Made by a program: the position numbers and the translations under genes. The notes under the pieces are model-generated. The model was not told where the DNA came from, did not search any database, and worked only from the letters and a program-made list of their open reading frames with translations. This document shows, piece by piece, positions 1 to 64,000 of a stretch of 64,000 nt of DNA; within the stretch, counting starts at the first letter, position 1; each line of letters starts with the position of its first letter. The stretch comes from Lentisphaeria bacterium (GTDB lineage Bacteria; Verrucomicrobiota; Lentisphaeria; Victivallales; Victivallaceae), in assembly GCA_017507125.1 (NCBI GenBank), contig JAFWBQ010000085.1, positions 1-64,000 on the forward strand, read 5' to 3'.

Positions 1-35
1 AAAATGGCAAAGATGTCATTCGCAAAGAGCTGTAA
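1..35 (+). CDS. Possible 3' end of an upstream gene (partial)
   Basis: Reading from base 3, the frame gives NGKDVIRKEL followed by TAA at 33-35. This looks like a plausible charged C-terminus of a gene starting before the window. The other two forward frames are also open for a short distance, so the call is weak. The hairpin 13 bases downstream would suit the 3' end of a transcript. No function can be assigned. Confidence 0.25.
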   Translation, partial: NGKDVIRKEL

Positions 36-47
36 AGGGTAGTTTGA

Positions 48-72
48 GGCTGCTACCTGCAAGGTAACAGCC
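48..72. other. Hairpin in the 36-225 gap
   Basis: GGCTG-TACCT pairs with AGGTA-CAGCC around a short GCA loop, with one internal mismatch. No T-run follows on either strand, so it is not a canonical intrinsic terminator. The rest of 73-225 is AT-rich. A weak GCC/GGC hairpin with a T-run on the minus strand (about 200-220) could end transcription of the next gene. Nothing else is evident in the gap. Confidence 0.35.
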
Positions 73-225
73 GAAAACGCTCCCTTTATCAGATCGAAGC
101 GAGGGCGCTTTGACAATTTTGAGGAGTTTTGAAATTGCCTCTGTAAATACAATTTTCTGCCAAAAGCATAATATAGCACTGCTTTACAGATTTTTCCAAT
201 GAAAAAAAGCGCCTCAAGGCATGTT

Positions 226-1107
226 TTACATAAGTTCTTTGACAAAGGCGGGAATTTCTTTGTAGAGCTCCCAAACTTCACTGGAAGAAACGGCACATCC
301 CGGCTCGACCCGGTACATGGGGGAAAGAGTTTCGACTTCAAGCATACCGGGGATCGTGTAGAACTCCCAATTGCATCCCATATCGGGGTATTCGCCGCCG
401 GGTATGAAGTCAAAACGCTTGACCATGCAGCCGCCTGCGTTGAAAGCTGCGGCAAAGTTCCTTTTGTTCAAAACGCCGATCTTGACGGGAACGCCCACAG
501 CGCCTCCCTCTTCCCGGAGCTGAATGCTTTTTTTGCCCCAGGAAAAACGGGAGTCGGACATATCAGTGTATCCCCAGAGAGCAAGAGTGCGTACCGGGAG
601 CAGGGATTTCCCCGGGCCGGTACCGTGCCCCAGAAACTCCTCCTGGGGGATCACCGCCGTGGTGCCGGGAGCCATGACTGAAAGACTCCAGACGGAAAGA
701 TCCTTTGCCCACAAGTCGTTGTTGATGATGGTGTGATCCAGCCTTACTTTACCCTCTTCAAAAGAGATGCAGATGCGTTTGACGATACGGTTTTCGGGTT
801 CTTCGGCAGCTTCAAAGCAGACTGAATTTTCGCTGAGTTTTGTCCATTTGACACTTCTGTTGTCCGGAACTTTTGTCCTTTCGGGGATCTCGGGGGCGAT
901 CCAGAGACGGTGTCCGCCGTAGATATTCCATTTTCCGGGATCTGCCGTGGCGGCATTGTCAAAGACTCTGAAAAAGTTTTCGCCGCCGTCAAGTTTGCAA
1001 CTGATGATCCGGGGACCGACTGAAAGTGTCACGATCAGCTCGATCCCGCCCTCTGACAGCTTGAGGCACTCCGGTATCCCGACGAAAGAACATTCTGTTA
1101 TCTGCAT
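226..1107 (-). CDS. DUF4380-like protein (galactose mutarotase-like fold)
   Basis: This 293-residue cytoplasmic protein has no signal peptide. The GGHRLWIAPE motif near residue 65 is typical of the DUF4380 group, which resembles the aldose-epimerase beta-sandwich. The C-terminal half keeps the pattern of that fold (GCNWEFYT, ETLSPMYRVEPG). The start ATG at 1107 is preceded by GGGAG at 8 bases. Such proteins are common in glycan-degrading PVC bacteria but their reaction is unknown; a role in sugar binding or mutarotation is inference. The gene is transcribed away from panD, and the 200-bp region between them holds the panD promoter. Confidence 0.7.
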   Translation of the reverse strand: MQITECSFVGIPECLKLSEGGIELIVTLSVGPRIISCKLDGGENFFRVFDNAATADPGKWNIYGGHRLWIAPEIPERTKVPDNRSVKWTKLSENSVCFEAAEEPENRIVKRICISFEEGKVRLDHTIINNDLWAKDLSVWSLSVMAPGTTAVIPQEEFLGHGTGPGKSLLPVRTLALWGYTDMSDSRFSWGKKSIQLREEGGAVGVPVKIGVLNKRNFAAAFNAGGCMVKRFDFIPGGEYPDMGCNWEFYTIPGMLEVETLSPMYRVEPGCAVSSSEVWELYKEIPAFVKELM

Positions 1108-1222
1108 CTGAAAAATCTCCCTGTAAAAACTGTAAAAACTTCTTTGAGAACCGTCATCAAAATGATTTCCGGGAAAATCACCTTTTTTTTGACTTTTCTT
1201 CTCTTATTTTTAAAAAAAAGCA

Positions 1223-1249
1223 TTGACAAAATCATATTTGTGGTATAAT
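1223..1249 (+). promoter_or_regulatory. Promoter of panD and the small pilin genes
   Basis: TTGACA (1223-1228) and TATAAT (1244-1249) match the sigma-70 consensus exactly, with a 15-bp spacer. TGTGG lies just upstream of the -10, giving an extended TGn element. The palindrome TACAC-C-GTGTA at 1251-1261 covers the expected transcription start and could be an operator. Confidence 0.7.
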
Positions 1250-1304
1250 TTACACCGTGTACATATCAATGTAAAGCAAATTTCCAGAAAAAACGGAAGA
1301 AAAA

Positions 1305-1673
1305 ATGCAAAAAATAATGTTGAGCGGTAAAATCCATACTGCAACGATCACTCTTTGCGAGATCGACTACGAGGGGAGTCTTGCCATAGATCCGGATCTG
1401 CTTGAAGAAGCAAACATACTCCCCTACGAAAAAATTCTGGTTTCCAACCGGAACAATGGTTCAAGGCTTGAAACTTACGCCATTCCGGGGGAGCGGGGCA
1501 GTCGGGACTTCTGTCTCAATGGTCCCGCCGCCAGATTGGGTAAAGTGGGGGATGTCGTTACCATCATGGCATTTTCTCTGTGCAGTGAAGAAGAGGCCCG
1601 GGAGATAAGTCCCACGGTCATCGTTCTTGATGAAAAAAACGAGATCAAACTTAAAAAAGGCGGTAAAAACTGA
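1305..1673 (+). CDS. panD: Aspartate 1-decarboxylase
   Basis: PanD makes beta-alanine from L-aspartate for pantothenate and CoA synthesis. The 122-residue length is usual for the family. The proenzyme self-cleaves between Gly24 and Ser25, visible here as YEGS at residues 22-25, and Ser25 becomes the pyruvoyl group. Other family motifs are KIHTATIT near the start, NGSRLETY and GERGSRDFCLNG. panC lies at 16.1 kb on the other strand, so the pathway genes are split, and panB was not seen. The gene leads an unusual transcript, because its stop codon overlaps a pilin-like gene. Confidence 0.93.
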   Translation: MQKIMLSGKIHTATITLCEIDYEGSLAIDPDLLEEANILPYEKILVSNRNNGSRLETYAIPGERGSRDFCLNGPAARLGKVGDVVTIMAFSLCSEEEAREISPTVIVLDEKNEIKLKKGGKN

Positions 1674-1822
1674 AAAAGCAGGAGAAAGGACAAGTTGCAT
1701 TGGAGTTTGTACTGATGCTGATCGTCGCAGTGGTATTGGCTCTGGCGCTGTTGTCTTTTTCAGGCGTGATCTCTGACGAAGGAGAAAGAATGATCCGCCT
1801 GGTTCGTTTCACAGTACCGTAA
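1670..1822 (+). CDS. Small TadE/Flp-like pilin protein with a CTG start
   Basis: The only possible upstream start is CTG at 1670, because TAA at 1664-1666 closes the frame. CTG overlaps the panD stop (CTGA), and AAAAGGCGG 6-8 bases upstream is a fitting ribosome site, so translation is probably coupled to panD. The 50 residues begin with a charged leader KKQEKG, then QVALEF and a single hydrophobic stretch VLMLIVAVVLALALLSF. The G-Q-x-x-x-E-F pattern resembles TadE-type pseudopilins cleaved by a prepilin peptidase. The product is very short, with about 22 residues after the membrane helix. The next gene has the same layout. Function is inferred from motif only. Confidence 0.6.
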   Translation: MKKQEKGQVALEFVLMLIVAVVLALALLSFSGVISDEGERMIRLVRFTVP

Positions 1823-1871
1823 ACGCTAAAACATCAATGCCGTTCAACGGCGAAAAACTATGGAGGAGACA

Positions 1872-2102
1872 ATGAGAGTTTTACGCAGAAGACGTCAGAA
1901 AGGGCAGGCTTTCGTGGAATATGTGATCCTGGTGGCAGTCATCGCCCTGGCTGCACTTTTTGTCCTTGCCAGTTTCAGTGACCGCATCAAAGACATGATC
2001 ACCGGTATCACCGTCACTTTGGGCGGAGAAGCAGACGACAAAGCTGATGAAAAGTCCATTGACATCATCAAGGATCTGGACAAGGAAGGTCTGAAAGACT
2101 GA
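1872..2102 (+). CDS. Flp/TadE-like pilin protein
   Basis: This 76-residue protein has a basic leader (MRVLRRRRQKG), the pilin-like QAFVEYV motif, and one hydrophobic helix ending at VLASF. A charged tail follows, rich in Asp, Glu and Lys. ATG 1872 is preferred over the in-frame ATG 1860 because GGAGGA sits just before it. The leader and helix resemble the product of the gene immediately upstream, suggesting duplication. It is probably membrane-inserted and processed by a prepilin peptidase. No tad secretion genes lie in the window, so the partner machinery is elsewhere or absent. A strong terminator follows. Confidence 0.7.
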   Translation: MRVLRRRRQKGQAFVEYVILVAVIALAALFVLASFSDRIKDMITGITVTLGGEADDKADEKSIDIIKDLDKEGLKD

Positions 2103-2123
2103 TCCTTTCTCTCAGAGAAATCG

Positions 2124-2158
2124 CTCCGGCAGTATTCCAATGCTTCCGGAGTTTTTTT
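2124..2158 (+). terminator. Intrinsic terminator of the panD operon
   Basis: CTCCGG (2124-2129) pairs with CCGGAG (2146-2151), followed directly by seven T residues. It lies 21 bases after the pilin-like gene. Confidence 0.8.
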
Positions 2159-2401
2159 ATCCTCTTTACGAAGTTTTCCCCAGAAGCTATTTTCACCGAT
2201 TTTCAGAATAAATAACAGTTTACAGCACATTCCGGCGAATTATATTCTGAATATTGACTTTGTTTCATTATTTTATTTGATATATACACTTTAAGATGTT
2301 ATTTTATAAACATTCTGCTGCGGCAGGCTGAGATCGCCCCATTCCGTATTTAAAAGAGGATATCACTTCAGCGCCGTTCTTTTGATGAAGGAGGAACACC
2401 C

Positions 2402-2848
2402 ATGGATGAAACCGACAAAGCTATTCTCAATATTCTGCGTAACAATGCCAGAATTTCCAACCGTGATCTGGCGGCCCGGATTCATCTTTCCCCGCCGGCA
2501 GTTCTTGAAAGAGTCCGGAAACTGAAAGACTCCGGCATCATCAAAAGTTTTCATACCTGCCTTGATCCTATCAAGCTGGGGTTCGGACTTTCTGTCTTTA
2601 TCCAACTCGGCATAGAAGGCAACATCCTGGATCATGATATAGGGAACGCTCTGGCGGCATTCCCTGAAATAACAGCGATCTACGATGTCACAGGGGATGA
2701 TGACTATCTTTTGCGTGCCACAGTCCGTGACAGTGAAGAATTGCGGCAGCTTATGAGCCGCATCAGCCAGATCCCCGGGATCCGGTACTCCCGGACGACT
2801 TTGCTCATGCGAACCTTGAAAGAGGAAACATTTCCCCAGATCCGCTGA
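2402..2848 (+). CDS. Lrp/AsnC family transcriptional regulator
   Basis: The protein has 148 residues, the standard family length. The N-terminal winged helix-turn-helix spans about 1-60 (DETDKAILNILRNNARIS, then RIHLSPPAVLERVRKL). A RAM/AsnC effector domain follows at about 65-145 with GNILDHDI and IYDVTGDDDYLL, which match the usual ligand-binding turn (VTGxxDYLL). Such proteins sense amino acids or other small metabolites. The start is supported by GAAGGAGG 8 bases upstream. It stands alone, so the regulon cannot be named; the sugar isomerase-like gene 95 bp downstream is a candidate target. Confidence 0.9.
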   Translation: MDETDKAILNILRNNARISNRDLAARIHLSPPAVLERVRKLKDSGIIKSFHTCLDPIKLGFGLSVFIQLGIEGNILDHDIGNALAAFPEITAIYDVTGDDDYLLRATVRDSEELRQLMSRISQIPGIRYSRTTLLMRTLKEETFPQIR

Positions 2849-2952
2849 GCAAAATAATCGTGTAATAATTCGCTCAAAGACTTGCAATTCTTCTCTTTTG
2901 GTGCAATATTAAAAATGTGCTTGTGCAACATTCATAAAAAAGGATGAAAAAA

Positions 2953-3690
2953 ATGAAAGCAGGTCTGCAACTTTACAATTTCCGGAACGAACTGGCCGCC
3001 GACTTCAAAGGCGCCCTGCGCGAAATCGCAAAAATCGGTTTTGACGGCGTGGAATTCGCTGTCAACTACGGCGGCATGGAACCCGATGAAATCGCCGCAT
3101 TTCTCAAGGAACTGAAACTGGAGTGCGCCGGAGCCATGTTCAAAGCCGACGATATCCGCGATGCCTCAAACAAGGTCTACGACTACGCCCGCGCCCTCAA
3201 CAGCCCCGCTGTCACCCACAGTCTTTCCACCGATTTTGCCGCTGAATATGAAACGGTCAGAGCCAATCTCGAAGCCGCCGGAAAGGCAGCCTGGCAGAAC
3301 GGTTTCGTTTTCGCCTATCACAACCACTGGAGAGAATTTGAACTCAAAGACGGCGTTCCCGCCATGGATGTGATTCTTGACAACACCGATCCAGTGAACG
3401 TTTTCATGGAAGCCGATGTCTGCTGGCTCACCCGCGGCGGCATGGATCCTGCCGCATGGATCCGCAAGTACGGCAGCCGTATCCGCCAGATCCACATGAA
3501 AGACATCGTCGTTCCCGATGATCCCAACACCACCGCTGAACTGGGCAAAGGTATCGTTGATCTTGAAGCTGCCGCAAAAGCTGCTCACGAGATCGCCGAC
3601 TGCCGTTGGCTCATCTATGAACAGGACAACACTCCCGATCCCTTCAAGAGTGCTGAAGAAAGTCTGAAATATCTGCGTAAACTTCTTTGA
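2953..3690 (+). CDS. Sugar phosphate isomerase/epimerase-like TIM-barrel protein
   Basis: This 245-residue AP-endonuclease-2/xylose-isomerase-like barrel has the family signatures GLQLYNFRNEL at the N-terminus, GFDGVEFA, the metal-site region AYHNHWREF, MEADVCWLTRGG and IRQIHMKDIV. A C-terminal Glu (WLIYEQDN) completes the usual metal set. ATG 2953 is preferred because AAGGA precedes it at about 8 bases; the in-frame ATG at 2944 overlaps that site. Family members act on sugars, inositols or hydroxypyruvate, and the substrate here is unknown. No signal peptide is present, so it is cytoplasmic. Confidence 0.85.
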   Translation: MKAGLQLYNFRNELAADFKGALREIAKIGFDGVEFAVNYGGMEPDEIAAFLKELKLECAGAMFKADDIRDASNKVYDYARALNSPAVTHSLSTDFAAEYETVRANLEAAGKAAWQNGFVFAYHNHWREFELKDGVPAMDVILDNTDPVNVFMEADVCWLTRGGMDPAAWIRKYGSRIRQIHMKDIVVPDDPNTTAELGKGIVDLEAAAKAAHEIADCRWLIYEQDNTPDPFKSAEESLKYLRKLL

Positions 3691-3711
3691 AAAGCAGATT
3701 TTTCCTGATAC

Positions 3712-3748
3712 AAAAATTCCCCGCCTTGAAAGGCAGGGAATTTTTTTT
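3712..3748. terminator. Bidirectional terminator between convergent genes
   Basis: AATTCCC-GCCT pairs with AGGC-GGGAATT around a TTGA loop (3715-3742). T residues follow on the plus strand and A residues precede it, so it can serve both the sugar isomerase-like gene and the MFS gene ending at 3766. Confidence 0.8.
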
Positions 3749-3765
3749 GCCCGGACTATGGCTTT

Positions 3766-4995
3766 TTAACGTCCCGTTTCAGGAACAAAGAAAGAAGAAA
3801 GAACAGCCGGAACAGCGGCAATGGCAATAAAGAGAAATATTCCGGCGTATGCTTCAGGAGGAAATACACCGTTTACAGCCGTAAAGTTCTGAAGTATCCT
3901 GCCTGAAATATTCTGGAAGAGGGCAATAAATACAAACGCCATAAAGTTGATAAGTGCCACAGAAAGTCCCGTATATTCCGCCGGAGCCAGCTCCTTGGCG
4001 ATAACACTGTACAAGGGGAAGAATCCCGCCGGAACAGCTATGAGGAAAAAGGCTCCCAGCACCCAGGGCAGCCCCATCCCATGAGAAAAGGCATACCATC
4101 CGAGAATACCTCCGGCAAGAGTGCAGCAGATCCCCCCTGCGGCGGCGATCTTGCGCCGGTTGCCGCAAAGTTTCACCAATCCGTTGACTCCCATGTTGTT
4201 GAGCGCCACCATTATGGTCATGATCATAATACAGGTCGCCGCCTTTTCAGGAGAGATCCTGCCGAAATCCGAAATGCTTTTCTGCCCGATCTGCGCCAGA
4301 AGCACATAGTAGGCGCCGAAAACAACAGAGCTGGTGAGCCACAACAGCCACATACGTCCTTTTTTCACAATGGTGAAAAGAGGATGCAGATTCTGTCCGC
4401 CTGTCGCAGGAATAATGGTTCCTTTCATCACCACCACGACTGCAAGCAAAGCCCCTACAGCTATGAGCCCGGGTATAGCCATTGCCCACTGCCATCCCAC
4501 AGCGCGGATAAGGAACACGATCATTGTCCCGGCTGTGGGACCGATATATCCCAACACCAGAATGATTCCCATTGCAAGGGCAAACCGGGCAGAAAAAAGA
4601 TCCGCCAGCAGCTTTGCCACGCCGAGAAAGACGGTTCCGGCGCCGAATCCGGTGAGAAATCTGAAAAAATACATGAGCCAGAGATGTTCTGCAAAAGGGA
4701 ATCCTATGGTGCCTGCTGTAAACATGGAGCCGCCCAGCAGAAGTATTCTGACACCGCCGTAACGGTCCGCAAAGATCCCCGCCAGCAGCTGGCTCGCCGC
4801 ATAGGAGTACATATAAACCGCCCCCAGTGCGGAGATGCTTTTCACATCAAGTCCGGCTTTCAGAAGTTCGTTAAAAATGGTTCCGGGAATGAGAACCTTG
4901 GACATATTGGTAAAAAAATACATGATGACTCCGCAAAAGAGAATGATCATCTTTTTTCTGCGGAGCGTCTCTTCAGAAAGAACAGCAACTGTCAT
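3766..4995 (-). CDS. MFS transporter
   Basis: This 409-residue polytopic membrane protein has about 12 predicted helices in two bundles. The motif-A-like loop between helices 2 and 3 is GIFADRYGGVRILLLGG, and RFLTGFGAGTVF resembles helix 4. The closest general resemblance is to nitrate/sugar-phosphate/organic anion MFS groups, but no substrate can be assigned. It is the last gene of the carbohydrate cluster, 36 bp after a second MFS gene. It probably imports an oligosaccharide or uronate released by the cluster's enzymes. Confidence 0.8.
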   Translation of the reverse strand: MTVAVLSEETLRRKKMIILFCGVIMYFFTNMSKVLIPGTIFNELLKAGLDVKSISALGAVYMYSYAASQLLAGIFADRYGGVRILLLGGSMFTAGTIGFPFAEHLWLMYFFRFLTGFGAGTVFLGVAKLLADLFSARFALAMGIILVLGYIGPTAGTMIVFLIRAVGWQWAMAIPGLIAVGALLAVVVVMKGTIIPATGGQNLHPLFTIVKKGRMWLLWLTSSVVFGAYYVLLAQIGQKSISDFGRISPEKAATCIMIMTIMVALNNMGVNGLVKLCGNRRKIAAAGGICCTLAGGILGWYAFSHGMGLPWVLGAFFLIAVPAGFFPLYSVIAKELAPAEYTGLSVALINFMAFVFIALFQNISGRILQNFTAVNGVFPPEAYAGIFLFIAIAAVPAVLSSFFVPETGR

Positions 4996-5031
4996 AAATA
5001 CAAGACCTTTCCGTAAAATAAAAAAGCGCTC

Positions 5032-6327
5032 TTATTCATTGCCGTAGCTGTATTTCCCCCTGGGGACAACAGCCGGAACAATGATCAGCAGCATGGCGGC
5101 AAACATAATACAGACTGCGTAAACCAGAAACAGAGTCTGGTAATGACAGAAGGCCACACCGCCCATGTTCCATTGGGGCGCCAGAATACCGGCTCCCAGA
5201 ATAAGCGAACTGATTCCCCGGGAAAGTCCGCCGCCTGCGGCTGAAAAAGAGCCACAGACCGCCATTGCCATGGTCTTGTTTCCCGGTGTTGCCAGAGCCA
5301 TCATCTCGCTGGTGGTCACAACATTGGCAGTGGCATAGGTAAAACAGTAGAGAAGCATCAGCAAGGTAATGATAATGTAAGTGACCGTATTCCCTTTGCC
5401 GATGAAGAAAAAACAGAGATTGGTAAGCCAGAAAGTAGCATGAATGGTGAGCAAAGTTGCCTTGACTCCCATCTTTTTGATGATTTTTCCAGCAAGAAGG
5501 GACCCCAGCAGCATACCGCCGAAGGTAACAGCTGAAATGATGACAATAATGTTATCAGGAGCTTTCAGATGATTTTTCAGATAAAGAACCGAAAGGGGGA
5601 TGGTTCCGTAAGCAGCCAGATTGAGGATGAAAAGATAAGAAGAATATCCGGTCAGAGCCTTGTTGCCCAGGGCAGTGGCAAGTCCGTCGCGGAATCCGAA
5701 TGCCTCTTTCTTTTCCTCAACAAAAACCGGAACTTTTGCAAGAAAAAAGGTCCTGCCCGAAAAGATGACCGCCGCCGCCAGAAGCGCCAGCTGAAGCTGC
5801 CACAAAAGCGGCTCTTTGGGCAGCATTTTCCCCACAATGAAAAGAAACGCCACAGAGGAAAACTGCCACCAGAAACGCATCTTACTCAAATAAGAGGCCC
5901 GGCGTTCAGGAGTAAGGATGGTGTCCAGAATGGGAAACCAGCATGCAACATATCCCGTATGCAGCATGGCAAACAATGTCAGCGTGACCATCATGATCCC
6001 CACACCCCAACTTCCGAAAAAGGGGGTCGCCACAATCAGAAAATAGCCCAATGCAGAGATGCCGCAAGACCAGACGATCAATCTGTGTTTACCCACTCTG
6101 GAAGCGACATAGGCCGCCGGGATCAGCAGGACACCATTCATAAAGGGCATGATGGCGGTGGTGAGCATGGAAAACATATCCCCTGCCCCCATCATGGCGG
6201 CAAAGAGGATAATAACTGCGCTGTCAGTCAGAGTGACATCGCCCAAGGCTCCGGTACAGGCGGAAAGAATGGTATCCCGTTCAGCTTTCCGCCGCAGCTC
6301 CGGAGTCGGCACCACCGGTTGTTTCAT
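5032..6327 (-). CDS. MFS transporter
   Basis: The 431-residue protein has about 12 hydrophobic segments, with a cytoplasmic N-terminal tail before TDSAVIILFAAMMG. A charged central loop (VEEKKEAFGFRD) separates the two six-helix halves. Repeated GK/GRxxK loop patterns (SRVGKHRLIVW, IIKKMGVKATLL) fit the major facilitator fold. It is a different subfamily from its neighbour. The start is supported by AAGGA 7 bases upstream. It lies 15 bp after the DUF6259 gene, so the two are almost certainly cotranscribed. Substrate is unknown; a glycoside is likely from context. Confidence 0.8.
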   Translation of the reverse strand: MKQPVVPTPELRRKAERDTILSACTGALGDVTLTDSAVIILFAAMMGAGDMFSMLTTAIMPFMNGVLLIPAAYVASRVGKHRLIVWSCGISALGYFLIVATPFFGSWGVGIMMVTLTLFAMLHTGYVACWFPILDTILTPERRASYLSKMRFWWQFSSVAFLFIVGKMLPKEPLLWQLQLALLAAAVIFSGRTFFLAKVPVFVEEKKEAFGFRDGLATALGNKALTGYSSYLFILNLAAYGTIPLSVLYLKNHLKAPDNIIVIISAVTFGGMLLGSLLAGKIIKKMGVKATLLTIHATFWLTNLCFFFIGKGNTVTYIIITLLMLLYCFTYATANVVTTSEMMALATPGNKTMAMAVCGSFSAAGGGLSRGISSLILGAGILAPQWNMGGVAFCHYQTLFLVYAVCIMFAAMLLIIVPAVVPRGKYSYGNE

Positions 6328-6342
6328 AACATGTCCTTTTCT

Positions 6343-8409
6343 TTATGCTTCAGGAACAAATCTGAGCAGCGCAACTGAAAATTTCTTCAGCTCAATGCCG
6401 CCTTTTTTGTCAGCTTTTCCCTCACCCAGAAAATCGGCTGAATCAAAGGTGAATCCGGGAACTTCAAAAGCGCCTTTGCTCTTGTCAAGATGTGAAAGAG
6501 TCGCCATGATAACAAGAGAACCATCCGGCGCCAGGTGGCCTGCGGTGTAAAAATCATCACAGCTGCACCGGTAGCTGATATCAGAACGGAACCGGGCACC
6601 TTTGAGGAACTCCGCATGTTTTTCCCGGAAAGAATTGACCTTTCTCAGATACTCCTGATAGGCGGGTATCTCAGCAATGGAACGCTGGCAGCGGTAAACT
6701 TCAACATCAGAAAGCAGATTCTGCACCAGCATGTAGTTGCAGCGGCGCACCATATCTTTTTCGTCCCGGATCTCACGGTTTGACAGTTTTACTTCAGGGA
6801 ACACATAGCGGAAGAAGCTGAAATCCTGGATCACACGGGGTTTTTCCCCTTTGCTTTCCCAGTCACCGTTGACAACATTGGCACCGCCGGGATAGGAGTG
6901 TATATAGTCGGCATGTTGTGCCGTCACATCAGAAAGCAGCTCAATACCGATGGAAAGACCTCTGTTTTCAGCGTATGTCCTCAATTTGGCAAGCATGGCG
7001 CTGCGGGCTTCCATAATGGTCGTAAAGGGCACAGCATGACCGTGTCCGGAGTCGCAGCAGAGTTCATCGCCGCCGCCCAGCTGGTCAAAAAACACACCGT
7101 CTGCCCCCACTTCAGAGGCCAGATCAACGAACTTTTTCAGCAGTCCGAAAAATTCCCTTGAAGAGGGACAGGCTCTTGAGAAGCTCCTGCCGCCGAAAAT
7201 GGCGTTGCAGACACCGCTGCCGGAAAATCCCCAGGTCTGGATATGTTCATTTCCCCGCAGATCTTTGGTGGAAACATTTTTGCCGTTTCCGTAACGGTAG
7301 AAATCGCTGTTATGGTCAATAAGCTGTCCGTTGGCATAGAGGATCACTCTGCCTCCTTTGGCGTGACAAACTTCAATACCTTTGATCAGCTCTTCCTTGC
7401 CGCCCAGAGAGGGGGAGATCACATAATTGGGGTAATCATTGTCATGACCACCTGCATGCCATCCGAACATAAGCAACGTGTCGATGCCGGCTTTCATACC
7501 GTCGTCGCAAAGCTGCTCCATGGTGTTGAAAGGATAAAAGTTTTCACCGTACTGAGAACGCATGATAATGCGCTGCCAGCCGTTCATCTCACGGACAGAT
7601 TCAGGCGTTTCGTGGAATTTAAACCATTTTTCCGCCCAGGCACGGTATTTGTCTGCACCTTTGTGCCAGGTGCCGGTGTGTGCGGAAATAACAAAATTCT
7701 CATAAGTGACCTGATTGCCTGCCCCCAGAAAGGGCAGCTTGATCATTCCCAGATTGAGCTTGCCTGGTTTCTCATCTTCGATCAGGTGGCAGGTACACTG
7801 GAAACTTTCATCATGGTTGCCGAAATAAACCCCTTCCGTACCGGAATTGAGTTCAAAGCAGTTCATTGCCGCTCCGGAACTGGGATAGCGGTTTATACGG
7901 CGTTCATAAAGAAAATGTTTTCCCTGATAGATGGCTTCATGATTGCGGAATGTGCCTCTTGCCTCAGCAAGGGAGGGCCAGACGGTGCCGCCCCGTTCTG
8001 AGGTGTAAAGCGCCATTTCAGAAGCCTCTTTACTCAGAGACAACAAAGGGAAATGACACTCTTTGATGATATTGTCTTTGGACATGCCGTTGAACACAGT
8101 TATCATCAGATGAAGATCTTCATTGACGATCTGTCCGAGGATGGTCACTTTGACATCCATCTTCTCGCCGTTGGAGCCGACAGGATCACGGTATTCTATT
8201 TTAAACTTGCGGGGGGCGACTGCGATCCTGGAGGTGGCGCGTTCAGCAGAAAGCTCGATTTCCTGACTGTCACCTGAGTTGCAGACCAGCCGCCACAGGC
8301 CATGAGGCGCTGCCAGTTCTGTTCCGGTTTCAAGGTTGCGGAACGACAGCAGAGTACCGTCATTTCCGAATTCAAGACGTACAAATTTGTTTTCTATTAC
8401 TTTCGACAT
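6343..8409 (-). CDS. DUF6259-type putative glycoside hydrolase
   Basis: ATG 8409 (MSKVIENKFVRLEF) is chosen because AGGAAA precedes it; the frame is open 22 codons further but lacks a site there. The 688-residue product has an N-terminal beta-sandwich of about 270 residues, then a TIM-barrel-like region. Barrel motifs are GIDTLLMFGWHAGG, KGGRVILYANGQL, GADGVFFDQLGGG and LSIGIELLSD. Acidic residues at strand ends resemble GH36/GH42-like clans. No signal peptide is visible, so it acts in the cytoplasm. Assignment to DUF6259 is by recall of family layout. Activity on an imported glycoside is inferred from its cotranscription with two MFS genes. Confidence 0.65.
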   Translation of the reverse strand: MSKVIENKFVRLEFGNDGTLLSFRNLETGTELAAPHGLWRLVCNSGDSQEIELSAERATSRIAVAPRKFKIEYRDPVGSNGEKMDVKVTILGQIVNEDLHLMITVFNGMSKDNIIKECHFPLLSLSKEASEMALYTSERGGTVWPSLAEARGTFRNHEAIYQGKHFLYERRINRYPSSGAAMNCFELNSGTEGVYFGNHDESFQCTCHLIEDEKPGKLNLGMIKLPFLGAGNQVTYENFVISAHTGTWHKGADKYRAWAEKWFKFHETPESVREMNGWQRIIMRSQYGENFYPFNTMEQLCDDGMKAGIDTLLMFGWHAGGHDNDYPNYVISPSLGGKEELIKGIEVCHAKGGRVILYANGQLIDHNSDFYRYGNGKNVSTKDLRGNEHIQTWGFSGSGVCNAIFGGRSFSRACPSSREFFGLLKKFVDLASEVGADGVFFDQLGGGDELCCDSGHGHAVPFTTIMEARSAMLAKLRTYAENRGLSIGIELLSDVTAQHADYIHSYPGGANVVNGDWESKGEKPRVIQDFSFFRYVFPEVKLSNREIRDEKDMVRRCNYMLVQNLLSDVEVYRCQRSIAEIPAYQEYLRKVNSFREKHAEFLKGARFRSDISYRCSCDDFYTAGHLAPDGSLVIMATLSHLDKSKGAFEVPGFTFDSADFLGEGKADKKGGIELKKFSVALLRFVPEA

Positions 8410-8436
8410 AAGATTTCCTATAGTTGCATGGCGGAA

Positions 8437-8465
8437 AATATAACCCGCTCTTGCAGAAAAGTCAA
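8437..8465 (-). promoter_or_regulatory. Promoter of the DUF6259-MFS-MFS operon
   Basis: On the minus strand TTGACT and TATATT are separated by 17 bp, with GCGGGT just upstream of the -10. It lies 28 bp before the chosen start codon and splits the cluster into two transcription units. Confidence 0.7.
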
Positions 8466-8547
8466 GTTGGCTCAAGGATTCTCTTCAAATTTTGTCTTGT
8501 TTTTTTTCAGAAAACCTCTGCCGCAGATCAATCTTCCGGAAAAAGGA

Positions 8548-9540
8548 TCAGCTGTAAAGAGGATTCAAAAGAAAAAGCGGTTCAAATTCTCCGGCTTCAT
8601 ATTTTCTTTTCTGCATCTTTCCAACGCCCCGCACACGATAATATTTACCTGCCGGAACAACTGTATCGGCGCACAGTTTTTCAGAGAGATCGTTGAAAGA
8701 TTCTATGATCCTGCCGTCAGAAATCAAATCGACCCTATCCATTTCACAATTGAAGTTCAACTCCAAATGGAGTCTGTTCTCGCCGGAAAAGGTAAAAACA
8801 GGAGAACTCAGCACATCCCCTGCCTGACAGAAAAAACGGCCCTGAATATAGGCTTGGAATATTTCATCATAGGTGTTTTCACGCACCTCAAGGCAATCCT
8901 GCACAAACTCTCCCGGGTACTGGTCATCACCGCCGTCCGCAAAGTGGCGGTGAAAATCCGATCCGCAGCGGGCCGAAATGCGATATCCTCTCAGCAAAAG
9001 CTCATCCCATGCGCCGCCTGCGTCCCATGTCTGAGGTGCTCTGCGTTCCCGGCGATCAACACATGCCATGACCTTGAAAACAGGGGAACCGGCAATGGTC
9101 AGCAGATCATCTGTTGCCACATCAGGAGCATTGGGATGATTGAAGATCATAAAAACCTTATCTCCCCACTCTTTCTCAATAAAGGCGAGTTCCTCCATGG
9201 CGGCGGCAATGCCTTCGACCTTGTTCCGGCGGCAGAAACGGGGCACAAGAGCCTGAAGCAATTCAAATTCCCTGTTCTGCGGCGCGGTAATAAAAATCAC
9301 ATGCCGGGGCACCGGGAACTCCACTTCGCCGGTGTTGAATATGGGGATATCAAACTTTTTTCTTGCCTCAAGCACCTCAGCATACTGCTGTTCCGCCCTG
9401 AAAAACTCCGGATAACGGCAGTGTCCGGAAATGGCAAGAAAGTCACAATACTCTCTGGAACGCTCCACGATCTCTGCCACCGGCAGAGAACCATCTTTAC
9501 AGCAGTGAGAGTGAACGTGCAAATCACCTTTGATCCACAT
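8548..9540 (-). CDS. PHP-domain metal-dependent hydrolase
   Basis: This 330-residue protein starts MWIKGDLHVHSHCCKDGS, the first PHP metal motif (HxH). Later metal-site motifs are SGHCRYPEF, FNHPNAPDV and CGSDFHRH near residues 55, 155 and 210. PHP proteins hydrolyse phosphate esters such as histidinol phosphate or nucleotides, or act in sugar metabolism. The C-terminal region (about 240-330) is beta-rich and resembles the extra domain of PHP enzymes in glycan clusters. The start at 9540 has GGAG 8 bases upstream. It follows the aldo/keto reductase by 13 bp. Substrate is unknown. Confidence 0.75.
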   Translation of the reverse strand: MWIKGDLHVHSHCCKDGSLPVAEIVERSREYCDFLAISGHCRYPEFFRAEQQYAEVLEARKKFDIPIFNTGEVEFPVPRHVIFITAPQNREFELLQALVPRFCRRNKVEGIAAAMEELAFIEKEWGDKVFMIFNHPNAPDVATDDLLTIAGSPVFKVMACVDRRERRAPQTWDAGGAWDELLLRGYRISARCGSDFHRHFADGGDDQYPGEFVQDCLEVRENTYDEIFQAYIQGRFFCQAGDVLSSPVFTFSGENRLHLELNFNCEMDRVDLISDGRIIESFNDLSEKLCADTVVPAGKYYRVRGVGKMQKRKYEAGEFEPLFLLNPLYS

Positions 9541-9553
9541 AAGAAAAGCTCCT

Positions 9554-10393
9554 TTATGCCAATGGAACGCCGCAGGGACGGCGGAAGGGATAATTATTGA
9601 GTATTTCCATATCCTCCGGCGCAAGAGGTATTTCCAGTGCCGCCATATTTTCAGACAAATGCCTGAGATCCTTCATAGCCGTGATGACTGCAATATCCGG
9701 AAGGTTGAGAAGCCATGCCAAAGCCAGCTGCGGAAAAGAAATGCCATACTTGCGACAGAGAGTCCGGCACTCAGGTGTTTCTTCAAGATCCCGCACCGGA
9801 CGCCACGCCTGAAGTACAACTTTTTCCTCACGGCAGTACTTCTGAAGATCTTCCAGAGCCTCGCGCACAGCCAGGCTGCAATGAACCTGATTGATCACAA
9901 TGGGGACATTGGAGTATTGGAGTGCCTTCCTGAGAAGTGCAGCTGAAAAGTTGCTGACGCCTATGGAACGGCACTTCCCCTGCTCTACAAGAAGATTCAA
10001 AGCTGCAATAGTCTCTTCAAGAGGAATTTCAGGGTTGAAATGGTGATAAAGGAAACAATCAAGATAATCTGTTTTCAAACGTTTGAGAGAGTTTTCGCAG
10101 GCACGCAGAACTCTTTCTTTTGATGCATTGCTTTTCCATACCTTTGATGTGATGAAAAGCTGTTGCCGGTCATATCCTTCAATGGCTCTGCCGATCAGCT
10201 CCTCTGCATATCCTGAAGCATAGTATTCGGCAGTATCTATAAGAGTAAAACCACATTCGATCCCTTTTCTCAAAGCAGATATCTGACTTTTATCGTCGTT
10301 GGCGGCATCATGTTCCGTTCTGCCGCCAAAACACCATGTTCCCATTCCGAGAACAGGAATCCTGACATCTCCTTTTGCTGTCACAAAGCGCAT
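9554..10393 (-). CDS. Aldo/keto reductase
   Basis: The 279-residue NADP(H)-dependent oxidoreductase shows the catalytic Asp-Tyr-Lys-His set: FTLIDTAEYYASG, ITSKVW and LYHHFNPE. The cofactor-binding signature IGVSNFSAALL and the C-terminal ITAMKDLRHLSEN are also present. It reduces aldehydes or ketones of sugars or other carbonyls. It is first in the PHP-containing unit. Its start lies only 19 bp after the terminator of the ahcY operon, so it needs a promoter embedded in that region or some readthrough. The substrate is not predictable. Confidence 0.85.
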   Translation of the reverse strand: MRFVTAKGDVRIPVLGMGTWCFGGRTEHDAANDDKSQISALRKGIECGFTLIDTAEYYASGYAEELIGRAIEGYDRQQLFITSKVWKSNASKERVLRACENSLKRLKTDYLDCFLYHHFNPEIPLEETIAALNLLVEQGKCRSIGVSNFSAALLRKALQYSNVPIVINQVHCSLAVREALEDLQKYCREEKVVLQAWRPVRDLEETPECRTLCRKYGISFPQLALAWLLNLPDIAVITAMKDLRHLSENMAALEIPLAPEDMEILNNYPFRRPCGVPLA

Positions 10394-10411
10394 GATCTGA
10401 ATCCTTTACAG

Positions 10412-10443
10412 TAAAAAAGCACCTTTCCGGAAAAGAAAGGTGC
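10412..10443 (-). terminator. Intrinsic terminator of the metK-ahcY operon
   Basis: On the minus strand GCACCTTTC pairs with GAAAGGTGC around a 7-base loop, followed by six T residues. It separates the SAM-cycle genes from the aldo/keto reductase. Confidence 0.85.
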
Positions 10444-10467
10444 CTGAAGAGTTCACAGAAATTTCTT

Positions 10468-11871
10468 TCAGTAACGGTAGTGCTCGTTTTTGTAAGGACC
10501 ATCAACAGTCACGCCGATATAAGCGGCCTGTTCTTCAGTCAGAGTGGTGAGTTTGGCACCAAGTTTCTCAAGATGGAGTCTTGCCACCTCTTCATCAAGT
10601 TTCTTGTCAAGCAGATAGACACCGACTTCACGATCGGGATTCCGGGCGATATCGATCTGAGCCAGAGTCTGGTTGGTGAAGCTGTTTGACATGACAAAAG
10701 AGGGATGCCCTGTGGCACACCCCAGATTGACAAGACGTCCCTCTGCCAGCAGATAGATGGAGTGACCGTCATCAAAGGTGTAGGAACTGACAGGGCAGCT
10801 GCTGTCTTTGATAACACTCTTTTTCGCCTCAGGACATGCCTCAAGTTCAGCCACTTCTATTTCGTTGTCAAAGTGACCGATGTTGCAGACGATGGCCTGA
10901 TCTTTCATCTTCTTCATGTGTTCCAGACGGATGATACGGCAGTTGCCGGTGGTGGTCACATAGCAGTCGGCAATGGGAAGAGCATCTTCCACAGTGCAGA
11001 CGGTAAAACCTGCCATGCAGGCCTGAAGAGCGCAAATGGGGTCAACTTCGCTGACCAGCACCCGGGCGCGTTCATTACGCATAGCCTCGGCACAGCCTTT
11101 GCCAACGTCGCCGTAACCGCAGATCATAACGGTTTTACCGGAAAGCATCACATCAAGAGCGCGCTTGATACCGTCGGTCAAACTGTGGCGGCAGCCGTAG
11201 ATGTTGTCAAATTTGCTCTTGGTAACAGAGTCGTTCACATTTATGGCAGGGAAGATGAGTTCGCCCTTCTTTGCCATCTGTTCCAGACGGTGGACTCCTG
11301 TGGTGGTCTCTTCAGAAACGCCCCGGACTTTAGCGGCGACTTTGTGCCAGTGCTGAGGATCCTCAGCAAGAACCTTTTTCAACAAAGCGTTGATGATCTG
11401 AAGCTCCACAACATCGGTGGATTCATCAAGAATGGAAGGATCATTTTCAGCAGCCACTCCGCGATGGATCAGCAACGTGGCATCGCCGCCGTCATCGACG
11501 ATCTGGTCGGGACCGCTGCCGTCGGGCCAGGTCAGGGCGCGATAGGTGCACTCCCAATACTCTTCCAGAGTTTCACCTTTCCAGGCGTAAACAGAAATAC
11601 CCGCCTGAGCAATGGCGGCGGCGGCATGATCCTGTGTGGAAAAGATATTGCAGCTTGCCCAGCGGACATCAGCTCCAAGGGCTTTAAGGGTTTCGATCAG
11701 AACAGCGGTCTGAATGGTCATGTGCAGACTGCCCATGATTTTCACGCCCTTGAGGGGCTGCTGAGGACCGTATTTCTCACGGGTCGCCATGAGACCGGGC
11801 ATTTCTTTTTCTGCGATGTTGATTTCCTTGCGTCCGAAATCGGCAAGGTTGATATCTCTGACTTTATACAT
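10468..11871 (-). CDS. ahcY: Adenosylhomocysteinase
   Basis: AhcY hydrolyses S-adenosylhomocysteine to adenosine and homocysteine, relieving product inhibition of methyltransferases. The 467-residue form is the longer bacterial type. Visible motifs are [13 protein letters not shown], the Lys/Asp/Asn region [14 protein letters not shown], the NAD-binding loop [13 protein letters not shown], and the C-terminal YKNEHYRY with its conserved KxxxYRY ending. It follows the adenosine kinase gene by 5 bp, and metK leads the same operon. Together these make, reuse and salvage the adenosyl group. No luxS or mtnN-type alternative was seen. Confidence 0.95.
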
Positions 11872-11876
11872 AGTGT

Positions 11877-12863
11877 TTACAATCCTTTGATCTCTTCAAA
11901 AACTTTGTCCCATGCCTCTTTGCCCAGGACAGAACCGAAAACTTTGACAACTTCACTTGAAATCCGCGAACCGACTGCGCCGCACTTGCTCAATGAAGCT
12001 CCGGCAGCAAGTCCACGGATGAAACCGGCGGCATAAAGGTCCCCTGCTGCGGTCGTATCCACAGGCTTTTCCACCACGAAGGCAGGGATCACTGCTTTTT
12101 CGTTTCCCCGCACGGCAATGGAGCCACGGACTCCGGATTTTACCACAGCGACTTCACAAAGAGCCCCCAATTTACCGGCCATTTCATCAGGTGTCATCTC
12201 ACCCAGCAGAGCGGCGCCCTCTTCTTCATTGGCAAAAAGGATATCCACATATCGGGGCAGTACCTCATTGAGAAGTTTCTCTTTGAATATACCGACGACT
12301 TCAAAACTTGCCAAATCAAAACCGATGCGGCACCCTGCATCCTTAGCACACCTGACAAGGGTGTCAAAGACAGGAGAAAAGAGCATATACCCTTCGATAT
12401 AAACCAGATCGAAGGGAGAAAAATCAAGTTTTCTGACCTCATCCGCGTTAAGAAGAAGCGAAGCCCCCAGAGCAGAGCGCATGGTTCTCTCGGCATCCGG
12501 CGTCACCAGGGAAAGACAACACCCGGTGGGCGCATCACCGGTAACCACAAAACAAGCATCATTTCCGCCGTTGCTTTTGAATGAGGAACGGTAAAATGCG
12601 CCCTGTTCATCGTTGCCTGTTTTGCCGAACATAGCACACTCGACTCCCATTTTCGCCAAAGCAAAAATCGTATTGCCGGCAGAACCTCCGGGAGCCTTTT
12701 CCGGAGTTTTGCCGGAGCGTGCCACAAGAGAGGCGATCAGCTCCGGCTCCACCATTTCCATTCCGCCCTTGGCGCCGGAAACATGTTCCTTGAGAAAAGC
12801 GTCATCCACGTTGAGAAGCAGATCCACAAGAGGAGAACCGACGCCGAGTACTTTCCACGCCAT
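11877..12863 (-). CDS. PfkB-family kinase, probable adenosine kinase
   Basis: The 328-residue ribokinase-family protein starts with [17 protein letters not shown], like adenosine kinases. It has the substrate-binding [15 protein letters not shown] and the catalytic/anion-hole motif [13 protein letters not shown]. The position between metK and ahcY (5-bp gaps both sides) strongly suggests the substrate is adenosine released by AhcY, giving AMP. A general sugar-kinase role cannot be excluded from sequence alone. It is cytoplasmic. Confidence 0.85.
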
Positions 12864-12868
12864 GATGC

Positions 12869-14053
12869 TCAGTTGACTCCGGCGGCTTTACGCAGATCAT
12901 CAACGCGGTCGGTCTTTTCCCAGGGGAAGATATCCCTGCCGAAGTGACCGTAGGCGGCAGTCTGCTGATAGCTCCAGCCGTTGGGACGCTTGAGCTGAAG
13001 AGTTTCAACGATGGCGGCAGGACGGAAGTCAAAGACCTCTGTGACCACAGCAGCAAGTTTGCCGTCATCGACAACGCCGGTACCGTAAGTATCAACGTTG
13101 ACGCTCAGAGGTTTGGCAACGCCGATGGCGTAAGCCACCTGGATCTCGCATTTTTTAGCAAGTCCGGAAGCAACGATATTCTTGGCGGCATAACGGCAGA
13201 AATAAGCTGCGGAACGATCCACCTTGGAGGGATCCTTTCCGGAAAAAGCGCCGCCGCCGTGGGAACCGACGCCGCCGTAGGTATCAACGATGATCTTGCG
13301 TCCGGTAAGACCGGTATCGCCGTGGGGACCGCCGATCTCAAAACGGCCGGTGGGGTTCACATAGTAAGTGATATCCTCTTTCATCAGTTCCGCAGGAATG
13401 ACTTTGGCGGCGACTTCACGGGTCAACGCTTCAAGCCACTCAATGGGCATGTCGGGCGTATGCTGATGGGAAAGCACGATGCTTTCCACAGCCACCGGCT
13501 TGCCGTCGCGGTAACGGATGGAAACCTGACTCTTGGAATCGGGACGCAGGTATTTATATTTCACAGGGTCGCTCTTGCGGAGACGGGCAAACTCAGCCAC
13601 CAGCTGATGAGCATAGTAGATGGGAGCAGGCATGAGAGCCGGGGTCTCATCGCTGGCATAGCCGAACATCATACCCTGGTCACCGGCGCCCTGTTCAAGG
13701 AATTTTCCCTGACCTTCGGTCACGCCCATGGAAATATCGGGAGACTGCTTGTGGATCGCCACCATGACCTTGGCATCATCGGCGCAGAATCCAACTCCGG
13801 ATTCATTGTAACCGATGTCACGGATCGCGGCAAGGGCAGTTTCCTGCCAGTTGACTTTAGCTTTGGTGGTGATTTCGCCTGAAATAACCACAAGATCAGT
13901 GGTGGTCAGACTTTCGCAGGCAACACGGCTGTCAGGATCCTGAGCCAGACAGGCATCCAGGATGGCATCTGAAATACGATCGCAAACTTTGTCAGGATGT
14001 CCCTCAGAAACAGATTCTGAAGTAAACACATGCTCAACTTTGATCTTACTCAT
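12869..14053 (-). CDS. metK: S-adenosylmethionine synthase
   Basis: MetK makes SAM from methionine and ATP. The 394 residues carry the family signatures [32 protein letters not shown] and the P-loop-like [16 protein letters not shown]. The start is supported by TTAGGAG upstream. It leads the metK-adenosine kinase-ahcY operon. The 56-bp gap to the preceding pal gene is too short for a known SAM riboswitch, so control by that route is unlikely. Confidence 0.97.
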
Positions 14054-14109
14054 ATTCGCAAAACTCCTAATTTTATGTTCGATGTATACAAATCACTGCT
14101 GACACAGAC

Positions 14110-14745
14110 TCAGTAGCGGGGCAGCAGCATGGGAACGGGAACGCAACGGCGGTTCCGGCGCCAGGCAGCGGCATCTTCTCCCTGCACGGCAGGTTTATCC
14201 TCTCCGAAACTCTGGGTCTTCATTCTATTGCCGGAGACACCGTTTTCTTCGAGAGCGGCACGGACAGAATTGGCACGGCGCTCACCGAGGGCACGATTGT
14301 ATTCTTCAGTACCGCGCTGATCGCAATGCCCTTCAAGAACAAGAGCAAGCTCCGGATTCTGATTAAGATATGCGGCAATGGCACGAACTTTCTTCACCTC
14401 AGACTCCACAAGGACGTCGGAGTCATAGGCAAAGTAAATAACAGGCATATTGAGACGGTTGCCGCTGGGATCAGCTGGAGTCCAACCATCCTTATCGGCT
14501 CCGGCGGCAGCCAGTTCACCGGGATTACTGGTCCAATTGCTTCCGCCTGCAGGCTGAGGGACTTCAGTAGGAGTATCAAGAGGTGCGGCAGCAGAAGCGT
14601 TGGGATCCTCTACTGCACGGGGCACTTGCTGAGAATTACCGGCGTTCTCACGATCCCAGTCGGGTGCATCTGATTTGCATCCGCAGAAAAAAACCATGGT
14701 GGAAGCAGCAGCGACCAGCCCGAAGACTCCAATACGTTTGAACAT
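14110..14745 (-). CDS. pal: OmpA-family peptidoglycan-associated lipoprotein (Pal-like)
   Basis: ATG 14745 (MFKRIGVFG) is preferred, with AGGAG 8 bases upstream. A lipoprotein signal ends in FFCGC, with lipidation probably at Cys23 (Cys21 is the alternative). A low-complexity Pro/Ala/Asn linker covers about residues 30-85. The OmpA domain spans about 95-205: VIYFAYDSDVL, LVLEGHCDQRGTEEYN and ALGERRANSVRAAL include the peptidoglycan diaminopimelate-binding Asp and Arg. It anchors the outer membrane to the wall. tolB and the other tol genes are not in the window, so Pal proper is likely but not certain. The last residues (VPVPMLLPRY) are atypically hydrophobic. Confidence 0.85.
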   Translation of the reverse strand: MFKRIGVFGLVAAASTMVFFCGCKSDAPDWDRENAGNSQQVPRAVEDPNASAAAPLDTPTEVPQPAGGSNWTSNPGELAAAGADKDGWTPADPSGNRLNMPVIYFAYDSDVLVESEVKKVRAIAAYLNQNPELALVLEGHCDQRGTEEYNRALGERRANSVRAALEENGVSGNRMKTQSFGEDKPAVQGEDAAAWRRNRRCVPVPMLLPRY

Positions 14746-14790
14746 TTTCAACTCCTGTTTATTATTAATCAAATCGTTTGTTTGTTCCTG

Positions 14791-16080
14791 TTATTTTTCA
14801 TTGAGGAACCTGACGGTTCCCGCCATGCCGTGAGCGGTAAGTTTTTCCATGGCGCCGAAGCGTTCCACGACCTCAACTTCGCGTTTCAGAGCACTCTTTG
14901 AGTACTTGACGATACTTGTGCGGCGGAAAAAGGAGACACTTTCCAATCCGTTGAAACGCAAAGCACTTGAGGCAGTGGGCAGCACGTGTGAAGGTCCGGC
15001 GCAGAAATCGCCCACAGGCTCCGGAGTCCAGGGTCCCAGGAATACGGCTCCTGCGGCCTTGAGTTTGGGCAGCATCTTTTCAGGTTCGGCGCACTGCACT
15101 TCCAAGTGCTCCGGAGCGTAAAGATTGGCAACCTCAGCGGCCCGGTCAAGATCAGGCACATTGATGAAGAAAACCCCTTTTTCCCAAACCCGGTCAATGA
15201 TCTCTTCACGGGAAAGCCGGGACTTCTGACGCAAACATGCTTTCTCAACAGCATCAAAGAGCGCAGCATCAGTGGAAACAAGCACAGCCTGTTCCAGCCC
15301 GCTGCCGTGTTCAGCCTGACTGAGGAGGTCTGCAGCAATAAATTCAGGGTTTGCATCCTTATCTGCAATGATCAGGATCTCAGAGGGACCAGCCACGAGA
15401 TCGATACCGACCTCTCCGTAAAGGAGCTTCTTGGCGGCGGTCACATAGGCATTGCCGGGACCTACCAGTTTCTGAACTTTGGGGATCCCCGGGACGCCTA
15501 CGGTAATGGCGGCGACGCCGTAAATACCCCCGAGACGGTAGATTTCAGTCACACCGGCACACTTCATGGCAAAGAGGGTCTCAGGGTGGACTCCCCCTGC
15601 CGGAGTGATGGCGACGATCTCTTTCACGCCGCATGCCTTTGCAATAGCCGCAGTGTGCAGAACTGTGGAAACAAGAGGCGCCGTACCACCGGGAATGTAA
15701 ACACCGACCCGGTCCAGAGGATTGAACTGTTCCCCGACGATGACTCCGTCACGGATTTTTTTCTTCCAGTTACGGGGAAGTGTTTCTTTAGCAAACGCGC
15801 GCACCTGCCGGCAGGCAGTACGGATCGCTTTCTTATTTCCGGCAGAAACTTTTCCTGCAGCAGCTTCGATTTCTTCCTCACTGATGCGGAACTGGTCGAA
15901 TGTCAGTTTAACATGGTCAAACTTTTCTGCATATTCGCAAATGGCCTCCACTCCGCGGGTGCGGATATCTGCAATGATCTCAGCAGCCGCTTTTTCAGCA
16001 GCAGGCGGATATGCAGGACGGTTGCAGAGAGCATCAAGCTCTGAGCGCCAGTCTTTTTTACAGCACTCTATTCTGATCAT
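14791..16080 (-). CDS. hisD: Histidinol dehydrogenase
   Basis: HisD oxidises L-histidinol to L-histidine with NAD, the last two steps of histidine synthesis. The 429-residue protein has VGVYIPGGTAPLVSTVLH, VQKLVGPGNAYVTAAKK, the zinc-site region LVAGPSEILIIAD, LLSQAEHGSGLEQAVL, and the base-region APEHLEVQC. It starts directly after panC and is the only histidine gene here, so the pathway is scattered. ilvE, panC and hisD form one tight transcript. Confidence 0.96.
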   Translation of the reverse strand: MIRIECCKKDWRSELDALCNRPAYPPAAEKAAAEIIADIRTRGVEAICEYAEKFDHVKLTFDQFRISEEEIEAAAGKVSAGNKKAIRTACRQVRAFAKETLPRNWKKKIRDGVIVGEQFNPLDRVGVYIPGGTAPLVSTVLHTAAIAKACGVKEIVAITPAGGVHPETLFAMKCAGVTEIYRLGGIYGVAAITVGVPGIPKVQKLVGPGNAYVTAAKKLLYGEVGIDLVAGPSEILIIADKDANPEFIAADLLSQAEHGSGLEQAVLVSTDAALFDAVEKACLRQKSRLSREEIIDRVWEKGVFFINVPDLDRAAEVANLYAPEHLEVQCAEPEKMLPKLKAAGAVFLGPWTPEPVGDFCAGPSHVLPTASSALRFNGLESVSFFRRTSIVKYSKSALKREVEVVERFGAMEKLTAHGMAGTVRFLNEK

Positions 16081-16929
16081 TTATTTCACCTGAACAAGTT
16101 CATTGTCTATAAGACGGGTCGTCCCGAAAAAGACTGCCGCAGCCAGCAGGATCTCGCGACTGTCTGCAGTGGGAGCTTTCATGGTCGCCCGGTCAAGACC
16201 TTCAACGTAGTCCACTCTGCCGCCGGCAGCAGTAATTGAGTCGATCGCCTTGCGGCAGATCTCATCAAGGGCGGCAAATCCCTTTTCTTCAAGCTCTTTT
16301 CTTCCGGCAAGAAGTGCCTGATGGATGGAAAGTGCCCTTTGACGTTCCTCAGCAGAAAGATAACGGTTCCGGGAACTCAGAGCAAGGCCATCCTCATCTC
16401 TGACCAGAGGACAGGGCACGATCTCGACCTGAAAGTCAAGATCCCTGACCATACGTTCAATGACAAAGCACTGCTGGGCATCTTTCAGACCGAAACAGGC
16501 AAAATCAGGCTGAGCCAGATGGAAGAGTTTCCCCACAACGGTGGTAACGCCCCGGTAGAACGCCGGACGGCTGGCACCGCAGAGGGGGTTGGCAAGGTCA
16601 AGCTCTTCGATCCATGTTGATGAATCTGAAGCGTACATCTCATTGGCATCAGGGGCAAAGAGGACATCCACATTATGCTCCTCACACATCTTTTTATCCC
16701 GCTCAAAATCTCTGGGATAACGGTCAAGATCCTCAGTGGGCCCGAACTGGGTGGGATTGACAAACAAGGTAACGATCACCACGTCAGCTCTGGATCTGGC
16801 GGTATCAACAAGAGACATGTGACCGGCATGGAGATATCCCATTGTCGGCACAAGTCCGATGACCTTGCCGCTGCGTTTGGTTTCAGCGGCAAAGCGTGCA
16901 AGCTCTGCTTTGGTTCGGAAAAGGATCAT
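16081..16929 (-). CDS. panC: Pantothenate synthetase
   Basis: PanC joins pantoate and beta-alanine with ATP. The 282-residue enzyme shows VPTMGYLHAGHMSLVD (HIGH-like), FVNPTQFGPTEDLDRYPRD, the ATP/pantoate loop FGLKDAQQ and LALSSRNRYLS. It overlaps ilvE by 4 bp (ATGA) and abuts hisD, so the three are translated as a unit. panD, which supplies beta-alanine, is 15 kb away. Confidence 0.97.
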   Translation of the reverse strand: MILFRTKAELARFAAETKRSGKVIGLVPTMGYLHAGHMSLVDTARSRADVVIVTLFVNPTQFGPTEDLDRYPRDFERDKKMCEEHNVDVLFAPDANEMYASDSSTWIEELDLANPLCGASRPAFYRGVTTVVGKLFHLAQPDFACFGLKDAQQCFVIERMVRDLDFQVEIVPCPLVRDEDGLALSSRNRYLSAEERQRALSIHQALLAGRKELEEKGFAALDEICRKAIDSITAAGGRVDYVEGLDRATMKAPTADSREILLAAAVFFGTTRLIDNELVQVK

Positions 16930-17945
16930 TTTTCGGGAACTTCCACCATCCAGTTGTGGGTATCTTCCACCTCTCCGTACTGAATTCCGGTCAGGCGGTC
17001 ATACAGTTTCTTGAGCTGAGGACCGATCTCAGTAAGTCCGAAGTCAAAGAATTTACCGTTATCCAGCAGACGTCCGACAGGAGTCAGCACCACAGCGGTT
17101 CCGCAAGCGGCGATTTCGGCAAATTCATACACTTCTTCCAATTTGATCTTGCGGCGTTCAGCAGGCATTCCCAGATCCTGAGCCACCTGCATCAGGGATT
17201 TGTTGGTCACTGAAGGCAGAATGGAGTCAGAAAGACTGGTCACATACTTTCCGTCTTTGGTCACAGCCAGGAAGTTACTGGTATTGAATTCATCCACATA
17301 GGTGTGGGTGGCAGGATCAAGGAAGAGTGAAATGGGGCAATGGTACTCATGCTTTGCAGTGTGATAGGGAAGCAGACTTGCAGCATAGTTTCCGGCAGCT
17401 TTGATGGTACCGGTACCATGGGGTGCTGCACGGTCATATTTCCGCTCGACCATGGCATCCACAGGCTTGATACCGCCTTTATAGTAGGCACCCACGGGCA
17501 TCACCATGATGACGAATTCATACTCAAAACTGGCGTTGACGCCGATCTGAGGAGAAGTACCGAACATCACAGGCCGGATGTAGAGAGAACCGCCGGTACC
17601 GTAGGGGGGAACGTAATCAGCATTGTCAGCCACAACACGTTTCACAGCTTCCACGAAGTTTTCAACGGGAAACTCAGGCATCATCAGACGTTTGGCGGAG
17701 TCGCACATACGTTTACCGTTTTCTTCAGGACGGAAAACACGGATCTTGCCGTCTTTGCAGCGGAAAGCCTTGAGACCTTCAAAGATAGCCTGTCCGTAAT
17801 GCAGAACGTTGGCGGCAACAGACATAGTCACATTGTAATCATTGCAGAGTTTACCCTCATCCCATGCGCCGTTGGCGTAGTGGAAACGGATATTGCTGCG
17901 CGTGGGCATAAATTCAAAACCAAGTTTTTCCCATTCAATGTTCAT
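16926..17945 (-). CDS. ilvE: Branched-chain amino acid aminotransferase
   Basis: This 339-residue fold-type IV PLP enzyme transfers amino groups between glutamate and the keto acids of Leu, Ile and Val. The likely PLP lysine is in GTGTIKAAGNYAAS. Other motifs are LHYGQAIFEGLKAFR, VDEFNTSNFLAV and ACGTAVVLTPVG. AAGGA stands 9 bases before the start and a good promoter lies about 47 bp upstream. It leads the ilvE-panC-hisD operon. The length is that of the eukaryote-like longer BCAT group. Confidence 0.94.
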   Translation of the reverse strand: MNIEWEKLGFEFMPTRSNIRFHYANGAWDEGKLCNDYNVTMSVAANVLHYGQAIFEGLKAFRCKDGKIRVFRPEENGKRMCDSAKRLMMPEFPVENFVEAVKRVVADNADYVPPYGTGGSLYIRPVMFGTSPQIGVNASFEYEFVIMVMPVGAYYKGGIKPVDAMVERKYDRAAPHGTGTIKAAGNYAASLLPYHTAKHEYHCPISLFLDPATHTYVDEFNTSNFLAVTKDGKYVTSLSDSILPSVTNKSLMQVAQDLGMPAERRKIKLEEVYEFAEIAACGTAVVLTPVGRLLDNGKFFDFGLTEIGPQLKKLYDRLTGIQYGEVEDTHNWMVEVPEK

Positions 17946-17991
17946 GTTTGAAATTCCTTAATTTTAGCGTTGAAAAATCATTAACTCAATT

Positions 17992-18020
17992 AATATAACT
18001 CCCCGACTCTTATTTATCAA
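17992..18020 (-). promoter_or_regulatory. Promoter of the ilvE-panC-hisD operon
   Basis: On the minus strand TTGATA and TATATT are separated by 17 bp, with GGGGAGT just before the -10. Confidence 0.65.
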
Positions 18021-18041
18021 GGAGCAAATTCAAAACTCCGT

Positions 18042-19325
18042 TCAATTTTTTTGTTCCATAAGCCTCTCAAGTTCGGCAATGGATCTGGCTGCTGCGCCAC
18101 GGTTGGAAGCAACCAGTTCAAAGGCACGTTCACCATAGTTTTTCCGAAGCTCCGGAGAGCGGAACAATTCAGCCAGCTTGAGAAGCAGTTCCCGATCCTC
18201 GGCGATGGTCACAACACCATCACCGTTCCGGAGCAGATCCAGAAGCACACGGAAATTCCGCAGCACATGTCCGGTCACAATGGGTTTGTGCAGCAGTGCC
18301 GGTTCGATCAGATTGTGTCCTTCATCATGTCCGGCAAGAGATTTGCCCATGATGACCACATGAGCGCCGCTCATGAGTTTGAGCATTTCACCGGTCGTAT
18401 CAGCCAGAAGGACATCTATTTCAGAAGCTGCTTTCCCTGCAGTACGGCGGTGCCAGGAGAGTTTGAGTTTGTCAAGTTCAGCAGAGACATCTGCGGCACG
18501 TTCTGCATGACGGGGTACCAGAACCAGTTTCAAGGCAGGAAACTCTTTTTTAAGTTCCGCATAGGTCTCAGCCACAAGGACCTCTTCGCCGGAGTGAGTA
18601 CTGGCCCCCAGAAGGATAAGTTTATTTTCACCGAAATATTCTTCATATCCGGGATCTCCCAATTCATCGGGCAGCTGCTGGTCAAACTTCAGATTCCCGG
18701 TAACTTTGGTCACAGCATCAGGAGAAATACTTTTGATCCGGTTTTCATCCTCTGCACTCTGCATCATCATAATGCTGAAATTTTCCAACAGAGGCCGGAA
18801 GAAACAGCTGAATTTGCAATAGCCTTTCCGGGAGTGGTCAGAAATACGCCCGTTGACCAGAGCCACGGGTATCCCCCGTTTCCGGCAGCTCCAAATCAGA
18901 TTGGGCCACAATTCGGTCTCAAAAATGGCAAGCATGGAAGGCTTGATGAGATTCAAAGTCTTTCTGACGATAAAAGGGAAATCAATGGGCGCGAATATCA
19001 CGGTACAGTTTTCAGGACAATTTTTCCGTGCCAGTTCCTGTCCGGTAGTGGTGGTGGTGGAAATGACAAATTTTCTGCCGGGGTGGATTTTAAGATAGCT
19101 CCGGATCATGGAAAGAGCCACTACAGTTTCCCCCACACTGACGGCGTGGATCCAGACAGCCCCCTGAAACCCGGCAAGTTCCCGGCACCTTTCAGGCGTA
19201 AATCTGCCGAACCTTTCAGAATAAGTTGCTTTCCATCCGCCCCGGTTGCGGTACTTGATGATCAAACCGGGCAGAAAGAAGAGAAATCCCAGCGGGAGGA
19301 AGAAATTATACAATATTTTCCACAT
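18042..19325 (-). CDS. waaA: 3-deoxy-D-manno-octulosonic acid transferase
   Basis: WaaA adds Kdo to lipid IVA during LPS assembly on the inner membrane. The 427-residue protein has an N-terminal membrane anchor (FFLPLGFLFFLPGLI), then the GT30 signature WIHAVSVGETVV with a catalytic Glu. Later motifs are FETELWPNLIWSCRKRGIP, NGRISDHS, and in the C-terminal GT-B half ILLGASTHSGEEVL and GHNLIEPALLHKPIVTG. It shows the organism makes a Gram-negative outer membrane. A short CTGTA/TACAG hairpin lies just before the start codon. It follows ptsI by about 70 bp. Confidence 0.94.
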   Translation of the reverse strand: MWKILYNFFLPLGFLFFLPGLIIKYRNRGGWKATYSERFGRFTPERCRELAGFQGAVWIHAVSVGETVVALSMIRSYLKIHPGRKFVISTTTTTGQELARKNCPENCTVIFAPIDFPFIVRKTLNLIKPSMLAIFETELWPNLIWSCRKRGIPVALVNGRISDHSRKGYCKFSCFFRPLLENFSIMMMQSAEDENRIKSISPDAVTKVTGNLKFDQQLPDELGDPGYEEYFGENKLILLGASTHSGEEVLVAETYAELKKEFPALKLVLVPRHAERAADVSAELDKLKLSWHRRTAGKAASEIDVLLADTTGEMLKLMSGAHVVIMGKSLAGHDEGHNLIEPALLHKPIVTGHVLRNFRVLLDLLRNGDGVVTIAEDRELLLKLAELFRSPELRKNYGERAFELVASNRGAAARSIAELERLMEQKN

Positions 19326-19398
19326 CTGTAATCTACAGCCTTCTTCATTAAAATTTCAGTAAAAACACAAAAAAAAGCACATAACTTCAAACCAATGC

Positions 19399-21174
19399 TC
19401 AAAGTTCTGCGACCTCCGGAAAATGTTCCCGGAGCAAATTGGCGACAATTTCCTCGACTTCTGCTGCCCGGGCACACTTCAACGCAGCTTCAGCTGCCTT
19501 TACAGCATCGTACATGGAAACCGAACGTATGGCACGACGCACCAGAGGAACTGCACTTTCGACCATACTCAACTCATTGACCCCCAACCCCACGAGCAGC
19601 ACAGCCAGAGCCGGATCTGCCGCCATCTGTCCGCAGACGGCCACGGGGATCCCTCCTTCTCTGGCGCCTTCCACGGTCTTCTTTATCAGCTGCAGAACAG
19701 AAGGATGAGCAGGATGATAGAGGTATGCCACATGTTCATTGCCCCTGTCAATGGCCCGGGTATACTGCACAAGATCGTTGGTACCGATACTGAAAAAGTC
19801 ACAGATCTTGCTCAATTCGCCTGCGATCATGGCTGCGCCCGGAGTTTCGATCATGGCGCCGAGAGGAAGTTCTCTGACGTGCTCCACGCCCCTTTCTGCA
19901 AGTTCGGAGCAAAGCGCGTCTATGATCTCACGGGTTTCCCAGAGTTCTGTCACGCTGCTGACCATAGGAAGCATAATATGCAAATTGCCGTAAACACCGG
20001 CGCGGAGCAAAGCCCGGAGCTGAGTTTTGAAAAGATCCCGGCGTTCCCTGAGCGCCAACCGGATCCCCCGGAGTCCGAGGAAGGGATTTTCCTCTGCAAG
20101 GGTGGAGATCCCGGCAGCGGTCTTATCGCCCCCGATATCCATGGTGCGGATCACAACAGAAAGATCACCGGCATCAATGAGCAGTTTTTTATAGATTTCA
20201 AACTGTTCATCCTCAGTGGGATGATGGTGGGGGTTGAGAAACATGAATTCAGTTCTGACCAACCCTATACCGCCGATCCCGCAGCTTTTCATCTGAGAAA
20301 AGTCACAACAGGCAGAATCCAGATTCACAGCAAGAGGGATCGTAAATCCATCCAGTGTCTCAGGTGGAAGCGCATTATCAGCCTTCATCCGGGAGTGGAA
20401 CTCATCCGCGGCACGGGCCTTGAGACGGTATGCCTCCTCTGTACGGCTGTCAGGATTGACGATAACTCTTCCTGAAAAACCGTCGATGATAAGTTTGTCG
20501 GCACCGGTCAGATTGGCAAGAAAGCTGCCGGGAACACCGACAACAGCCGGAAGATTCAGAGAACGGGCAAGAATGGCAGTATGACTTGTCACACTGCCGT
20601 TTTCAAGAACGAAACCAAGCACCCGGGAAGTATCCAGACGTGCTGTTTCGGTAGGGGTCAGAGATGCCGCCACGATGACCCGGCTGTCATCAAGTCCCAT
20701 CATTGCTTCGCGGACATCGGTAAGATTTTCCATCAGCCTCGCTCCCACATCCTTCAGGTCAAGGGAACGCTCCCTCAGATATTCATCCTGAATAGTGGCA
20801 AAGGCTTTTTGAAAATGCTCCAATGCCTCAAAGAGAGCATATTCGGCATTGCATTTATTTGCTTTGATCCGACGTTCGATTTCACCGACAAGAGTCCGAT
20901 CCCGGACGAGCATCAGATGCGCCTCAAAGATAGCGGCATCAAGGTTGTTGAGTTTCCGCCGCAGTTCGTTTTGCAGAGAAGTCAGCTGATCTGCAGTGGC
21001 GGTGATAGCGGCATGGAGCCGCTCCAGTTCCCTGTCAAGTTCCGTCTCAGGAATATCAATACGTTCCGGAGCCACGTTGCCGGGACCGGCGATCTTCATC
21101 ACTCTGCCGACACCGATTCCGGGAGAAACTGCGATCCCCTGAAAACTGTTGGTTATATTTTCAGACAACTCCAT
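19399..21174 (-). CDS. ptsI: Phosphoenolpyruvate-protein phosphotransferase (enzyme I)
   Basis: The 591-residue EI takes phosphate from PEP and passes it to HPr. The active-site His lies in GSVTSHTAILARSLNLPA near residue 200. The PEP-binding barrel has GIGLVRTEFMFL, MLPMVSSVTEL, the nucleotide-like site FFSIGTNDLVQYTRAID, and the catalytic Cys in PVAVCGQMAADP. It is complete. It starts 3 bp after the HPr gene. No EII component lies nearby, so the pair may serve distant transporters or regulation only. Confidence 0.95.
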   Translation of the reverse strand: MELSENITNSFQGIAVSPGIGVGRVMKIAGPGNVAPERIDIPETELDRELERLHAAITATADQLTSLQNELRRKLNNLDAAIFEAHLMLVRDRTLVGEIERRIKANKCNAEYALFEALEHFQKAFATIQDEYLRERSLDLKDVGARLMENLTDVREAMMGLDDSRVIVAASLTPTETARLDTSRVLGFVLENGSVTSHTAILARSLNLPAVVGVPGSFLANLTGADKLIIDGFSGRVIVNPDSRTEEAYRLKARAADEFHSRMKADNALPPETLDGFTIPLAVNLDSACCDFSQMKSCGIGGIGLVRTEFMFLNPHHHPTEDEQFEIYKKLLIDAGDLSVVIRTMDIGGDKTAAGISTLAEENPFLGLRGIRLALRERRDLFKTQLRALLRAGVYGNLHIMLPMVSSVTELWETREIIDALCSELAERGVEHVRELPLGAMIETPGAAMIAGELSKICDFFSIGTNDLVQYTRAIDRGNEHVAYLYHPAHPSVLQLIKKTVEGAREGGIPVAVCGQMAADPALAVLLVGLGVNELSMVESAVPLVRRAIRSVSMYDAVKAAEAALKCARAAEVEEIVANLLREHFPEVAEL

Positions 21175-21177
21175 ATC

Positions 21178-21477
21178 TCAAGACTCTTCTTCGCCGAATT
21201 TATTATTGAAAAAATCTGTCACTTCCTCAAGAGCGGCCCGCGCTTCGGGACCTTCAGCAAGCACCTGAAGCTCTGTATCAAAGCCGGCTGCAAGGATCAG
21301 CATATCAAGCACGCTTGCACAATTGGCCCTGGCTTGCGGGTCCTCAGTTTTGACCAAAGTGAGAGTTGCTTCTCTGTTGGAAAGCATTGCAGCGATCTGA
21401 CTTGCCGGACGGCCATGAAGCCCCTCCCGCGTAAGCACCCGTACTTTTGCACTGATAACATTTCCGACACTGTCCAC
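21178..21477 (-). CDS. ptsH: HPr phosphocarrier protein
   Basis: The 99-residue protein has the phosphorylated histidine in REGLHGRPASQIA (His21). A Ser55 in ASVLDMLILAAG aligns with the regulatory Ser46 of HPr, the target of HPr kinase in many bacteria. The start is GTG with AGGAG about 10 bases upstream. The N-terminus is about 7 residues longer, and the C-terminus (FNNKFGEEES) slightly longer, than typical HPr. Ala is replaced by Gly after the active His. It is cotranscribed with ptsI. Confidence 0.9.
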   Translation of the reverse strand: MDSVGNVISAKVRVLTREGLHGRPASQIAAMLSNREATLTLVKTEDPQARANCASVLDMLILAAGFDTELQVLAEGPEARAALEEVTDFFNNKFGEEES

Positions 21478-21529
21478 TTTGACACGGCTCCTGTTCTGAC
21501 TTTCTGTAAAAAATTCAATACGTCTTAAT

Positions 21530-21558
21530 AATATACACCCAAAAGCTCAATAAAGCAA
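21530..21558 (-). promoter_or_regulatory. Promoter of ptsH-ptsI
   Basis: On the minus strand TTGCTT and TATATT are 17 bp apart, with GGGTG directly before the -10. Confidence 0.65.
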
Positions 21559-21628
21559 TTGCCTTTTGCCACAAAAGAGCAAAAGAGCCTCAAAAAAATT
21601 TTTTTTCACTGCATTTTGTCTCTTTTTC

Positions 21629-21657
21629 TTGAAAAATAAAAAACAGAATGCTACATT
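21629..21657 (+). promoter_or_regulatory. Promoter of the GH4 gene
   Basis: TTGAAA (21629-21634) and TACATT (21652-21657) are spaced by 17 bp. The expected start point is about 50 bp before the ATG at 21717. Confidence 0.55.
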
Positions 21658-21716
21658 ACTCAGGTTGCAGCACTGCGTTGCCAATTCTCCTCAAAACTCT
21701 ATCAAGGAACTTTACC

Positions 21717-23108
21717 ATGAAAATCACATTTTTAGGCGGCGGTTCTCTTCGTCTTCTCCCCATATTGCGCGGTATTTTTCAGGAGACTCCTGAAGTTCTC
21801 AGAGACGGAGAGATCCGTCTTGCGGATCTGCGCACGGACCGCGCCGAAGCTGTGGCACGGATGACCCGCGCCTGTCCCGAATACAAAAACGTGAACTGCA
21901 AAGTTTCGGTCTTTTCAGATGTTGACGCCGCCCTTGAAGGAACTGATGTCCTCTATCTGACCATGGCGGCAGTCCGGGAACCCTCTGATACGCAGGCGCT
22001 GTTTCTGGGCAAAGAGTACGATTACATCTCTTCGGATCAGCTTTCCATCAACGGAGCCTTTCTGGCGCTCCGGCTGGGCGGTCTTATGATGACTCTCGCC
22101 CGCAAGCTGGAAAAACTCAGTCCCAATGCGTTGATGCTGATTTTCCCCAATCCGGTTTCCGTTTACAGCTGCATGGTCAATACCTATACGAAGATCCGCG
22201 CGTTGGGGATATGCGGCGGCTTCAACAACCACCGCTGGGATCTTTCAAGAATGTGCGGCAGAGACTGCTTTGATCCTGACTGGAACGTGGTTGCCGCCGG
22301 CGTCAACCACTGCTCCTTCATTCTGCGGGGCGAATACAAGGGTGAAGACCTTTATTCATCTCTGCTTCCCCGGATCCTGACTGAAGATTGGAAATGTCCC
22401 GATAATCTCACCGGGAAGTCCACACCGATCCTGATGAGATACGCTCTGACCAGTCTTTGCAATCTCTTCCGCAAACACAAAACTCTTATTTTTTCCACCG
22501 AAAGCGACGGACTTGACCACGTTTTTGTGGAAAATGAACCCATTACAAAAGAGGTGCTGATCAGCAGAGTTACCCATACTGATCCGGAAATAAGAAGGAT
22601 CCAGAGTCTGAAAGAGATAGAAGAGCGTTTCGCAAAATTCATCGGACTTTCACAAAATACGGACCAGGTTCCCTGGAACGCTCCGGGCGAATACGCTTCT
22701 TTTATCAGCACCAATATCACTGATATCACCATTCCGATCCTCAAAGCTCTGGCGGGATTCGAGAAGATGCGGATCGTTGCCAGCCGCCCCAACTTCGGCG
22801 CCGTTGCCGGGATGCCCGACAACGCGGCTCTTGAATATACCATGGATATTTTCAAGGACACCATCACACCGGTGGAAAACCAGTATATCCCCTCCCCCTT
22901 CAAGGGACTTATTGCTTCACTCTCAGAGTTCCAGACGCTTCAGGCTGATGCCATTGCCCAGCAGGATCCCGCCATCTTTGCTGCAGCTCTTGATGCCTAC
23001 CCTGTCCACCGTCTGAGACCTGAGCGCAAAGAGTTTTTCAGAAAGATGTTTGACATATATTCAGACCTTGACCCCATGTGGAAAAAATCTCTGGACTACC
23101 TGCAGTAA
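21717..23108 (+). CDS. Glycoside hydrolase family 4 protein
   Basis: GH4 enzymes cleave alpha- or beta-glycosides by an NAD- and Mn-dependent oxidation/elimination route. The 463-residue protein starts MKITFLGGGSLRLLP (dinucleotide-binding), with AAGGA 8 bases upstream. Further family motifs are LADLRTDRAEAV, MIFPNPVS-type LIFPNPVSVYS, the metal Cys in LGICGGFNNH, and the metal His in AAGVNHCSF. Residues 430-460 form a helical end. Substrate may be a phospho-glycoside, galacturonide or glucoside; the divergent HPr-EI genes hint at phospho-sugars but this is weak. It is followed by the beta-helix gene after 30 bp. Confidence 0.8.
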   Translation: MKITFLGGGSLRLLPILRGIFQETPEVLRDGEIRLADLRTDRAEAVARMTRACPEYKNVNCKVSVFSDVDAALEGTDVLYLTMAAVREPSDTQALFLGKEYDYISSDQLSINGAFLALRLGGLMMTLARKLEKLSPNALMLIFPNPVSVYSCMVNTYTKIRALGICGGFNNHRWDLSRMCGRDCFDPDWNVVAAGVNHCSFILRGEYKGEDLYSSLLPRILTEDWKCPDNLTGKSTPILMRYALTSLCNLFRKHKTLIFSTESDGLDHVFVENEPITKEVLISRVTHTDPEIRRIQSLKEIEERFAKFIGLSQNTDQVPWNAPGEYASFISTNITDITIPILKALAGFEKMRIVASRPNFGAVAGMPDNAALEYTMDIFKDTITPVENQYIPSPFKGLIASLSEFQTLQADAIAQQDPAIFAAALDAYPVHRLRPERKEFFRKMFDIYSDLDPMWKKSLDYLQ

Positions 23109-23138
23109 AATTTTCCGGAAAACAAGAAAGAGATAAAC

Positions 23139-26100
23139 ATGATAAAAAGACTCCTTATAATTGCCGGAGCGGCGTTTTCTGCTGTGCTTTGCACACTCAA
23201 CGCCGCAGAATTTTTCGTTTCACCCGGAGGAAATGACTCCGGCAGGGGGTCTTTGAAAGCTCCTTTCAAGACCATCCAGACGGGAGTCAACAAATTGAGA
23301 CCGGGGGATACCCTGACCATTCTCCCGGGACTCTACCGGGAGTCTGTCAAATGGCACTTTGACGGTGATCCCGCCAAAAGAACCACCATCCGCGCTCAGA
23401 TCCCGGGAACAGTTCTGCTCCACGGCGACCGTGCTGTTACAGGTTTCAAAAGTCTCCCCGGCAAGAGCAACTGTTATGTACTCCCCTGCCCTCAGTCCCC
23501 CCAGGGAGTCAATGAACTTGATACCCTGACCATGTATAAGAAAGATGACACCTTTCTCAATACGCCCCATGCTTCATACGGTGTCTGGAGCTATGACGAA
23601 AAAGAAAAGCTTCTTTACATCGCCACTTCAGACGGCAAATTGCCGGAGCAGCACGCCATCACTCTTTCAGAAAAGCCGGAGTTCGGTTTGTATATCCTCC
23701 CCCGGACAAAGATCCGCAAAGTCCGCAACGTGGTCATTGACGGATTATGTGTCAGAGGTTTTTCAAGCAAAGGTTTTTCCGCCCATTCAAGTCTGTGGGG
23801 CATCGCCATCTGGAATGCAGAAAAGTGTCTGATCAGAAACTGTGTTTCTTTTCTCAATGAAGGCGGCATCACCATGTACTACGCCGACGGAAGCCGGATC
23901 GAAAAGTGCCGCGCCTACGGAAACGGCACCCACAAGCATGTTTCCGCCGGAAACATCGTCGTGTTTTACAGCCAAAACTGTGTCATTGACAATTGTATTT
24001 CTTTCAGCAGCGTCACTTACGGACTGCGCTTTTACGGAACCAATCACAAAAACACCATTTCAAATTCAGTTTCCGTCGGAGACAGCCGGGGGAGCATCTG
24101 GATCAAACCCGATGACAAAAGCAATAAACTTTTCCAGTGTTTCACCCCCGGCATGGTCGCCTGCAACCAGAGCGCCCATTGTGTTTACAACGCCAACGAC
24201 TATGACAAAAACGGCAAAGGGGGGCCGACTTCACTTCTCCTGAAAAAGCGTCATGCCGTCACGTTCCCTGAAGACTTTGCCGATCCGTGGAACTTTGATC
24301 TGCGTCTTCAGAAAGGAAGTCAGTTCAAAAAAGGATTTGCCGGAACAAATGTCTGTTTCATCTCCCCTGCGGGCAATGATGCCAATGAGGGCAAATCGGT
24401 CAAAAGTCCGTGGAAGACTCTGAAAAATGTTCCTGAGGGAGCCACCGTCTATCTGCTCCCCGGAACTTATCCCGGCGGCATGATCCTTACTGCCGCCAAT
24501 GTCACCGTCGCCGGAAGAGGTCATCATGCGCCTGCCATCATCAAAGGGGGCAGATACGGCATCTGCGTCAAGGCTCCCGGAGCGATCATCAAACGTCTTC
24601 ATTTCACTGGACAGAGTGAAAGTGCCATCGCCCTTGAAAGCGAAAGCGCGGTCATTGAATGTGCCCGTTTTGCGGCAGTGAAAAATGCGGTCACTTCTTC
24701 CGGAAGCGCCCGGATCAATATTACACATTGTACCTTTGGCAATGATGTAGAAAATATTCTGCAAGGGGATAAATGCAAAGGTAACTTTACCCATAACATC
24801 AGCGCCGTAACTCCGGCACAGCTTTATTCCTTTGACAATGTTTCCGCCCCAAGCCCTTCCCCTGCTGTTGACGGACTGCCTCATGGTCCTTACTTCTTTC
24901 TCTATGCCCCCTCTCAAATAAAAGCAAACCATGTAAAAACTCTTGTCAACAGCGCTTCAGCTGCGGATATCCTCTGGAGCATGAACTCCTCCCCCGCCGG
25001 AGCGCAGGTCACTGTATCTCCCGCAAAAGGCGGAAAAGCCATGACTTTTACCGATTTCTCAAGAGATTGTTCTTTGCACACAGTCTCTTTGTCGGGACTG
25101 AAACCGGATACGGAATACACTTTCAGGATCTCCGCACGTCCCCGGATGAAATATGTGTTGAGCGGAGAAAGAGTCCGGCAGAAATTTGACCCGGCAAAGT
25201 TAAAATATGTCACCACCGCCCCCATGAAGTTCCGGACTCCTGCCCGGGACCGCGCCCCCCGGACTTTGTATGTTTCTGTCACAGGAAACGACCTTGCAGA
25301 CGGCAGCAGCCAAACACCTTTCCGCACTGTGTCCCGGGCGGCAATGGCGGCGGCACCGGGAGATACGGTGCTGGTGGGCAAAGGGACCTACCCGGAATCG
25401 GTCTTTGTTCCAGTGAGCGGTACCGCCGCAAAACCCATTACATTCAAGGCTGCCCCCGGCGTGGAAGTCTGGCTTGACGGAGCATCACGCAGATTCTGCC
25501 GAGCTTTCATCCTTTTCGGGAAAGAACATCTTGTTTTTGACGGATTCCGTTTCAAAGGGTACGGTACGGCTTATCCCAATTCGTCAGGCATCTTCTTTGC
25601 CGCAAACAGTAAAAACATCAAAATCAGCCGCTGTTTCAGCGATTCCCGGGGCGGGGGTTATTCACCAGCCGTTCTCCACGCGAGAAATTCCGATGGGATC
25701 ACCCTTACCCAGAGTGTAGTCATCGGCGGCATGTCAGCTCTTTCTATCGTTGACAGTTCTGATGTAAAAATCGTCAACAATGTTTTCAAAAAGGCTGCCA
25801 TCTGGACTCTTGCCATTTTCTGCGATGCCCGGAAAAAAAGTGTCCTTTTTGCCAACAATATTGTGACCGACAACACCCGGGCGAAAACCTTTCAGGCTCC
25901 TCTGAAATTTTCTTCTCTGGCGAATCTCACTGAGAAAAACAACCTTTACTTCATGCGATTCCCCAGAAACCTGCGGAAGATCGCAGAGTTTATGTCACCT
26001 CAAGGGAAATTGGTTCAGCTGACTCTGGATGAGTTTTACAAATCAGCAAAGGACGATGGAAAATCTTTCTTTGCCGATCCTGAAATCCCGGTACTTTCCA

Positions 26101-26342
26101 ATCAGCTCTGCTGGCGCGACGCAGCAGAGAGAAGTGCTTTTCTTAAAAAAGGCATGTCGCACCAGCGTCACAACAACAATGTGGAAAACGGCAGAAATCC
26201 GGCGGATATCACCATGTTCCGCCACTGGAATTTCGGAGACTTTTTCAACAAAAAACTCTTTGCAGAAAGAAAAGTCGGACTTGATCCGGCACTTTTCAGC
26301 GATATGGTTGTCAAGGCGCGTCCCGGATACGAGAAGAGGTGA
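23139..26342 (+). CDS. Secreted right-handed beta-helix protein, three-module
   Basis: A Sec signal peptide (about 1-23, ending LNAAEFF) precedes a 1067-residue extracellular protein. Three DUF1565-like beta-helix starts are seen near residues 26, 406 and 709: VSPGGNDSGRGS, ISPAGNDANEGKS and VSVTGNDLADGSS. Each is followed by a PFKTIQ- or PFRTV-like strand and a PGxxxxLLPGTY turn. A fibronectin-III-like stretch (about 590-695, SGLKPDTEYTFRISA) lies before the third helix. Such helices bind or cleave polysaccharides such as pectin or alginate. No catalytic triad could be placed. It shares its layout with the protein at 34749. It is cotranscribed with GH4. Confidence 0.8.
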   Translation: MIKRLLIIAGAAFSAVLCTLNAAEFFVSPGGNDSGRGSLKAPFKTIQTGVNKLRPGDTLTILPGLYRESVKWHFDGDPAKRTTIRAQIPGTVLLHGDRAVTGFKSLPGKSNCYVLPCPQSPQGVNELDTLTMYKKDDTFLNTPHASYGVWSYDEKEKLLYIATSDGKLPEQHAITLSEKPEFGLYILPRTKIRKVRNVVIDGLCVRGFSSKGFSAHSSLWGIAIWNAEKCLIRNCVSFLNEGGITMYYADGSRIEKCRAYGNGTHKHVSAGNIVVFYSQNCVIDNCISFSSVTYGLRFYGTNHKNTISNSVSVGDSRGSIWIKPDDKSNKLFQCFTPGMVACNQSAHCVYNANDYDKNGKGGPTSLLLKKRHAVTFPEDFADPWNFDLRLQKGSQFKKGFAGTNVCFISPAGNDANEGKSVKSPWKTLKNVPEGATVYLLPGTYPGGMILTAANVTVAGRGHHAPAIIKGGRYGICVKAPGAIIKRLHFTGQSESAIALESESAVIECARFAAVKNAVTSSGSARINITHCTFGNDVENILQGDKCKGNFTHNISAVTPAQLYSFDNVSAPSPSPAVDGLPHGPYFFLYAPSQIKANHVKTLVNSASAADILWSMNSSPAGAQVTVSPAKGGKAMTFTDFSRDCSLHTVSLSGLKPDTEYTFRISARPRMKYVLSGERVRQKFDPAKLKYVTTAPMKFRTPARDRAPRTLYVSVTGNDLADGSSQTPFRTVSRAAMAAAPGDTVLVGKGTYPESVFVPVSGTAAKPITFKAAPGVEVWLDGASRRFCRAFILFGKEHLVFDGFRFKGYGTAYPNSSGIFFAANSKNIKISRCFSDSRGGGYSPAVLHARNSDGITLTQSVVIGGMSALSIVDSSDVKIVNNVFKKAAIWTLAIFCDARKKSVLFANNIVTDNTRAKTFQAPLKFSSLANLTEKNNLYFMRFPRNLRKIAEFMSPQGKLVQLTLDEFYKSAKDDGKSFFADPEIPVLSNQLCWRDAAERSAFLKKGMSHQRHNNNVENGRNPADITMFRHWNFGDFFNKKLFAERKVGLDPALFSDMVVKARPGYEKR

Positions 26343-26343
26343 T

Positions 26344-26372
26344 TTGACTTTTCGCTCTTCAGGTGGTACATT
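26344..26372 (+). promoter_or_regulatory. Promoter of the membrane protein-hydF pair
   Basis: TTGACT (26344-26349) and TACATT (26367-26372) are 17 bp apart with AGGTGG before the -10. The expected start point falls on or next to the ATG at 26379, so the first mRNA may be leaderless. Confidence 0.6.
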
Positions 26373-26378
26373 ATACCT

Positions 26379-26867
26379 ATGATGGATCCATTTATCAAAA
26401 CATTTACCGCATCTCAAATACGCGGCGCTCTCCTGGGCAGCGCCGTGTGTTCCCCTCTGGTCTCTTTTCTGACCAATCTGCGCTGCCAGAGCCTGACGCT
26501 GCCCCGGGCCGTCACTGACGGCGTCCTCACCACAGTCATCATTGCTCTGGTCGTTGCGTGGGGAGCGGATTTTGTCTTCCGTGCCGGAATGCGGCGAAAT
26601 CCCTGGTTCCGCCTTGAGGATCACCCTTTAGGGGAAGCAGGAGGCATTATTATGGAGCTGCTGCCCACCTCTTTCACCTGTATCGGCATTATCTTTGCAC
26701 TGGCAGGGGGAGCGCTCTGTGCATTCCTGCTTTATCTGATCTATACCGTTGCGGGGATCGAGACTCTCGCATTCGGAACTTTTATCATCTTCAAACTGCT
26801 CTATCCGGCACTGGTGGGAGCAGTAACAGCGCGATATGCGGCTTTGAACAACTTCCGATTCCGCTGA
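26379..26867 (+). CDS. Membrane protein of unknown function
   Basis: This 162-residue protein has about four hydrophobic segments: near 18-35, 45-68 (VLTTVIIALVVAWGADFVF), 97-125 (TCIGIIFALAGGALCAFLLYL) and 128-150. An Arg-rich loop (RAGMRRNPWFR) lies after the second. No family was recognised. There is no clear ribosome site, and the promoter sits so close that translation could be leaderless; ATG 26382 is the alternative start. hydF follows after 21 bp, so the two are cotranscribed. Whether it contributes to hydrogen metabolism is unknown. Confidence 0.6.
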   Translation: MMDPFIKTFTASQIRGALLGSAVCSPLVSFLTNLRCQSLTLPRAVTDGVLTTVIIALVVAWGADFVFRAGMRRNPWFRLEDHPLGEAGGIIMELLPTSFTCIGIIFALAGGALCAFLLYLIYTVAGIETLAFGTFIIFKLLYPALVGAVTARYAALNNFRFR

Positions 26868-26888
26868 ACAAGGAGTTTTTCCATCATT

Positions 26889-28106
26889 ATGCAGAACACG
26901 CCCAAATCTCTCCGGCTCCAGATCGCCATTGCCGGAAGAGTCAATTCAGGTAAATCCACTCTTCTGAACAAACTTGCCGCTCAGGAGATCTCCATCACCT
27001 CTCCCCTCCCCGGAACCACCACAGATGTGGTTGAAAAGTCCATGGAACTGCGCCCTCTGGGGCCCGTTCTCTTTCTGGATACAGCCGGTCTTGCAGATGA
27101 CACAGAGCTGGGCTCCGCCCGGATGGAGCGGAGTCTGAAAGCTCTGGACAGAGCAGATATCCTGCTGCTTCTGACCACTGCGGGCATCTGGGGAGAAACT
27201 GAAGAAAAACTCCTTACCCTTGCCGGGGAACGCAAAGTGCCTGTGATCCCGGTCGTCAACAAAAGCGATGAAAAGCAGCCTGAAGAAAATTTTCTCGCCA
27301 TGCTTGAGGAAAAATGCGGCGGCAAAGCCGTTTCCGTCAGTGCCGCATCCATGACACAGGAGCAGCTTCTTGAACTTCTGAAAGTTCAATTGATCGCCCA
27401 TGTGCCGGAGGAGTTCGTCACGCCGCCCCCCATGGTGGGCGACCTCATCACCCCCGGGGATACAGTTGTTCTCATCGTTCCCATTGATATTCAGGCCCCC
27501 AAAGGGAGACTCATTCTGCCTCAGGTGCAGGCGCTCAGAGAGATCCTGGATGCCAACTGCACGGCTGTGGTGTGCAAAACTTCTGATTACAGATCCACTC
27601 TTGAAAACATGAAAACGCCTCCTGCGCTGGTGATCTGCGACTCTCAGGTGGTGGATATCATGGTTCAGGAGACTCCGGCAGAAATTCCCTGTACCACCTT
27701 TTCGATCCTCCTTTCCCGAATCAAGGGTGATCTTGAAATGTTCCGCCGCGGCGCAGAGGCTGTGAAAACATTGAAACCGGGAAACCGTGTGCTGATCGCT
27801 GAGGGATGCACCCACCATGCAAGCGATGATGATATAGGCCGGGTCAAGATCCCCCGGATGCTGGAAAAAAAAGCAGATGGCAAACTTGAGTTCACCATCT
27901 GTTCCGGTCATGATTTCCCCGCCGACCTTGCAGCGTACAAACTTATGCTCCACTGCGGAGGCTGTATGCTCAACCGCCGTGAAGTTCTGCGCCGCCTTGA
28001 ACTTGCCGCAGCAGCAGGAGTTCCCGTTGTCAACTACGGCATGGCGATCAGCTGCTGCAAGGGCGTCCTTGACCGGGTCATGGAGCCTTTTCAAAAGCAG
28101 CGTTGA
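26889..28106 (+). CDS. hydF: [FeFe]-hydrogenase H-cluster maturation GTPase
   Basis: HydF is the scaffold that carries the diiron subcluster from HydE/HydG to the hydrogenase. The 405-residue protein has a P-loop GRVNSGKST (16-24), the switch PGTTTD, the DTAG motif and NKSD. The C-terminal cluster-binding part shows EGCTHHASDDDIGRVKIPR and LHCGGCML, giving the C-x-H...HCxxC iron-sulfur ligands. AAGGAG lies 12 bases before the ATG. hydE, hydG and the hydrogenase subunits are not in the window. It implies fermentative hydrogen production. Confidence 0.95.
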   Translation: MQNTPKSLRLQIAIAGRVNSGKSTLLNKLAAQEISITSPLPGTTTDVVEKSMELRPLGPVLFLDTAGLADDTELGSARMERSLKALDRADILLLLTTAGIWGETEEKLLTLAGERKVPVIPVVNKSDEKQPEENFLAMLEEKCGGKAVSVSAASMTQEQLLELLKVQLIAHVPEEFVTPPPMVGDLITPGDTVVLIVPIDIQAPKGRLILPQVQALREILDANCTAVVCKTSDYRSTLENMKTPPALVICDSQVVDIMVQETPAEIPCTTFSILLSRIKGDLEMFRRGAEAVKTLKPGNRVLIAEGCTHHASDDDIGRVKIPRMLEKKADGKLEFTICSGHDFPADLAAYKLMLHCGGCMLNRREVLRRLELAAAAGVPVVNYGMAISCCKGVLDRVMEPFQKQR

Positions 28107-28112
28107 AAAAAA

Positions 28113-29036
28113 TCACTCTTCGATCCGGTCAAAGACCCGGACATGATCCACTTCAAAGTAATCCGGGAGCACCGCCTCTTTCAATATGGGTGCAGGCGTT
28201 CCTGCGGGATGTCCCGCCGGTGCGCTCAGGAATCCCGGTCCCCGGTAGCCATGGCACTCGGTGGAAACAAGAATGAACTGCTCCACCTGTGACACAGGTC
28301 CTATGGCAACGCCCCCCTCTTTGATATGGTTGCCGCCCAATTCTTCAACACATCTTTCAGCGGCTCTTTCAGGGGGGAGCACTCTTCCCCGTTCCCTGCC
28401 GTCGGCGTAAAAAACGTATCCTTCAGGGGACCAGTCAACACCGTAGTAGTGCCATCCGTCGGGAGTTTCCTCATGTTCCCAGGTGAAGTGTCCGGAGCCC
28501 TCATAGTTGCTGCCGTAACCGCCCCAGAGATTGCCGCCGATGATCTTGTTGTCGATATGCTGACGGTAGTTTTCCATAATGTCGCACTCAACGCCTGCAA
28601 AGCGGGCGTCGGGATGGGATCCCACTCCCGGCGCCTGAAGCCAGAATGCCGCGTGCCAGCCCTTGTTTTTCGGCAAACGGCAGCGGATCTCATAGTAGCC
28701 GTAACGGTGCATGAATTTAGGCTTTTCATAAGTGCCGAAGGGCCAGATGCCGTTGGTATCTTTGGGGATATCATAGGTCAGAGAGCCGGTCTGCAAATGG
28801 GGAGAGTAATAATCCTCCCCCTTTTTGATCATGTGGAGCCTCAAATGGCTCTGACCGTCAAGCTCCACCCCTTCGGTGGTAAAGGTCTTGAGTCTTTTGC
28901 CCCAGAAGTTCAAACGGAACCCCCATTTGGACTCATCCAGTTCAGTTCCGTCAAACTCGTCGTGCCAGACAAGATCCCATTTTTTCCCCTCAGGCAGAAA
29001 ACTTTCGGCGTGCCCGTCAAGAGTAAATTTTTGCAT
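28113..29036 (-). CDS. Glycoside hydrolase family 16 protein
   Basis: GH16 enzymes cleave beta-1,3/1,4-glucans or galactans in a jelly-roll fold. The 307-residue protein has the catalytic ExDxxE as VECDIMEN near residue 155, preceded by YGYYEIRCRLP and GWHAAFWLQAP. DGWHYYGVDWSPEGYVFYADG follows in the usual order. The start is supported by TAAGGAG. No signal peptide is visible, which is unusual because most GH16 enzymes are secreted; it would act on imported oligosaccharides or lyse after release. It follows the GH36 gene by 11 bp. Confidence 0.87.
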   Translation of the reverse strand: MQKFTLDGHAESFLPEGKKWDLVWHDEFDGTELDESKWGFRLNFWGKRLKTFTTEGVELDGQSHLRLHMIKKGEDYYSPHLQTGSLTYDIPKDTNGIWPFGTYEKPKFMHRYGYYEIRCRLPKNKGWHAAFWLQAPGVGSHPDARFAGVECDIMENYRQHIDNKIIGGNLWGGYGSNYEGSGHFTWEHEETPDGWHYYGVDWSPEGYVFYADGRERGRVLPPERAAERCVEELGGNHIKEGGVAIGPVSQVEQFILVSTECHGYRGPGFLSAPAGHPAGTPAPILKEAVLPDYFEVDHVRVFDRIEE

Positions 29037-29047
29037 TTTTTATCTCC

Positions 29048-31273
29048 TTATTTGAAAGTGACGCAGCCTTTTCCGGGAACATTGAATGAAACAAGTTCGC
29101 CATAAACAGCTTTTCTGCGTTCAAAGGGCAGCTCTTTACCCTCAAAGAAAAGTTTTTCAGGGGCACGGGTCAACAGGAGTTCGGCGTCTCCTGCGTAATC
29201 AAACTCTGCAGAGTTTCCGTCAAAGCTGTTGATGCGCATATTGGCATCAAGCAGAAGTGCGTCTTCAGCGGAAGAAATCGCATAAAGGCGGCTGCCGTGG
29301 GGCTCTATTTCAACGGTAAAGGAGTCCTCAAGGGCAACAGTTTCACCGCTCCACACATCGGTGACAAGATAATTTCCCGCAGGCAGACCGAATGTTTCTG
29401 CGGAAAAAGTCACTTTGATGGAGTTCTCTTCAATATTGAAAAGTCCCGCCGTCCGCAGAGGCATCAGAGAGTTGTTTTCTTCAACGGAAAAGTGGGGTGT
29501 CTTGAAGTAGATGATCCGGGGAATGAGATTTTCCCTGTCGCGATAATTGTATCCGCCGAGGAACACCTCCTGTCCGTTGTTGGGGTTGCACACAGCCTTT
29601 TTCAAAGTCTTGAGCCGGGGATTGTCAGGAGCAGACTCGCTGAGTTTTCCGGCGATCTCAACCATGGAGTGAGTGGCAAGGCAGTAGTTCAGGCAGAACA
29701 TAGCCTCCGTATCATTGAGTCCGGGGAAGAGTCCCACTGAGTCACTGTTGGGCACAAAGAGGTGCGCCGTATGGGTGGCAAAGCAGGCAGCGCCCCAGAG
29801 GAAGTTGGTCTTTACATAGTCCCAGTTGCCGTTACCGATATCAATGCCGTAACGGTAGTTGGTAAAATATTCAGCAAGGAAGGGATTACCCATGACGATA
29901 TCGCATCCGGTCTGAAGATAACCGTCGCCGGGGATCCGTTTGCGGATCTCCTGAAGCCACCAGGTGCGGTACTCGTAACCGGAACGGTCTTTGTTCTTCA
30001 AAAGGTCATGACTGTCTTCAAAAGCATAGCTCCAGAAGTCATGCTTCATGCCCTCAAAGCCGTACTCGTAAAAGAAGATATCCAGAGCATGACGGATATA
30101 CTCCCGAACCTCTTCCTGACTGACATCCAGAGGTGCGGAGCCGGTTGTCCGGTAGTCGTAGTTGATGAACCACTCAGGATGCTCCTGATAAATGGGGGCG
30201 TGTTTGGGGCAGAATCCGCCGATCCAGACGGCGGGGCGCAGACCGATCCTGCGGATCTCATCGGTATAAGCGCGCAATCCCCGGGGGAACTTTTTGTGAT
30301 CTACGCCTGCCTCCCCTTCATAGGGCATACCCAGACCGTGGGCAGGGGGAACGTGAACAGCGTATCCGTCATCCACCTGGATCCAGCGGACTGTGGGGAA
30401 ATTCTCTTTGAGGAACCGAGCCTCTTTCAGGAGCATTTCCTCAGAGATCTTCCGTGAAATACCGTCATTCCATGACCCCCAGACCATCCATTTGCGGTTG
30501 ATATCGGTGCTCCCGTAGAGAGGCGGAAGGCGTTTTTCAAGAACGGCGGTATAGTTGGCAAAAACACGTTCCAGATCAGCGGCTTGCTCCGTCACGCCGA
30601 GATACCACTCATCCACCAGATTTTTCCCGGAAGGGCAGCTCATGAAGGCAATGTCCTTGAATCCGGAAAAGATCTCAAGGGTCAGCGTCTCATTTTCGTG
30701 GCTGACCAGATAGTTGTGGAAAAAGACCTTCTGGCTCAAAGTGCCGTGGACGATACCCTTTTCAGAGTTGTAATTACTGACCAGCACCGCCGGGAAAGGC
30801 TGATAAGGACTGCGCCCGATACGTTCGTGGACCACGCCGGGGTCTGCCCAGCGGTTTCCTGCCATTTCATCAAATCCGAAGTCCTTCACATTGCTGTTGT
30901 TGACCCGGTCAAAGTCCACCGGGATCCCCATTTTTTCGTAGATGCGGGGGTTTTCGTTATGATAGAAATAATCCTCCCGGGGAGCGCTGCCGAAGGAAAC
31001 ACCTTTGAGCTCCATGCCCAGTTCGCAGATATCCTGAGCGGCATCTTTGTTCCGGAACACCCGGCGGCAGGTGATCTCATTTCGGGCATCGGTAAGAAAA
31101 TAGAGATCATCCTTTTCCCCGCCCGGATAAGTCACAGAGATGTGGAGCGTTCCGTTTCCCGGGACAGCTGCGGTCTGAGAGGGAAAAACTTTCCCCTCTT
31201 TTGTCACAAAAAAGGGCTGTATTTCAAGGGTTCCGCATCCCCATGCCGACAGAAGTTCATTGATTTTTTTCAC
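29048..31273 (-). CDS. GH36-like alpha-galactosidase
   Basis: The clan-D enzyme of about 741 residues has an N-terminal beta-sandwich, then the barrel. Barrel motifs are MVWGSWNDG, VRWIQVDDGY, RPAVWIGGF, FEGMKHDFW (probable nucleophile Asp near residue 409), LQTGCDIVMGNP and PNSDSVG. These match the alpha-galactosidase layout, though other alpha-glycosides are possible. The start is a GTG; GTG 31273 is chosen because GAGG precedes it at 8 bases, and GTG 31282 is also open. No signal peptide, so cytoplasmic. It faces the operon starting at 31480 across a shared control region. Confidence 0.85.
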   Translation of the reverse strand: MKKINELLSAWGCGTLEIQPFFVTKEGKVFPSQTAAVPGNGTLHISVTYPGGEKDDLYFLTDARNEITCRRVFRNKDAAQDICELGMELKGVSFGSAPREDYFYHNENPRIYEKMGIPVDFDRVNNSNVKDFGFDEMAGNRWADPGVVHERIGRSPYQPFPAVLVSNYNSEKGIVHGTLSQKVFFHNYLVSHENETLTLEIFSGFKDIAFMSCPSGKNLVDEWYLGVTEQAADLERVFANYTAVLEKRLPPLYGSTDINRKWMVWGSWNDGISRKISEEMLLKEARFLKENFPTVRWIQVDDGYAVHVPPAHGLGMPYEGEAGVDHKKFPRGLRAYTDEIRRIGLRPAVWIGGFCPKHAPIYQEHPEWFINYDYRTTGSAPLDVSQEEVREYIRHALDIFFYEYGFEGMKHDFWSYAFEDSHDLLKNKDRSGYEYRTWWLQEIRKRIPGDGYLQTGCDIVMGNPFLAEYFTNYRYGIDIGNGNWDYVKTNFLWGAACFATHTAHLFVPNSDSVGLFPGLNDTEAMFCLNYCLATHSMVEIAGKLSESAPDNPRLKTLKKAVCNPNNGQEVFLGGYNYRDRENLIPRIIYFKTPHFSVEENNSLMPLRTAGLFNIEENSIKVTFSAETFGLPAGNYLVTDVWSGETVALEDSFTVEIEPHGSRLYAISSAEDALLLDANMRINSFDGNSAEFDYAGDAELLLTRAPEKLFFEGKELPFERRKAVYGELVSFNVPGKGCVTFK

Positions 31274-31317
31274 AGATTGCACCTCATTTTAAGCGATTGC
31301 TGTTCTTCATCGGGTAT

Positions 31318-31346
31318 AATATAACGTGCAACCGCACTTTATTCAA
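31318..31346 (-). promoter_or_regulatory. Promoter of GH36-GH16 with internal palindrome
   Basis: On the minus strand TTGAAT and TATATT are 17 bp apart. The palindrome GTGC-AACC-GCAC (31326-31337) lies inside the spacer, a position where a repressor would block RNA polymerase. The GntR/LacI regulator at 32745 is the obvious candidate. Confidence 0.6.
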
Positions 31347-31398
31347 CCCCGGTTAAAAAAAGAGCCTTGAAAAACAAAAGATTTTTCAAAGACCGCCC

Positions 31399-31427
31399 TT
31401 GAAAATTGAGCAGACGAGGTGTATCTT
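31399..31427 (+). promoter_or_regulatory. Promoter of the glycan-locus operon
   Basis: TTGAAA (31399-31404) and TATCTT (31422-31427) are 17 bp apart, with AGGTG directly before the -10. A direct repeat ATAATCACT occurs just downstream at about 31432-31450 and may be an operator. Confidence 0.6.
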
Positions 31428-31479
31428 AAAAATAATCACTTATAATCACTATTTTCATTTAATGACATGAGGCTCAACT

Positions 31480-32712
31480 ATGAAAGAAAAGCGGGAGTTT
31501 ATTATTTCCGGCGTTGAAGGTTTTCTTGAAAAACATCAACTCAGCTGGTCTGATGTTTCAGTGATCATTGCCGGAGATATCCTCACCGCACTGACCAATC
31601 ACAAATTGCTTTACAGCACTGAGAGCTTCGATTATAAGCTCTATCAGCCTGCAGACTATGAAACTGCGGCTGAGATCGCTGACGGATTCGGGGAGCTGGG
31701 CGCCAAAGTTTTCAAAGAACGCAAGTTCGGCAGCAGAGCTTTTCTGGCGGTCTACTCAGAAAAGAGTGTTATCAGTACCGGACCTTTGCCGGATATCCTG
31801 GAAAATGCGCCGTGGAAATCCCCTCTGGTCAACCGGCGGGTCCTTGATTCTGCCGCGGCTCCCGGAGAGTTTTCTCCCTTTACTTTCAAGGGCGAAAATT
31901 ACCGTACCGAAAGCGTGCTTGCCCACTATGTCAATCCCGGAACTCCAGTGGGCTACCGTCCTCATGAAAACTACTTCTGTATCCGCCGTGAATCCGATGA
32001 CCGGCTGATCTCAATTCCCCTTTTTGACCACTACTTTGCCTCAGCTTATGTCTGGAACGACCGTTGTTACTGCTATTCAATGAACCAGGAAAACGGCTGC
32101 AAACTTGATGTTGTATGGTCAGATGACCTGATTTCCTGGAGCCCGGTACATTGTGTCTTTGACTACTCCAGCCGGAATGAAATTTTCTGCAACACCTCAG
32201 TGACCTTTGACGGCAAAAAGTTCATACTGCTCTATGAGACCAACGATCCGGCCTGTCCGATCTACACCTTTCACTTTGCCGAGTCCGATGATCTTGTCAA
32301 CTGGAAAACGATTCCGGGCGCAGTTTACGCCGATGAAAAATATACCGGCGGCGGTTCACTGCACTGGGTGGAAGAGGATAAACTTTTCTACCTCAGCACT
32401 CTGGATCTTTTCATCCATCCGACTGCCCGCAAAGTGTGTTACCGTTTCATCATCAGCCGTTCGCCGGATCTTATCCACTGGGAAGATGCTCCGGATGACC
32501 GCCCCCTGCTGCTGCCGGATTGTTCCCACCGTCCGGATCCGGTCAACCATCCGGAAGTTTATGAGATCAGTGTCAGCGACGTTGAATACCGCGTGACAGA
32601 GGGCAAAGTGACCGCTTACTTTATCGGCGGCAACCAATGGGGTGTCTGCGATAACCAGATCGCCGAATACCATGGAACGCTCCCGGATCTCTTCCGGGAA
32701 TTTTTCAAGTAA
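31480..32712 (+). CDS. Five-bladed beta-propeller glycosidase-like protein
   Basis: Residues about 150-410 of 410 show repeated blades typical of the GH43/GH32/GH130 superfamily: VVWSDDLISWSPV, FHFAESDDLVNWKTI, RFIISRSPDLIHWEDA. The S-xDLxxW repeat is diagnostic. Residues 1-150 form an extra N-terminal region that was not recognised (GVEGFLEKHQLSWSDVSV onward). No signal peptide, so cytoplasmic. GAGG 7 bases upstream supports the ATG. It leads a five-gene operon and is separated by 32 bp from the regulator. Hydrolase or phosphorylase activity cannot be told apart here. Confidence 0.75.
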   Translation: MKEKREFIISGVEGFLEKHQLSWSDVSVIIAGDILTALTNHKLLYSTESFDYKLYQPADYETAAEIADGFGELGAKVFKERKFGSRAFLAVYSEKSVISTGPLPDILENAPWKSPLVNRRVLDSAAAPGEFSPFTFKGENYRTESVLAHYVNPGTPVGYRPHENYFCIRRESDDRLISIPLFDHYFASAYVWNDRCYCYSMNQENGCKLDVVWSDDLISWSPVHCVFDYSSRNEIFCNTSVTFDGKKFILLYETNDPACPIYTFHFAESDDLVNWKTIPGAVYADEKYTGGGSLHWVEEDKLFYLSTLDLFIHPTARKVCYRFIISRSPDLIHWEDAPDDRPLLLPDCSHRPDPVNHPEVYEISVSDVEYRVTEGKVTAYFIGGNQWGVCDNQIAEYHGTLPDLFREFFK

Positions 32713-32744
32713 AAGCTTTCTCCCCCGATCACTGAGGTAATGCC

Positions 32745-33815
32745 ATGAAAATCAATTCAAAAAAAGAGTCCACGGCGCAAAAGATCAGGGCCATGATCCG
32801 GAACGGAGAGTTCAAACTGGGGTCAAAACTCCCCCGGGGAACTGAGTTTGCCGCAACACTCGGCGTTTCCCACATCACGCTCCGTGCCGCCCTCGAAGAA
32901 TTAGCAAAAGAGGGATTCGTTTCCCTCGTCCAGGGGAAAGGCACCTTCGTTACAGGTGACGGCAGGATCCGTGCTGCGGGGAAGATCCTCGTTGTCAGGG
33001 ATGGGTTCCACACTCTGCGCAACCTCAGCACCTACATTCTCCCCGGATTTGAAAAAAGGTGTTGCGAACTTCAACTTCTCACAGAGACCATCAGCACAGA
33101 TTTTCTGAAAAACTCTTCCCCCGCAGCCTTCCGTTCCATCATCCGGAAAAACGGATTTTCAGCCGTTCTGATTCCGGGAGGCGGTTTCACAGAGAATGAT
33201 CCTCTGGCAGCCTTGCTCAAAGTTTGCGGCGTTCCAGTCCTGATCGCCCACGGTACTGCCAATGATCCGGAACGCACCGGCTTCCCCGTTATGCGGACCA
33301 ATTACGCCGGAGCCTGGGACACGGGAGCCGGATTCCTGCGTTCCTGCGGGTTCAAAAGATGTGCTGTCTTTTCCAATGCCTCATTCAAGGTGAAATACCT
33401 CACTGACAAGGAATTTCTCGACCGTTTTGAAGAGTTTGGTTTTGCCCCGGATCCCCGGTTGATCGTTTCCGCCATGCCTGATGATCTGGACTTTGAAAGC
33501 AAACTTGAAATGCTGCTCAAAGCAACTCCTGAAGCCATTTTCTGCGGCTCAGACTTCTTTGCCACCCGGGTCTGCCAATATCTTGCAGCCCATAAGATCC
33601 GGGTCCCGGAGGAGATCGCTGTTCTGGGATTCGGAGGGTATCCCGGCGGAAATTTCTGTATCCCTGCTCTTTCAACGGTGGACTTCCAATACAACGCCAT
33701 CGGCGAAAAAGCGGCGGAGCTTCTTTCTGATCCCCGACAGCTGAAAGTTGAAAACTTTGATATTTTCACCCCACATAAAATGTTGATCCGGGAATCTGCA
33801 GTTCCCCAAAAATGA
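32745..33815 (+). CDS. GntR/LacI hybrid transcriptional regulator
   Basis: This 356-residue protein has an N-terminal GntR winged helix (about 1-70: [30 protein letters not shown]). A periplasmic-binding-like sensor of the LacI type follows (about 80-350: [58 protein letters not shown]). This is the AraR-like layout, where a sugar released from the substrate relieves repression. It sits inside the operon it probably controls, and may also control the divergent GH36-GH16 pair. GAGG 8 bases before the ATG supports the start. Confidence 0.85.
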
Positions 33816-33828
33816 AAGGATTTTTCCC

Positions 33829-34752
33829 ATGAAACAAAAACTTTTCACGCTGATCGAACTATTGGTGAGTAAAACTTGTCAAACAGGTGTTTTGCCGTTG
33901 TATTACCTCAAAAAATTTTATAAAAACAACACATCCTTACGCCCGACAGGGCGCACTTCATGTTTGACGCAGTCAAACTCTTCACACCTTCACATCTTCA
34001 CTCAATCAGCGTTCACGCTGATTGAACTTTTGGTTGTTATTGCTATTATTGCCATTCTTGCCGCCATGCTGCTGCCTGCCTTGCAGCAGGCACGGGACAG
34101 AGGAAAACAGATCTCCTGCGTCAACATGATGGGACAGCTGGGAAAAGCCGCATTGTTTTATGCCGCTGACAACAGCGATTTTATCATTTCCTTTACCATG
34201 GCTTCTGCCAGTCAGCCCGATGCCTGGGGCGCCGGGGAGTGGTACAATGCTTACGACCGGACGACCTCAAAAGGGGAAATTTCCAAGGGGACCATTTTCA
34301 GATATCTCGGCATTCCTGAAACAAAAAATGCGATCATCGGCGGAATTGTTTACAACTCCGCCGGCAGACGTATCGTCACCCCCATTCTCTGCCCTTCCGT
34401 CAACACTGCCGGAAGTTTTTACGGATTGAACTTTCAGAACACCAGTGAACACTCCAAAACAGGATTCAAACTTTCTTCTCTGAAAAAACCTTCCAACGGC
34501 TGTTACTTTGCTGAATCGGTGGACTCCAAAAACGCCAACTACAAGGGAACGCACGCGATTGCCTTCCGTCATTTGGACACCTGTGGTGTTGTCTTCTATG
34601 ACGGCGGTACCGCCATGGTCAAATACCGTAAAATGGCTTTCAAATATCCGGATGATGATGACAGCTGCCTTTACACTTCGGTCTGGCTTCCCGGCAAGCC
34701 TGCAAAATGGCAGGCTGCGGCTGAAATGCGTTACGGAGGAGTCCGCAAATGA
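33829..34752 (+). CDS. Pseudopilin with duplicated leader (H-X9-DG type)
   Basis: The 307-residue protein starts [13 protein letters not shown], a prepilin leader, but the hydrophobic helix does not follow. Instead 56 extra residues ([10 protein letters not shown] onward, rich in Ser/Thr/Lys) lead to a second leader, [20 protein letters not shown], then [17 protein letters not shown]. The rest is a globular domain with the H-X9-DG motif at residue ~245 ([14 protein letters not shown]), common in Planctomycetes and Lentisphaerota pseudopilins. Mature protein probably begins at Phe62. AAAGGA 8 bases upstream supports the first ATG. It overlaps the beta-helix gene by 4 bp (ATGA). It likely acts at the cell surface in glycan capture. 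Confidence 0.85.
33844..34035. repeat. In-frame 168-bp insertion bounded by leader-codon repeats
   Basis: The codons for FTLIELLV occur at 33844-33867 and again at 34012-34035, differing at only a few third positions, exactly 168 bp (56 codons) apart. Removing one unit would restore a canonical leader. The insert holds three perfect hairpins: 33940-33953 (5-bp stem, GACA loop), 33962-33978 (7-bp stem, GCA loop) and 34003-34024 (9-bp stem, TTCA loop). An octamer repeat with TTCAC at 33981, 33989 and 33997 lies between the last two. The right arm of the third hairpin is inside the second leader copy. No open frame for a recombinase exists in it. Confidence 0.8.
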
Positions 34753-37700
34753 AAAAATTTTCCTTCTTTATTGTTTTATGCAGTGCTCTTATTCTTTCCG
34801 GAGCTGAATACTTTGTCACCCCGGCAGACTCTTTGCAGAAAGCCTTTGACAAACTCCGCCCCGGTGACATCCTGACCCTGAAAGAGGGCGTTTACCGTCA
34901 GGGCACTGTAAAAGTTTCCGTCAAAGGCACCGCCGCCAAACCCGTCATCATCCGGGGCGAAGAGCGCAGTTCCACAATCATCACAGCGTGGAAGTCCCTT
35001 GACAACGCCGTATGGGAAAAGGTGAAGGATCAGCGTTTTGTTTACCGCACCCCTCTCAAAGAAGAGGTCTATAACGTAAGCGACCTGAAATCGGAGCGTC
35101 TTTTGCTGACAGCCCCGGCGGTTCAGGATATGGAAAAGTTCCGCGGAACATTCCGCTGTGAAAAAGGATTTCTTTACGTCCACACCTTTGACGGAAAGGC
35201 ACCCGGAAAAAGTCTGCGTGCCACAGTGCATTCAGGCTATCTCTTCCTCTTTGAAAGAGCCTCTCATGTAAAAATTGAAAATCTGACCTTCTGCGGTTCA
35301 GCTCACAAAGATCCCCGCTATTCCTCCTGGGCCATCGCCATCAGGTGTATTGGAACATCTGACATAACCGTTGACAACTGCGGATTTTATTACAATTCAG
35401 GCGGCGTCGCTTTTACAGTCAAATCAAAGAACTCCACGGTCAGGAACAGTTTCTTCCACAGGAACGACGCCCCCGGATACGCCGAGGCGGCGCAGCTCTT
35501 TTTCGGCGGTGCCTCCAAAAACAATCTGGCAGAAAACAACATCGTTGTCAATACCGGTGTCCATGGTGTCAGATTTTACTCAGGCGCCATTGATGATACC
35601 GCCCGCAACAACATCATCGTCAATTCGCGGATCGGACTCTATTACAAAGCCACAGCAGGAAAAAGGTTGGCCCAAGGCAATGTTGTGATCGACTCCTCTT
35701 CTGTCAATTACAGCGATCTTCAGGGGGGACGCCCCATCAGGGATATTTCCAACACTTTCGGTTATCCCAGCAGTGTATATGACCCCAACGCGACCAATCT
35801 GATTTTGAAAAAAGAGGAAAAACCGGAGTTCTGCGCCCCGGAATATCTGGACTACCGTCTTCAGCAGGGAGCTGCGGCACTGGGCAAGGGAGCTTTCCCC
35901 AAATGGGAAAAGGTCTTTTATCTTGCATCTTCCGGCAAAGACAGCAATTCAGGGGGCAATGAAAAGAAACCTTTCCGCACCTTTGAAAGAGCTTTGCAGA
36001 CTCTGGCACAGGGAGGAACTCTTTACATAGCTCAGGGGAATTACAATTCTTTCAAAGGGCAGGTCAAAAATGTCACGTTGAGAGGACGGGGCAAAGTCAC
36101 GCTCCGGACTCTTGATCTCTCAGGAGCAGTCAATGTCACCGTTGAAGGTATGGATATCACACACATCAACTTGAAAAACAGCTCTTCTGTCACTTTGAAA
36201 AACTGTTCTGTCAAAACCATTGAAGCAGGAAAGTGCACAAGGATCTTCAACTGCAATTATGAAAAACTCACCGGCAATGCCCGTGTGTTCGACTCTCTGT
36301 GCCGGGGCATCCCGACAGGAGCTTATCCTGAATCTCCCCTGCTGCCCGGCGTAAGAAAGAAATCTTCGGCAGAGCTCCGGGCTCCGGAGGAACTTTCTTT
36401 AACCTTTTACGGTGACAGGGCAACTGTATGCTGGGTGACTCCCGATGTCAGCGCTGACCACTACCGGGTGAAAAATGCCTGGTGGTCTCCCCGCCCCGCC
36501 ACCTCTTATCTTGAATACGGAACCACGCCTCAAATGGGGAAACGTGCTTTTTCAAGCGGAAACATTTTCCACAATATTGAACTCAAAGAGCTGAAACCGG
36601 GCACAAAGTATTACTGCCGCGCCGTTATCCCGGCACACCCTTTTGCCAGAGTCAATGTGGATCCCTGGCGGAAAGCCAATTTTTCCGGCATGGAAATAAG
36701 CGGTTCACGGGATGTCAAGGGAAAAATCGTCACCTTTACAGTGCCTGCGGTCAAAGAGCGCAAAAGCTGCGAATACTTCGTCTCCCCCAAAGGGAGCGAT
36801 ACCAATAACGGCAGCGCCCAAAAACCTTTCCGCTCCATTGCCAAAGCTGCGGCACTGGCGCTCCCCGGAGATACCGTCACACTGCTTCCCGGCATCTATT
36901 ACGAAAGCATCACCCCGCTTCATTCGGGGAGTGTTTCAAAGCCCATCACCTTCCGGGCGGCAAAGACAGGAAGCGTCATTCTTGACGGAGCCAATTTCAT
37001 GCGCCCCGGAGGGATCGTCTGCAAAGACCTCAGTTACATCAGATTCCAGGGATTCATTTTGCGGAATTTCGCCAACAAGCTCTACGCCAACCGGGGCGGA
37101 GCCAACTTCGGCATGGCGCAGCTTTTCCATGCTTCTGATATCGAGATCAGAGATTGTGTCTTCTCTGCCGTGGGAACCTATCAGCACCCGGTCATACTTC
37201 TGGGGTGCGACAGGATAAAAATCGAAAACTGTGTCTTTGCCAAAGGTGTCACCGCCATTGACGGTTCATTCAACGGAAATATTGAAGTCAGACACTGCAC
37301 CTTCTACGTTTCAGAGATCCATAACTTTGCCCTGAGCAGGCAACTTCCCGGCAGCACCCTCACTGTACGGAACAATCTCTTTGTGGCACTGACTCCTGCC
37401 AAAGCACTGAACAAAGTGGAACGTACAGGAATCTCCGGAACAGATTTCAAGGTTGACTTTGATCACAACTGCTGGTACTTTTCCCCCAAGGATAAATACC
37501 GGTACTGCGGCGGCGAAGGGGGAAAAATCAAACTTTCAGGCGTTGCCGGAGTTGCCCGGTTCCGTGCAAAAACCGGCTGGGGAAAAAACGATATTGAAAC
37601 CACCTCCATCCGTTTCAAGGGCCACACCTTTGCAGATCCCTTTGAAAAGGAGTTCGGCAAGATCATCTCAGATCTTGCGTCTGGAAAAATCACACCGACC

Positions 37701-37757
37701 CTTGAATTTTTTGAGTCGGAGTTGTCACATAAATATGGAGCAAAAGCTGTAAAATGA
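34749..37757 (+). CDS. Secreted right-handed beta-helix protein, three-module
   Basis: A signal peptide (about 1-19, ending LILSGAEYF) precedes 980 residues built like the protein at 23139. Beta-helix starts are near residues 20, 390 and 675: [27 protein letters not shown] and [13 protein letters not shown] fibronectin-III/phosphatase-N-like stretch (about 555-660, [14 protein letters not shown]) lies before the third. It is probably secreted to bind or depolymerise a polysaccharide. Translation is coupled to the pseudopilin upstream and the oxidoreductase downstream by 4-bp overlaps. The active site was not located. Confidence 0.8.
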
Positions 37758-38971
37758 AAAAGATCCGCATCGGTGTCATCGGAATGGGCAGCAGAGCCTA
37801 TTCTCTTATATTGCCTCTGATGAGTGAACAGTTCAAAGAGCGTGTTGAGATCACCGCCGTCTATGATCCGGAGCCGCTGAAAAGAGAATTCGCCGCCCGG
37901 ACCGTCAAGAGTGATTCACTGAAACTCTTTGACGATCGGGAGGAGTTCCTCAAAAGCGGACTTGATCTGGTCATGGTATGTACTCCCCAGAGCGGACACG
38001 CCGAAAATACCATCGCCGCCCTTGAAGCCGGGATCGACGTCTTTCTTGAAAAACCCATGGCGCGCACCGCCGCCGAATGTCAGGCGATCATGGATGCCGA
38101 AAAGAAAAGCGGCAAAAATGTTTTCATGGGATTCAATCTGCGCCACCATCCGGTCTGCTGCGAAATCGCCGGCATGGTCAACAGTGAAAAGATCGGACAC
38201 GTCCAGCAGATCATCTGCACCGACTTTTACAACGGCGGTTACAGTTATTTCCGCCGCTGGCACCGTTTGACCCGGAACTCCGGGGGGCTCGCTGTTGAAA
38301 AGGGATGTCACAGCATTGATCAGATCAACCGTTTTGCCAGAAGTGTTCCGGTGCGGGTTTCCGCATTCGGCGGGCTTGACCGCTTTCTGCCTGACAAAGA
38401 GGGAGCCGATTACTGCTCAGAGTGCGGAAAAAAAGAAAGCTGCCCCTACTTCATGGATATGGACAAAGCTGAAGAAAGTACCACTAATGCCACCGGTATC
38501 CCAGCCGTCGTTGTCAACGGCGGACAAAAGCTGGATATGTGCGTTTTCAACTCAGATAAAGACACCTTTGATAACCATACCATTATGATCGAATATGCCA
38601 ACGGATGCCGTGCCGTTCTGGCGGAGTGCTTTACAAGCTCCGTCAAATCCACCAGCGGCAGACAGTTTGTCCTCAACGGCTGGGATGGACAGATCTGGGC
38701 AGAGATGAGCAACCGCAGGATCCGTTTTTATCCCAATGCCCCCTCTCAAGGCAAGATGGAGCCTGAAGAGATAAACATCCCCCCTGCCCCCGGCAACCAC
38801 GGCGGCGCCGACAATCTGATGCTTGAATATGTCATCAGCTGTCTGGAAACAGGGAAAAAGAACACTGAAATGCTCACCCTTGACGGCTATTACTCCGTCG
38901 CCGTCGCCGAAGCGGCAGAGATCGCCGTTCTTGAAAAGCGCATCGTCGAGCTCACTCCGCCGCAGTTGTAA
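37754..38971 (+). CDS. Gfo/Idh/MocA family oxidoreductase
   Basis: The 405-residue NAD(P)-dependent enzyme has the Rossmann start IRIGVIGMGSRAYSLILP, the family motif VFLEKPMARTAAEC with catalytic Lys, and GCHSIDQINRF. Cys residues at about 220-236 (ADYCSECGKKESCPYF) form a possible metal site not usual in the family. It likely oxidises a sugar or inositol liberated by the operon's hydrolases. It ends the operon that starts at 31480, and a terminator follows. Confidence 0.87.
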   Translation: MKKIRIGVIGMGSRAYSLILPLMSEQFKERVEITAVYDPEPLKREFAARTVKSDSLKLFDDREEFLKSGLDLVMVCTPQSGHAENTIAALEAGIDVFLEKPMARTAAECQAIMDAEKKSGKNVFMGFNLRHHPVCCEIAGMVNSEKIGHVQQIICTDFYNGGYSYFRRWHRLTRNSGGLAVEKGCHSIDQINRFARSVPVRVSAFGGLDRFLPDKEGADYCSECGKKESCPYFMDMDKAEESTTNATGIPAVVVNGGQKLDMCVFNSDKDTFDNHTIMIEYANGCRAVLAECFTSSVKSTSGRQFVLNGWDGQIWAEMSNRRIRFYPNAPSQGKMEPEEINIPPAPGNHGGADNLMLEYVISCLETGKKNTEMLTLDGYYSVAVAEAAEIAVLEKRIVELTPPQL

Positions 38972-38993
38972 AAACCGCCTCTGTCAGAAAGAG

Positions 38994-39033
38994 AAGGGAG
39001 GGATAAAAAAAATGTCCCTCCCTTGCTTTTGTT
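38994..39033 (+). terminator. Intrinsic terminator of the glycan-locus operon
   Basis: AAGGGAGGGA (38994-39003) pairs perfectly with TCCCTCCCTT (39015-39024), followed by GCTTTTGTT. The -35 of the next promoter overlaps its end. Confidence 0.8.
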
Positions 39034-39051
39034 CTGTTTCAGGTGTATATT
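39023..39051 (+). promoter_or_regulatory. Promoter of the M29 aminopeptidase gene
   Basis: TTGCTT (39023-39028) and TATATT (39046-39051) are 17 bp apart, with AGGTG directly before the -10. It overlaps the terminator upstream. Confidence 0.6.
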
Positions 39052-39084
39052 ACCTGCAATCAGAAAGAATAAAGGAAAAAAATT

Positions 39085-40314
39085 ATGAAATCCCTCAGCA
39101 TACAGCTTGAAGCATACGCCGATTTGATCGTTCAAATGGGAGTCAATCCCGATAAAGGGCAGGAGGTTCTGGTCATCGCCGGAGTGGATCAACCTGATTT
39201 TGTCCGTATGGTGGTGAGAAAACTTTATGAAAAAGGCGCCGCCAAAGTCGTGGTCAGCTGGGAGGATATGCCTCTTGCAAAATTGGATCAGCTCCACAGA
39301 AGTGAAGAATCCCTTTCCTCCCTCGCCGACTGGGAGCTTGCCAAGTGGAAGTGGCGCGCAGAGTCGCTGCCCGCTTTGCTCTGGTTGGACTCCGATGATC
39401 CCGACGGCATGGATGGCATCGATCAGGGAAAACGCGCCCGGAGTCAGGCAGCACGATTCCCTCTGATAAAACCATTTCGCGAAGCCATGGAAAACCGCCA
39501 CCAATGGTGTATTGCCGGTGTCCCCGGCATTCCGTGGGCAAAGAAGGTCTTCCCCGGACTCCCGGAAGAAGAGGCTGTGGAGAAACTCTGGCTCGCCATC
39601 TTAAAGGCTTCCCGCGCTCTGGGCGACCCCATCTCCAACTGGCAGGAACACAACAAAACTGTCCATGAAAGAGCGGCGAAACTCAATGCCTTCCACTTCA
39701 CAGCACTGGAATACCGCACTCCCGACGGAACCGATTTCCGTGTGGGACTCATGGAACAGGGAATTTTCGCAGGCGGCAGTGAAACCGACCTGAGCGGGCG
39801 GGTTTTCAACCCCAACATCCCCTCTGAAGAGATCTTCACCTCCCCGAAAAAGGGCGAAGCGGAAGGTCTGGTGGTCAGCACCAAGCCCCTCTCATGGCAG
39901 GGCTCTCTCATCGAAAACTTTTCCATCCGCTTTGAAAATGGCAAGGCCGTTGAGGTCCGTGCTGAAAAGGGACAGGAGGCTTTGGAAAAGATGATCGCCA
40001 TGGATGAAAACGCCCCCTATCTGGGAGAATGTGCTCTCATTGATCACCGTTCCCCCATCAGCGAAATGGGGATCCTTTTTTACAACACACTCTACGATGA
40101 AAATGCAAGCTGCCATCTGGCACTGGGACGGGGATTTGACGTCTGCGTTGCCAATTACGAAAAATACTCCCGCGAAGAGCTTAAAAACATGGGCGTCAAT
40201 GACAGCATGATCCATGTTGACTTCATGATCGGCAGCGCCGACCTTGATATTGACGGCATCACCGCTTCCGGTGAAAAAGTACCAGTGTTCCGCAAAGGCA
40301 GCTGGGTCTTCTGA
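39085..40314 (+). CDS. M29-family metallo-aminopeptidase
   Basis: The 409-residue protein matches thermophilic-type aminopeptidases (AmpS/PepS group). Metal-site motifs appear in order: NIPSEEIFTSP, ENAPYLGECALID, LFYNTLYDENASCHLALG, and NDSMIHVDFMIGS with the last His and Asp. It releases N-terminal residues from peptides in the cytoplasm. AAAGGA 9 bases before ATG supports the start. It is monocistronic between two hairpins. Confidence 0.92.
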   Translation: MKSLSIQLEAYADLIVQMGVNPDKGQEVLVIAGVDQPDFVRMVVRKLYEKGAAKVVVSWEDMPLAKLDQLHRSEESLSSLADWELAKWKWRAESLPALLWLDSDDPDGMDGIDQGKRARSQAARFPLIKPFREAMENRHQWCIAGVPGIPWAKKVFPGLPEEEAVEKLWLAILKASRALGDPISNWQEHNKTVHERAAKLNAFHFTALEYRTPDGTDFRVGLMEQGIFAGGSETDLSGRVFNPNIPSEEIFTSPKKGEAEGLVVSTKPLSWQGSLIENFSIRFENGKAVEVRAEKGQEALEKMIAMDENAPYLGECALIDHRSPISEMGILFYNTLYDENASCHLALGRGFDVCVANYEKYSREELKNMGVNDSMIHVDFMIGSADLDIDGITASGEKVPVFRKGSWVF

Positions 40315-40390
40315 TCTGACTCAGTACTCTTCCTTACAGGAACCCAATAAGCTCTCTTTGTGCCGCAGAAAAACTGCCCTTTAAAGCAAC

Positions 40391-40419
40391 GTCACCCCGG
40401 AAAAAATTCCCGGGGTGAC
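40391..40419. terminator. Perfect hairpin between convergent genes
   Basis: GTCACCCCGG (40391-40400) pairs perfectly with CCGGGGTGAC (40410-40419) around a 9-base A-rich loop. It lies between the aminopeptidase and trxB stops. There is no clear T-run, so it may stop transcription inefficiently or protect 3' ends. Confidence 0.55.
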
Positions 40420-40437
40420 ATCAAATTGCAGGAGATA

Positions 40438-41352
40438 TTACTTTTCAATGCTTTCCACGAAACGGCAGGCATTCATGGCGGCGACGGCTCCGTCTCCTGT
40501 TGCTGTGACCACCTGGCGCACTTTTTTGGTACGGCAGTCACCGGCGGCATAGACTCCCGGTGTGGAGGTCACGGTGGATTCGTCGGCAATAATGAATCCC
40601 TGTTCATCCAGCTTGCAGAGAGTTTCAAAGGGTTTGTTGTCGGGCTGCTGACCGATGGCGACAAAAATACCATCCACTTTGAAGCGGTAGGCTTTATCAT
40701 GCTCCAGATCCCGGAGCATAATGGATGAAAGCTGTTCATCCCCCTCAAGTTCCTCAACAACAGTGTTGAAGATGAACTCAACATTCTTTTTGCCTTTGAG
40801 GATCTCGATGAGCTTTTTCTCCCCGGTACAGAATGCCAGATTCTGGATGATGGTCACTTTGGAACACTGATCCGCCATCAGCACGGCATCCTGCAATGCG
40901 GTATTGCCGCCGCCTATTACAGCAATGGCGCGGTCTTTGTAAAAGGCGCCGTCGCAGAGGGCACAGTAAGAAACTCCGTTGCCGGTAAATTCATCTTCCC
41001 TTGCCAATCCCAGCTGTCTGTGGCGGCTGCCGGAGGCGATAATGACGGATTTTGCCTGATATTGCCCATGTTCGCACTGCACGATCTTGTAAGAGCCGGG
41101 ATTTTTGACGCCGACAACAGTATCAAGTTCGATCTCTGCGCCCAGATTGAGAGCCTGATCCACCAGTTTTTCCCCCAGTTCGCCACCGGAGATCTCATTG
41201 AATCCGGGATAATTTTCAACTTTCGGAGAGTAGGTTATCTGCCCGCCGAAACTCTCTTTCTCAAGCACCAGCACACTTTTGTTGGCGCGGAGCGCATAGA
41301 TCGCAGCAGTCAGTCCGGCAGGACCGGCACCGATAATAACAATATCGTGCAT
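40438..41352 (-). CDS. trxB: Thioredoxin reductase
   Basis: TrxB transfers electrons from NADPH via FAD to thioredoxin-like proteins. The 304-residue enzyme has the FAD site IIGAGPAGLTAAIYA, the redox pair in SYCALCDGA, the NADPH site VIGGGNTALQDA and the FAD end GVYAAGDCRTKKVRQVVTATGDGAVAA. AAAGGA precedes the start at 10 bases. It lies downstream of nrdD in the same direction but behind a strong hairpin, so it is partly separate. A role in reducing the redoxin domain of NrdD is inferred. Confidence 0.95.
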   Translation of the reverse strand: MHDIVIIGAGPAGLTAAIYALRANKSVLVLEKESFGGQITYSPKVENYPGFNEISGGELGEKLVDQALNLGAEIELDTVVGVKNPGSYKIVQCEHGQYQAKSVIIASGSRHRQLGLAREDEFTGNGVSYCALCDGAFYKDRAIAVIGGGNTALQDAVLMADQCSKVTIIQNLAFCTGEKKLIEILKGKKNVEFIFNTVVEELEGDEQLSSIMLRDLEHDKAYRFKVDGIFVAIGQQPDNKPFETLCKLDEQGFIIADESTVTSTPGVYAAGDCRTKKVRQVVTATGDGAVAAMNACRFVESIEK

Positions 41353-41374
41353 AGCAGAAGGTTCCTTTCGTATT

Positions 41375-41417
41375 GAAAAGGACTCCGGAAAAAGGAGTTT
41401 ATCCTCTTTTCCGGAGT
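41375..41417 (-). terminator. Terminator or attenuating hairpin after nrdD
   Basis: ACTCCGGAAAA (41382-41392) pairs perfectly with TTTTCCGGAGT (41407-41417). On the minus strand it is followed by CCTTTTC. It should reduce readthrough from nrdD into trxB. Confidence 0.7.
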
Positions 41418-41433
41418 TGGTATTTCATTGTTT

Positions 41434-43875
41434 TCAGATCACCTGGATCACACTGTTTTCCGCGCCGCTTTGTTCATCAATAAAACGGCGGATGTTGGAA
41501 ACGTTGACCACCTTGTCAAAGTTGTCCCCTCTCACCACCACCAGCGTGGGAGCCTGACGGACGCCGTATTTGCGGGTCAATTCAGGGATTTCATCGGCGA
41601 TGACCGTTTCATAGATCATTCCGCCCCGGTCCAGGAATGTCTTTGCCATGCGGCAGTTGGGACAGGTCCGGGTCGTGAAGAGGATCAGGGAGTCATAGCT
41701 GTTTTCCAGAGGAGTGCTCTCTTCAAAAAGCATGGCCTCGCCGGAAACAGGAGCGTTCTTTTCAGCTTCAGCGCTGACAGGAGCTCCGAAACGGCGCTTC
41801 ATGGCTGCCGGAGCATCATAGACTCTGCGATCCTTGTACTCCTGAGCCTTGCCGTCGTTCCAGTTCTGAACCGGCCGGTAGTAGCCGGTGATACGGCTGT
41901 AAACCTCGGTTTTTTCACTGCATGAAGGACACTTGAAGGCTTCACCTGCAATATATCCGTGGTTGCGGCAGACAGAATAGGTGGGAGACAAAGTGTAATA
42001 GGGCAGCTTGTAGTTCTCGGCGATCTTCCGGACCAGAGCGGCGGCCGCCTGCCAATCGGGAAGTTTTTCCCCCAGGAAGGCGTGGAAAACAGTTCCTGAG
42101 GTGTAGAGGGTCTGCAGCTCATCCTGAATGTCAAGAGCCGCAAAAATATCATCGGTGTAGCCCACAGGCAGATGGGAACTGTTGGTGTAGTAAGGCGTTC
42201 CGCAGTCTCCGGCGGCGGCGATGATGTCGGCGAAGCGCTTCTTGTCGTGCTTGGCAAGACGGTAGCTGGTGGATTCAGCAGGTGTCGCTTCGAGGTTGTA
42301 AAGGTCACCATACATTTCCTGATAGTCAGAGAGACGCTCACGCATGTGGTTGAGAACATCTTTGGTAAACTTCTGAGCAGCAGCGCTGGTCAGATCGGCA
42401 CGGAGCCAGCGGGCATTGAGACAGGCTTCGTTCATACCCACAAGACCAATGGTGGAGAAGTGGTTGTCAAACTTGCCGAGATACCGTTTGGTATAAGGAT
42501 ACAACCCCTCGTCCAACAATTTGGAGATCACATCGCGTTTGATCTTCAAAGATCTTGCAGAAATATCCATCATGTGGTCAAGACGCTCATAGAACTCCGC
42601 CTCATTCTCTGAGAGATAGGCGATACGGGGCATGTTGATGGTCACAACACCGATGGAACCGGTGCTTTCGCCGCTGCCGAAGAAACCGCCGGATTTCTTT
42701 CTGAGTTCCCGCAGATCCAGACGCAGGCGGCAGCACATGGAACGGATATCGCTGGGCTCCATGTCGCTGTTCACGTAGTTTGAGAAGTAGGGCGTGCCGT
42801 ACTTTGAAGTCATCTCAAAGAGCAGCTTGTTGTTCTCTGATTCTGACCAGTCAAAATCAGAGGTGATGGAGTAGGTGGGAATGGGGTACTGGAATCCGCG
42901 TCCCTGAGCGTCGCCTTCGATCATGGTCTCGATGAAAGCGCGGTTGACCATATCCATCTCTTTTTTACAGTCTTTATACTTGAAGTCCATTTCTTTACCG
43001 CCCACAATACAGTTGAGTTCGGCAAGATCCGGGGGAACAGTCCAGTCAAGGGTGATGTTGCTGAAGGGAGCCTGAGTACCCCAGCGCGAAGGAGTATTCA
43101 CGCCGAAAATAAAAGATTCAATGCACTTTTTGACCTGTCCGTAGGTCAAATTGTCAACCTTGACAAAGGGAGCAAGATAGGTGTCAAAAGAGGAAAACGC
43201 CTGAGCACCTGCCCATTCATTCTGCATGATACCGAGAAAGTTCACCATCTGGTTGCACAAAGTGGCAAGATGAGAAGCAGGAGCAGAGGTGATCTTGCCG
43301 GGAACGCCACCCAAGCCTTCTTTGATGAGCTGTTTGAGAGACCATCCGGCACAGTATCCGGTCAGCATGGAAAGGTCATGCAGATGGATATCGGCGTTGC
43401 GGTGGGCGTTGGCGATCTCATCATCGTAAACTTCAGAAAGCCAGTAGTTGGCAGTGATGGCACCGGAGTTTGAAAGGATCAGACCACCCACAGAGTAGGT
43501 CACAGTGGAGTTCTCTTTGACGCGCCAGTCGTTGATTTTCACATAGTCATCAACGGCCTTTTTGAAGTCCAGAATGGTGGATTCGGCGTTGCGGAGTTTC
43601 TCGCGCTGGCGGCGGTAAAGAATGTAGGCTTTGGCAACATCGCCGTATCCGGCCTGGACAAGAACGGACTCCACACTGTCCTGGATATCTTCAACAGCCA
43701 CCAGACCTTCTTTGATCTTGGGTTCAAAGTCGGCAGTGACCTTCAGTGCAAGAAAGTCAATGATAGACTGGTTGAACTGTTTTTCCTGTGCTTCGAATGC
43801 CATCTTGATGGCATCACAGATCTTGGCAAGATTGAAATCAACATTCTTGCCGTTCCGTTTCTGGACCTGATACAT
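41434..43875 (-). CDS. nrdD: Anaerobic ribonucleoside-triphosphate reductase with C-terminal redoxin
   Basis: Class III RNR makes dNTPs without oxygen using a glycyl radical. The 813-residue protein has an ATP-cone (about 1-95, VQKRNGKNVDFNLAKICDAI), the catalytic barrel, a Cys/His zinc region (SVCRNHGYIAGEAFKCPSC) and the radical site RITGYY with Gly near 664. After a linker, residues 728-813 form a glutaredoxin/thioredoxin-like domain with CPNC (about 738-741) and cis-Pro QAPTLV. Usual NrdD ends soon after the glycyl loop, so this is a fusion that should supply electrons directly. AAAAGGGAG supports the start. It follows nrdG by 79 bp. Confidence 0.95.
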   Translation of the reverse strand: MYQVQKRNGKNVDFNLAKICDAIKMAFEAQEKQFNQSIIDFLALKVTADFEPKIKEGLVAVEDIQDSVESVLVQAGYGDVAKAYILYRRQREKLRNAESTILDFKKAVDDYVKINDWRVKENSTVTYSVGGLILSNSGAITANYWLSEVYDDEIANAHRNADIHLHDLSMLTGYCAGWSLKQLIKEGLGGVPGKITSAPASHLATLCNQMVNFLGIMQNEWAGAQAFSSFDTYLAPFVKVDNLTYGQVKKCIESFIFGVNTPSRWGTQAPFSNITLDWTVPPDLAELNCIVGGKEMDFKYKDCKKEMDMVNRAFIETMIEGDAQGRGFQYPIPTYSITSDFDWSESENNKLLFEMTSKYGTPYFSNYVNSDMEPSDIRSMCCRLRLDLRELRKKSGGFFGSGESTGSIGVVTINMPRIAYLSENEAEFYERLDHMMDISARSLKIKRDVISKLLDEGLYPYTKRYLGKFDNHFSTIGLVGMNEACLNARWLRADLTSAAAQKFTKDVLNHMRERLSDYQEMYGDLYNLEATPAESTSYRLAKHDKKRFADIIAAAGDCGTPYYTNSSHLPVGYTDDIFAALDIQDELQTLYTSGTVFHAFLGEKLPDWQAAAALVRKIAENYKLPYYTLSPTYSVCRNHGYIAGEAFKCPSCSEKTEVYSRITGYYRPVQNWNDGKAQEYKDRRVYDAPAAMKRRFGAPVSAEAEKNAPVSGEAMLFEESTPLENSYDSLILFTTRTCPNCRMAKTFLDRGGMIYETVIADEIPELTRKYGVRQAPTLVVVRGDNFDKVVNVSNIRRFIDEQSGAENSVIQVI

Positions 43876-43954
43876 CGTTTTGCTCCCTTTTCTTCTTTTT
43901 TAGACTTTTCAACACAATGATACTCTATAACGAACAATCAAAAACAATGATTTT

Positions 43955-44680
43955 TCAAAGATCAACGCCGCGAAGTTCCGCAGAAGGAACATGGATCCGG
44001 GCGAGCTTCAGCATCTCCTGAAGCTTTTCTTTCCCTGCCCCTGAGAAGGAGGACCAGGGGGAAAGCAGATCATCACTCTCAGTGAAGTTCTGCAAAAAAT
44101 ATCTTTTGGCTCCGGCGATCACACATGCGGCAGCTTCAATGTCAGCTGCCGTGTGGAGCTCATCCACCACCGTGGTGCGGAACTCATAATCGACCTTGCC
44201 TTCAAGCAATATCCTGATACTCTGCGCCACTTTTTCAGTCATACCGGGTCTGCCGCAGAGCTTTTCATAGCATTCAAAGGAGCTTTTCACATCCATCGCC
44301 ACATAATCAACGCTCCCGGAGCTGATGATTTTTTGCAGAGTTTCCGGAAAAGAACCGTTGGTATCCAGCTTAACGGCATATCCCATGCTTTTGATCTTTT
44401 CAAGCAGCTCTGCAGTTCCCGGGTGCAGCAGCGGCTCCCCACCTGTGACTGCGACGCCGTCAAGAAGTTTTTTACGGCGTTCCAGAAAGGAGAGAAGTTC
44501 ACCGGCACTCAGCTCCATATCTTCCTCGCTCCCCCTGACCAGGGAAGCATTGTGGCAGAAGGGACAGCGGAAATTGCATCCGCAGGTAAATACGGTGCAA
44601 GCGACCTTGCCGGGAAAATCCAGCAATGTCATCTTCCGTAACCCGAAACGCATTTTTTCCATCTTCTTCCGCCCCTGCAT
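43955..44680 (-). CDS. nrdG: Anaerobic RNR activating radical-SAM enzyme
   Basis: NrdG creates the glycyl radical on NrdD by cleaving SAM. The protein has up to 241 residues; ATG 44680 and ATG 44662 (MEKMRFGLRKMTLLDFPG) are both possible, the latter with GGCGGAAG just upstream. The iron-sulfur motif is CGCNFRCPFCHN (CxxxCxxC). GGEPLLHPG and KLDTNGSFP match the SAM-binding strands. It belongs to the longer NrdG2-type group. It leads the nrd operon, behind tandem NrdR-box-like sites. Confidence 0.9.
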   Translation of the reverse strand: MQGRKKMEKMRFGLRKMTLLDFPGKVACTVFTCGCNFRCPFCHNASLVRGSEEDMELSAGELLSFLERRKKLLDGVAVTGGEPLLHPGTAELLEKIKSMGYAVKLDTNGSFPETLQKIISSGSVDYVAMDVKSSFECYEKLCGRPGMTEKVAQSIRILLEGKVDYEFRTTVVDELHTAADIEAAACVIAGAKRYFLQNFTESDDLLSPWSSFSGAGKEKLQEMLKLARIHVPSAELRGVDL

Positions 44681-44707
44681 AATTATGTCAAGAAATTTCC
44701 GTAAGAG

Positions 44708-44740
44708 TGCCCGAAAAAGAAGACACTTCTTTTTCGGGCA
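44708..44740 (-). other. Perfect 15-bp hairpin in the nrdG leader
   Basis: TGCCCGAAAAAGAAG (44708-44722) pairs with CTTCTTTTTCGGGCA (44726-44740) around a 3-base loop. It would begin near the 5' end of the nrdG mRNA. No T-run follows on the minus strand, so it is not a simple terminator. An mRNA-stabilising or control stem is possible. Confidence 0.7.
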
Positions 44741-44756
44741 TATCTGTCACAGTTAT

Positions 44757-44784
44757 ACAATACCACATTATATTGATATTGCAA
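44757..44784 (-). promoter_or_regulatory. Promoter of the nrdG-nrdD operon
   Basis: On the minus strand TTGCAA and TATTGT are 16 bp apart, with ATGTGG just before the -10. One NrdR-like box fills the spacer. An alternative pair, TTGACG with TATAAT, has only 14 bp between and is less likely. Confidence 0.5.
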
Positions 44785-44809
44785 GCCGTCAAAACACAAT
44801 ATATAGTAT
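44762..44809. promoter_or_regulatory. Tandem NrdR-box-like sites
   Basis: ACACAATATATAGTAT (44794-44809) is a close match to the NrdR box consensus ACAC-wATATATw-GTGT. ACCACATTATATTGAT (44762-44777) is a weaker copy. Their starts are 32 bp apart, three helical turns, as in known nrd promoters. They overlap and flank the promoter elements, so binding of NrdR should repress nrdG-nrdD when dATP is plentiful. The nrdR gene itself is not in the window. Confidence 0.7.
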
Positions 44810-44893
44810 TTTTTTACAAAATAATTTTGAATTTTTTATTGATATTGCGCTTGACTTTTCATTGAATCCGTGCTTCTTGCAAGAGAGTTCTTG

Positions 44894-44937
44894 AAACAAA
44901 AAACAGGGGATCCCGCTCTCAAAAGAACGGAACCCCC
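44894..44937 (-). terminator. Terminator of the M55 aminopeptidase genes
   Basis: On the minus strand a GGGG-TTCCG stem pairs with CGGGATCCCC, with a small bulge, followed by TGTTTTTTG. It lies 33 bp after the stop at 44970. Confidence 0.75.
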
Positions 44938-44969
44938 AACAGAGCAAACAGTTATCTCAATAAACTCTC

Positions 44970-45755
44970 TTACGAATTGAAAAAGAAAGCCTTTTCCACG
45001 CTTTCCGCTTGAAGTTCCCAGGTGCGGGCATCAAGATGTCTGTATGCCGGATTCACCGGAACCTGCTGTCTGGAAACAAGCTCAAGCCGGAACGTGACCG
45101 GCAGAGAAGCCTTCAACAGCGGACACCGATGGGCCTTTCTCACAGCCTCTTCGGCTTTGGCGGCAATGAGTTCAAGATTTTTCCCGGGAGCGGGAATACG
45201 CGCCCCATTGCAGGAAAATCCTTTTTTCGCCGGACAGGTCACTGCTTCGGGGAGCCACTCTGAAGCCTCAGCACAGGTTTTGTCATCCCCTGAAACCATA
45301 ATAACAGGCACACCGTGTTCACCGGCGATGTAAGCGCAGATACCTATTTCACCGGTCAACGTGCCGTTGATCCAGAGATTCTGCCAGGTCAAGGAACTCA
45401 TGGTGTGCTCGCAGACGGCGCCGGGAGTTCCCGCCTTGGCGTGGTATCCCAGCAAAATCAGCCCATCGCTGCCGTCAAGATCTGCCAGCAGTTCCCCGGG
45501 AGTAGCTCCGGAAATCAGATCAGCTCTGGGGTCGATCATGGCGCGGGTCACATTCTGTCCGCTGCCGTGACCGTCACGGACAATGATCTCTGTGGCGCCC
45601 GCCCGGCAGCATCCCTCGATGCAGGCGTTGATCTCATCAGCAAGAAGATTGTTTGTCTGAGCGATAAGATCGGGTCTGTTGAACGCAGGAGAGATGTAGC
45701 TTGCACTGCTGACGCCGGACAAACCTTCGTTGTCAGTTACAATATAGATTTTCAC
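44970..45755 (-). CDS. M55-family D-aminopeptidase (second of a pair)
   Basis: DppA-like zinc enzymes release D-amino acids from peptides, often wall-derived. The 261-residue protein has the metal motifs TDNEGLSG (Asp8, Glu10), IVRDGHGSG (His), LILLGYHAKAG (His) and TGEIGICAY (Glu). Its start is a GTG. It is roughly 70 percent identical by eye to the upstream copy, from which it is separated by 10 bp. It is cytoplasmic. The C-terminus RTWELQAESVEKAFFFN is near identical in the pair, marking a recent tandem duplication. Confidence 0.9.
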   Translation of the reverse strand: MKIYIVTDNEGLSGVSSASYISPAFNRPDLIAQTNNLLADEINACIEGCCRAGATEIIVRDGHGSGQNVTRAMIDPRADLISGATPGELLADLDGSDGLILLGYHAKAGTPGAVCEHTMSSLTWQNLWINGTLTGEIGICAYIAGEHGVPVIMVSGDDKTCAEASEWLPEAVTCPAKKGFSCNGARIPAPGKNLELIAAKAEEAVRKAHRCPLLKASLPVTFRLELVSRQQVPVNPAYRHLDARTWELQAESVEKAFFFNS

Positions 45756-45765
45756 GGATCAGTTC

Positions 45766-46551
45766 TCACCAGTTGAAAAAGAGCGCGCGTTCCATACTTT
45801 CTGCAGTCAGCTCCCAAGTACGGGCATCAAGATGTTTGTAGGCGGGATTCACAGGCATACGGTTGCGTGAAACCAATTCAACCTTGAAAACCAGAGGTGT
45901 TGCAGGTTTGAGAGGAGTGCAGTTTTTCGCATTGCGGCATGCTTTTTCGGCACATTCGGTAATGAGGGCGCGGGTTTTTTCCAGAGAGGGCATACGGGCG
46001 CCGTCGCAGGAAAATCCTTTTTTGACCTGACAGGTCACTGCTTCGGGGAGCCACTCTGCGGCTTCAGCGCAGCATTTGTCGTCGCCGGAAACCATGATGA
46101 CGGGAATATTGTGTTCACCTGCGATATAGGCGTCGATACCGATTTCACCGATACTGCGACCGTTGACCCAGGCATTCTGCCAGCTGGCAGAACTCATGGT
46201 ATGTTCACAGACGGCGCCGGGAGTACCGGCTTTTGCATGATATCCCAACAGAATAAGTCCGTCGCTGCCGTCAATGTCAGCAAAGCGCACACCGGGGGTG
46301 TTGCCGTCGATCAAATCGGCTCTGGGGTCGATCATGGCGCGGGTGACGTTGAATCCGCCGCCATGGCAATCTTTGACAATGATTTCGGTGGCGCCGGCAC
46401 GGACGCATCCTTCGATACAGGCATTGATATCCGCCGCCATCTGTTTTCTTGCTTCGGCGATCAGGTCGGGACGGTTCTTTGCCGCACTGATGTAAAGGGA
46501 ACTGCTGACACCGCTGATACCTTCAAGATCGGTCATGATATAAATTTTCAT
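45766..46551 (-). CDS. M55-family D-aminopeptidase (first of a pair)
   Basis: The 261-residue paralogue shows the same zinc ligands: MTDLEGISG, IVKDCHGGG, LILLGYHAKAG and IGEIGIDAY. It has an ATG start with AAAAGG upstream and leads the two-gene transcript from the promoter near 46600. Sequence differences between copies concentrate in the region after residue 180, which could change peptide preference. Role in recycling D-Ala-containing peptides from peptidoglycan is inferred from the family. Confidence 0.92.
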   Translation of the reverse strand: MKIYIMTDLEGISGVSSSLYISAAKNRPDLIAEARKQMAADINACIEGCVRAGATEIIVKDCHGGGFNVTRAMIDPRADLIDGNTPGVRFADIDGSDGLILLGYHAKAGTPGAVCEHTMSSASWQNAWVNGRSIGEIGIDAYIAGEHNIPVIMVSGDDKCCAEAAEWLPEAVTCQVKKGFSCDGARMPSLEKTRALITECAEKACRNAKNCTPLKPATPLVFKVELVSRNRMPVNPAYKHLDARTWELTAESMERALFFNW

Positions 46552-46588
46552 TTCAGATTCCTTTTTATTCCGTTAATGTTGCAGTTCT

Positions 46589-46617
46589 AAATTAACACCC
46601 GGCAAAGAGATTTTCAA
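46589..46617 (-). promoter_or_regulatory. Promoter of the M55 gene pair
   Basis: On the minus strand TTGAAA and TAATTT are 17 bp apart, with CGGGTGT before the -10. Confidence 0.55.
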
Positions 46618-46653
46618 GCAAAAAAAGAAAACTTTTTGTCAAATATTTTTTTA

Positions 46654-46693
46654 TTGACTTGAAAAAAAGGTGATATTGTGATAAATTTTATCA
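46654..46693 (+). promoter_or_regulatory. TetR gene promoter with palindromic operator
   Basis: TTGACT (46654-46659) and TATTGT (46674-46679) are candidate elements, although the 14-bp spacer is short; AGGTGA precedes the -10. The 15-bp palindrome TGATAAA-T-TTTATCA (46679-46693) overlaps the -10 end, a fit for autorepression by the regulator encoded downstream. Confidence 0.5.
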
Positions 46694-46724
46694 ACATCAA
46701 TCAATCTTCAGAGGAAAAATATTT

Positions 46725-47306
46725 ATGCCCCGACTGACTCCGGAAAACAAGGAACTGCACATCACGCAAATGCGCGAAAACATCTGCCGTTTTTTTACGG
46801 AGCTTTTTGCCGCTGAAGGCGATGTTTCCATGGAGCGTCTGGCTGAAAAATCCGGTATCGCCAAAGGAACCATCTACAATTACTTCAAAGACAAAAAAGA
46901 GCTGACTGCCGCTGTCATGGAAAGCCGGCGCGAAGCGATGATCAGCCTTATGGAAAAGGAGATTTCCCCAGATGCCCCGGCGGAACAGCAGCTTGAAACT
47001 TTTGTTTGTATCATGTGGAAGGATTTTCACACCTACCGCCATCTGCGTCTGGAGTATCTGCGCAACAATCCTGTGCGTCAGATCCCTCACCGTCCCCGTC
47101 CGCTGGATATACTCAAAAAGATCATGGAAAAAGGTATCTCCTCATCTGAGTTCCGGGAAATGGATCCGGAAGAAGCTGCGCTTTTTGTCTTTTGTTCCCT
47201 TATCGGTAAGTTCCGTCACTATCTGCTTAAAGACGTAGCCGCGGAACCGGAAAAAGAGGCACAGTCTACTTTGAGCTTTCTGCTGCCGGCTCTGAAGAAA
47301 AAGTGA
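46725..47306 (+). CDS. TetR-family transcriptional regulator
   Basis: This 193-residue protein has the TetR helix-turn-helix at about 30-55 (MERLAEKSGIAKGTIYNYFKDKKELTAAV). The remaining helical domain, which binds a ligand, is variable. GAGGA lies 10 bases before ATG. A palindrome in its promoter suggests autoregulation. The neighbouring GDPD and hydrolase genes have their own promoter; whether they are targets is unknown. Confidence 0.9.
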   Translation: MPRLTPENKELHITQMRENICRFFTELFAAEGDVSMERLAEKSGIAKGTIYNYFKDKKELTAAVMESRREAMISLMEKEISPDAPAEQQLETFVCIMWKDFHTYRHLRLEYLRNNPVRQIPHRPRPLDILKKIMEKGISSSEFREMDPEEAALFVFCSLIGKFRHYLLKDVAAEPEKEAQSTLSFLLPALKKK

Positions 47307-47364
47307 TTCTGGAGATTTTCAAGGTGAGTTGAGAAAATTTCCGCTTTTCGCTTCAGAACCATGC

Positions 47365-47393
47365 TTGACTTTTCCCTTCTCCGGTGTTACAGT
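47365..47393 (+). promoter_or_regulatory. Promoter of the GDPD-hydrolase pair
   Basis: TTGACT (47365-47370) and TACAGT (47388-47393) are 17 bp apart with CGGTGT before the -10. The first ten bases match the hydF promoter (TTGACTTTTC). Confidence 0.6.
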
Positions 47394-47436
47394 AAGTAAA
47401 TTTCATTCACCATTTTTTGAAGGAGTATATTGTTTT

Positions 47437-48222
47437 ATGCCGGAATCTGTTTCTCTTGACCGTCTTCACAAGGAAGAACGTATTCTTGTCACTGCCCACC
47501 GTGGGAACTCCGTAGATTTCCCTGAGAACACCCTTCTTTCCATGACTGAAGCGGTGAAAGCCGGTACCGATTTCATTGAGTTTGATTTGCGTTCCACCAG
47601 CGACAATGTGCCGATCCTGCTTCATGATGAGACCCTTGTCCGTACTGCCGACGTACCCGGAACTCCGGAAGAAAAAACTCTTGCGGAGATCAAAAAGCTC
47701 AACGCCTCCTGGTACCGCCACATGCGCCGCCAGTCTGCGCCTCTGGATTTTCAGGTGGAGATCCCCACCTTTGAAGAGATCCTTGACGCTCTGAGTGACA
47801 AGGCGGCAATGAATATCCAGATGTATCTGAAAAATCCCGCCGCCTTGAAAGAGGCGTGCCGTCTCTATAAGAAGTATGACATGTATGACAGAGGTTACAT
47901 GACCATCGCCGACGAAGACGTCGTTGAAGCGGTCCATGCCATCGACAAAGATATTGCCATCTGCCTGACGCCCGGTTGGAACGAGCGCATCACCGAAAAA
48001 AACCAGCGCCGCTGTGCGGAATTGGGCTGCCGTTTCTTCCAGCCCATCCGTTCCACACTGACGCCGGAGCTGCTTCAGCTTTCCAGAGAACTCGGGTTGC
48101 GTGCCAATGCTTTCTATGCCGACACGGAAACCGATTTTGCCGGACTCTATAACATGGGGGTACAAGGCATCATGACCAATGCGCCTGCCCGTCTGGTGCA
48201 GTGGCTCAAACTTCAGAAGTAA
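47437..48222 (+). CDS. Glycerophosphodiester phosphodiesterase family protein
   Basis: GDPD enzymes hydrolyse glycerophosphodiesters to glycerol-3-phosphate and an alcohol. The 261-residue product from ATG 47437 (MPESVSLDRL) has VTAHRGNSVDFPENTLLSM and EFDLRSTSDNVPILLHDETL, which hold the catalytic His pair and metal Glu/Asp. AGGAG precedes the start at 11 bases; the frame is open further upstream but lacks a ribosome site there and would cross the promoter. No signal peptide is visible. It is 16 bp before the alpha/beta hydrolase gene. Confidence 0.87.
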   Translation: MPESVSLDRLHKEERILVTAHRGNSVDFPENTLLSMTEAVKAGTDFIEFDLRSTSDNVPILLHDETLVRTADVPGTPEEKTLAEIKKLNASWYRHMRRQSAPLDFQVEIPTFEEILDALSDKAAMNIQMYLKNPAALKEACRLYKKYDMYDRGYMTIADEDVVEAVHAIDKDIAICLTPGWNERITEKNQRRCAELGCRFFQPIRSTLTPELLQLSRELGLRANAFYADTETDFAGLYNMGVQGIMTNAPARLVQWLKLQK

Positions 48223-48238
48223 GGGGAGAGAGGATTTT

Positions 48239-48982
48239 ATGAAAAAGATCGTTTTTCCCGCCAACTGGAGCTGTGATGAGTGGTATGGATTCACCCGCCA
48301 TCACTTTGAGTTTGAAAACTGCAAAGCGTGGATCGTTGAACCCAAATACCCCGCAGGGGACGGACGCTGGAGCTGGTGTACCGTCTGGCCCGAAGCCTTT
48401 GTGAAACGGGTGGGGATCGTGGATCTGCTTGAACACGGCTTTTATCACGTCCACATCGACGCTTTTGCCTTCCGGGCAAGTCCCGAAGGAGTGGCGCTCA
48501 TGGGCAGATTCCACGATTTTCTGGTGAGTCTGGGACTTTCTGCAAAGGTAAACCTTATCGGCATGAGCTGGGGCGGATTCTTTTCACTCCGCTATGCAGA
48601 AACCTTCCCTGAGCGCATTGCCGCCATCTATCTGGACGCTCCGCTCTGCAATGCCGCAGATCCTGCAAGTCCTGACAGTGACCGTTCTCAAAGCATTTAT
48701 GAGAACTACAAGATGAGTTTTGAAGAGCTGAGTGTTTCCAAACTCAACCCCATCAATAATGTTGCACCTCTGGTTGCCGCCCGTATCCCTCTTATGGCGG
48801 CTGTGGGCGAAACGGATCAGTCAGTCAACAACGAAACCAACTTCAACATCCTTGAGAAAAAGATCATTGAACTCGGCGGCACCATTTCCACCACCCGCCG
48901 CAACTACTGGGGACACCATCCCCACGGTTTTGATGACACAGAACCCCTTCTGGCGTTCCACTGCGCTGCGCGGGAAGAGTAA
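48239..48982 (+). CDS. Alpha/beta-fold hydrolase
   Basis: The 247-residue protein has the nucleophile elbow LIGMSWGGFFSLRYA (Ser near residue 103), an Asp in IYLDAPLCNA or AVGETDQSV, and a C-terminal His in WGHHPHGFDD. The start has GGGGAGAGAGG upstream. It could be an esterase or a sugar-ester deacetylase, but the substrate cannot be set. It is cotranscribed with the GDPD gene, and a strong terminator follows. Confidence 0.8.
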   Translation: MKKIVFPANWSCDEWYGFTRHHFEFENCKAWIVEPKYPAGDGRWSWCTVWPEAFVKRVGIVDLLEHGFYHVHIDAFAFRASPEGVALMGRFHDFLVSLGLSAKVNLIGMSWGGFFSLRYAETFPERIAAIYLDAPLCNAADPASPDSDRSQSIYENYKMSFEELSVSKLNPINNVAPLVAARIPLMAAVGETDQSVNNETNFNILEKKIIELGGTISTTRRNYWGHHPHGFDDTEPLLAFHCAAREE

Positions 48983-48996
48983 GTTTCACACCATAC

Positions 48997-49045
48997 AAAA
49001 AGGCTCTGTCTCCGCTCCTTTGCCGGAGCTGACAGAGCCTTTCTT
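48997..49045. terminator. Bidirectional terminator between convergent genes
   Basis: AGGCTCTGTC (49001-49010) pairs perfectly with GACAGAGCCT (49031-49040), with an inner TCCG/CGGA stem. AAAA precedes and TTCTT follows, so both strands end in a T-run. Confidence 0.85.
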
Positions 49046-49058
49046 ATTGGTTATTTTT

Positions 49059-50090
49059 TCAGATGACTGAAAGTTTGCCTTTGATACGTTCAAGTTCAAA
49101 CGAGGCATCGGTGACAAGTTCATCAATGAGCGCTTTGACGGGGATCACTTCATCAGCCATGCCCACGGACTGACCCGCCATGACGGAACCGTACTCAACG
49201 TCTCCTTCAACAACGGCACGGCGCAAAGCGCCCATCCAGTATTTTTCCACCTCTTCCTGAGCCTGCTGACGGTGGATGGTTCCGGCTTCCATCTCTTTGA
49301 GAAGCCGCAGCTGCAATTTGCCGAATTCCTGCATGCCCCTGTTCCGCAGAGCGCGGACCGCCACAACAGGCAGCGCAGAGTCATACTGGGGAGTGGATAC
49401 AGCATCCCGGGCATTGGCGCGGCGGAAAGCCGCTTTGAAATTGGCGTGGGCCTTGCACTCCTCAGTCATGACGAAACGCGTTCCCAACTGAACTCCTGCC
49501 GCGCCCATCATCAGAAGATGCGCCACCATGCGCCCGGTGGAAATGCCGCCCGCCACAAAAACAGGAAGCTGATCCCCGACCTTGAAGAGCACCTGCTGCA
49601 GGAGCACCATGGCTGAAACGTGTCCGATATGACCGCCGGCTTCGCTGCCTTCAAGTACAAGGGCATCGGCTCCGAAACGGATCATGCGCTCCGCAATGGA
49701 AAGAGTTGAAGCAAAACACAATACCTTTGCCCCGGTGGCTTTGGCGGCTTCGACCTCTTTTTCTTTGGGGAAACTCCCGGCAAAGACGATATAATCCACC
49801 GGGTTGTCCCTGATCATTTCCAGATGATCCTTATAGGCAGGGGCAATTGTGATAAGATTCACAGCAAAAGGATTCGGGGTCAGCTCACGCAAGGTCCGGA
49901 TCTGCTGCTGCAATACATCTGTAGGGGCGTTGCCCCCGGCAAGACATCCGAAAGCACCGTTGTTGCATACTGCCGCCACCAGCTGAGGTTCGGAAACCCA
50001 GGTCATAGCACCGCAAATAATGGGATATCTGCTGCCCAGAAATTCACATCCCCGCGCCGCAAGATTGGAAAACATTTTATTTTCAGCCAT
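49059..50090 (-). CDS. FabK/nitronate monooxygenase-like flavoprotein
   Basis: This 343-residue FMN barrel belongs to the group containing enoyl-ACP reductase II and nitronate monooxygenase. Motifs are YPIICGAMTWVSEPQLVAAV, ALVLEGSEAGGHIG with the active His, PVFVAGGISTGRMVA and GVQLGTRFV. If a FabK it makes saturated fatty acyl chains; fabF is encoded at 54.6 kb but no other fab genes lie here. The start has GGAGTTTTTTT upstream. It stands alone between a terminator and its own promoter. Confidence 0.85.
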   Translation of the reverse strand: MAENKMFSNLAARGCEFLGSRYPIICGAMTWVSEPQLVAAVCNNGAFGCLAGGNAPTDVLQQQIRTLRELTPNPFAVNLITIAPAYKDHLEMIRDNPVDYIVFAGSFPKEKEVEAAKATGAKVLCFASTLSIAERMIRFGADALVLEGSEAGGHIGHVSAMVLLQQVLFKVGDQLPVFVAGGISTGRMVAHLLMMGAAGVQLGTRFVMTEECKAHANFKAAFRRANARDAVSTPQYDSALPVVAVRALRNRGMQEFGKLQLRLLKEMEAGTIHRQQAQEEVEKYWMGALRRAVVEGDVEYGSVMAGQSVGMADEVIPVKALIDELVTDASFELERIKGKLSVI

Positions 50091-50137
50091 AAAAAAACTC
50101 CTTTGTAAAAGTAACTCTTTTTCAGTGTCATTGTTAT

Positions 50138-50166
50138 AAAATACACCATATAGTTACTTTTTTCAA
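50138..50166 (-). promoter_or_regulatory. Promoter of the FabK-like gene
   Basis: On the minus strand TTGAAA and TATTTT are 17 bp apart, with TGGTG directly before the -10. The rest of 50167-50292 is AT-rich with no gene seen. Confidence 0.6.
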
Positions 50167-50292
50167 AGAAGTTTTCCCACACAACCCTTCAAAAAGAAGC
50201 GGTGCTATCACCCTAACAGCTTTAAGAATAAAACTTTAACACAATTAAATAATTTTGAAAGATTTTTTCCTCTTCCATGATTTTTACGATTT

Positions 50293-50832
50293 TCACAGAA
50301 AAATCAACGCCATGGAAGCGGCTATGATAAGTGCGGAAAATAAAATGGCGACAATGAGCGGCAGAGAACTTCTGAAATTGCTCTGAGCCTGAACAGGGGA
50401 GGTTGAATCGCTCTTTTCAGCGCAATGAAAAAAATTCTGTCCGGGAGCGTCATAATATTTGCCGCAAGATCTGTAATAACGTATTTCCAACTGTTCCATT
50501 CTTGAGGAAAATTCTTTTTCCGCATTGATGATGCTCCCCAGATTTTCCAATTCCCCGGCAGCATTGTCCGAGTCAATGAGAAACTCCTTGAGCACGTCAC
50601 ATCTTTTGGAAAGTCTGGCAAGCTCTGATTCCGCTGCGGCACGGTTCCTTGCCATCAGTTTCCGCAACTCGACACGGCGACGGTCAAATTCGGCATTATG
50701 AGCAGTAAAATTACTGTTCCCGGCAGGTGCACCTGTCAGCGTTCCTGATTTCTCAAGGGGCTTTTCTGTACTGTTTTCAACCTTCCGTCCCCGCATGAGG
50801 ACCTCGCCTGATTCCTGATAAGCCATCTTCAT
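50293..50832 (-). CDS. Coiled-coil protein with C-terminal membrane anchor
   Basis: No family was recognised. The 179 residues begin polar and disordered (1-45), then a charged helical region (about 48-118, with RRRVELRKLMARNRAAAE) likely forms a coiled coil. A single hydrophobic helix ends the protein (SLPLIVAILFSALIIAASMAL), so it may be tail-anchored. Its ATG overlaps the mutL stop by 4 bp (ATGA), so translation is coupled. A link to mismatch repair is not implied by sequence. Confidence 0.65.
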   Translation of the reverse strand: MKMAYQESGEVLMRGRKVENSTEKPLEKSGTLTGAPAGNSNFTAHNAEFDRRRVELRKLMARNRAAAESELARLSKRCDVLKEFLIDSDNAAGELENLGSIINAEKEFSSRMEQLEIRYYRSCGKYYDAPGQNFFHCAEKSDSTSPVQAQSNFRSSLPLIVAILFSALIIAASMALIFL

Positions 50833-52841
50833 CTTCTCCCGAAACGTTTTTCGATTTCACGCAAACTTAAAGTGATTATGGTAGGTCTTCCATGGGGACA
50901 CAAAGTTCCCTGCCGGCAATTCTTCAGCTCTTTGAGCAGCTCCTCTGCGCCCTGTACGGTCAGGGGATCATGAGCCTTGACTGCGGCATGGCACGCGGCA
51001 CGGGCCACAGCTTCAAGATCCCCCGGCGTATAATTTTCATCCAGCAACCCGTTGAGCATATCAATAACAAGCTCTGTCAATGGGCGGCTGCAGCGGAGCC
51101 CCACCGGTAGACCGTTGACCATAACGTTCATCTTGCCTGCCGGTGAAAAGTCAAATCCGAGTTTCTGAAAAAACTCAAGATTCCGGGTCAGCAAGGTCAG
51201 AAGTCCTCTGGGGAGCTCCAATATTTCCGGGATCAACAGTCCCTGAGCAGCACCGCTCTCCTGAGTCTGCCAGGAGTCAAGAAGCCTTTCAAACATGATC
51301 CTTTCGTGAGCGGCATGCTGATCTATAAGGAGCAATCCCTCCTTTCCGGCAGCAAGAAGATAGGTATCATCGTAGATCCCCAAAATCCTCTCCGGCCAGA
51401 ACCCCGCCGGGAGATGCCTCTCTTTTTCCCGGATCTCAACAGGCCCCGGATCCGACTCACCATTTTCCGGAACGACCGGAGGAACACCTGGTTGGGAAAC
51501 GTCAATTGTCCTCTTCTGAGAAGGAAACTCTTCCACTTCCCTTACCGGCTCGTGCCGCTTGTAAACGCCTCCGTCGGGCTCATGCGCCACTCTTGTTTCC
51601 GCAGCAAGAGGTTCATCGGTCAACTGCCGCTCACTTCTGTCAAAGAGCAGTTCAAGCTGCTCCTGTTTCTTTTCCACGGAGTAAGAAACATCCGCTGCGT
51701 CAAGAAGCAGCCTGATGCCCCCCGGAACCGTTTTTTTCCCGGTTCCGACATTCTGCGGCGCCCCGGCTCCGGGAGGCTCCGTTCCGGAAAGAGAAGCAGG
51801 AACCGGCGTGTCGGGGAGCGGCTCAGAAACCGGTTCACGTCCGGGGATGCCCGCGCCCCAGTTACGCAGAGCGTTCCCCACTGCTGCGGCAACGGCACGG
51901 ATAATAAAAAATTCTGAACGGAAACGGATCTCACGCTTTGCCGGATGCACATTCACGTCAATTTCCTGAACGGGCAAAGTCAGAAAGAGTACAGCCGGAA
52001 CATAACGTCCCGGTTCTGACAATGTGGCATATCCATCTTTCAATGCCCGTGAAACAGTCAGTGATTCCACAGGTCTGCGGTTGACAAAAAAGCGTTGATC
52101 CCGGCGGGAGGAACGTGTGACTCCCGGAGATCCGATGAAACCGGTTATCTGCAAATTCCCCTCTTTATGTTCCACAGGGATCATACCGGAGCAGTTCTGA
52201 CGTCCGAAAAGTTCCCGCATCCTTTCTTCCAGAGTGGCACGGGGCAGCCGGAATGCCATTCTGCCATCCAGTTTCAATTCAAAGCTCACTCCCGGATTGG
52301 CAAGAGCAAGCAAAGTCACAGCCTCTTCGATATGGTGCTCTTCAGTGGCAGGAGACTTCATAAATTTTTTTCTTGCAGGAGTATTGAAAAAAAGATTTTC
52401 CACCTTGATACAGGTGCCCGCAGGGGCACCACAGGGAACCACATGCAGGATCTTACCTCCTTCAGCGGTGAGTTCCACCCCTTCTTTGGACTCCTTTTCA
52501 CGGGTCCGCATGGTAAATCGCGAAATCTGCGCCATGGAGGGCAATGCCTCCCCGCGGAACCCCATGGTCATGACACTTGAAATATCCTCTGCACGGATCA
52601 GTTTGCTGGTTCCGTGAAGTTCAAGAGCATTGCGTGCATCTTCTTCATCCATACCGCATCCGTCATCGGTGACAGAGATGAGGCGGCTGCCGGCGCGTTC
52701 CACTTCAATGGCAATGCGTCCGGCACCGGCATCAACAGCATTTTCGACCAGCTCTTTGACAACTGATGCAGGGCGTTCGATGACCTCCCCGGCGGCAATC
52801 AGATTGGCAAGAGCCTGATCCATTACTTTAATACGGCCCAT
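50829..52841 (-). CDS. mutL: DNA mismatch repair protein MutL
   Basis: MutL couples MutS mismatch recognition to strand cutting. ATG 52841 (MGRIKVMDQAL) is chosen with GGAGGAG about 10 bases upstream, giving 670 residues; the frame is open further. The GHKL ATPase spans about 1-330: ELVENAVDAGAGRI, TDDGCGMD, TMGFRGEALPSM, GTCIKVENLFFNTPARKKF. The C-terminal domain has the endonuclease metal motif DQHAAHERIMFE and CPHGRPTIITL, so it is the nicking type found in species lacking MutH. The proline-rich linker is about 340-470. mutS is not in the window. Confidence 0.95.
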   Translation of the reverse strand: MGRIKVMDQALANLIAAGEVIERPASVVKELVENAVDAGAGRIAIEVERAGSRLISVTDDGCGMDEEDARNALELHGTSKLIRAEDISSVMTMGFRGEALPSMAQISRFTMRTREKESKEGVELTAEGGKILHVVPCGAPAGTCIKVENLFFNTPARKKFMKSPATEEHHIEEAVTLLALANPGVSFELKLDGRMAFRLPRATLEERMRELFGRQNCSGMIPVEHKEGNLQITGFIGSPGVTRSSRRDQRFFVNRRPVESLTVSRALKDGYATLSEPGRYVPAVLFLTLPVQEIDVNVHPAKREIRFRSEFFIIRAVAAAVGNALRNWGAGIPGREPVSEPLPDTPVPASLSGTEPPGAGAPQNVGTGKKTVPGGIRLLLDAADVSYSVEKKQEQLELLFDRSERQLTDEPLAAETRVAHEPDGGVYKRHEPVREVEEFPSQKRTIDVSQPGVPPVVPENGESDPGPVEIREKERHLPAGFWPERILGIYDDTYLLAAGKEGLLLIDQHAAHERIMFERLLDSWQTQESGAAQGLLIPEILELPRGLLTLLTRNLEFFQKLGFDFSPAGKMNVMVNGLPVGLRCSRPLTELVIDMLNGLLDENYTPGDLEAVARAACHAAVKAHDPLTVQGAEELLKELKNCRQGTLCPHGRPTIITLSLREIEKRFGRR

Positions 52842-52842
52842 A

Positions 52843-53415
52843 TTATTGTTTCTCCTCCTGGAGTGTGATTGCGTCAGCAGGAACACTGTCGGAACTGTTT
52901 TTGTCAAGCTGCAGGGGATAAGGCAGTTTCACATTGAAGAAGGCAGCACTGATCTGAAGGTTTCTGCCGATAAAATTCCTTCTGCCTGATCCCTGCCATG
53001 CTTTTTCCAGTTCCATGACAGCTTCGATCCTTTTTCTCTTCATGAGGCAAACGGCATAGTTGTTGCGGCAGATATGATCACCGGGATCGCGCAGCAGCAG
53101 AGAACGCAGCAGATTTTCAGCCTCACTGATTTTGCCGTTACGGTAAAAGATCAAACTGCCCAGACGGAGGATCATTTTGTTTCCCGGCTCCAGTTTCCGT
53201 ATTCTCCTGAAAATGATCTCCGCCTCGGCAAACTGTTTTTTTTCCACCAGGTCATAAATCCGTACCTTGAGAGAGCGCAAATATTTTCCTGAGAGTTCCT
53301 CCTCCCCCCCCTGACGCACAGGAACGGCAGTGGAAGTAATGACAAGGGATGTCCCGTAAAACACAGCTCCCAGGATCACTGCAAGAAAGATGAGATTGCG
53401 CTTTGATTTTTTCAT
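52843..53415 (-). CDS. Membrane-anchored TPR-like protein
   Basis: The 190-residue protein has an N-terminal signal or anchor (NLIFLAVILGAVFYGTSLV), then two to three TPR-like helical pairs (about 48-140): KKQFAEAEIIFRRIRKLEPG, GKISEAENLLRSLLLRDPG. A short tail follows. It likely faces the periplasm. It overlaps the ABC ATPase gene by 4 bp upstream and ends 1 bp before mutL. A protein-assembly role is the general expectation for TPRs; no partner can be named. Confidence 0.75.
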   Translation of the reverse strand: MKKSKRNLIFLAVILGAVFYGTSLVITSTAVPVRQGGEEELSGKYLRSLKVRIYDLVEKKQFAEAEIIFRRIRKLEPGNKMILRLGSLIFYRNGKISEAENLLRSLLLRDPGDHICRNNYAVCLMKRKRIEAVMELEKAWQGSGRRNFIGRNLQISAAFFNVKLPYPLQLDKNSSDSVPADAITLQEEKQ

Positions 53416-54413
53416 ATACCATCCTGTTCAGAAGACAAATTCCAGCAGCTGACAAAGTGCTCCGGAGCGACCTCAACTGCGGGAGGGACCTCTTTTTGAC
53501 AACGTCCGGCAAGAGCGGTGGAAATTTCCTGACACCTGGTGCAGAAACGGCATCCCGGAGGAAAATCAGCCGGAGCCGGAACCTGTCCCGGTATGGTCAC
53601 AAGTTTTTGATTTTCATTACCCAGCACGGGCACTGCCGCCAGCAGCGCTTTTGTATAAGGATGAACAGGATTGGCGATCAGTTCGGGCACGGGGGCAGAT
53701 TCAACGATGCGACCGGCATACATGACGGCAACCCGGTCGGCAAGCTGAGCGACCACGCCGAAATTATGAGTAATGAGTATGACAGAGGTGCCGTTCTTCC
53801 GGCGAAGCTCTTCAAGCAGTTCCATGATCTGCGCCTGGATCGTCACATCGAGAGCGGTGGTGGGTTCATCGGCAATCAGCAGTTCCGGATTTCCGGCAAG
53901 AGCCATGGCTATCATGACCCGCTGCTGCATTCCGCCTGAAAGTTCATGGGGAAAATTTTTCATACGAACTCCGGGATCCGGGATCCCCACGGCTCCGAGG
54001 AGACGTTTGACTTCAGCATCTCTGTCTGAAACTTCCGGACGGTGAAGTTCAAGAACCTCTGCGATCTGATCCCCGATGCGGAACACCGGATTGAGTGACG
54101 AAAGAGGCTCCTGAAAGATATAGGCGATCTCTCTTCCTCTGATCTTCCGCAATTCACGGTCCGGGAGCGTCAGCAGATCGACTTTTTTTCCGCTCCGGGT
54201 CTCAAAGGTGGCGGATTTCCCGGAAATGACAGCAGCATTGGCGTTCAGCCGGGTCAAAGCCAGACATCCGGCACTCTTGCCGCATCCGGACTCCCCCACC
54301 AGCGCCAGGATCTCACCGCGCCCGATCTCAAAGGAAACTCCGTCTATGACCGGCAGCACAACACCGGAACTGCGGAACCCCACAGACAACGCCTCTACTT
54401 CAAGTAAACTCAT
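53412..54413 (-). CDS. Oligopeptide/dipeptide ABC transporter ATP-binding protein
   Basis: The 333-residue OppD/DppD-type ATPase from ATG 54413 (MSLLEVEALSVGF) has the Walker A LVGESGCGKSAG, the signature PHELSGGMQQRVMIAMAL, Walker B LLIADEPTTALD, and the oligopeptide-type C-terminus with four Cys (FPPGCRFCTRC...C), a likely iron-sulfur site. A longer open frame upstream lacks a good ribosome site. It leads the ABC-TPR-mutL-coiled coil operon. The permease partner may be the gene at 57742; the second permease, second ATPase and binding protein are not here. Confidence 0.9.
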   Translation of the reverse strand: MSLLEVEALSVGFRSSGVVLPVIDGVSFEIGRGEILALVGESGCGKSAGCLALTRLNANAAVISGKSATFETRSGKKVDLLTLPDRELRKIRGREIAYIFQEPLSSLNPVFRIGDQIAEVLELHRPEVSDRDAEVKRLLGAVGIPDPGVRMKNFPHELSGGMQQRVMIAMALAGNPELLIADEPTTALDVTIQAQIMELLEELRRKNGTSVILITHNFGVVAQLADRVAVMYAGRIVESAPVPELIANPVHPYTKALLAAVPVLGNENQKLVTIPGQVPAPADFPPGCRFCTRCQEISTALAGRCQKEVPPAVEVAPEHFVSCWNLSSEQDGI

Positions 54414-54526
54414 ATTTATCAAAATCCTCCGGAACTCCTTCATCAACCGATAAAGACACATATTGCAGACCCTGACGGAGCGTTCAAAGAGTGAACTTTC
54501 CCCGCTGCGGCTGCCGTCTTCTATGA

Positions 54527-54555
54527 AATATAGCACCAAAAAGTAAAATATTCCA
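54527..54555 (-). promoter_or_regulatory. Probable promoter of the ABC-mutL operon
   Basis: On the minus strand the -10 TATATT (54527-54532) follows TTGGTGC. The -35 region, TGGAAT at 17 bp, is poor, so the extended -10 probably carries most of the activity. The remainder of 54414-54638 holds no gene; the fabF promoter there could not be placed with confidence. Confidence 0.4.
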
Positions 54556-54638
54556 TTGTTTTCAGAAAAATTGAGTGGAAAAATCATGCAAGAGGCTATA
54601 TATTATGTGGGTATATGTGTCAAAACAAAGGGAATGGC

Positions 54639-55868
54639 ATGGAAAGCGTATATATCACCGGCAGAGGGATCGTCACTCCGTTGGGTCGTAATCTTGCAGA
54701 AAATGAGGCCGGGCTCCGCAGCGGAAAAAGCGGAATCGTCCGGGTTCCTGAATTTATAAGCCACAATCTGGAAAGTGAAGTAGGCGGTGTGGTGGGTGAA
54801 ATCTCCGCCGGAGATCTTATTGACCGTAAAAAGCTCCGTTTCTGTCCTCCTTCCAGCGTTATGTCTGTGATTGCTGCAGCTGAAGCGTTTGCTGAAGCCG
54901 GCATCCCGGCTGACAAGATCAAGGATTACCGTATTGCCGTCATCGGCGGAACCGCAAGTTCATACGCCAAGGAAGTTTATGATACGGCAAATATCTATGT
55001 GGAGTCCAACTTCCGTCTCCGGAACGTTTCCCCTTTCTCAGTTCCGAGAGCCATGCCTTCAAGTGTGGTCTCAAACCTTTCTCTCATCTTCGGTATGCGC
55101 GGTGAATCATACGGCATCTCTGCCGCATGCGCCACCAGTGCACTGGCAGTAATCATCGGCGCCCGGCTCGTTGCAAGCGGCGTTTATGATATGGTTCTCG
55201 CCGGAGGAGCTGAAGCTCTGGACTGGGCCCAGGCCCTGGGCTTCTGCGCCTGCCGTGCCCTTTCACGCAAATACAATGCTGAACCTGAACGTGCCAGTCG
55301 TCCCTTTGATCGTGACAGAGATGGTTTTGTCCTTGCCGAAGGCGCCGCCTACATGCTTTTGGAATCGGAAAGAAGTCTCAAGGCACGGAACGTCCGTCCC
55401 ATTACCAGAGTCAGCGGTCTGGGAGCCAACAGTAACGCAGTTGATATGGTCGTTCCCGACTCTGCCGCCATTTTTGATGTCATGCAGGAAGCCGTCCGCA
55501 ATGCGGGGCTGACTCCTCAGGAGATCGGCTATGTCAACACCCACGGCACAAGTACTCCTGTAGGCGACCCTCTCGAGCTGAATGCTGTCCGCAAACTTTT
55601 CGGCGACAGTATTGCCGTCAACAGTACCAAATCCCAGACCGGTCACATGGTCAGTGCCACCGGCGCCGCCGAGATCATTTTCACCTCCCTGATGCTGGAA
55701 AAGAACTTTATCTCACCCACCATCAATCTGGAAAATCCCGATGAAGAATTTGCCGGAGCTGATCTGGTGGGCGAGTTGCGTACTGACACCAATATCAAAC
55801 ATGCCATTTCCAACAGTTTCGCTTTCGGCGGCTCCAACGCTTCAGTAGTGCTGAGCAAAGTGGATTGA
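54639..55868 (+). CDS. fabF: Beta-ketoacyl-ACP synthase II
   Basis: FabF elongates acyl-ACP in fatty acid synthesis. ATG 54639 (MESVYITGRGIVTPLG) has AAAGGGA upstream, giving 409 residues. The catalytic Cys lies in GISAACATSALAV (about 160), His in VNTHGTSTPVGD and Lys/His in NSTKSQTGHMVSATGA. It heads the operon fabF-mnmG-permease-rsmB-like-trmL-uup. No acpP is beside it, so it could act in a special lipid path. Confidence 0.9.
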   Translation: MESVYITGRGIVTPLGRNLAENEAGLRSGKSGIVRVPEFISHNLESEVGGVVGEISAGDLIDRKKLRFCPPSSVMSVIAAAEAFAEAGIPADKIKDYRIAVIGGTASSYAKEVYDTANIYVESNFRLRNVSPFSVPRAMPSSVVSNLSLIFGMRGESYGISAACATSALAVIIGARLVASGVYDMVLAGGAEALDWAQALGFCACRALSRKYNAEPERASRPFDRDRDGFVLAEGAAYMLLESERSLKARNVRPITRVSGLGANSNAVDMVVPDSAAIFDVMQEAVRNAGLTPQEIGYVNTHGTSTPVGDPLELNAVRKLFGDSIAVNSTKSQTGHMVSATGAAEIIFTSLMLEKNFISPTINLENPDEEFAGADLVGELRTDTNIKHAISNSFAFGGSNASVVLSKVD

Positions 55869-55885
55869 ACCGGGGAAAAAGCCCG

Positions 55886-57745
55886 ATGAAAAATTATGAT
55901 GTGGTGGTGGTCGGCGCCGGACATGCCGGCTGCGAAGCGGCCCTCAGTGCCGCCCGGATGGGGGCAGAAACACTTCTTGTGACTCTCAATTTGGATCATG
56001 TTGCTCAAATGAGCTGCAATCCTGCCATCGGCGGGATCGCCAAAGGACAGGTGGTCAGAGAAATCGACGCCCTCGGCGGTGCCCAGGGGATCGTCACGGA
56101 AAGTGCCGCCATCCAGTTCCGTATGCTCAATCGCACCAAAGGTCCTGCTGTCTGGTCCCCCCGGGCTCAGTGCGACAAGCAGATTTATCAGAGGGCGATG
56201 AAATTTTACCTTGAGCAGACGCCCCATTTGGAGATGCTTCAGTCAGAAGTGACAGGTTTTCTGGTCAAAGAAGGGAAACTGCAGGGGATCGTCACCGCTT
56301 TCGGAGAGGAGATCCTGTGTAAAGCCGTTGTTCTGACCACCGGAACATTTCTCAGAGGAAAGCTCCACTACGGCATGAAAAACTTCCCCGGAGGAAGAGC
56401 CGGAGACTTCCCCGCCAATGCCCTTTCTGAAGCAATGAGCGGCCAATTGGGGCTGAGACTGGGCAGACTCAAAACGGGAACACCGCCCCGGGTGCTGGGA
56501 AAATCCATTGATTTTTCCGCCATGCCGGAGCAGTTTTCTGAACCGGAGTTTGAGGAGTTCAGTTTTTGGAGCAGAGAGCTTTCGCCTGAAATGCCTCTGG
56601 CGGCACGGCGGCACATGAGCTGCCACATGCTCCACTCAACAGATGAAAGTGCAGAAATAGTCCGGAACAATATCCATCTTTCCCCCATGTACAGCGGTAT
56701 CATCGAAGGTATCGGGACTCGTTACTGCCCTTCTTTTGAAGATAAGATCAAACGATTCCCCCAGCATCCGCATCATCTGCTCTTCCTTGAACCGGAAGGG
56801 GCACATACTGACGAGTACTACATCAATGGCTTTTCTTCCAGTCTGCCTGTTGAAGTACAGCTGCAAATGGTACATTCACTGCCGGGATTGGAAAAGGCTG
56901 TGGTCTCGCGTTACGCCTATGCCATCGAATATGATTTTATCTATCCTGACCAGTTGGAGCGTTCACTGCGGAACAAAAAATACGAAAACCTCTTTTCTGC
57001 AGGACAGATCAACGGCACAAGCGGCTACGAAGAGGCCGCCGGTCAGGGTCTGGTTGCCGGCTTCAACGCCGCACGGTGTGCCGCCGGAAAAGAGCCGGTC
57101 TGCTTCGGCAGGGATGCAAGTTACATCGGCGTTATGATCGACGACCTTGTGACCAAAGAGATCCTTGAACCCTATCGGCTCTTCACCAGCCGCGCAGAAT
57201 ACCGGCTGACACTGCGTCAGGACAACGCTGATCTGCGGCTTTGCGACTTTGCATACGAACACGGACTTCTGCCGGAAGAAAAGTTCAAAGAGTTTACACG
57301 CTATAAATCCGCTCTGCTGCCTCTCGTTGAAGAGTGCCGGAAATGCAAATACCATGACAAGACTCTTCTTGTGTGGCTTAAAAGCGTTCCTGAAAATGCC
57401 CTTCCGGGAAGAGAGCTGCCTTTCCCCGCAGAATTGATGCCGCAGCTGCCTGATGATGAAAAACTCAAGCGCAGAGTTTGGAACCAGCTGCTCATTGAAG
57501 CCAAATATGACGGCTATCTCCAGAGAGAGCAGAGTGCCATCAACAAGCTCAAACGTCAGGAGGATCTCTTTATTCCGGAAGATTTCGACTACAATACCCT
57601 GCCCGGATTACGGAACGAAGCGCGCCAGAAACTCATAAAGGTCCGTCCCGTCACCGTGGCACAGGCAGAACGGATCGACGGGGTGACGCCTGCCGATGCA
57701 GCACTGATCCAGGTTGCCCTGCGGCGGCATGGGGCAAAAGCATGA
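55886..57745 (+). CDS. mnmG: tRNA uridine 5-carboxymethylaminomethyl modification enzyme
   Basis: MnmG with MnmE modifies U34 of tRNAs. The 619-residue FAD protein from ATG 55886 has VVVGAGHAGCEAALSAARMG, MSCNPAIGGIAKGQVVREIDAL, LKTGTPPRVLGKS, and GQINGTSGYEEAAGQG followed by SRAEYRLTLRQDNADLRL. The C-terminal helical part ends GVTPADAALIQVALRR. It starts 17 bp after fabF and overlaps the permease gene by 4 bp. An alternative TTG start overlaps the fabF stop. Confidence 0.96.
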   Translation: MKNYDVVVVGAGHAGCEAALSAARMGAETLLVTLNLDHVAQMSCNPAIGGIAKGQVVREIDALGGAQGIVTESAAIQFRMLNRTKGPAVWSPRAQCDKQIYQRAMKFYLEQTPHLEMLQSEVTGFLVKEGKLQGIVTAFGEEILCKAVVLTTGTFLRGKLHYGMKNFPGGRAGDFPANALSEAMSGQLGLRLGRLKTGTPPRVLGKSIDFSAMPEQFSEPEFEEFSFWSRELSPEMPLAARRHMSCHMLHSTDESAEIVRNNIHLSPMYSGIIEGIGTRYCPSFEDKIKRFPQHPHHLLFLEPEGAHTDEYYINGFSSSLPVEVQLQMVHSLPGLEKAVVSRYAYAIEYDFIYPDQLERSLRNKKYENLFSAGQINGTSGYEEAAGQGLVAGFNAARCAAGKEPVCFGRDASYIGVMIDDLVTKEILEPYRLFTSRAEYRLTLRQDNADLRLCDFAYEHGLLPEEKFKEFTRYKSALLPLVEECRKCKYHDKTLLVWLKSVPENALPGRELPFPAELMPQLPDDEKLKRRVWNQLLIEAKYDGYLQREQSAINKLKRQEDLFIPEDFDYNTLPGLRNEARQKLIKVRPVTVAQAERIDGVTPADAALIQVALRRHGAKA

Positions 57746-58650
57746 GAAAACTCTGCCGTCATCTGCTGACAACTCCCGCTGCCGCCGGAGCCGCTGCCGT
57801 TACGCTTCTGCTGATCGTAACGGCAGTTGTTTGTGAGTTTCACAGCGTATACTGCAGTACTCAGGGGATTCTCCCTGTCTGGGAACGCGTTTTTGCCTCA
57901 CCTTATGCTCCTCCCGGCGCAGGAACATCTCTCGGTGCCGACTATCAGGGGCGATCGGTGTTGTTGAGAGCGCTTGCAGGAACAGTTCCGGCCTTCAAGG
58001 TGGGACTTGTTGCCGGAGTCATCTCTGTTTTCACAGGAACGGCTCTGGGTATATGTGCCGGATTCTTCAGAGGTAAAATTGATGATCTGACCGTGTGGCT
58101 TTACAGCACTTTTGCCTCAATGCCCACACTTCTCTTCATACTCTCTTTTGCCCTCCTGGCAGGGGCTTCGCCCGGATTGCGGAGCTTTCTGGAAAAAACA
58201 GGTGCCGTGCTGCACATCGCTCCGGGGGCGCTGGCAGTCTATCTTGCCATCGGCATCACCGGATGGGTGGGGCTCTGCCGGGTGATCCGCGCTGAAACCA
58301 TGAAACTGCGGGAGTCCGGTTATGTCAACGCCGCCCGGATCGCCGGAGTCAATCCTTTTGTCATCATCTGCCGTCATATTCTGCCCAATGTCAGGCATCT
58401 GACCATTATCTACTTCACATTGAACTTCGGTGCAGCCGTCATGCTTGAAGTACTCGCAGGATACCTCGGCCTCGGAGGCAGCGGAAACATCCCCGGATGG
58501 GGAAGTATGATCGCTGCCGGACAGGAACGGCTCTGGAGGGGAGTCTGGTGGGAACTGGGAACAGCCGGTGCTTTGATGTTCATACTCATACTTGCTCTCA
58601 ATTTGCTGGGGGACTCCCTGAGAGACGCTCTTGATCCCCGGTGCAGCTGA
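57742..58650 (+). CDS. Oligopeptide ABC transporter permease (OppC/DppC-like)
   Basis: The 302-residue permease has about six membrane helices. The EAA loop YVNAARIAGVNPFVIICRHILPN near residue 205 contacts the ATPase. LGADYQGRSVLLRALAG resembles the OppC signature (GTDxxGRD). ATGA overlap with mnmG. No OppB-like permease or binding protein accompanies it; the nearest ATPase is at 53412 in the divergent operon. It is likely a scattered part of one peptide transporter. Confidence 0.85.
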   Translation: MRKLCRHLLTTPAAAGAAAVTLLLIVTAVVCEFHSVYCSTQGILPVWERVFASPYAPPGAGTSLGADYQGRSVLLRALAGTVPAFKVGLVAGVISVFTGTALGICAGFFRGKIDDLTVWLYSTFASMPTLLFILSFALLAGASPGLRSFLEKTGAVLHIAPGALAVYLAIGITGWVGLCRVIRAETMKLRESGYVNAARIAGVNPFVIICRHILPNVRHLTIIYFTLNFGAAVMLEVLAGYLGLGGSGNIPGWGSMIAAGQERLWRGVWWELGTAGALMFILILALNLLGDSLRDALDPRCS

Positions 58651-58676
58651 AAAGATAAAAAAGGAACAGATATATC

Positions 58677-60026
58677 ATGAATGAACGAGACAAAAGATCC
58701 AATGACAACAAAGGGACCTTGAGCGAACGCAAAATGGAGTCCCAACTGAATCTGCTCTACACTGCCGGGAAGGCAGTTCTCAACGGTGTCTTCGGCAAAA
58801 AAATGCCTCCGGATCTGCTGCTGGCAGAATTCTTCCGCAACAACCGTCAGTGCGGTTCCAGGGATCGGGCTCTTATTTCAGGTTGTGTCTATGCGCTTTT
58901 GCGCTATTGGGGTTATCTGCGCCACCTTCTGCCCCAGGAGTGGCGCAGAAGTGTGGAACACGGCGAAGTTCTTTTTTCCAAACGGGAGCTGGGAGTCCTT
59001 TTTTACGCAGCATGCTACTGTGAAAAACCGGATTCCCCTGAACTGCATACATTTGCAGCTGTTTACAACTTCCCCCCCCTGCCCCGCACAGCTCCAAAGG
59101 CCCCCTTCATGCGGGCACAAAAAGCTGCCGATATACTGAAAGCAGAATGTAACATTACGCAAATATCGCTTCTGCCGGAGTGGCTTCAGGAGCGTATTCC
59201 TGATCCCGAAGCCACAGCCGGCACACTTGCCAAACGTCCCCCCCTGTGGATCAGGATCCACAGAGAACAGGAGCTGTGCCTTGAAGAGTTCAAAGAAAAA
59301 AATCTGCGTTGTCTCCTTTCTGACAAACTTCCCGGAGCAGCTGCCCTCTATGCCCCCAGAATAAACCTCTTTTCCCTTGAAGGGTATGCCAAAGGACGCT
59401 TTGAGGTCCAGGATCTTGCGAGCCAGGCCATCGGCACCGTCTGCGGCGCCCGTCCGGGAGAAAGGATCCTTGATGCCTGCGCCGGAGCCGGCGGTAAAAC
59501 ACTGCAGCTTGGTGCCATGATGAAAAACAAAGGAACCATTATCGCAGGTGACATCCGCGCCAACAAACTTGATGAATTGCGCCGCCGTGCTGTCCGTGCC
59601 GGACTTTTCAACATCCGGACCCGTCCCCATGAGGGGAAACTGTGGCGGGATTTCACTCCCTGTGACCGGGTTCTGCTTGATGTTCCCTGTACCGGTTCCG
59701 GGGTATGGCGCAGAAATCCCGGCATGCAATGGAGTTTCACTGCAGAAAAACTTGCTGAGCATGTAAAGCTCCAGAAGGAGATCCTTGAAAACTTCTGCAC
59801 AGCCGTCAAACCCGGTGGATACCTGATCTACTCCACCTGTTCCCTTTTTGCCGAGGAAAATGAGATCCAGGTCAAAGAGTTCCTTGAGCGCCACGAAGAG
59901 TTTGTTCTCAAAGAAGGCCCCAATCCTCTGACCGGAAAATTCAGTGACGGCTGTTACCGTTTCAACGCTGCCGACGGGGACTGCGATTATATGTTTGCAG
60001 CTGTTATGGAGAAAAGCGCACGATGA
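58677..60026 (+). CDS. RsmB/NOP2-family RNA m5C methyltransferase
   Basis: The 449-residue enzyme methylates cytosine in rRNA or tRNA with SAM. The methyltransferase fold (about 250-445) has LDACAGAGGKTLQLGAMM, the first Cys motif VLLDVPCTGSGVWRRNPGMQW and the second YSTCSLFAEENE, the two catalytic cysteines of the family. The N-terminal helical region (about 20-95, GSRDRALISGCVYALLRYWG) resembles the NusB-like part of RsmB. AAGGA 11 bases before ATG. It overlaps trmL by 4 bp. Confidence 0.88.
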   Translation: MNERDKRSNDNKGTLSERKMESQLNLLYTAGKAVLNGVFGKKMPPDLLLAEFFRNNRQCGSRDRALISGCVYALLRYWGYLRHLLPQEWRRSVEHGEVLFSKRELGVLFYAACYCEKPDSPELHTFAAVYNFPPLPRTAPKAPFMRAQKAADILKAECNITQISLLPEWLQERIPDPEATAGTLAKRPPLWIRIHREQELCLEEFKEKNLRCLLSDKLPGAAALYAPRINLFSLEGYAKGRFEVQDLASQAIGTVCGARPGERILDACAGAGGKTLQLGAMMKNKGTIIAGDIRANKLDELRRRAVRAGLFNIRTRPHEGKLWRDFTPCDRVLLDVPCTGSGVWRRNPGMQWSFTAEKLAEHVKLQKEILENFCTAVKPGGYLIYSTCSLFAEENEIQVKEFLERHEEFVLKEGPNPLTGKFSDGCYRFNAADGDCDYMFAAVMEKSAR

Positions 60027-60499
60027 AAGCTGTCCACTTCAATATCGTTCTTGTGGCGCCGGAAATACCCCAGAATACCGGTACCATCGGCCGTCTGGCA
60101 GTGGCAACAGATGCCACATTGCATCTCATCGAACCTCTGGGGTTTTCACTGGAAGACAAGTATGTGAAACGCGCCGGTATGGACTACTGGCAGCATCTGG
60201 ATCTGCACATATACAAAAACTGGGAGGAGTTCCTGGGAAAAAACGCTCCGGAAAGACTTTTTTTCTTTTCCACCAAAGGGGAAAAAAGATATTGGGACAC
60301 TCAATACAAAGAAAACGACTATCTGGTTTTCGGCAGAGAATCAGCCGGACTGCCCCCCGAATTTTATACCACCTACGCTGAACAACTGCGGACGATCCCC
60401 ATGCCGGGAAAATTCAACCGCAGCCTCAATCTTGCCAACTCTGTTTCCATCGTCTTCTACGAGGCGATGCGCCAAAATGAGGCTTTGCTTGATTCATGA
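60023..60499 (+). CDS. trmL: tRNA (cytidine/uridine-34 2'-O)-methyltransferase
   Basis: TrmL methylates ribose 34 of leucine tRNAs. The 158-residue SPOUT protein is typical in length: IVLVAPEIPQNTGTIGRLA (motif 1), YLVFGRESAGLPPEF (motif 2) and IPMPGKFNRSLNLANSVSIV (motif 3, knotted SAM site). It overlaps both neighbours by 4 bp, so it is strictly cotranslated with the rRNA methylase and Uup. Confidence 0.94.
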   Translation: MKAVHFNIVLVAPEIPQNTGTIGRLAVATDATLHLIEPLGFSLEDKYVKRAGMDYWQHLDLHIYKNWEEFLGKNAPERLFFFSTKGEKRYWDTQYKENDYLVFGRESAGLPPEFYTTYAEQLRTIPMPGKFNRSLNLANSVSIVFYEAMRQNEALLDS

Positions 60500-62373
60500 G
60501 TCCCCGCAATCTTTTTACAGCTGAAAATCTGAACCTTTCCATTGGCGAACAAATCATCTTTGACGATGCCGCCATTTCAGCCTTTGAAGGGGAACGTATC
60601 GCCGTCATCGGCCGTAATGGTACCGGCAAAACGACTCTTCTCAAAGTCATCGCCGGAACGGAGATCCCTCTGGATACAAAAATCGCCAAAGAAAGGGATC
60701 TGCGTATCGCCGTCATGCCTCAGGATTTTCAGCTTGATGACACCCTTTCTGCAAGAGAAAATATCCGTAAAGGGCTTGAGTGGTTCTATGAACTTCTGCG
60801 TCTCTACGAAACCAAACTTCCCGCTGCAGAACACGAAAAAATCGAAGAACTGCTGAACCGTTATGATGCGTGGCATCTGGAACACAAACTGGATGAGATC
60901 ATGGAAAAACTCCGTCTCCGGGATGATCCGGCTCCTGTGCTTCATGCTTCAGGCGGCGAAAAAAGGCGCATCGCCCTGGCCCGCGCCATTATCTCAGAAC
61001 CGGATCTGCTGCTGCTGGATGAACCTACCAACCATCTTGATGTGGAAACCATCGAATGGATCGAAAACTTTCTTGCCGCATGGCGCGGAACGGCCATCTT
61101 CATCACCCACGACAGACGTTTTCTGGATAAAATCGCTACAAGAGTCGTGGAACTTGATCACGGAAAAATTTACAGCTATCCAGGTAACTATGCCGACTAT
61201 CTCGCCGGACGCGCAGAACGCCTTGAAGCAGCTGATGCGCAGGAAAACCGCCGCCAGAGTTTTCTGCGCCGGGAAATCGAATGGGTCCGCCGTTCCCCCA
61301 AGGCGCGTATGAAAAGGAACATGGGGCGTCTGCGCCGTTATGAAGAGATCGCCGCTCAGTCAGGTCCCCAGCGGGATGAAGAGATAGATCTGGTCATCCC
61401 CAGAGGTCCCCGCATGGGCAATCTGATCCTCAATATGAAGGATGTCTCTCTGAAATTCGGCGAAAGAGAGATCATAAAAAATTTCAATTTTGAATTTTCT
61501 CCCGGCTGCCGTCTGGGAGTTGTAGGCCCCAATGGAGCCGGAAAAACCACTTTTCTCAGATTGATCACAGGCGACCTTCTTCCCGACTCCGGATCCATCC
61601 GGGTTGCACCCACCGTACAGTTCAACTATGTGGATCAGTCAAGAGTACTTCTGGATGAAAACAAAAGCGTGCTTGATGAAATAAGTGAAGGTCTTTCCTC
61701 AGTGCAGCTGGGCAGTGAAACCATTTCTGTTTGGACCTATCTGCGCCGTTTCCTCTTTGACGAGCGCCGGATCAACACCCGCATTGACCGTCTTTCAGGC
61801 GGCGAAAAGGCCCGCCTTGCCCTGGCAAAAGTGCTGCTTAAAGGAGGCAACTTTCTGCTTCTGGACGAACCAACCAACGACCTTGATCTTTCATCGCTGC
61901 GGCTTCTGGAAGAGGCGCTTCTGGACTTCAACGGCTGTCTGATCGCGGTCAGTCATGACCGCTATTTTCTCAACCGCATTTCAACCCACATTCTGGGTTT
62001 TGACGGTGAAGGCAACGCCTTTTTCACCCCGGGAGATTACGATTATTATCTGGAAAAACGTCCTGCAAAAGTTCAGACGGAACCCAAAGAGCGTGCCAAG
62101 GCTGCAGTTCCGGTTCCGCCGCCGGCACCTGCCAAAAAGAAACTTTCCTACAAAGAGCAGAAAGAGCTTGAGGGTATGGAGCAACGCATCGCCGCCGCAG
62201 AAGAAAAGGTTTCTGAATACGAAAACATGTTCAGTTCACCGGACTTTTTCGCCGCTCACGGCAATGACAGCGCTAAATTACAGCAGGAGTTTGAAGAAGC
62301 ACAAAAAGAATTGGCCTCCCTCTACTCCCGTTGGGAGGAGCTGGAGACCAAAGCTGCAGAGTGCCGGAACTGA
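60496..62373 (+). CDS. uup: ABC-F family ATPase, Uup type
   Basis: The 625-residue protein has two ATPase domains without membrane parts. Walker A sites are AVIGRNGTGKTTLLKVIAG and VVGPNGAGKTTFLRLITG; signatures are HASGGEKRRIALARA and LSGGEKARLALAKV; Walker B are LLLLDEPTNHLD and LLLDEPTNDLD. The interdomain linker is Arg/Lys-rich (RSPKARMKRN). A C-terminal coiled coil of about 85 residues (SYKEQKELEGMEQRI onward) is specific to Uup. ABC-F proteins act on ribosomes. It ends the fabF operon. Confidence 0.93.
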   Translation: MSPRNLFTAENLNLSIGEQIIFDDAAISAFEGERIAVIGRNGTGKTTLLKVIAGTEIPLDTKIAKERDLRIAVMPQDFQLDDTLSARENIRKGLEWFYELLRLYETKLPAAEHEKIEELLNRYDAWHLEHKLDEIMEKLRLRDDPAPVLHASGGEKRRIALARAIISEPDLLLLDEPTNHLDVETIEWIENFLAAWRGTAIFITHDRRFLDKIATRVVELDHGKIYSYPGNYADYLAGRAERLEAADAQENRRQSFLRREIEWVRRSPKARMKRNMGRLRRYEEIAAQSGPQRDEEIDLVIPRGPRMGNLILNMKDVSLKFGEREIIKNFNFEFSPGCRLGVVGPNGAGKTTFLRLITGDLLPDSGSIRVAPTVQFNYVDQSRVLLDENKSVLDEISEGLSSVQLGSETISVWTYLRRFLFDERRINTRIDRLSGGEKARLALAKVLLKGGNFLLLDEPTNDLDLSSLRLLEEALLDFNGCLIAVSHDRYFLNRISTHILGFDGEGNAFFTPGDYDYYLEKRPAKVQTEPKERAKAAVPVPPPAPAKKKLSYKEQKELEGMEQRIAAAEEKVSEYENMFSSPDFFAAHGNDSAKLQQEFEEAQKELASLYSRWEELETKAAECRN

Positions 62374-62378
62374 AACGT

Positions 62379-63440
62379 TCAGGGCATAGCGATCACACAC
62401 ATGGGACGGCGGAGCGTAAATGCCGCCGTCTTTTTCCATCCGTCATCTTTTTCCCAGACAGAAAAACAGTCGCTTTTCATATTCACAAGGAACATGTTCC
62501 CTTTGCCGAAACTCAAATCATAGGGAAAATCGCCGCTGCTTGCAAAAGTGTTTGCCAGCTTCAATCTGCCGTCAGAAGCCATTGATACGACAGCAATGGA
62601 GTTGTGTCCCCGGTTGGAAACAAAGAAAACTCCGCAGGGAGCCGTCTTGATGGCACCGGCATAACTTGTTCCGCTCCAGGCAGAGGGGAGCAGAGAACAC
62701 ACCGAAACAAGAAGAGGAGAACCTTTTTCAAATTTGAAGGAGGCAACCGTATTATTGAGTTCATTGGCGGAAACAACAAACTTTCCGTCAGCAGAAAAAC
62801 TCAAATGCCGGGGACCTGAACCGGGAGGCAGAGCGACACTTTGTCTCTGAGTCAATCCTTTCTTTGCATCATAGTCAAAGACGTGGATCTTATCACACCC
62901 GAGATCGGCAACAAGGACGCTTGATCCGTCAGGAGTCTGAGCGGCAAAATGAGGATGGGCGTGCTTCTGGCGCTTGTGGATGCTGCGCCCGGTAAAGGTG
63001 AAACGCTTTTCAAGTTTGATGATCCCTCCGTCAGGGACAAGAGAGAGCAGATCCATAAAACCGCCGGAGTAGCTGCTGCCGAAAAGGTATTTGCCATCCT
63101 GAGAAACTGAAATATGGCAATAACCGTGATTTCCCGGAATGAGAAAAGCATCTGCTTTTTTCAGCGATCCATTACGGCGGATCCGGAACACATCAACACA
63201 ATGGGCGCCTTTGGCGATCCTGCGGGCGGCATAAAGGGTATGTTCTTTCACAGCCATATAGGAAACATTGGAACCGGTATCCACTTTCCGCATCATCCAG
63301 CTGCGGGGGATGGGAAGTCCCTGATTCGTATAACGGGCAAGGTGGATCCCGTCATTGCCGCCGATGTAAACGTGCTGAGATGCACACCCTGCCAGAAACG
63401 CAAGGAGTGCGGTCCCCAAAAGAAGGTAGAGCGTTTTCAT
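62379..63440 (-). CDS. Lactonase-family beta-propeller lipoprotein
   Basis: A lipoprotein signal with lipobox LLAFLAGC places Cys19 of this 353-residue protein in a membrane. The remainder shows propeller blades of the 6-phosphogluconolactonase/YkgB family: ISVSQDGKYLFGSSYSGG, SVLVADLGCDKIHVFDYD, PRHLSFSADGKFVVSANELNN and GVFFVSNRGHNSIAVVSM. Catalytic residues were not placed. It is downstream of, and overlaps by 4 bp, a second copy of the family, so the two are translated together. It converges on uup with only 5 bp between stops. Confidence 0.85.
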   Translation of the reverse strand: MKTLYLLLGTALLAFLAGCASQHVYIGGNDGIHLARYTNQGLPIPRSWMMRKVDTGSNVSYMAVKEHTLYAARRIAKGAHCVDVFRIRRNGSLKKADAFLIPGNHGYCHISVSQDGKYLFGSSYSGGFMDLLSLVPDGGIIKLEKRFTFTGRSIHKRQKHAHPHFAAQTPDGSSVLVADLGCDKIHVFDYDAKKGLTQRQSVALPPGSGPRHLSFSADGKFVVSANELNNTVASFKFEKGSPLLVSVCSLLPSAWSGTSYAGAIKTAPCGVFFVSNRGHNSIAVVSMASDGRLKLANTFASSGDFPYDLSFGKGNMFLVNMKSDCFSVWEKDDGWKKTAAFTLRRPMCVIAMP

Positions 63441-64000
63441 TGTTTACTCCATGCAATGCAAATGGGTCTGGAATACTCCAGCTTGAGTCCGTTGGGAGTC
63501 AATGTTCCCTTTTCGGGATCAAAGTCAAAGAAATAGATCACATCAGAAAACTCATTTCCGGCGGCAAAGTGTTTGCCGTCAGGCAGAAAGTTCACATCTC
63601 TGGGGCTGACTGCGCCAGAAAGAGTCGTCTGGACCTTTTTCATGCCCCCTTTGCCGTCAACTTCTATGACCACAAGGGAGTCAAATCCCCGGTTGGTGGC
63701 GACCAGAAATCTGCCGTCAGCGCTCATTCGGATGGCAGAAGCCTTGGTTTCGCAATTACACCCTTCAGGCAGAAGAGAAAGTTCATTTATGATTTTGAAT
63801 GAACCGTTTTCGTATTTCATGCTCAAAACGGTGTTGCCCAGTTCGGTCAGCAGATATGCCATGTTTTCCGCGGCAAAATGGATGTGCCGCGGTCCGCAGC
63901 CGGCAGGCATGGGAGATACAGCAGGATGGGCGGCATCAATACCTTTTTCTGAGTCAAAGGGGTAGCAGAAGATCTTGTCGCATCCCAGATCCGTCACCGC
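63437..64000 (-). CDS. Lactonase-family beta-propeller protein (partial, N-terminus beyond window)
   Basis: The reading frame continues past the window edge, so only the C-terminal 187 residues are seen. AVTDLGCDKIFCYPFD aligns with the same blade in the downstream paralogue, and GPRHIHFAAENMAYLLTELGN, FLVATNRGFDSLVVIEV and PRDVNFLPDGKHFAAGNE complete further blades. It ends WSKQ and overlaps the next gene by 4 bp. A sugar-lactone hydrolase role is by family only. Whether it has a signal peptide cannot be known here. Confidence 0.85.
   Translation of the reverse strand, partial: AVTDLGCDKIFCYPFDSEKGIDAAHPAVSPMPAGCGPRHIHFAAENMAYLLTELGNTVLSMKYENGSFKIINELSLLPEGCNCETKASAIRMSADGRFLVATNRGFDSLVVIEVDGKGGMKKVQTTLSGAVSPRDVNFLPDGKHFAAGNEFSDVIYFFDFDPEKGTLTPNGLKLEYSRPICIAWSKQ

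Follow-up and report, generated by a model that had tools for sequence, protein, structure and literature searches.

A small Flp-type prepilin gene behind panD in the Victivallales, with a probable CTG start at the panD stop codon

Results

A Small Pilin Frame Overlapping the End of panD

The window, by which we mean the whole stretch of 64,000 nucleotides of Lentisphaeria DNA that was analysed, contains directly behind panD a short frame that is almost certainly a real gene. Taking all lines of evidence together, and with modest confidence, we favour the explanation that it encodes a small Flp-type minor pilin, that it has a CTG start coupled to panD, and that its product is an adapter or primer of a Tad pilus. 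The features of the region are listed in Table 1. The translated product has 50 residues and ends at the TAA at 1820-1822, and AlphaFold models it as a single helix spanning residues 3 to 48 (mean pLDDT 84, pTM 0.51). The CTG at 1670-1672 overlaps the panD stop codon TGA at 1671-1673, and a TAA at 1664-1666 shuts the frame on the 5' side; these coordinates agree with a preliminary description of this DNA, according to which the frame is closed upstream and the CTG lies in a CTGA shared with the panD stop. Because its start would be a rare CTG inside the panD stop, this 50-codon gene is probably overlooked by standard annotation.

Table 1. Coordinates of the features around the small pilin gene in the window
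Feature	Position	Strand	Basis or remark
Promoter-like site, TTGACA, 15-nt spacer, TGGTATAAT	1223..1249	+	Read from the sequence
panD, aspartate 1-decarboxylase, 122 aa	1305..1673	+	PF02261, 148.8 bits; TIGR00223, 136.2 bits, over the cut-off
Shine-Dalgarno-like site AAGGCGGT	1657..1664	+	Inside panD, ends 5 nt before the CTG
Small Flp-type prepilin gene	1670..1822	+	Putative CTG start, 50 codons
Gly -1 of the small pilin	1688..1690	+	
Predicted mature part of the small pilin	1691..1819	+	43 residues
Flp-like pilin (second pilin)	1872..2102	+	PF04964, E 7e-5, below the cut-off; ATG 1860 also in frame
Likely terminator, a hairpin with a run of seven T behind it	2123..2152	+	Fold computation

The promoter-like site, which is also present upstream of panD in loci L003 and L006, was not among the output of our pattern scan, because the scan requires a spacer of 16-18 nt; the hairpin was not among that output either. 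The presence of a promoter-like site before panD, and of a hairpin with a T-run after the second pilin gene, makes it likely that panD and both pilin genes are on one transcript. For the second pilin, ATG 1872, which stands after GGAGGAG, appears to be a better start than ATG 1860: in relative L005, only the former has a counterpart. At E<=0.01, 27 of 33 relatives match PF04964 with the second pilin, and a search of the PDB sequences gave weak matches to Geobacter pilin chains (best E 0.0027).

Selection on the Frame and Features of the Family

In each of the six closest species the small pilin frame is open throughout, with neither frameshifts nor stops seen, and variable sites are distributed 27/12/41 over the three codon positions. 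The dN/dS of the 50 codons, one of the checks proposed in the preliminary description, is 0.047-0.473 (that is, 0.05-0.47) in the 14 of 15 pairs with a finite dS, with many pairs near synonymous saturation. The median pN/pS is 0.28 when the sequences are read in the small pilin frame; in the alternative frames it is 0.89 and 2.58. The closest named records are Lentisphaeria MAGs, several of ruminant origin, and the relatives include Victivallis vadensis.

We aligned 37 distinct relatives, 36 of which have no internal gap. Numbered from the cleavage site, Q1 and E5 are invariant, and G-1, L10, G31 and P43 are conserved in at least 90%. The invariance of G/A-1 and E5 is partly built in, because the search pattern demanded these residues; Q1, L10, G31 and P43 were not demanded. 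The alignment left out nine minus-strand loci (L004, L005, L007, L011, L012, L015, L018, L023 and L030), eight of whose species are represented by other loci (the exception is L030). The motif of the K-G-Q-xxx-E type that had been described for the window copy is retained across the relatives. The sequence features of class III prepilins are present: a short leader, Gly or Ala at -1, Glu at +5, and a hydrophobic helix right after the cleavage site.

Profile databases barely see this family. At E<=0.01, Pfam matches Class_IIIsignal in five of the 37 members and TadE in one, and none of the 37 matches PF04964; the window copy has no PF04964 match even at E<=1. Over its N-terminal helix, the window copy scores 16.1 bits against TadE (PF07811; E 0.012), below the cut-off of 22.9. 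Its one NCBIfam match is far under the cut-off (E 0.21), and PDB sequences matched the small pilin at chance level only.

Length and C-terminus were counted in 44 distinct panD-linked loci, which were collected on both strands with the pattern [GA]Q, E[FY] and 42-48 residues. The distance from the Gly/Ala at -1 to the stop is exactly 44 residues in 41 of them; the exceptions (43 in L019 and L031, 46 in L079) are the same with and without the length filter, the L098 frame and the first L064 frame having been excluded as false from the unfiltered listing, which, like the alignment, did not cover the nine minus-strand loci. The last residue is Pro in 41 loci, Leu in two and Asp in one. Such an exact length and a Pro-stop end, together with the Flp pilin gene that comes next, would fit a regulatory role as a leader peptide, in which a nascent chain of constant length controls translation of the following Flp gene. 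We consider this very unlikely, given that the prepilin cleavage site and the helix are kept and that the final residue is not Pro in three loci.

The Putative Start Codon at the panD Stop

In the window copy (L002), no ATG, GTG, TTG or ATN codon occurs from position 1667 to the cleavage-site Gly, and the next NTG after CTG 1670 is TTG 1700, beyond that Gly. Conservation of the CTG in relatives had been proposed as a check, and the CTGA at the overlap was found to be retained in all six closest species; in four of them (the window, L035, L036 and L039), the CTG is the sole NTG or ATN codon from which a product would keep the cleavage site. L037 has an extra TTG at -7 and L038 an extra GTG at -91. 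The preliminary description had allowed for two starts, the CTG or a late TTG, and the comparison favours the former: at the position of TTG 1700, four of five relatives have CTG and one has CTT, and a start there would lose the cleavage site.

Retention of the CTG alone proves little, because the last panD codon tends to end in C anyway (AAC in 27 versus AAT in 10 of these panD genes). An argument from the retained C was therefore ruled out.

Other relatives have different start codons at the same overlap point, namely TTG in L009 and L013, GTG in L044 and ATG in L018, and in these four loci the 60 nt before the panD stop contain no other NTG. At other loci, the start is inside panD (L010-L012, L014 and L053) or beyond its stop; a CTG at -1 is likewise present in V. 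vadensis DSM 14823 (L051), L066 and L070, but there with another start further on, which in L051 is a TTG at +23. In a panD tree, in which many forks are weak, five CTG rows cluster, L007 lies beside them without firm placement, and the TTG rows are elsewhere. The start site thus shifts around the panD stop, and CTG is one of the forms that it takes.

The Shine-Dalgarno-like site has a computed energy of -8.7 kcal/mol in the window, L035, L036 and L039, of -7.8 in L038 and of -3.4 in L037; that is, it is present in five of the six closest species and weak in L037. An energy of -8 or lower is found at 4.5% of 3000 random positions of the window.

From these data we infer, with good confidence, that CTG 1670 is the initiation codon. 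A real pilin gene that starts elsewhere could be a fusion with PanD, made by a -1 frameshift near AAAAAC-TGA, or could start at TTG 1700 or, in some species, at other codons. That CTG is a poor start, that four of the six species have an A-rich run before the stop, and that L037 has the TTG at -7 and L038 the distant GTG at -91 all speak for such a possibility. We nevertheless judge it improbable: L037 and L038 have no such run, which led us to reject the frameshift fusion, TTG 1700 is not conserved, and relatives have TTG, GTG or ATG at the very same overlap point. It is even less likely that the copies of the CTG clade are decaying relics, untranslated since an ATG was lost. The weakness of CTG and the lack of a match in 18 of the 34 genomes in the genus would fit decay, but it is precisely the six CTG species that show the low dN/dS and the intact frame, and five of them have the Shine-Dalgarno-like site.

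Distribution and Linkage to panD

A profile built from the 37 relatives matches 101 of the 137 genomes of the order at E<=0.01 (99 at E<=0.001), which, together with the conserved frame and purifying selection, bears out the proposal that the pilin-like gene is real. In the genus of the window, 16 of 34 genomes match at E<=0.01. Class-wide, 101 of 197 genomes match at E<=0.001, and two of these (G138 and G142) are outside the order.

panD was found in 122 of the 137 genomes of the order. Among the 101 pilin-positive genomes, G070 and G105 have weak, unplaced matches and three placed ones are without panD. In 72 of the 96 genomes with both genes placed, the small pilin gene is directly behind panD on the same strand, at 0-340 nt, with a few overlapping; of the panD-pilin-pilin order that was to be checked, the panD-pilin part is conserved in most of them. 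The 24 exceptions comprise G103, G120 and 22 members of family f4. Partial second panD matches occur in G100 (contig C258, near the first copy) and in G056 (contig C3, with internal stops).

Association with the Tad Machinery

CpaF, the Tad-pilus ATPase, was detected in 108 of the 137 genomes of the order at E<=1e-60. The small pilin and CpaF are both present in 98 genomes and both absent from 26, with three genomes having the pilin only and ten CpaF only (Fisher p=1e-16, a value that ignores shared ancestry). Leaving out the weak G070 and G105 matches, the numbers of genomes with both, pilin only, CpaF only and neither are 96/3/12/26 (p=1e-15, again ignoring shared ancestry). Of the 18 genomes of the genus that lack the small pilin, 15 are also without a CpaF match. 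The pilus seems to have been lost as a unit in this genus, with panD left behind in most cases.

The distance between CpaF and panD was determined for the 150 listed CpaF places, which lie in 104 of the 108 genomes; the genomes are fragmented. Among the places listed, CpaF is divergent to panD at 1.03-1.07 kb in at least five of the 97 genomes with both, four in the genus of the window (G003, G017, G029 and G031) and one in another genus (G120, in which the small pilin is on another contig). Four more genomes have CpaF and panD on the same contig at least 6 kb apart, and the rest of the 97 have no listed CpaF place on the panD contig. In L154, L155 and L156, the gap between CpaF and panD is filled by cpaB (RcpC), and in L154 two T2SSF genes come next. 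In L155 and L156, panD, the small pilin and the Flp gene stand head to head with cpaB-cpaF, with about 1 kb from panD to cpaF.

Other Tad genes flank the small pilin elsewhere. In L151, a locus of family f4, it is followed by Flp-like, TadE-like (just under the cut-off) and TadG-like (over the cut-off) genes, and in L152 it lies ahead of Flp-like and TadE-like genes. The small pilin thus occurs with Tad genes and beside them, the adjacency being seen in some genomes only, and it is very probably a member of the Tad system, as judged from gene content and order. The two pilins had been described as pseudopilins; they resemble Flp-type prepilins of a Tad system more than pseudopilins in general. 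Counted against our explanation are the location of CpaF away from panD in most genomes (among the CpaF places listed), the ten genomes with CpaF and without the small pilin, the few members known to Pfam, the rarity of CTG as a start, and the alternative TTG at -7 with a weak Shine-Dalgarno-like site in L037.

The genome of the window itself has a Tad locus (L117) with matches to T2SSE, T2SSF, secretin, RcpC, A24 peptidase, TadE and Tad; a cpaB-cpaF pair is found apart from it, in L118. L117 also contains a short pilin-like frame on the minus strand that ends in SMPYP and has no Pfam match (16768-16932), beside a Flp-like frame on the same strand (16334-16600), so that the layout of small pilin plus Flp is repeated in a second Tad locus. 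Within the same locus, the minus-strand frame 10279-12744 reads, by eye, like a serine/threonine kinase with Sel1-like repeats.

Discussion

We propose that panD, the small pilin gene and the following Flp-like pilin gene are probably co-transcribed. Ribosomes would end panD near the Shine-Dalgarno-like site 5 nt before CTG 1670 and might restart on the overlapping CTG. The small prepilin would then enter the membrane, where the Tad prepilin peptidase is predicted to cut after Gly 7, and the 43-residue helix would become part of the Tad pilus. Its most likely place there is between the Flp shaft and tip pilins of the TadE/G type, as an adapter or a primer.

By analogy with known minor pilins, an adapter is the role that we favour, if with reservations. 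The small pilin might instead be a Tad pilin of another kind, such as an additional shaft pilin or a pseudopilin resembling TadE, in keeping with its weak Pfam matches to TadE and Class_IIIsignal and its single, Flp-like helix. This is the less likely of the two roles, albeit with an appreciable chance: the fixed length and the C-terminal Pro set the small pilin apart from the neighbouring Flp, and separate TadE-like genes lie alongside in L151 and L152.

We would guess that a weak CTG start suits a subunit needed in few copies. A wider reading, which we regard as doubtful, is that the start of an adapter family is tied to the panD stop, that the last coding base of panD sets the start codon, so that all four NTG codons appear at one orthologous overlap, and that in one clade the weak CTG sets a low ratio of adapter to shaft. 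A CTG start common to six species is unusual. In PMC5622118, CTG is described as a very rare start and changes to CUG as extremely rare, with switches to CUG counted for 2 of 61,358 ancestral AUG, 1 of 5,080 GUG and 1 of 2,468 UUG starts. CTG, TTG, GTG and ATG at one site form a natural series in which to test the relaxation of start codons under coupled reinitiation.

The analysis would add a Tad-linked small pilin family and ties panD to pilus genes. As to why panD is the host gene, use of the panD promoter is the simplest answer. Among the papers covered by our literature search, none combines panD, pilin, operon and aspartate decarboxylase, and none joins Tad pili with Lentisphaer-.

The arrangement resembles NTGA-coupled gene pairs, which likewise start on the upstream stop and have a Shine-Dalgarno-like site within the upstream gene; the small pilin differs in that its putative start is a CTG, common to six species. 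With the Flp/Fap pilins (PF04964) it shares the class III type of cleavage motif and a single N-terminal helix, but it is the neighbouring second pilin that matches PF04964, weakly, and not the small pilin itself. It resembles the TadE-like minor pilins (PF07811) weakly over the N-terminal helix, but stays below the cut-off and has no domain past the helix. The closest experimentally tested parallel to the proposed role is provided by KilK and KilO of the Kil Tad system of Myxococcus xanthus, described in PMC12075869 as short, helical minor pilins of the Flp type without which the tip does not function and the major pilin is not primed. As presented there, these are all-helical Flp proteins with a leader and a cleavage motif, distinct from the major pilin, and KilO has a predicted length of 59 aa. 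The likeness is one of description, and the small pilin stands apart from both by the position of its gene behind panD, its fixed mature length and its terminal Pro.
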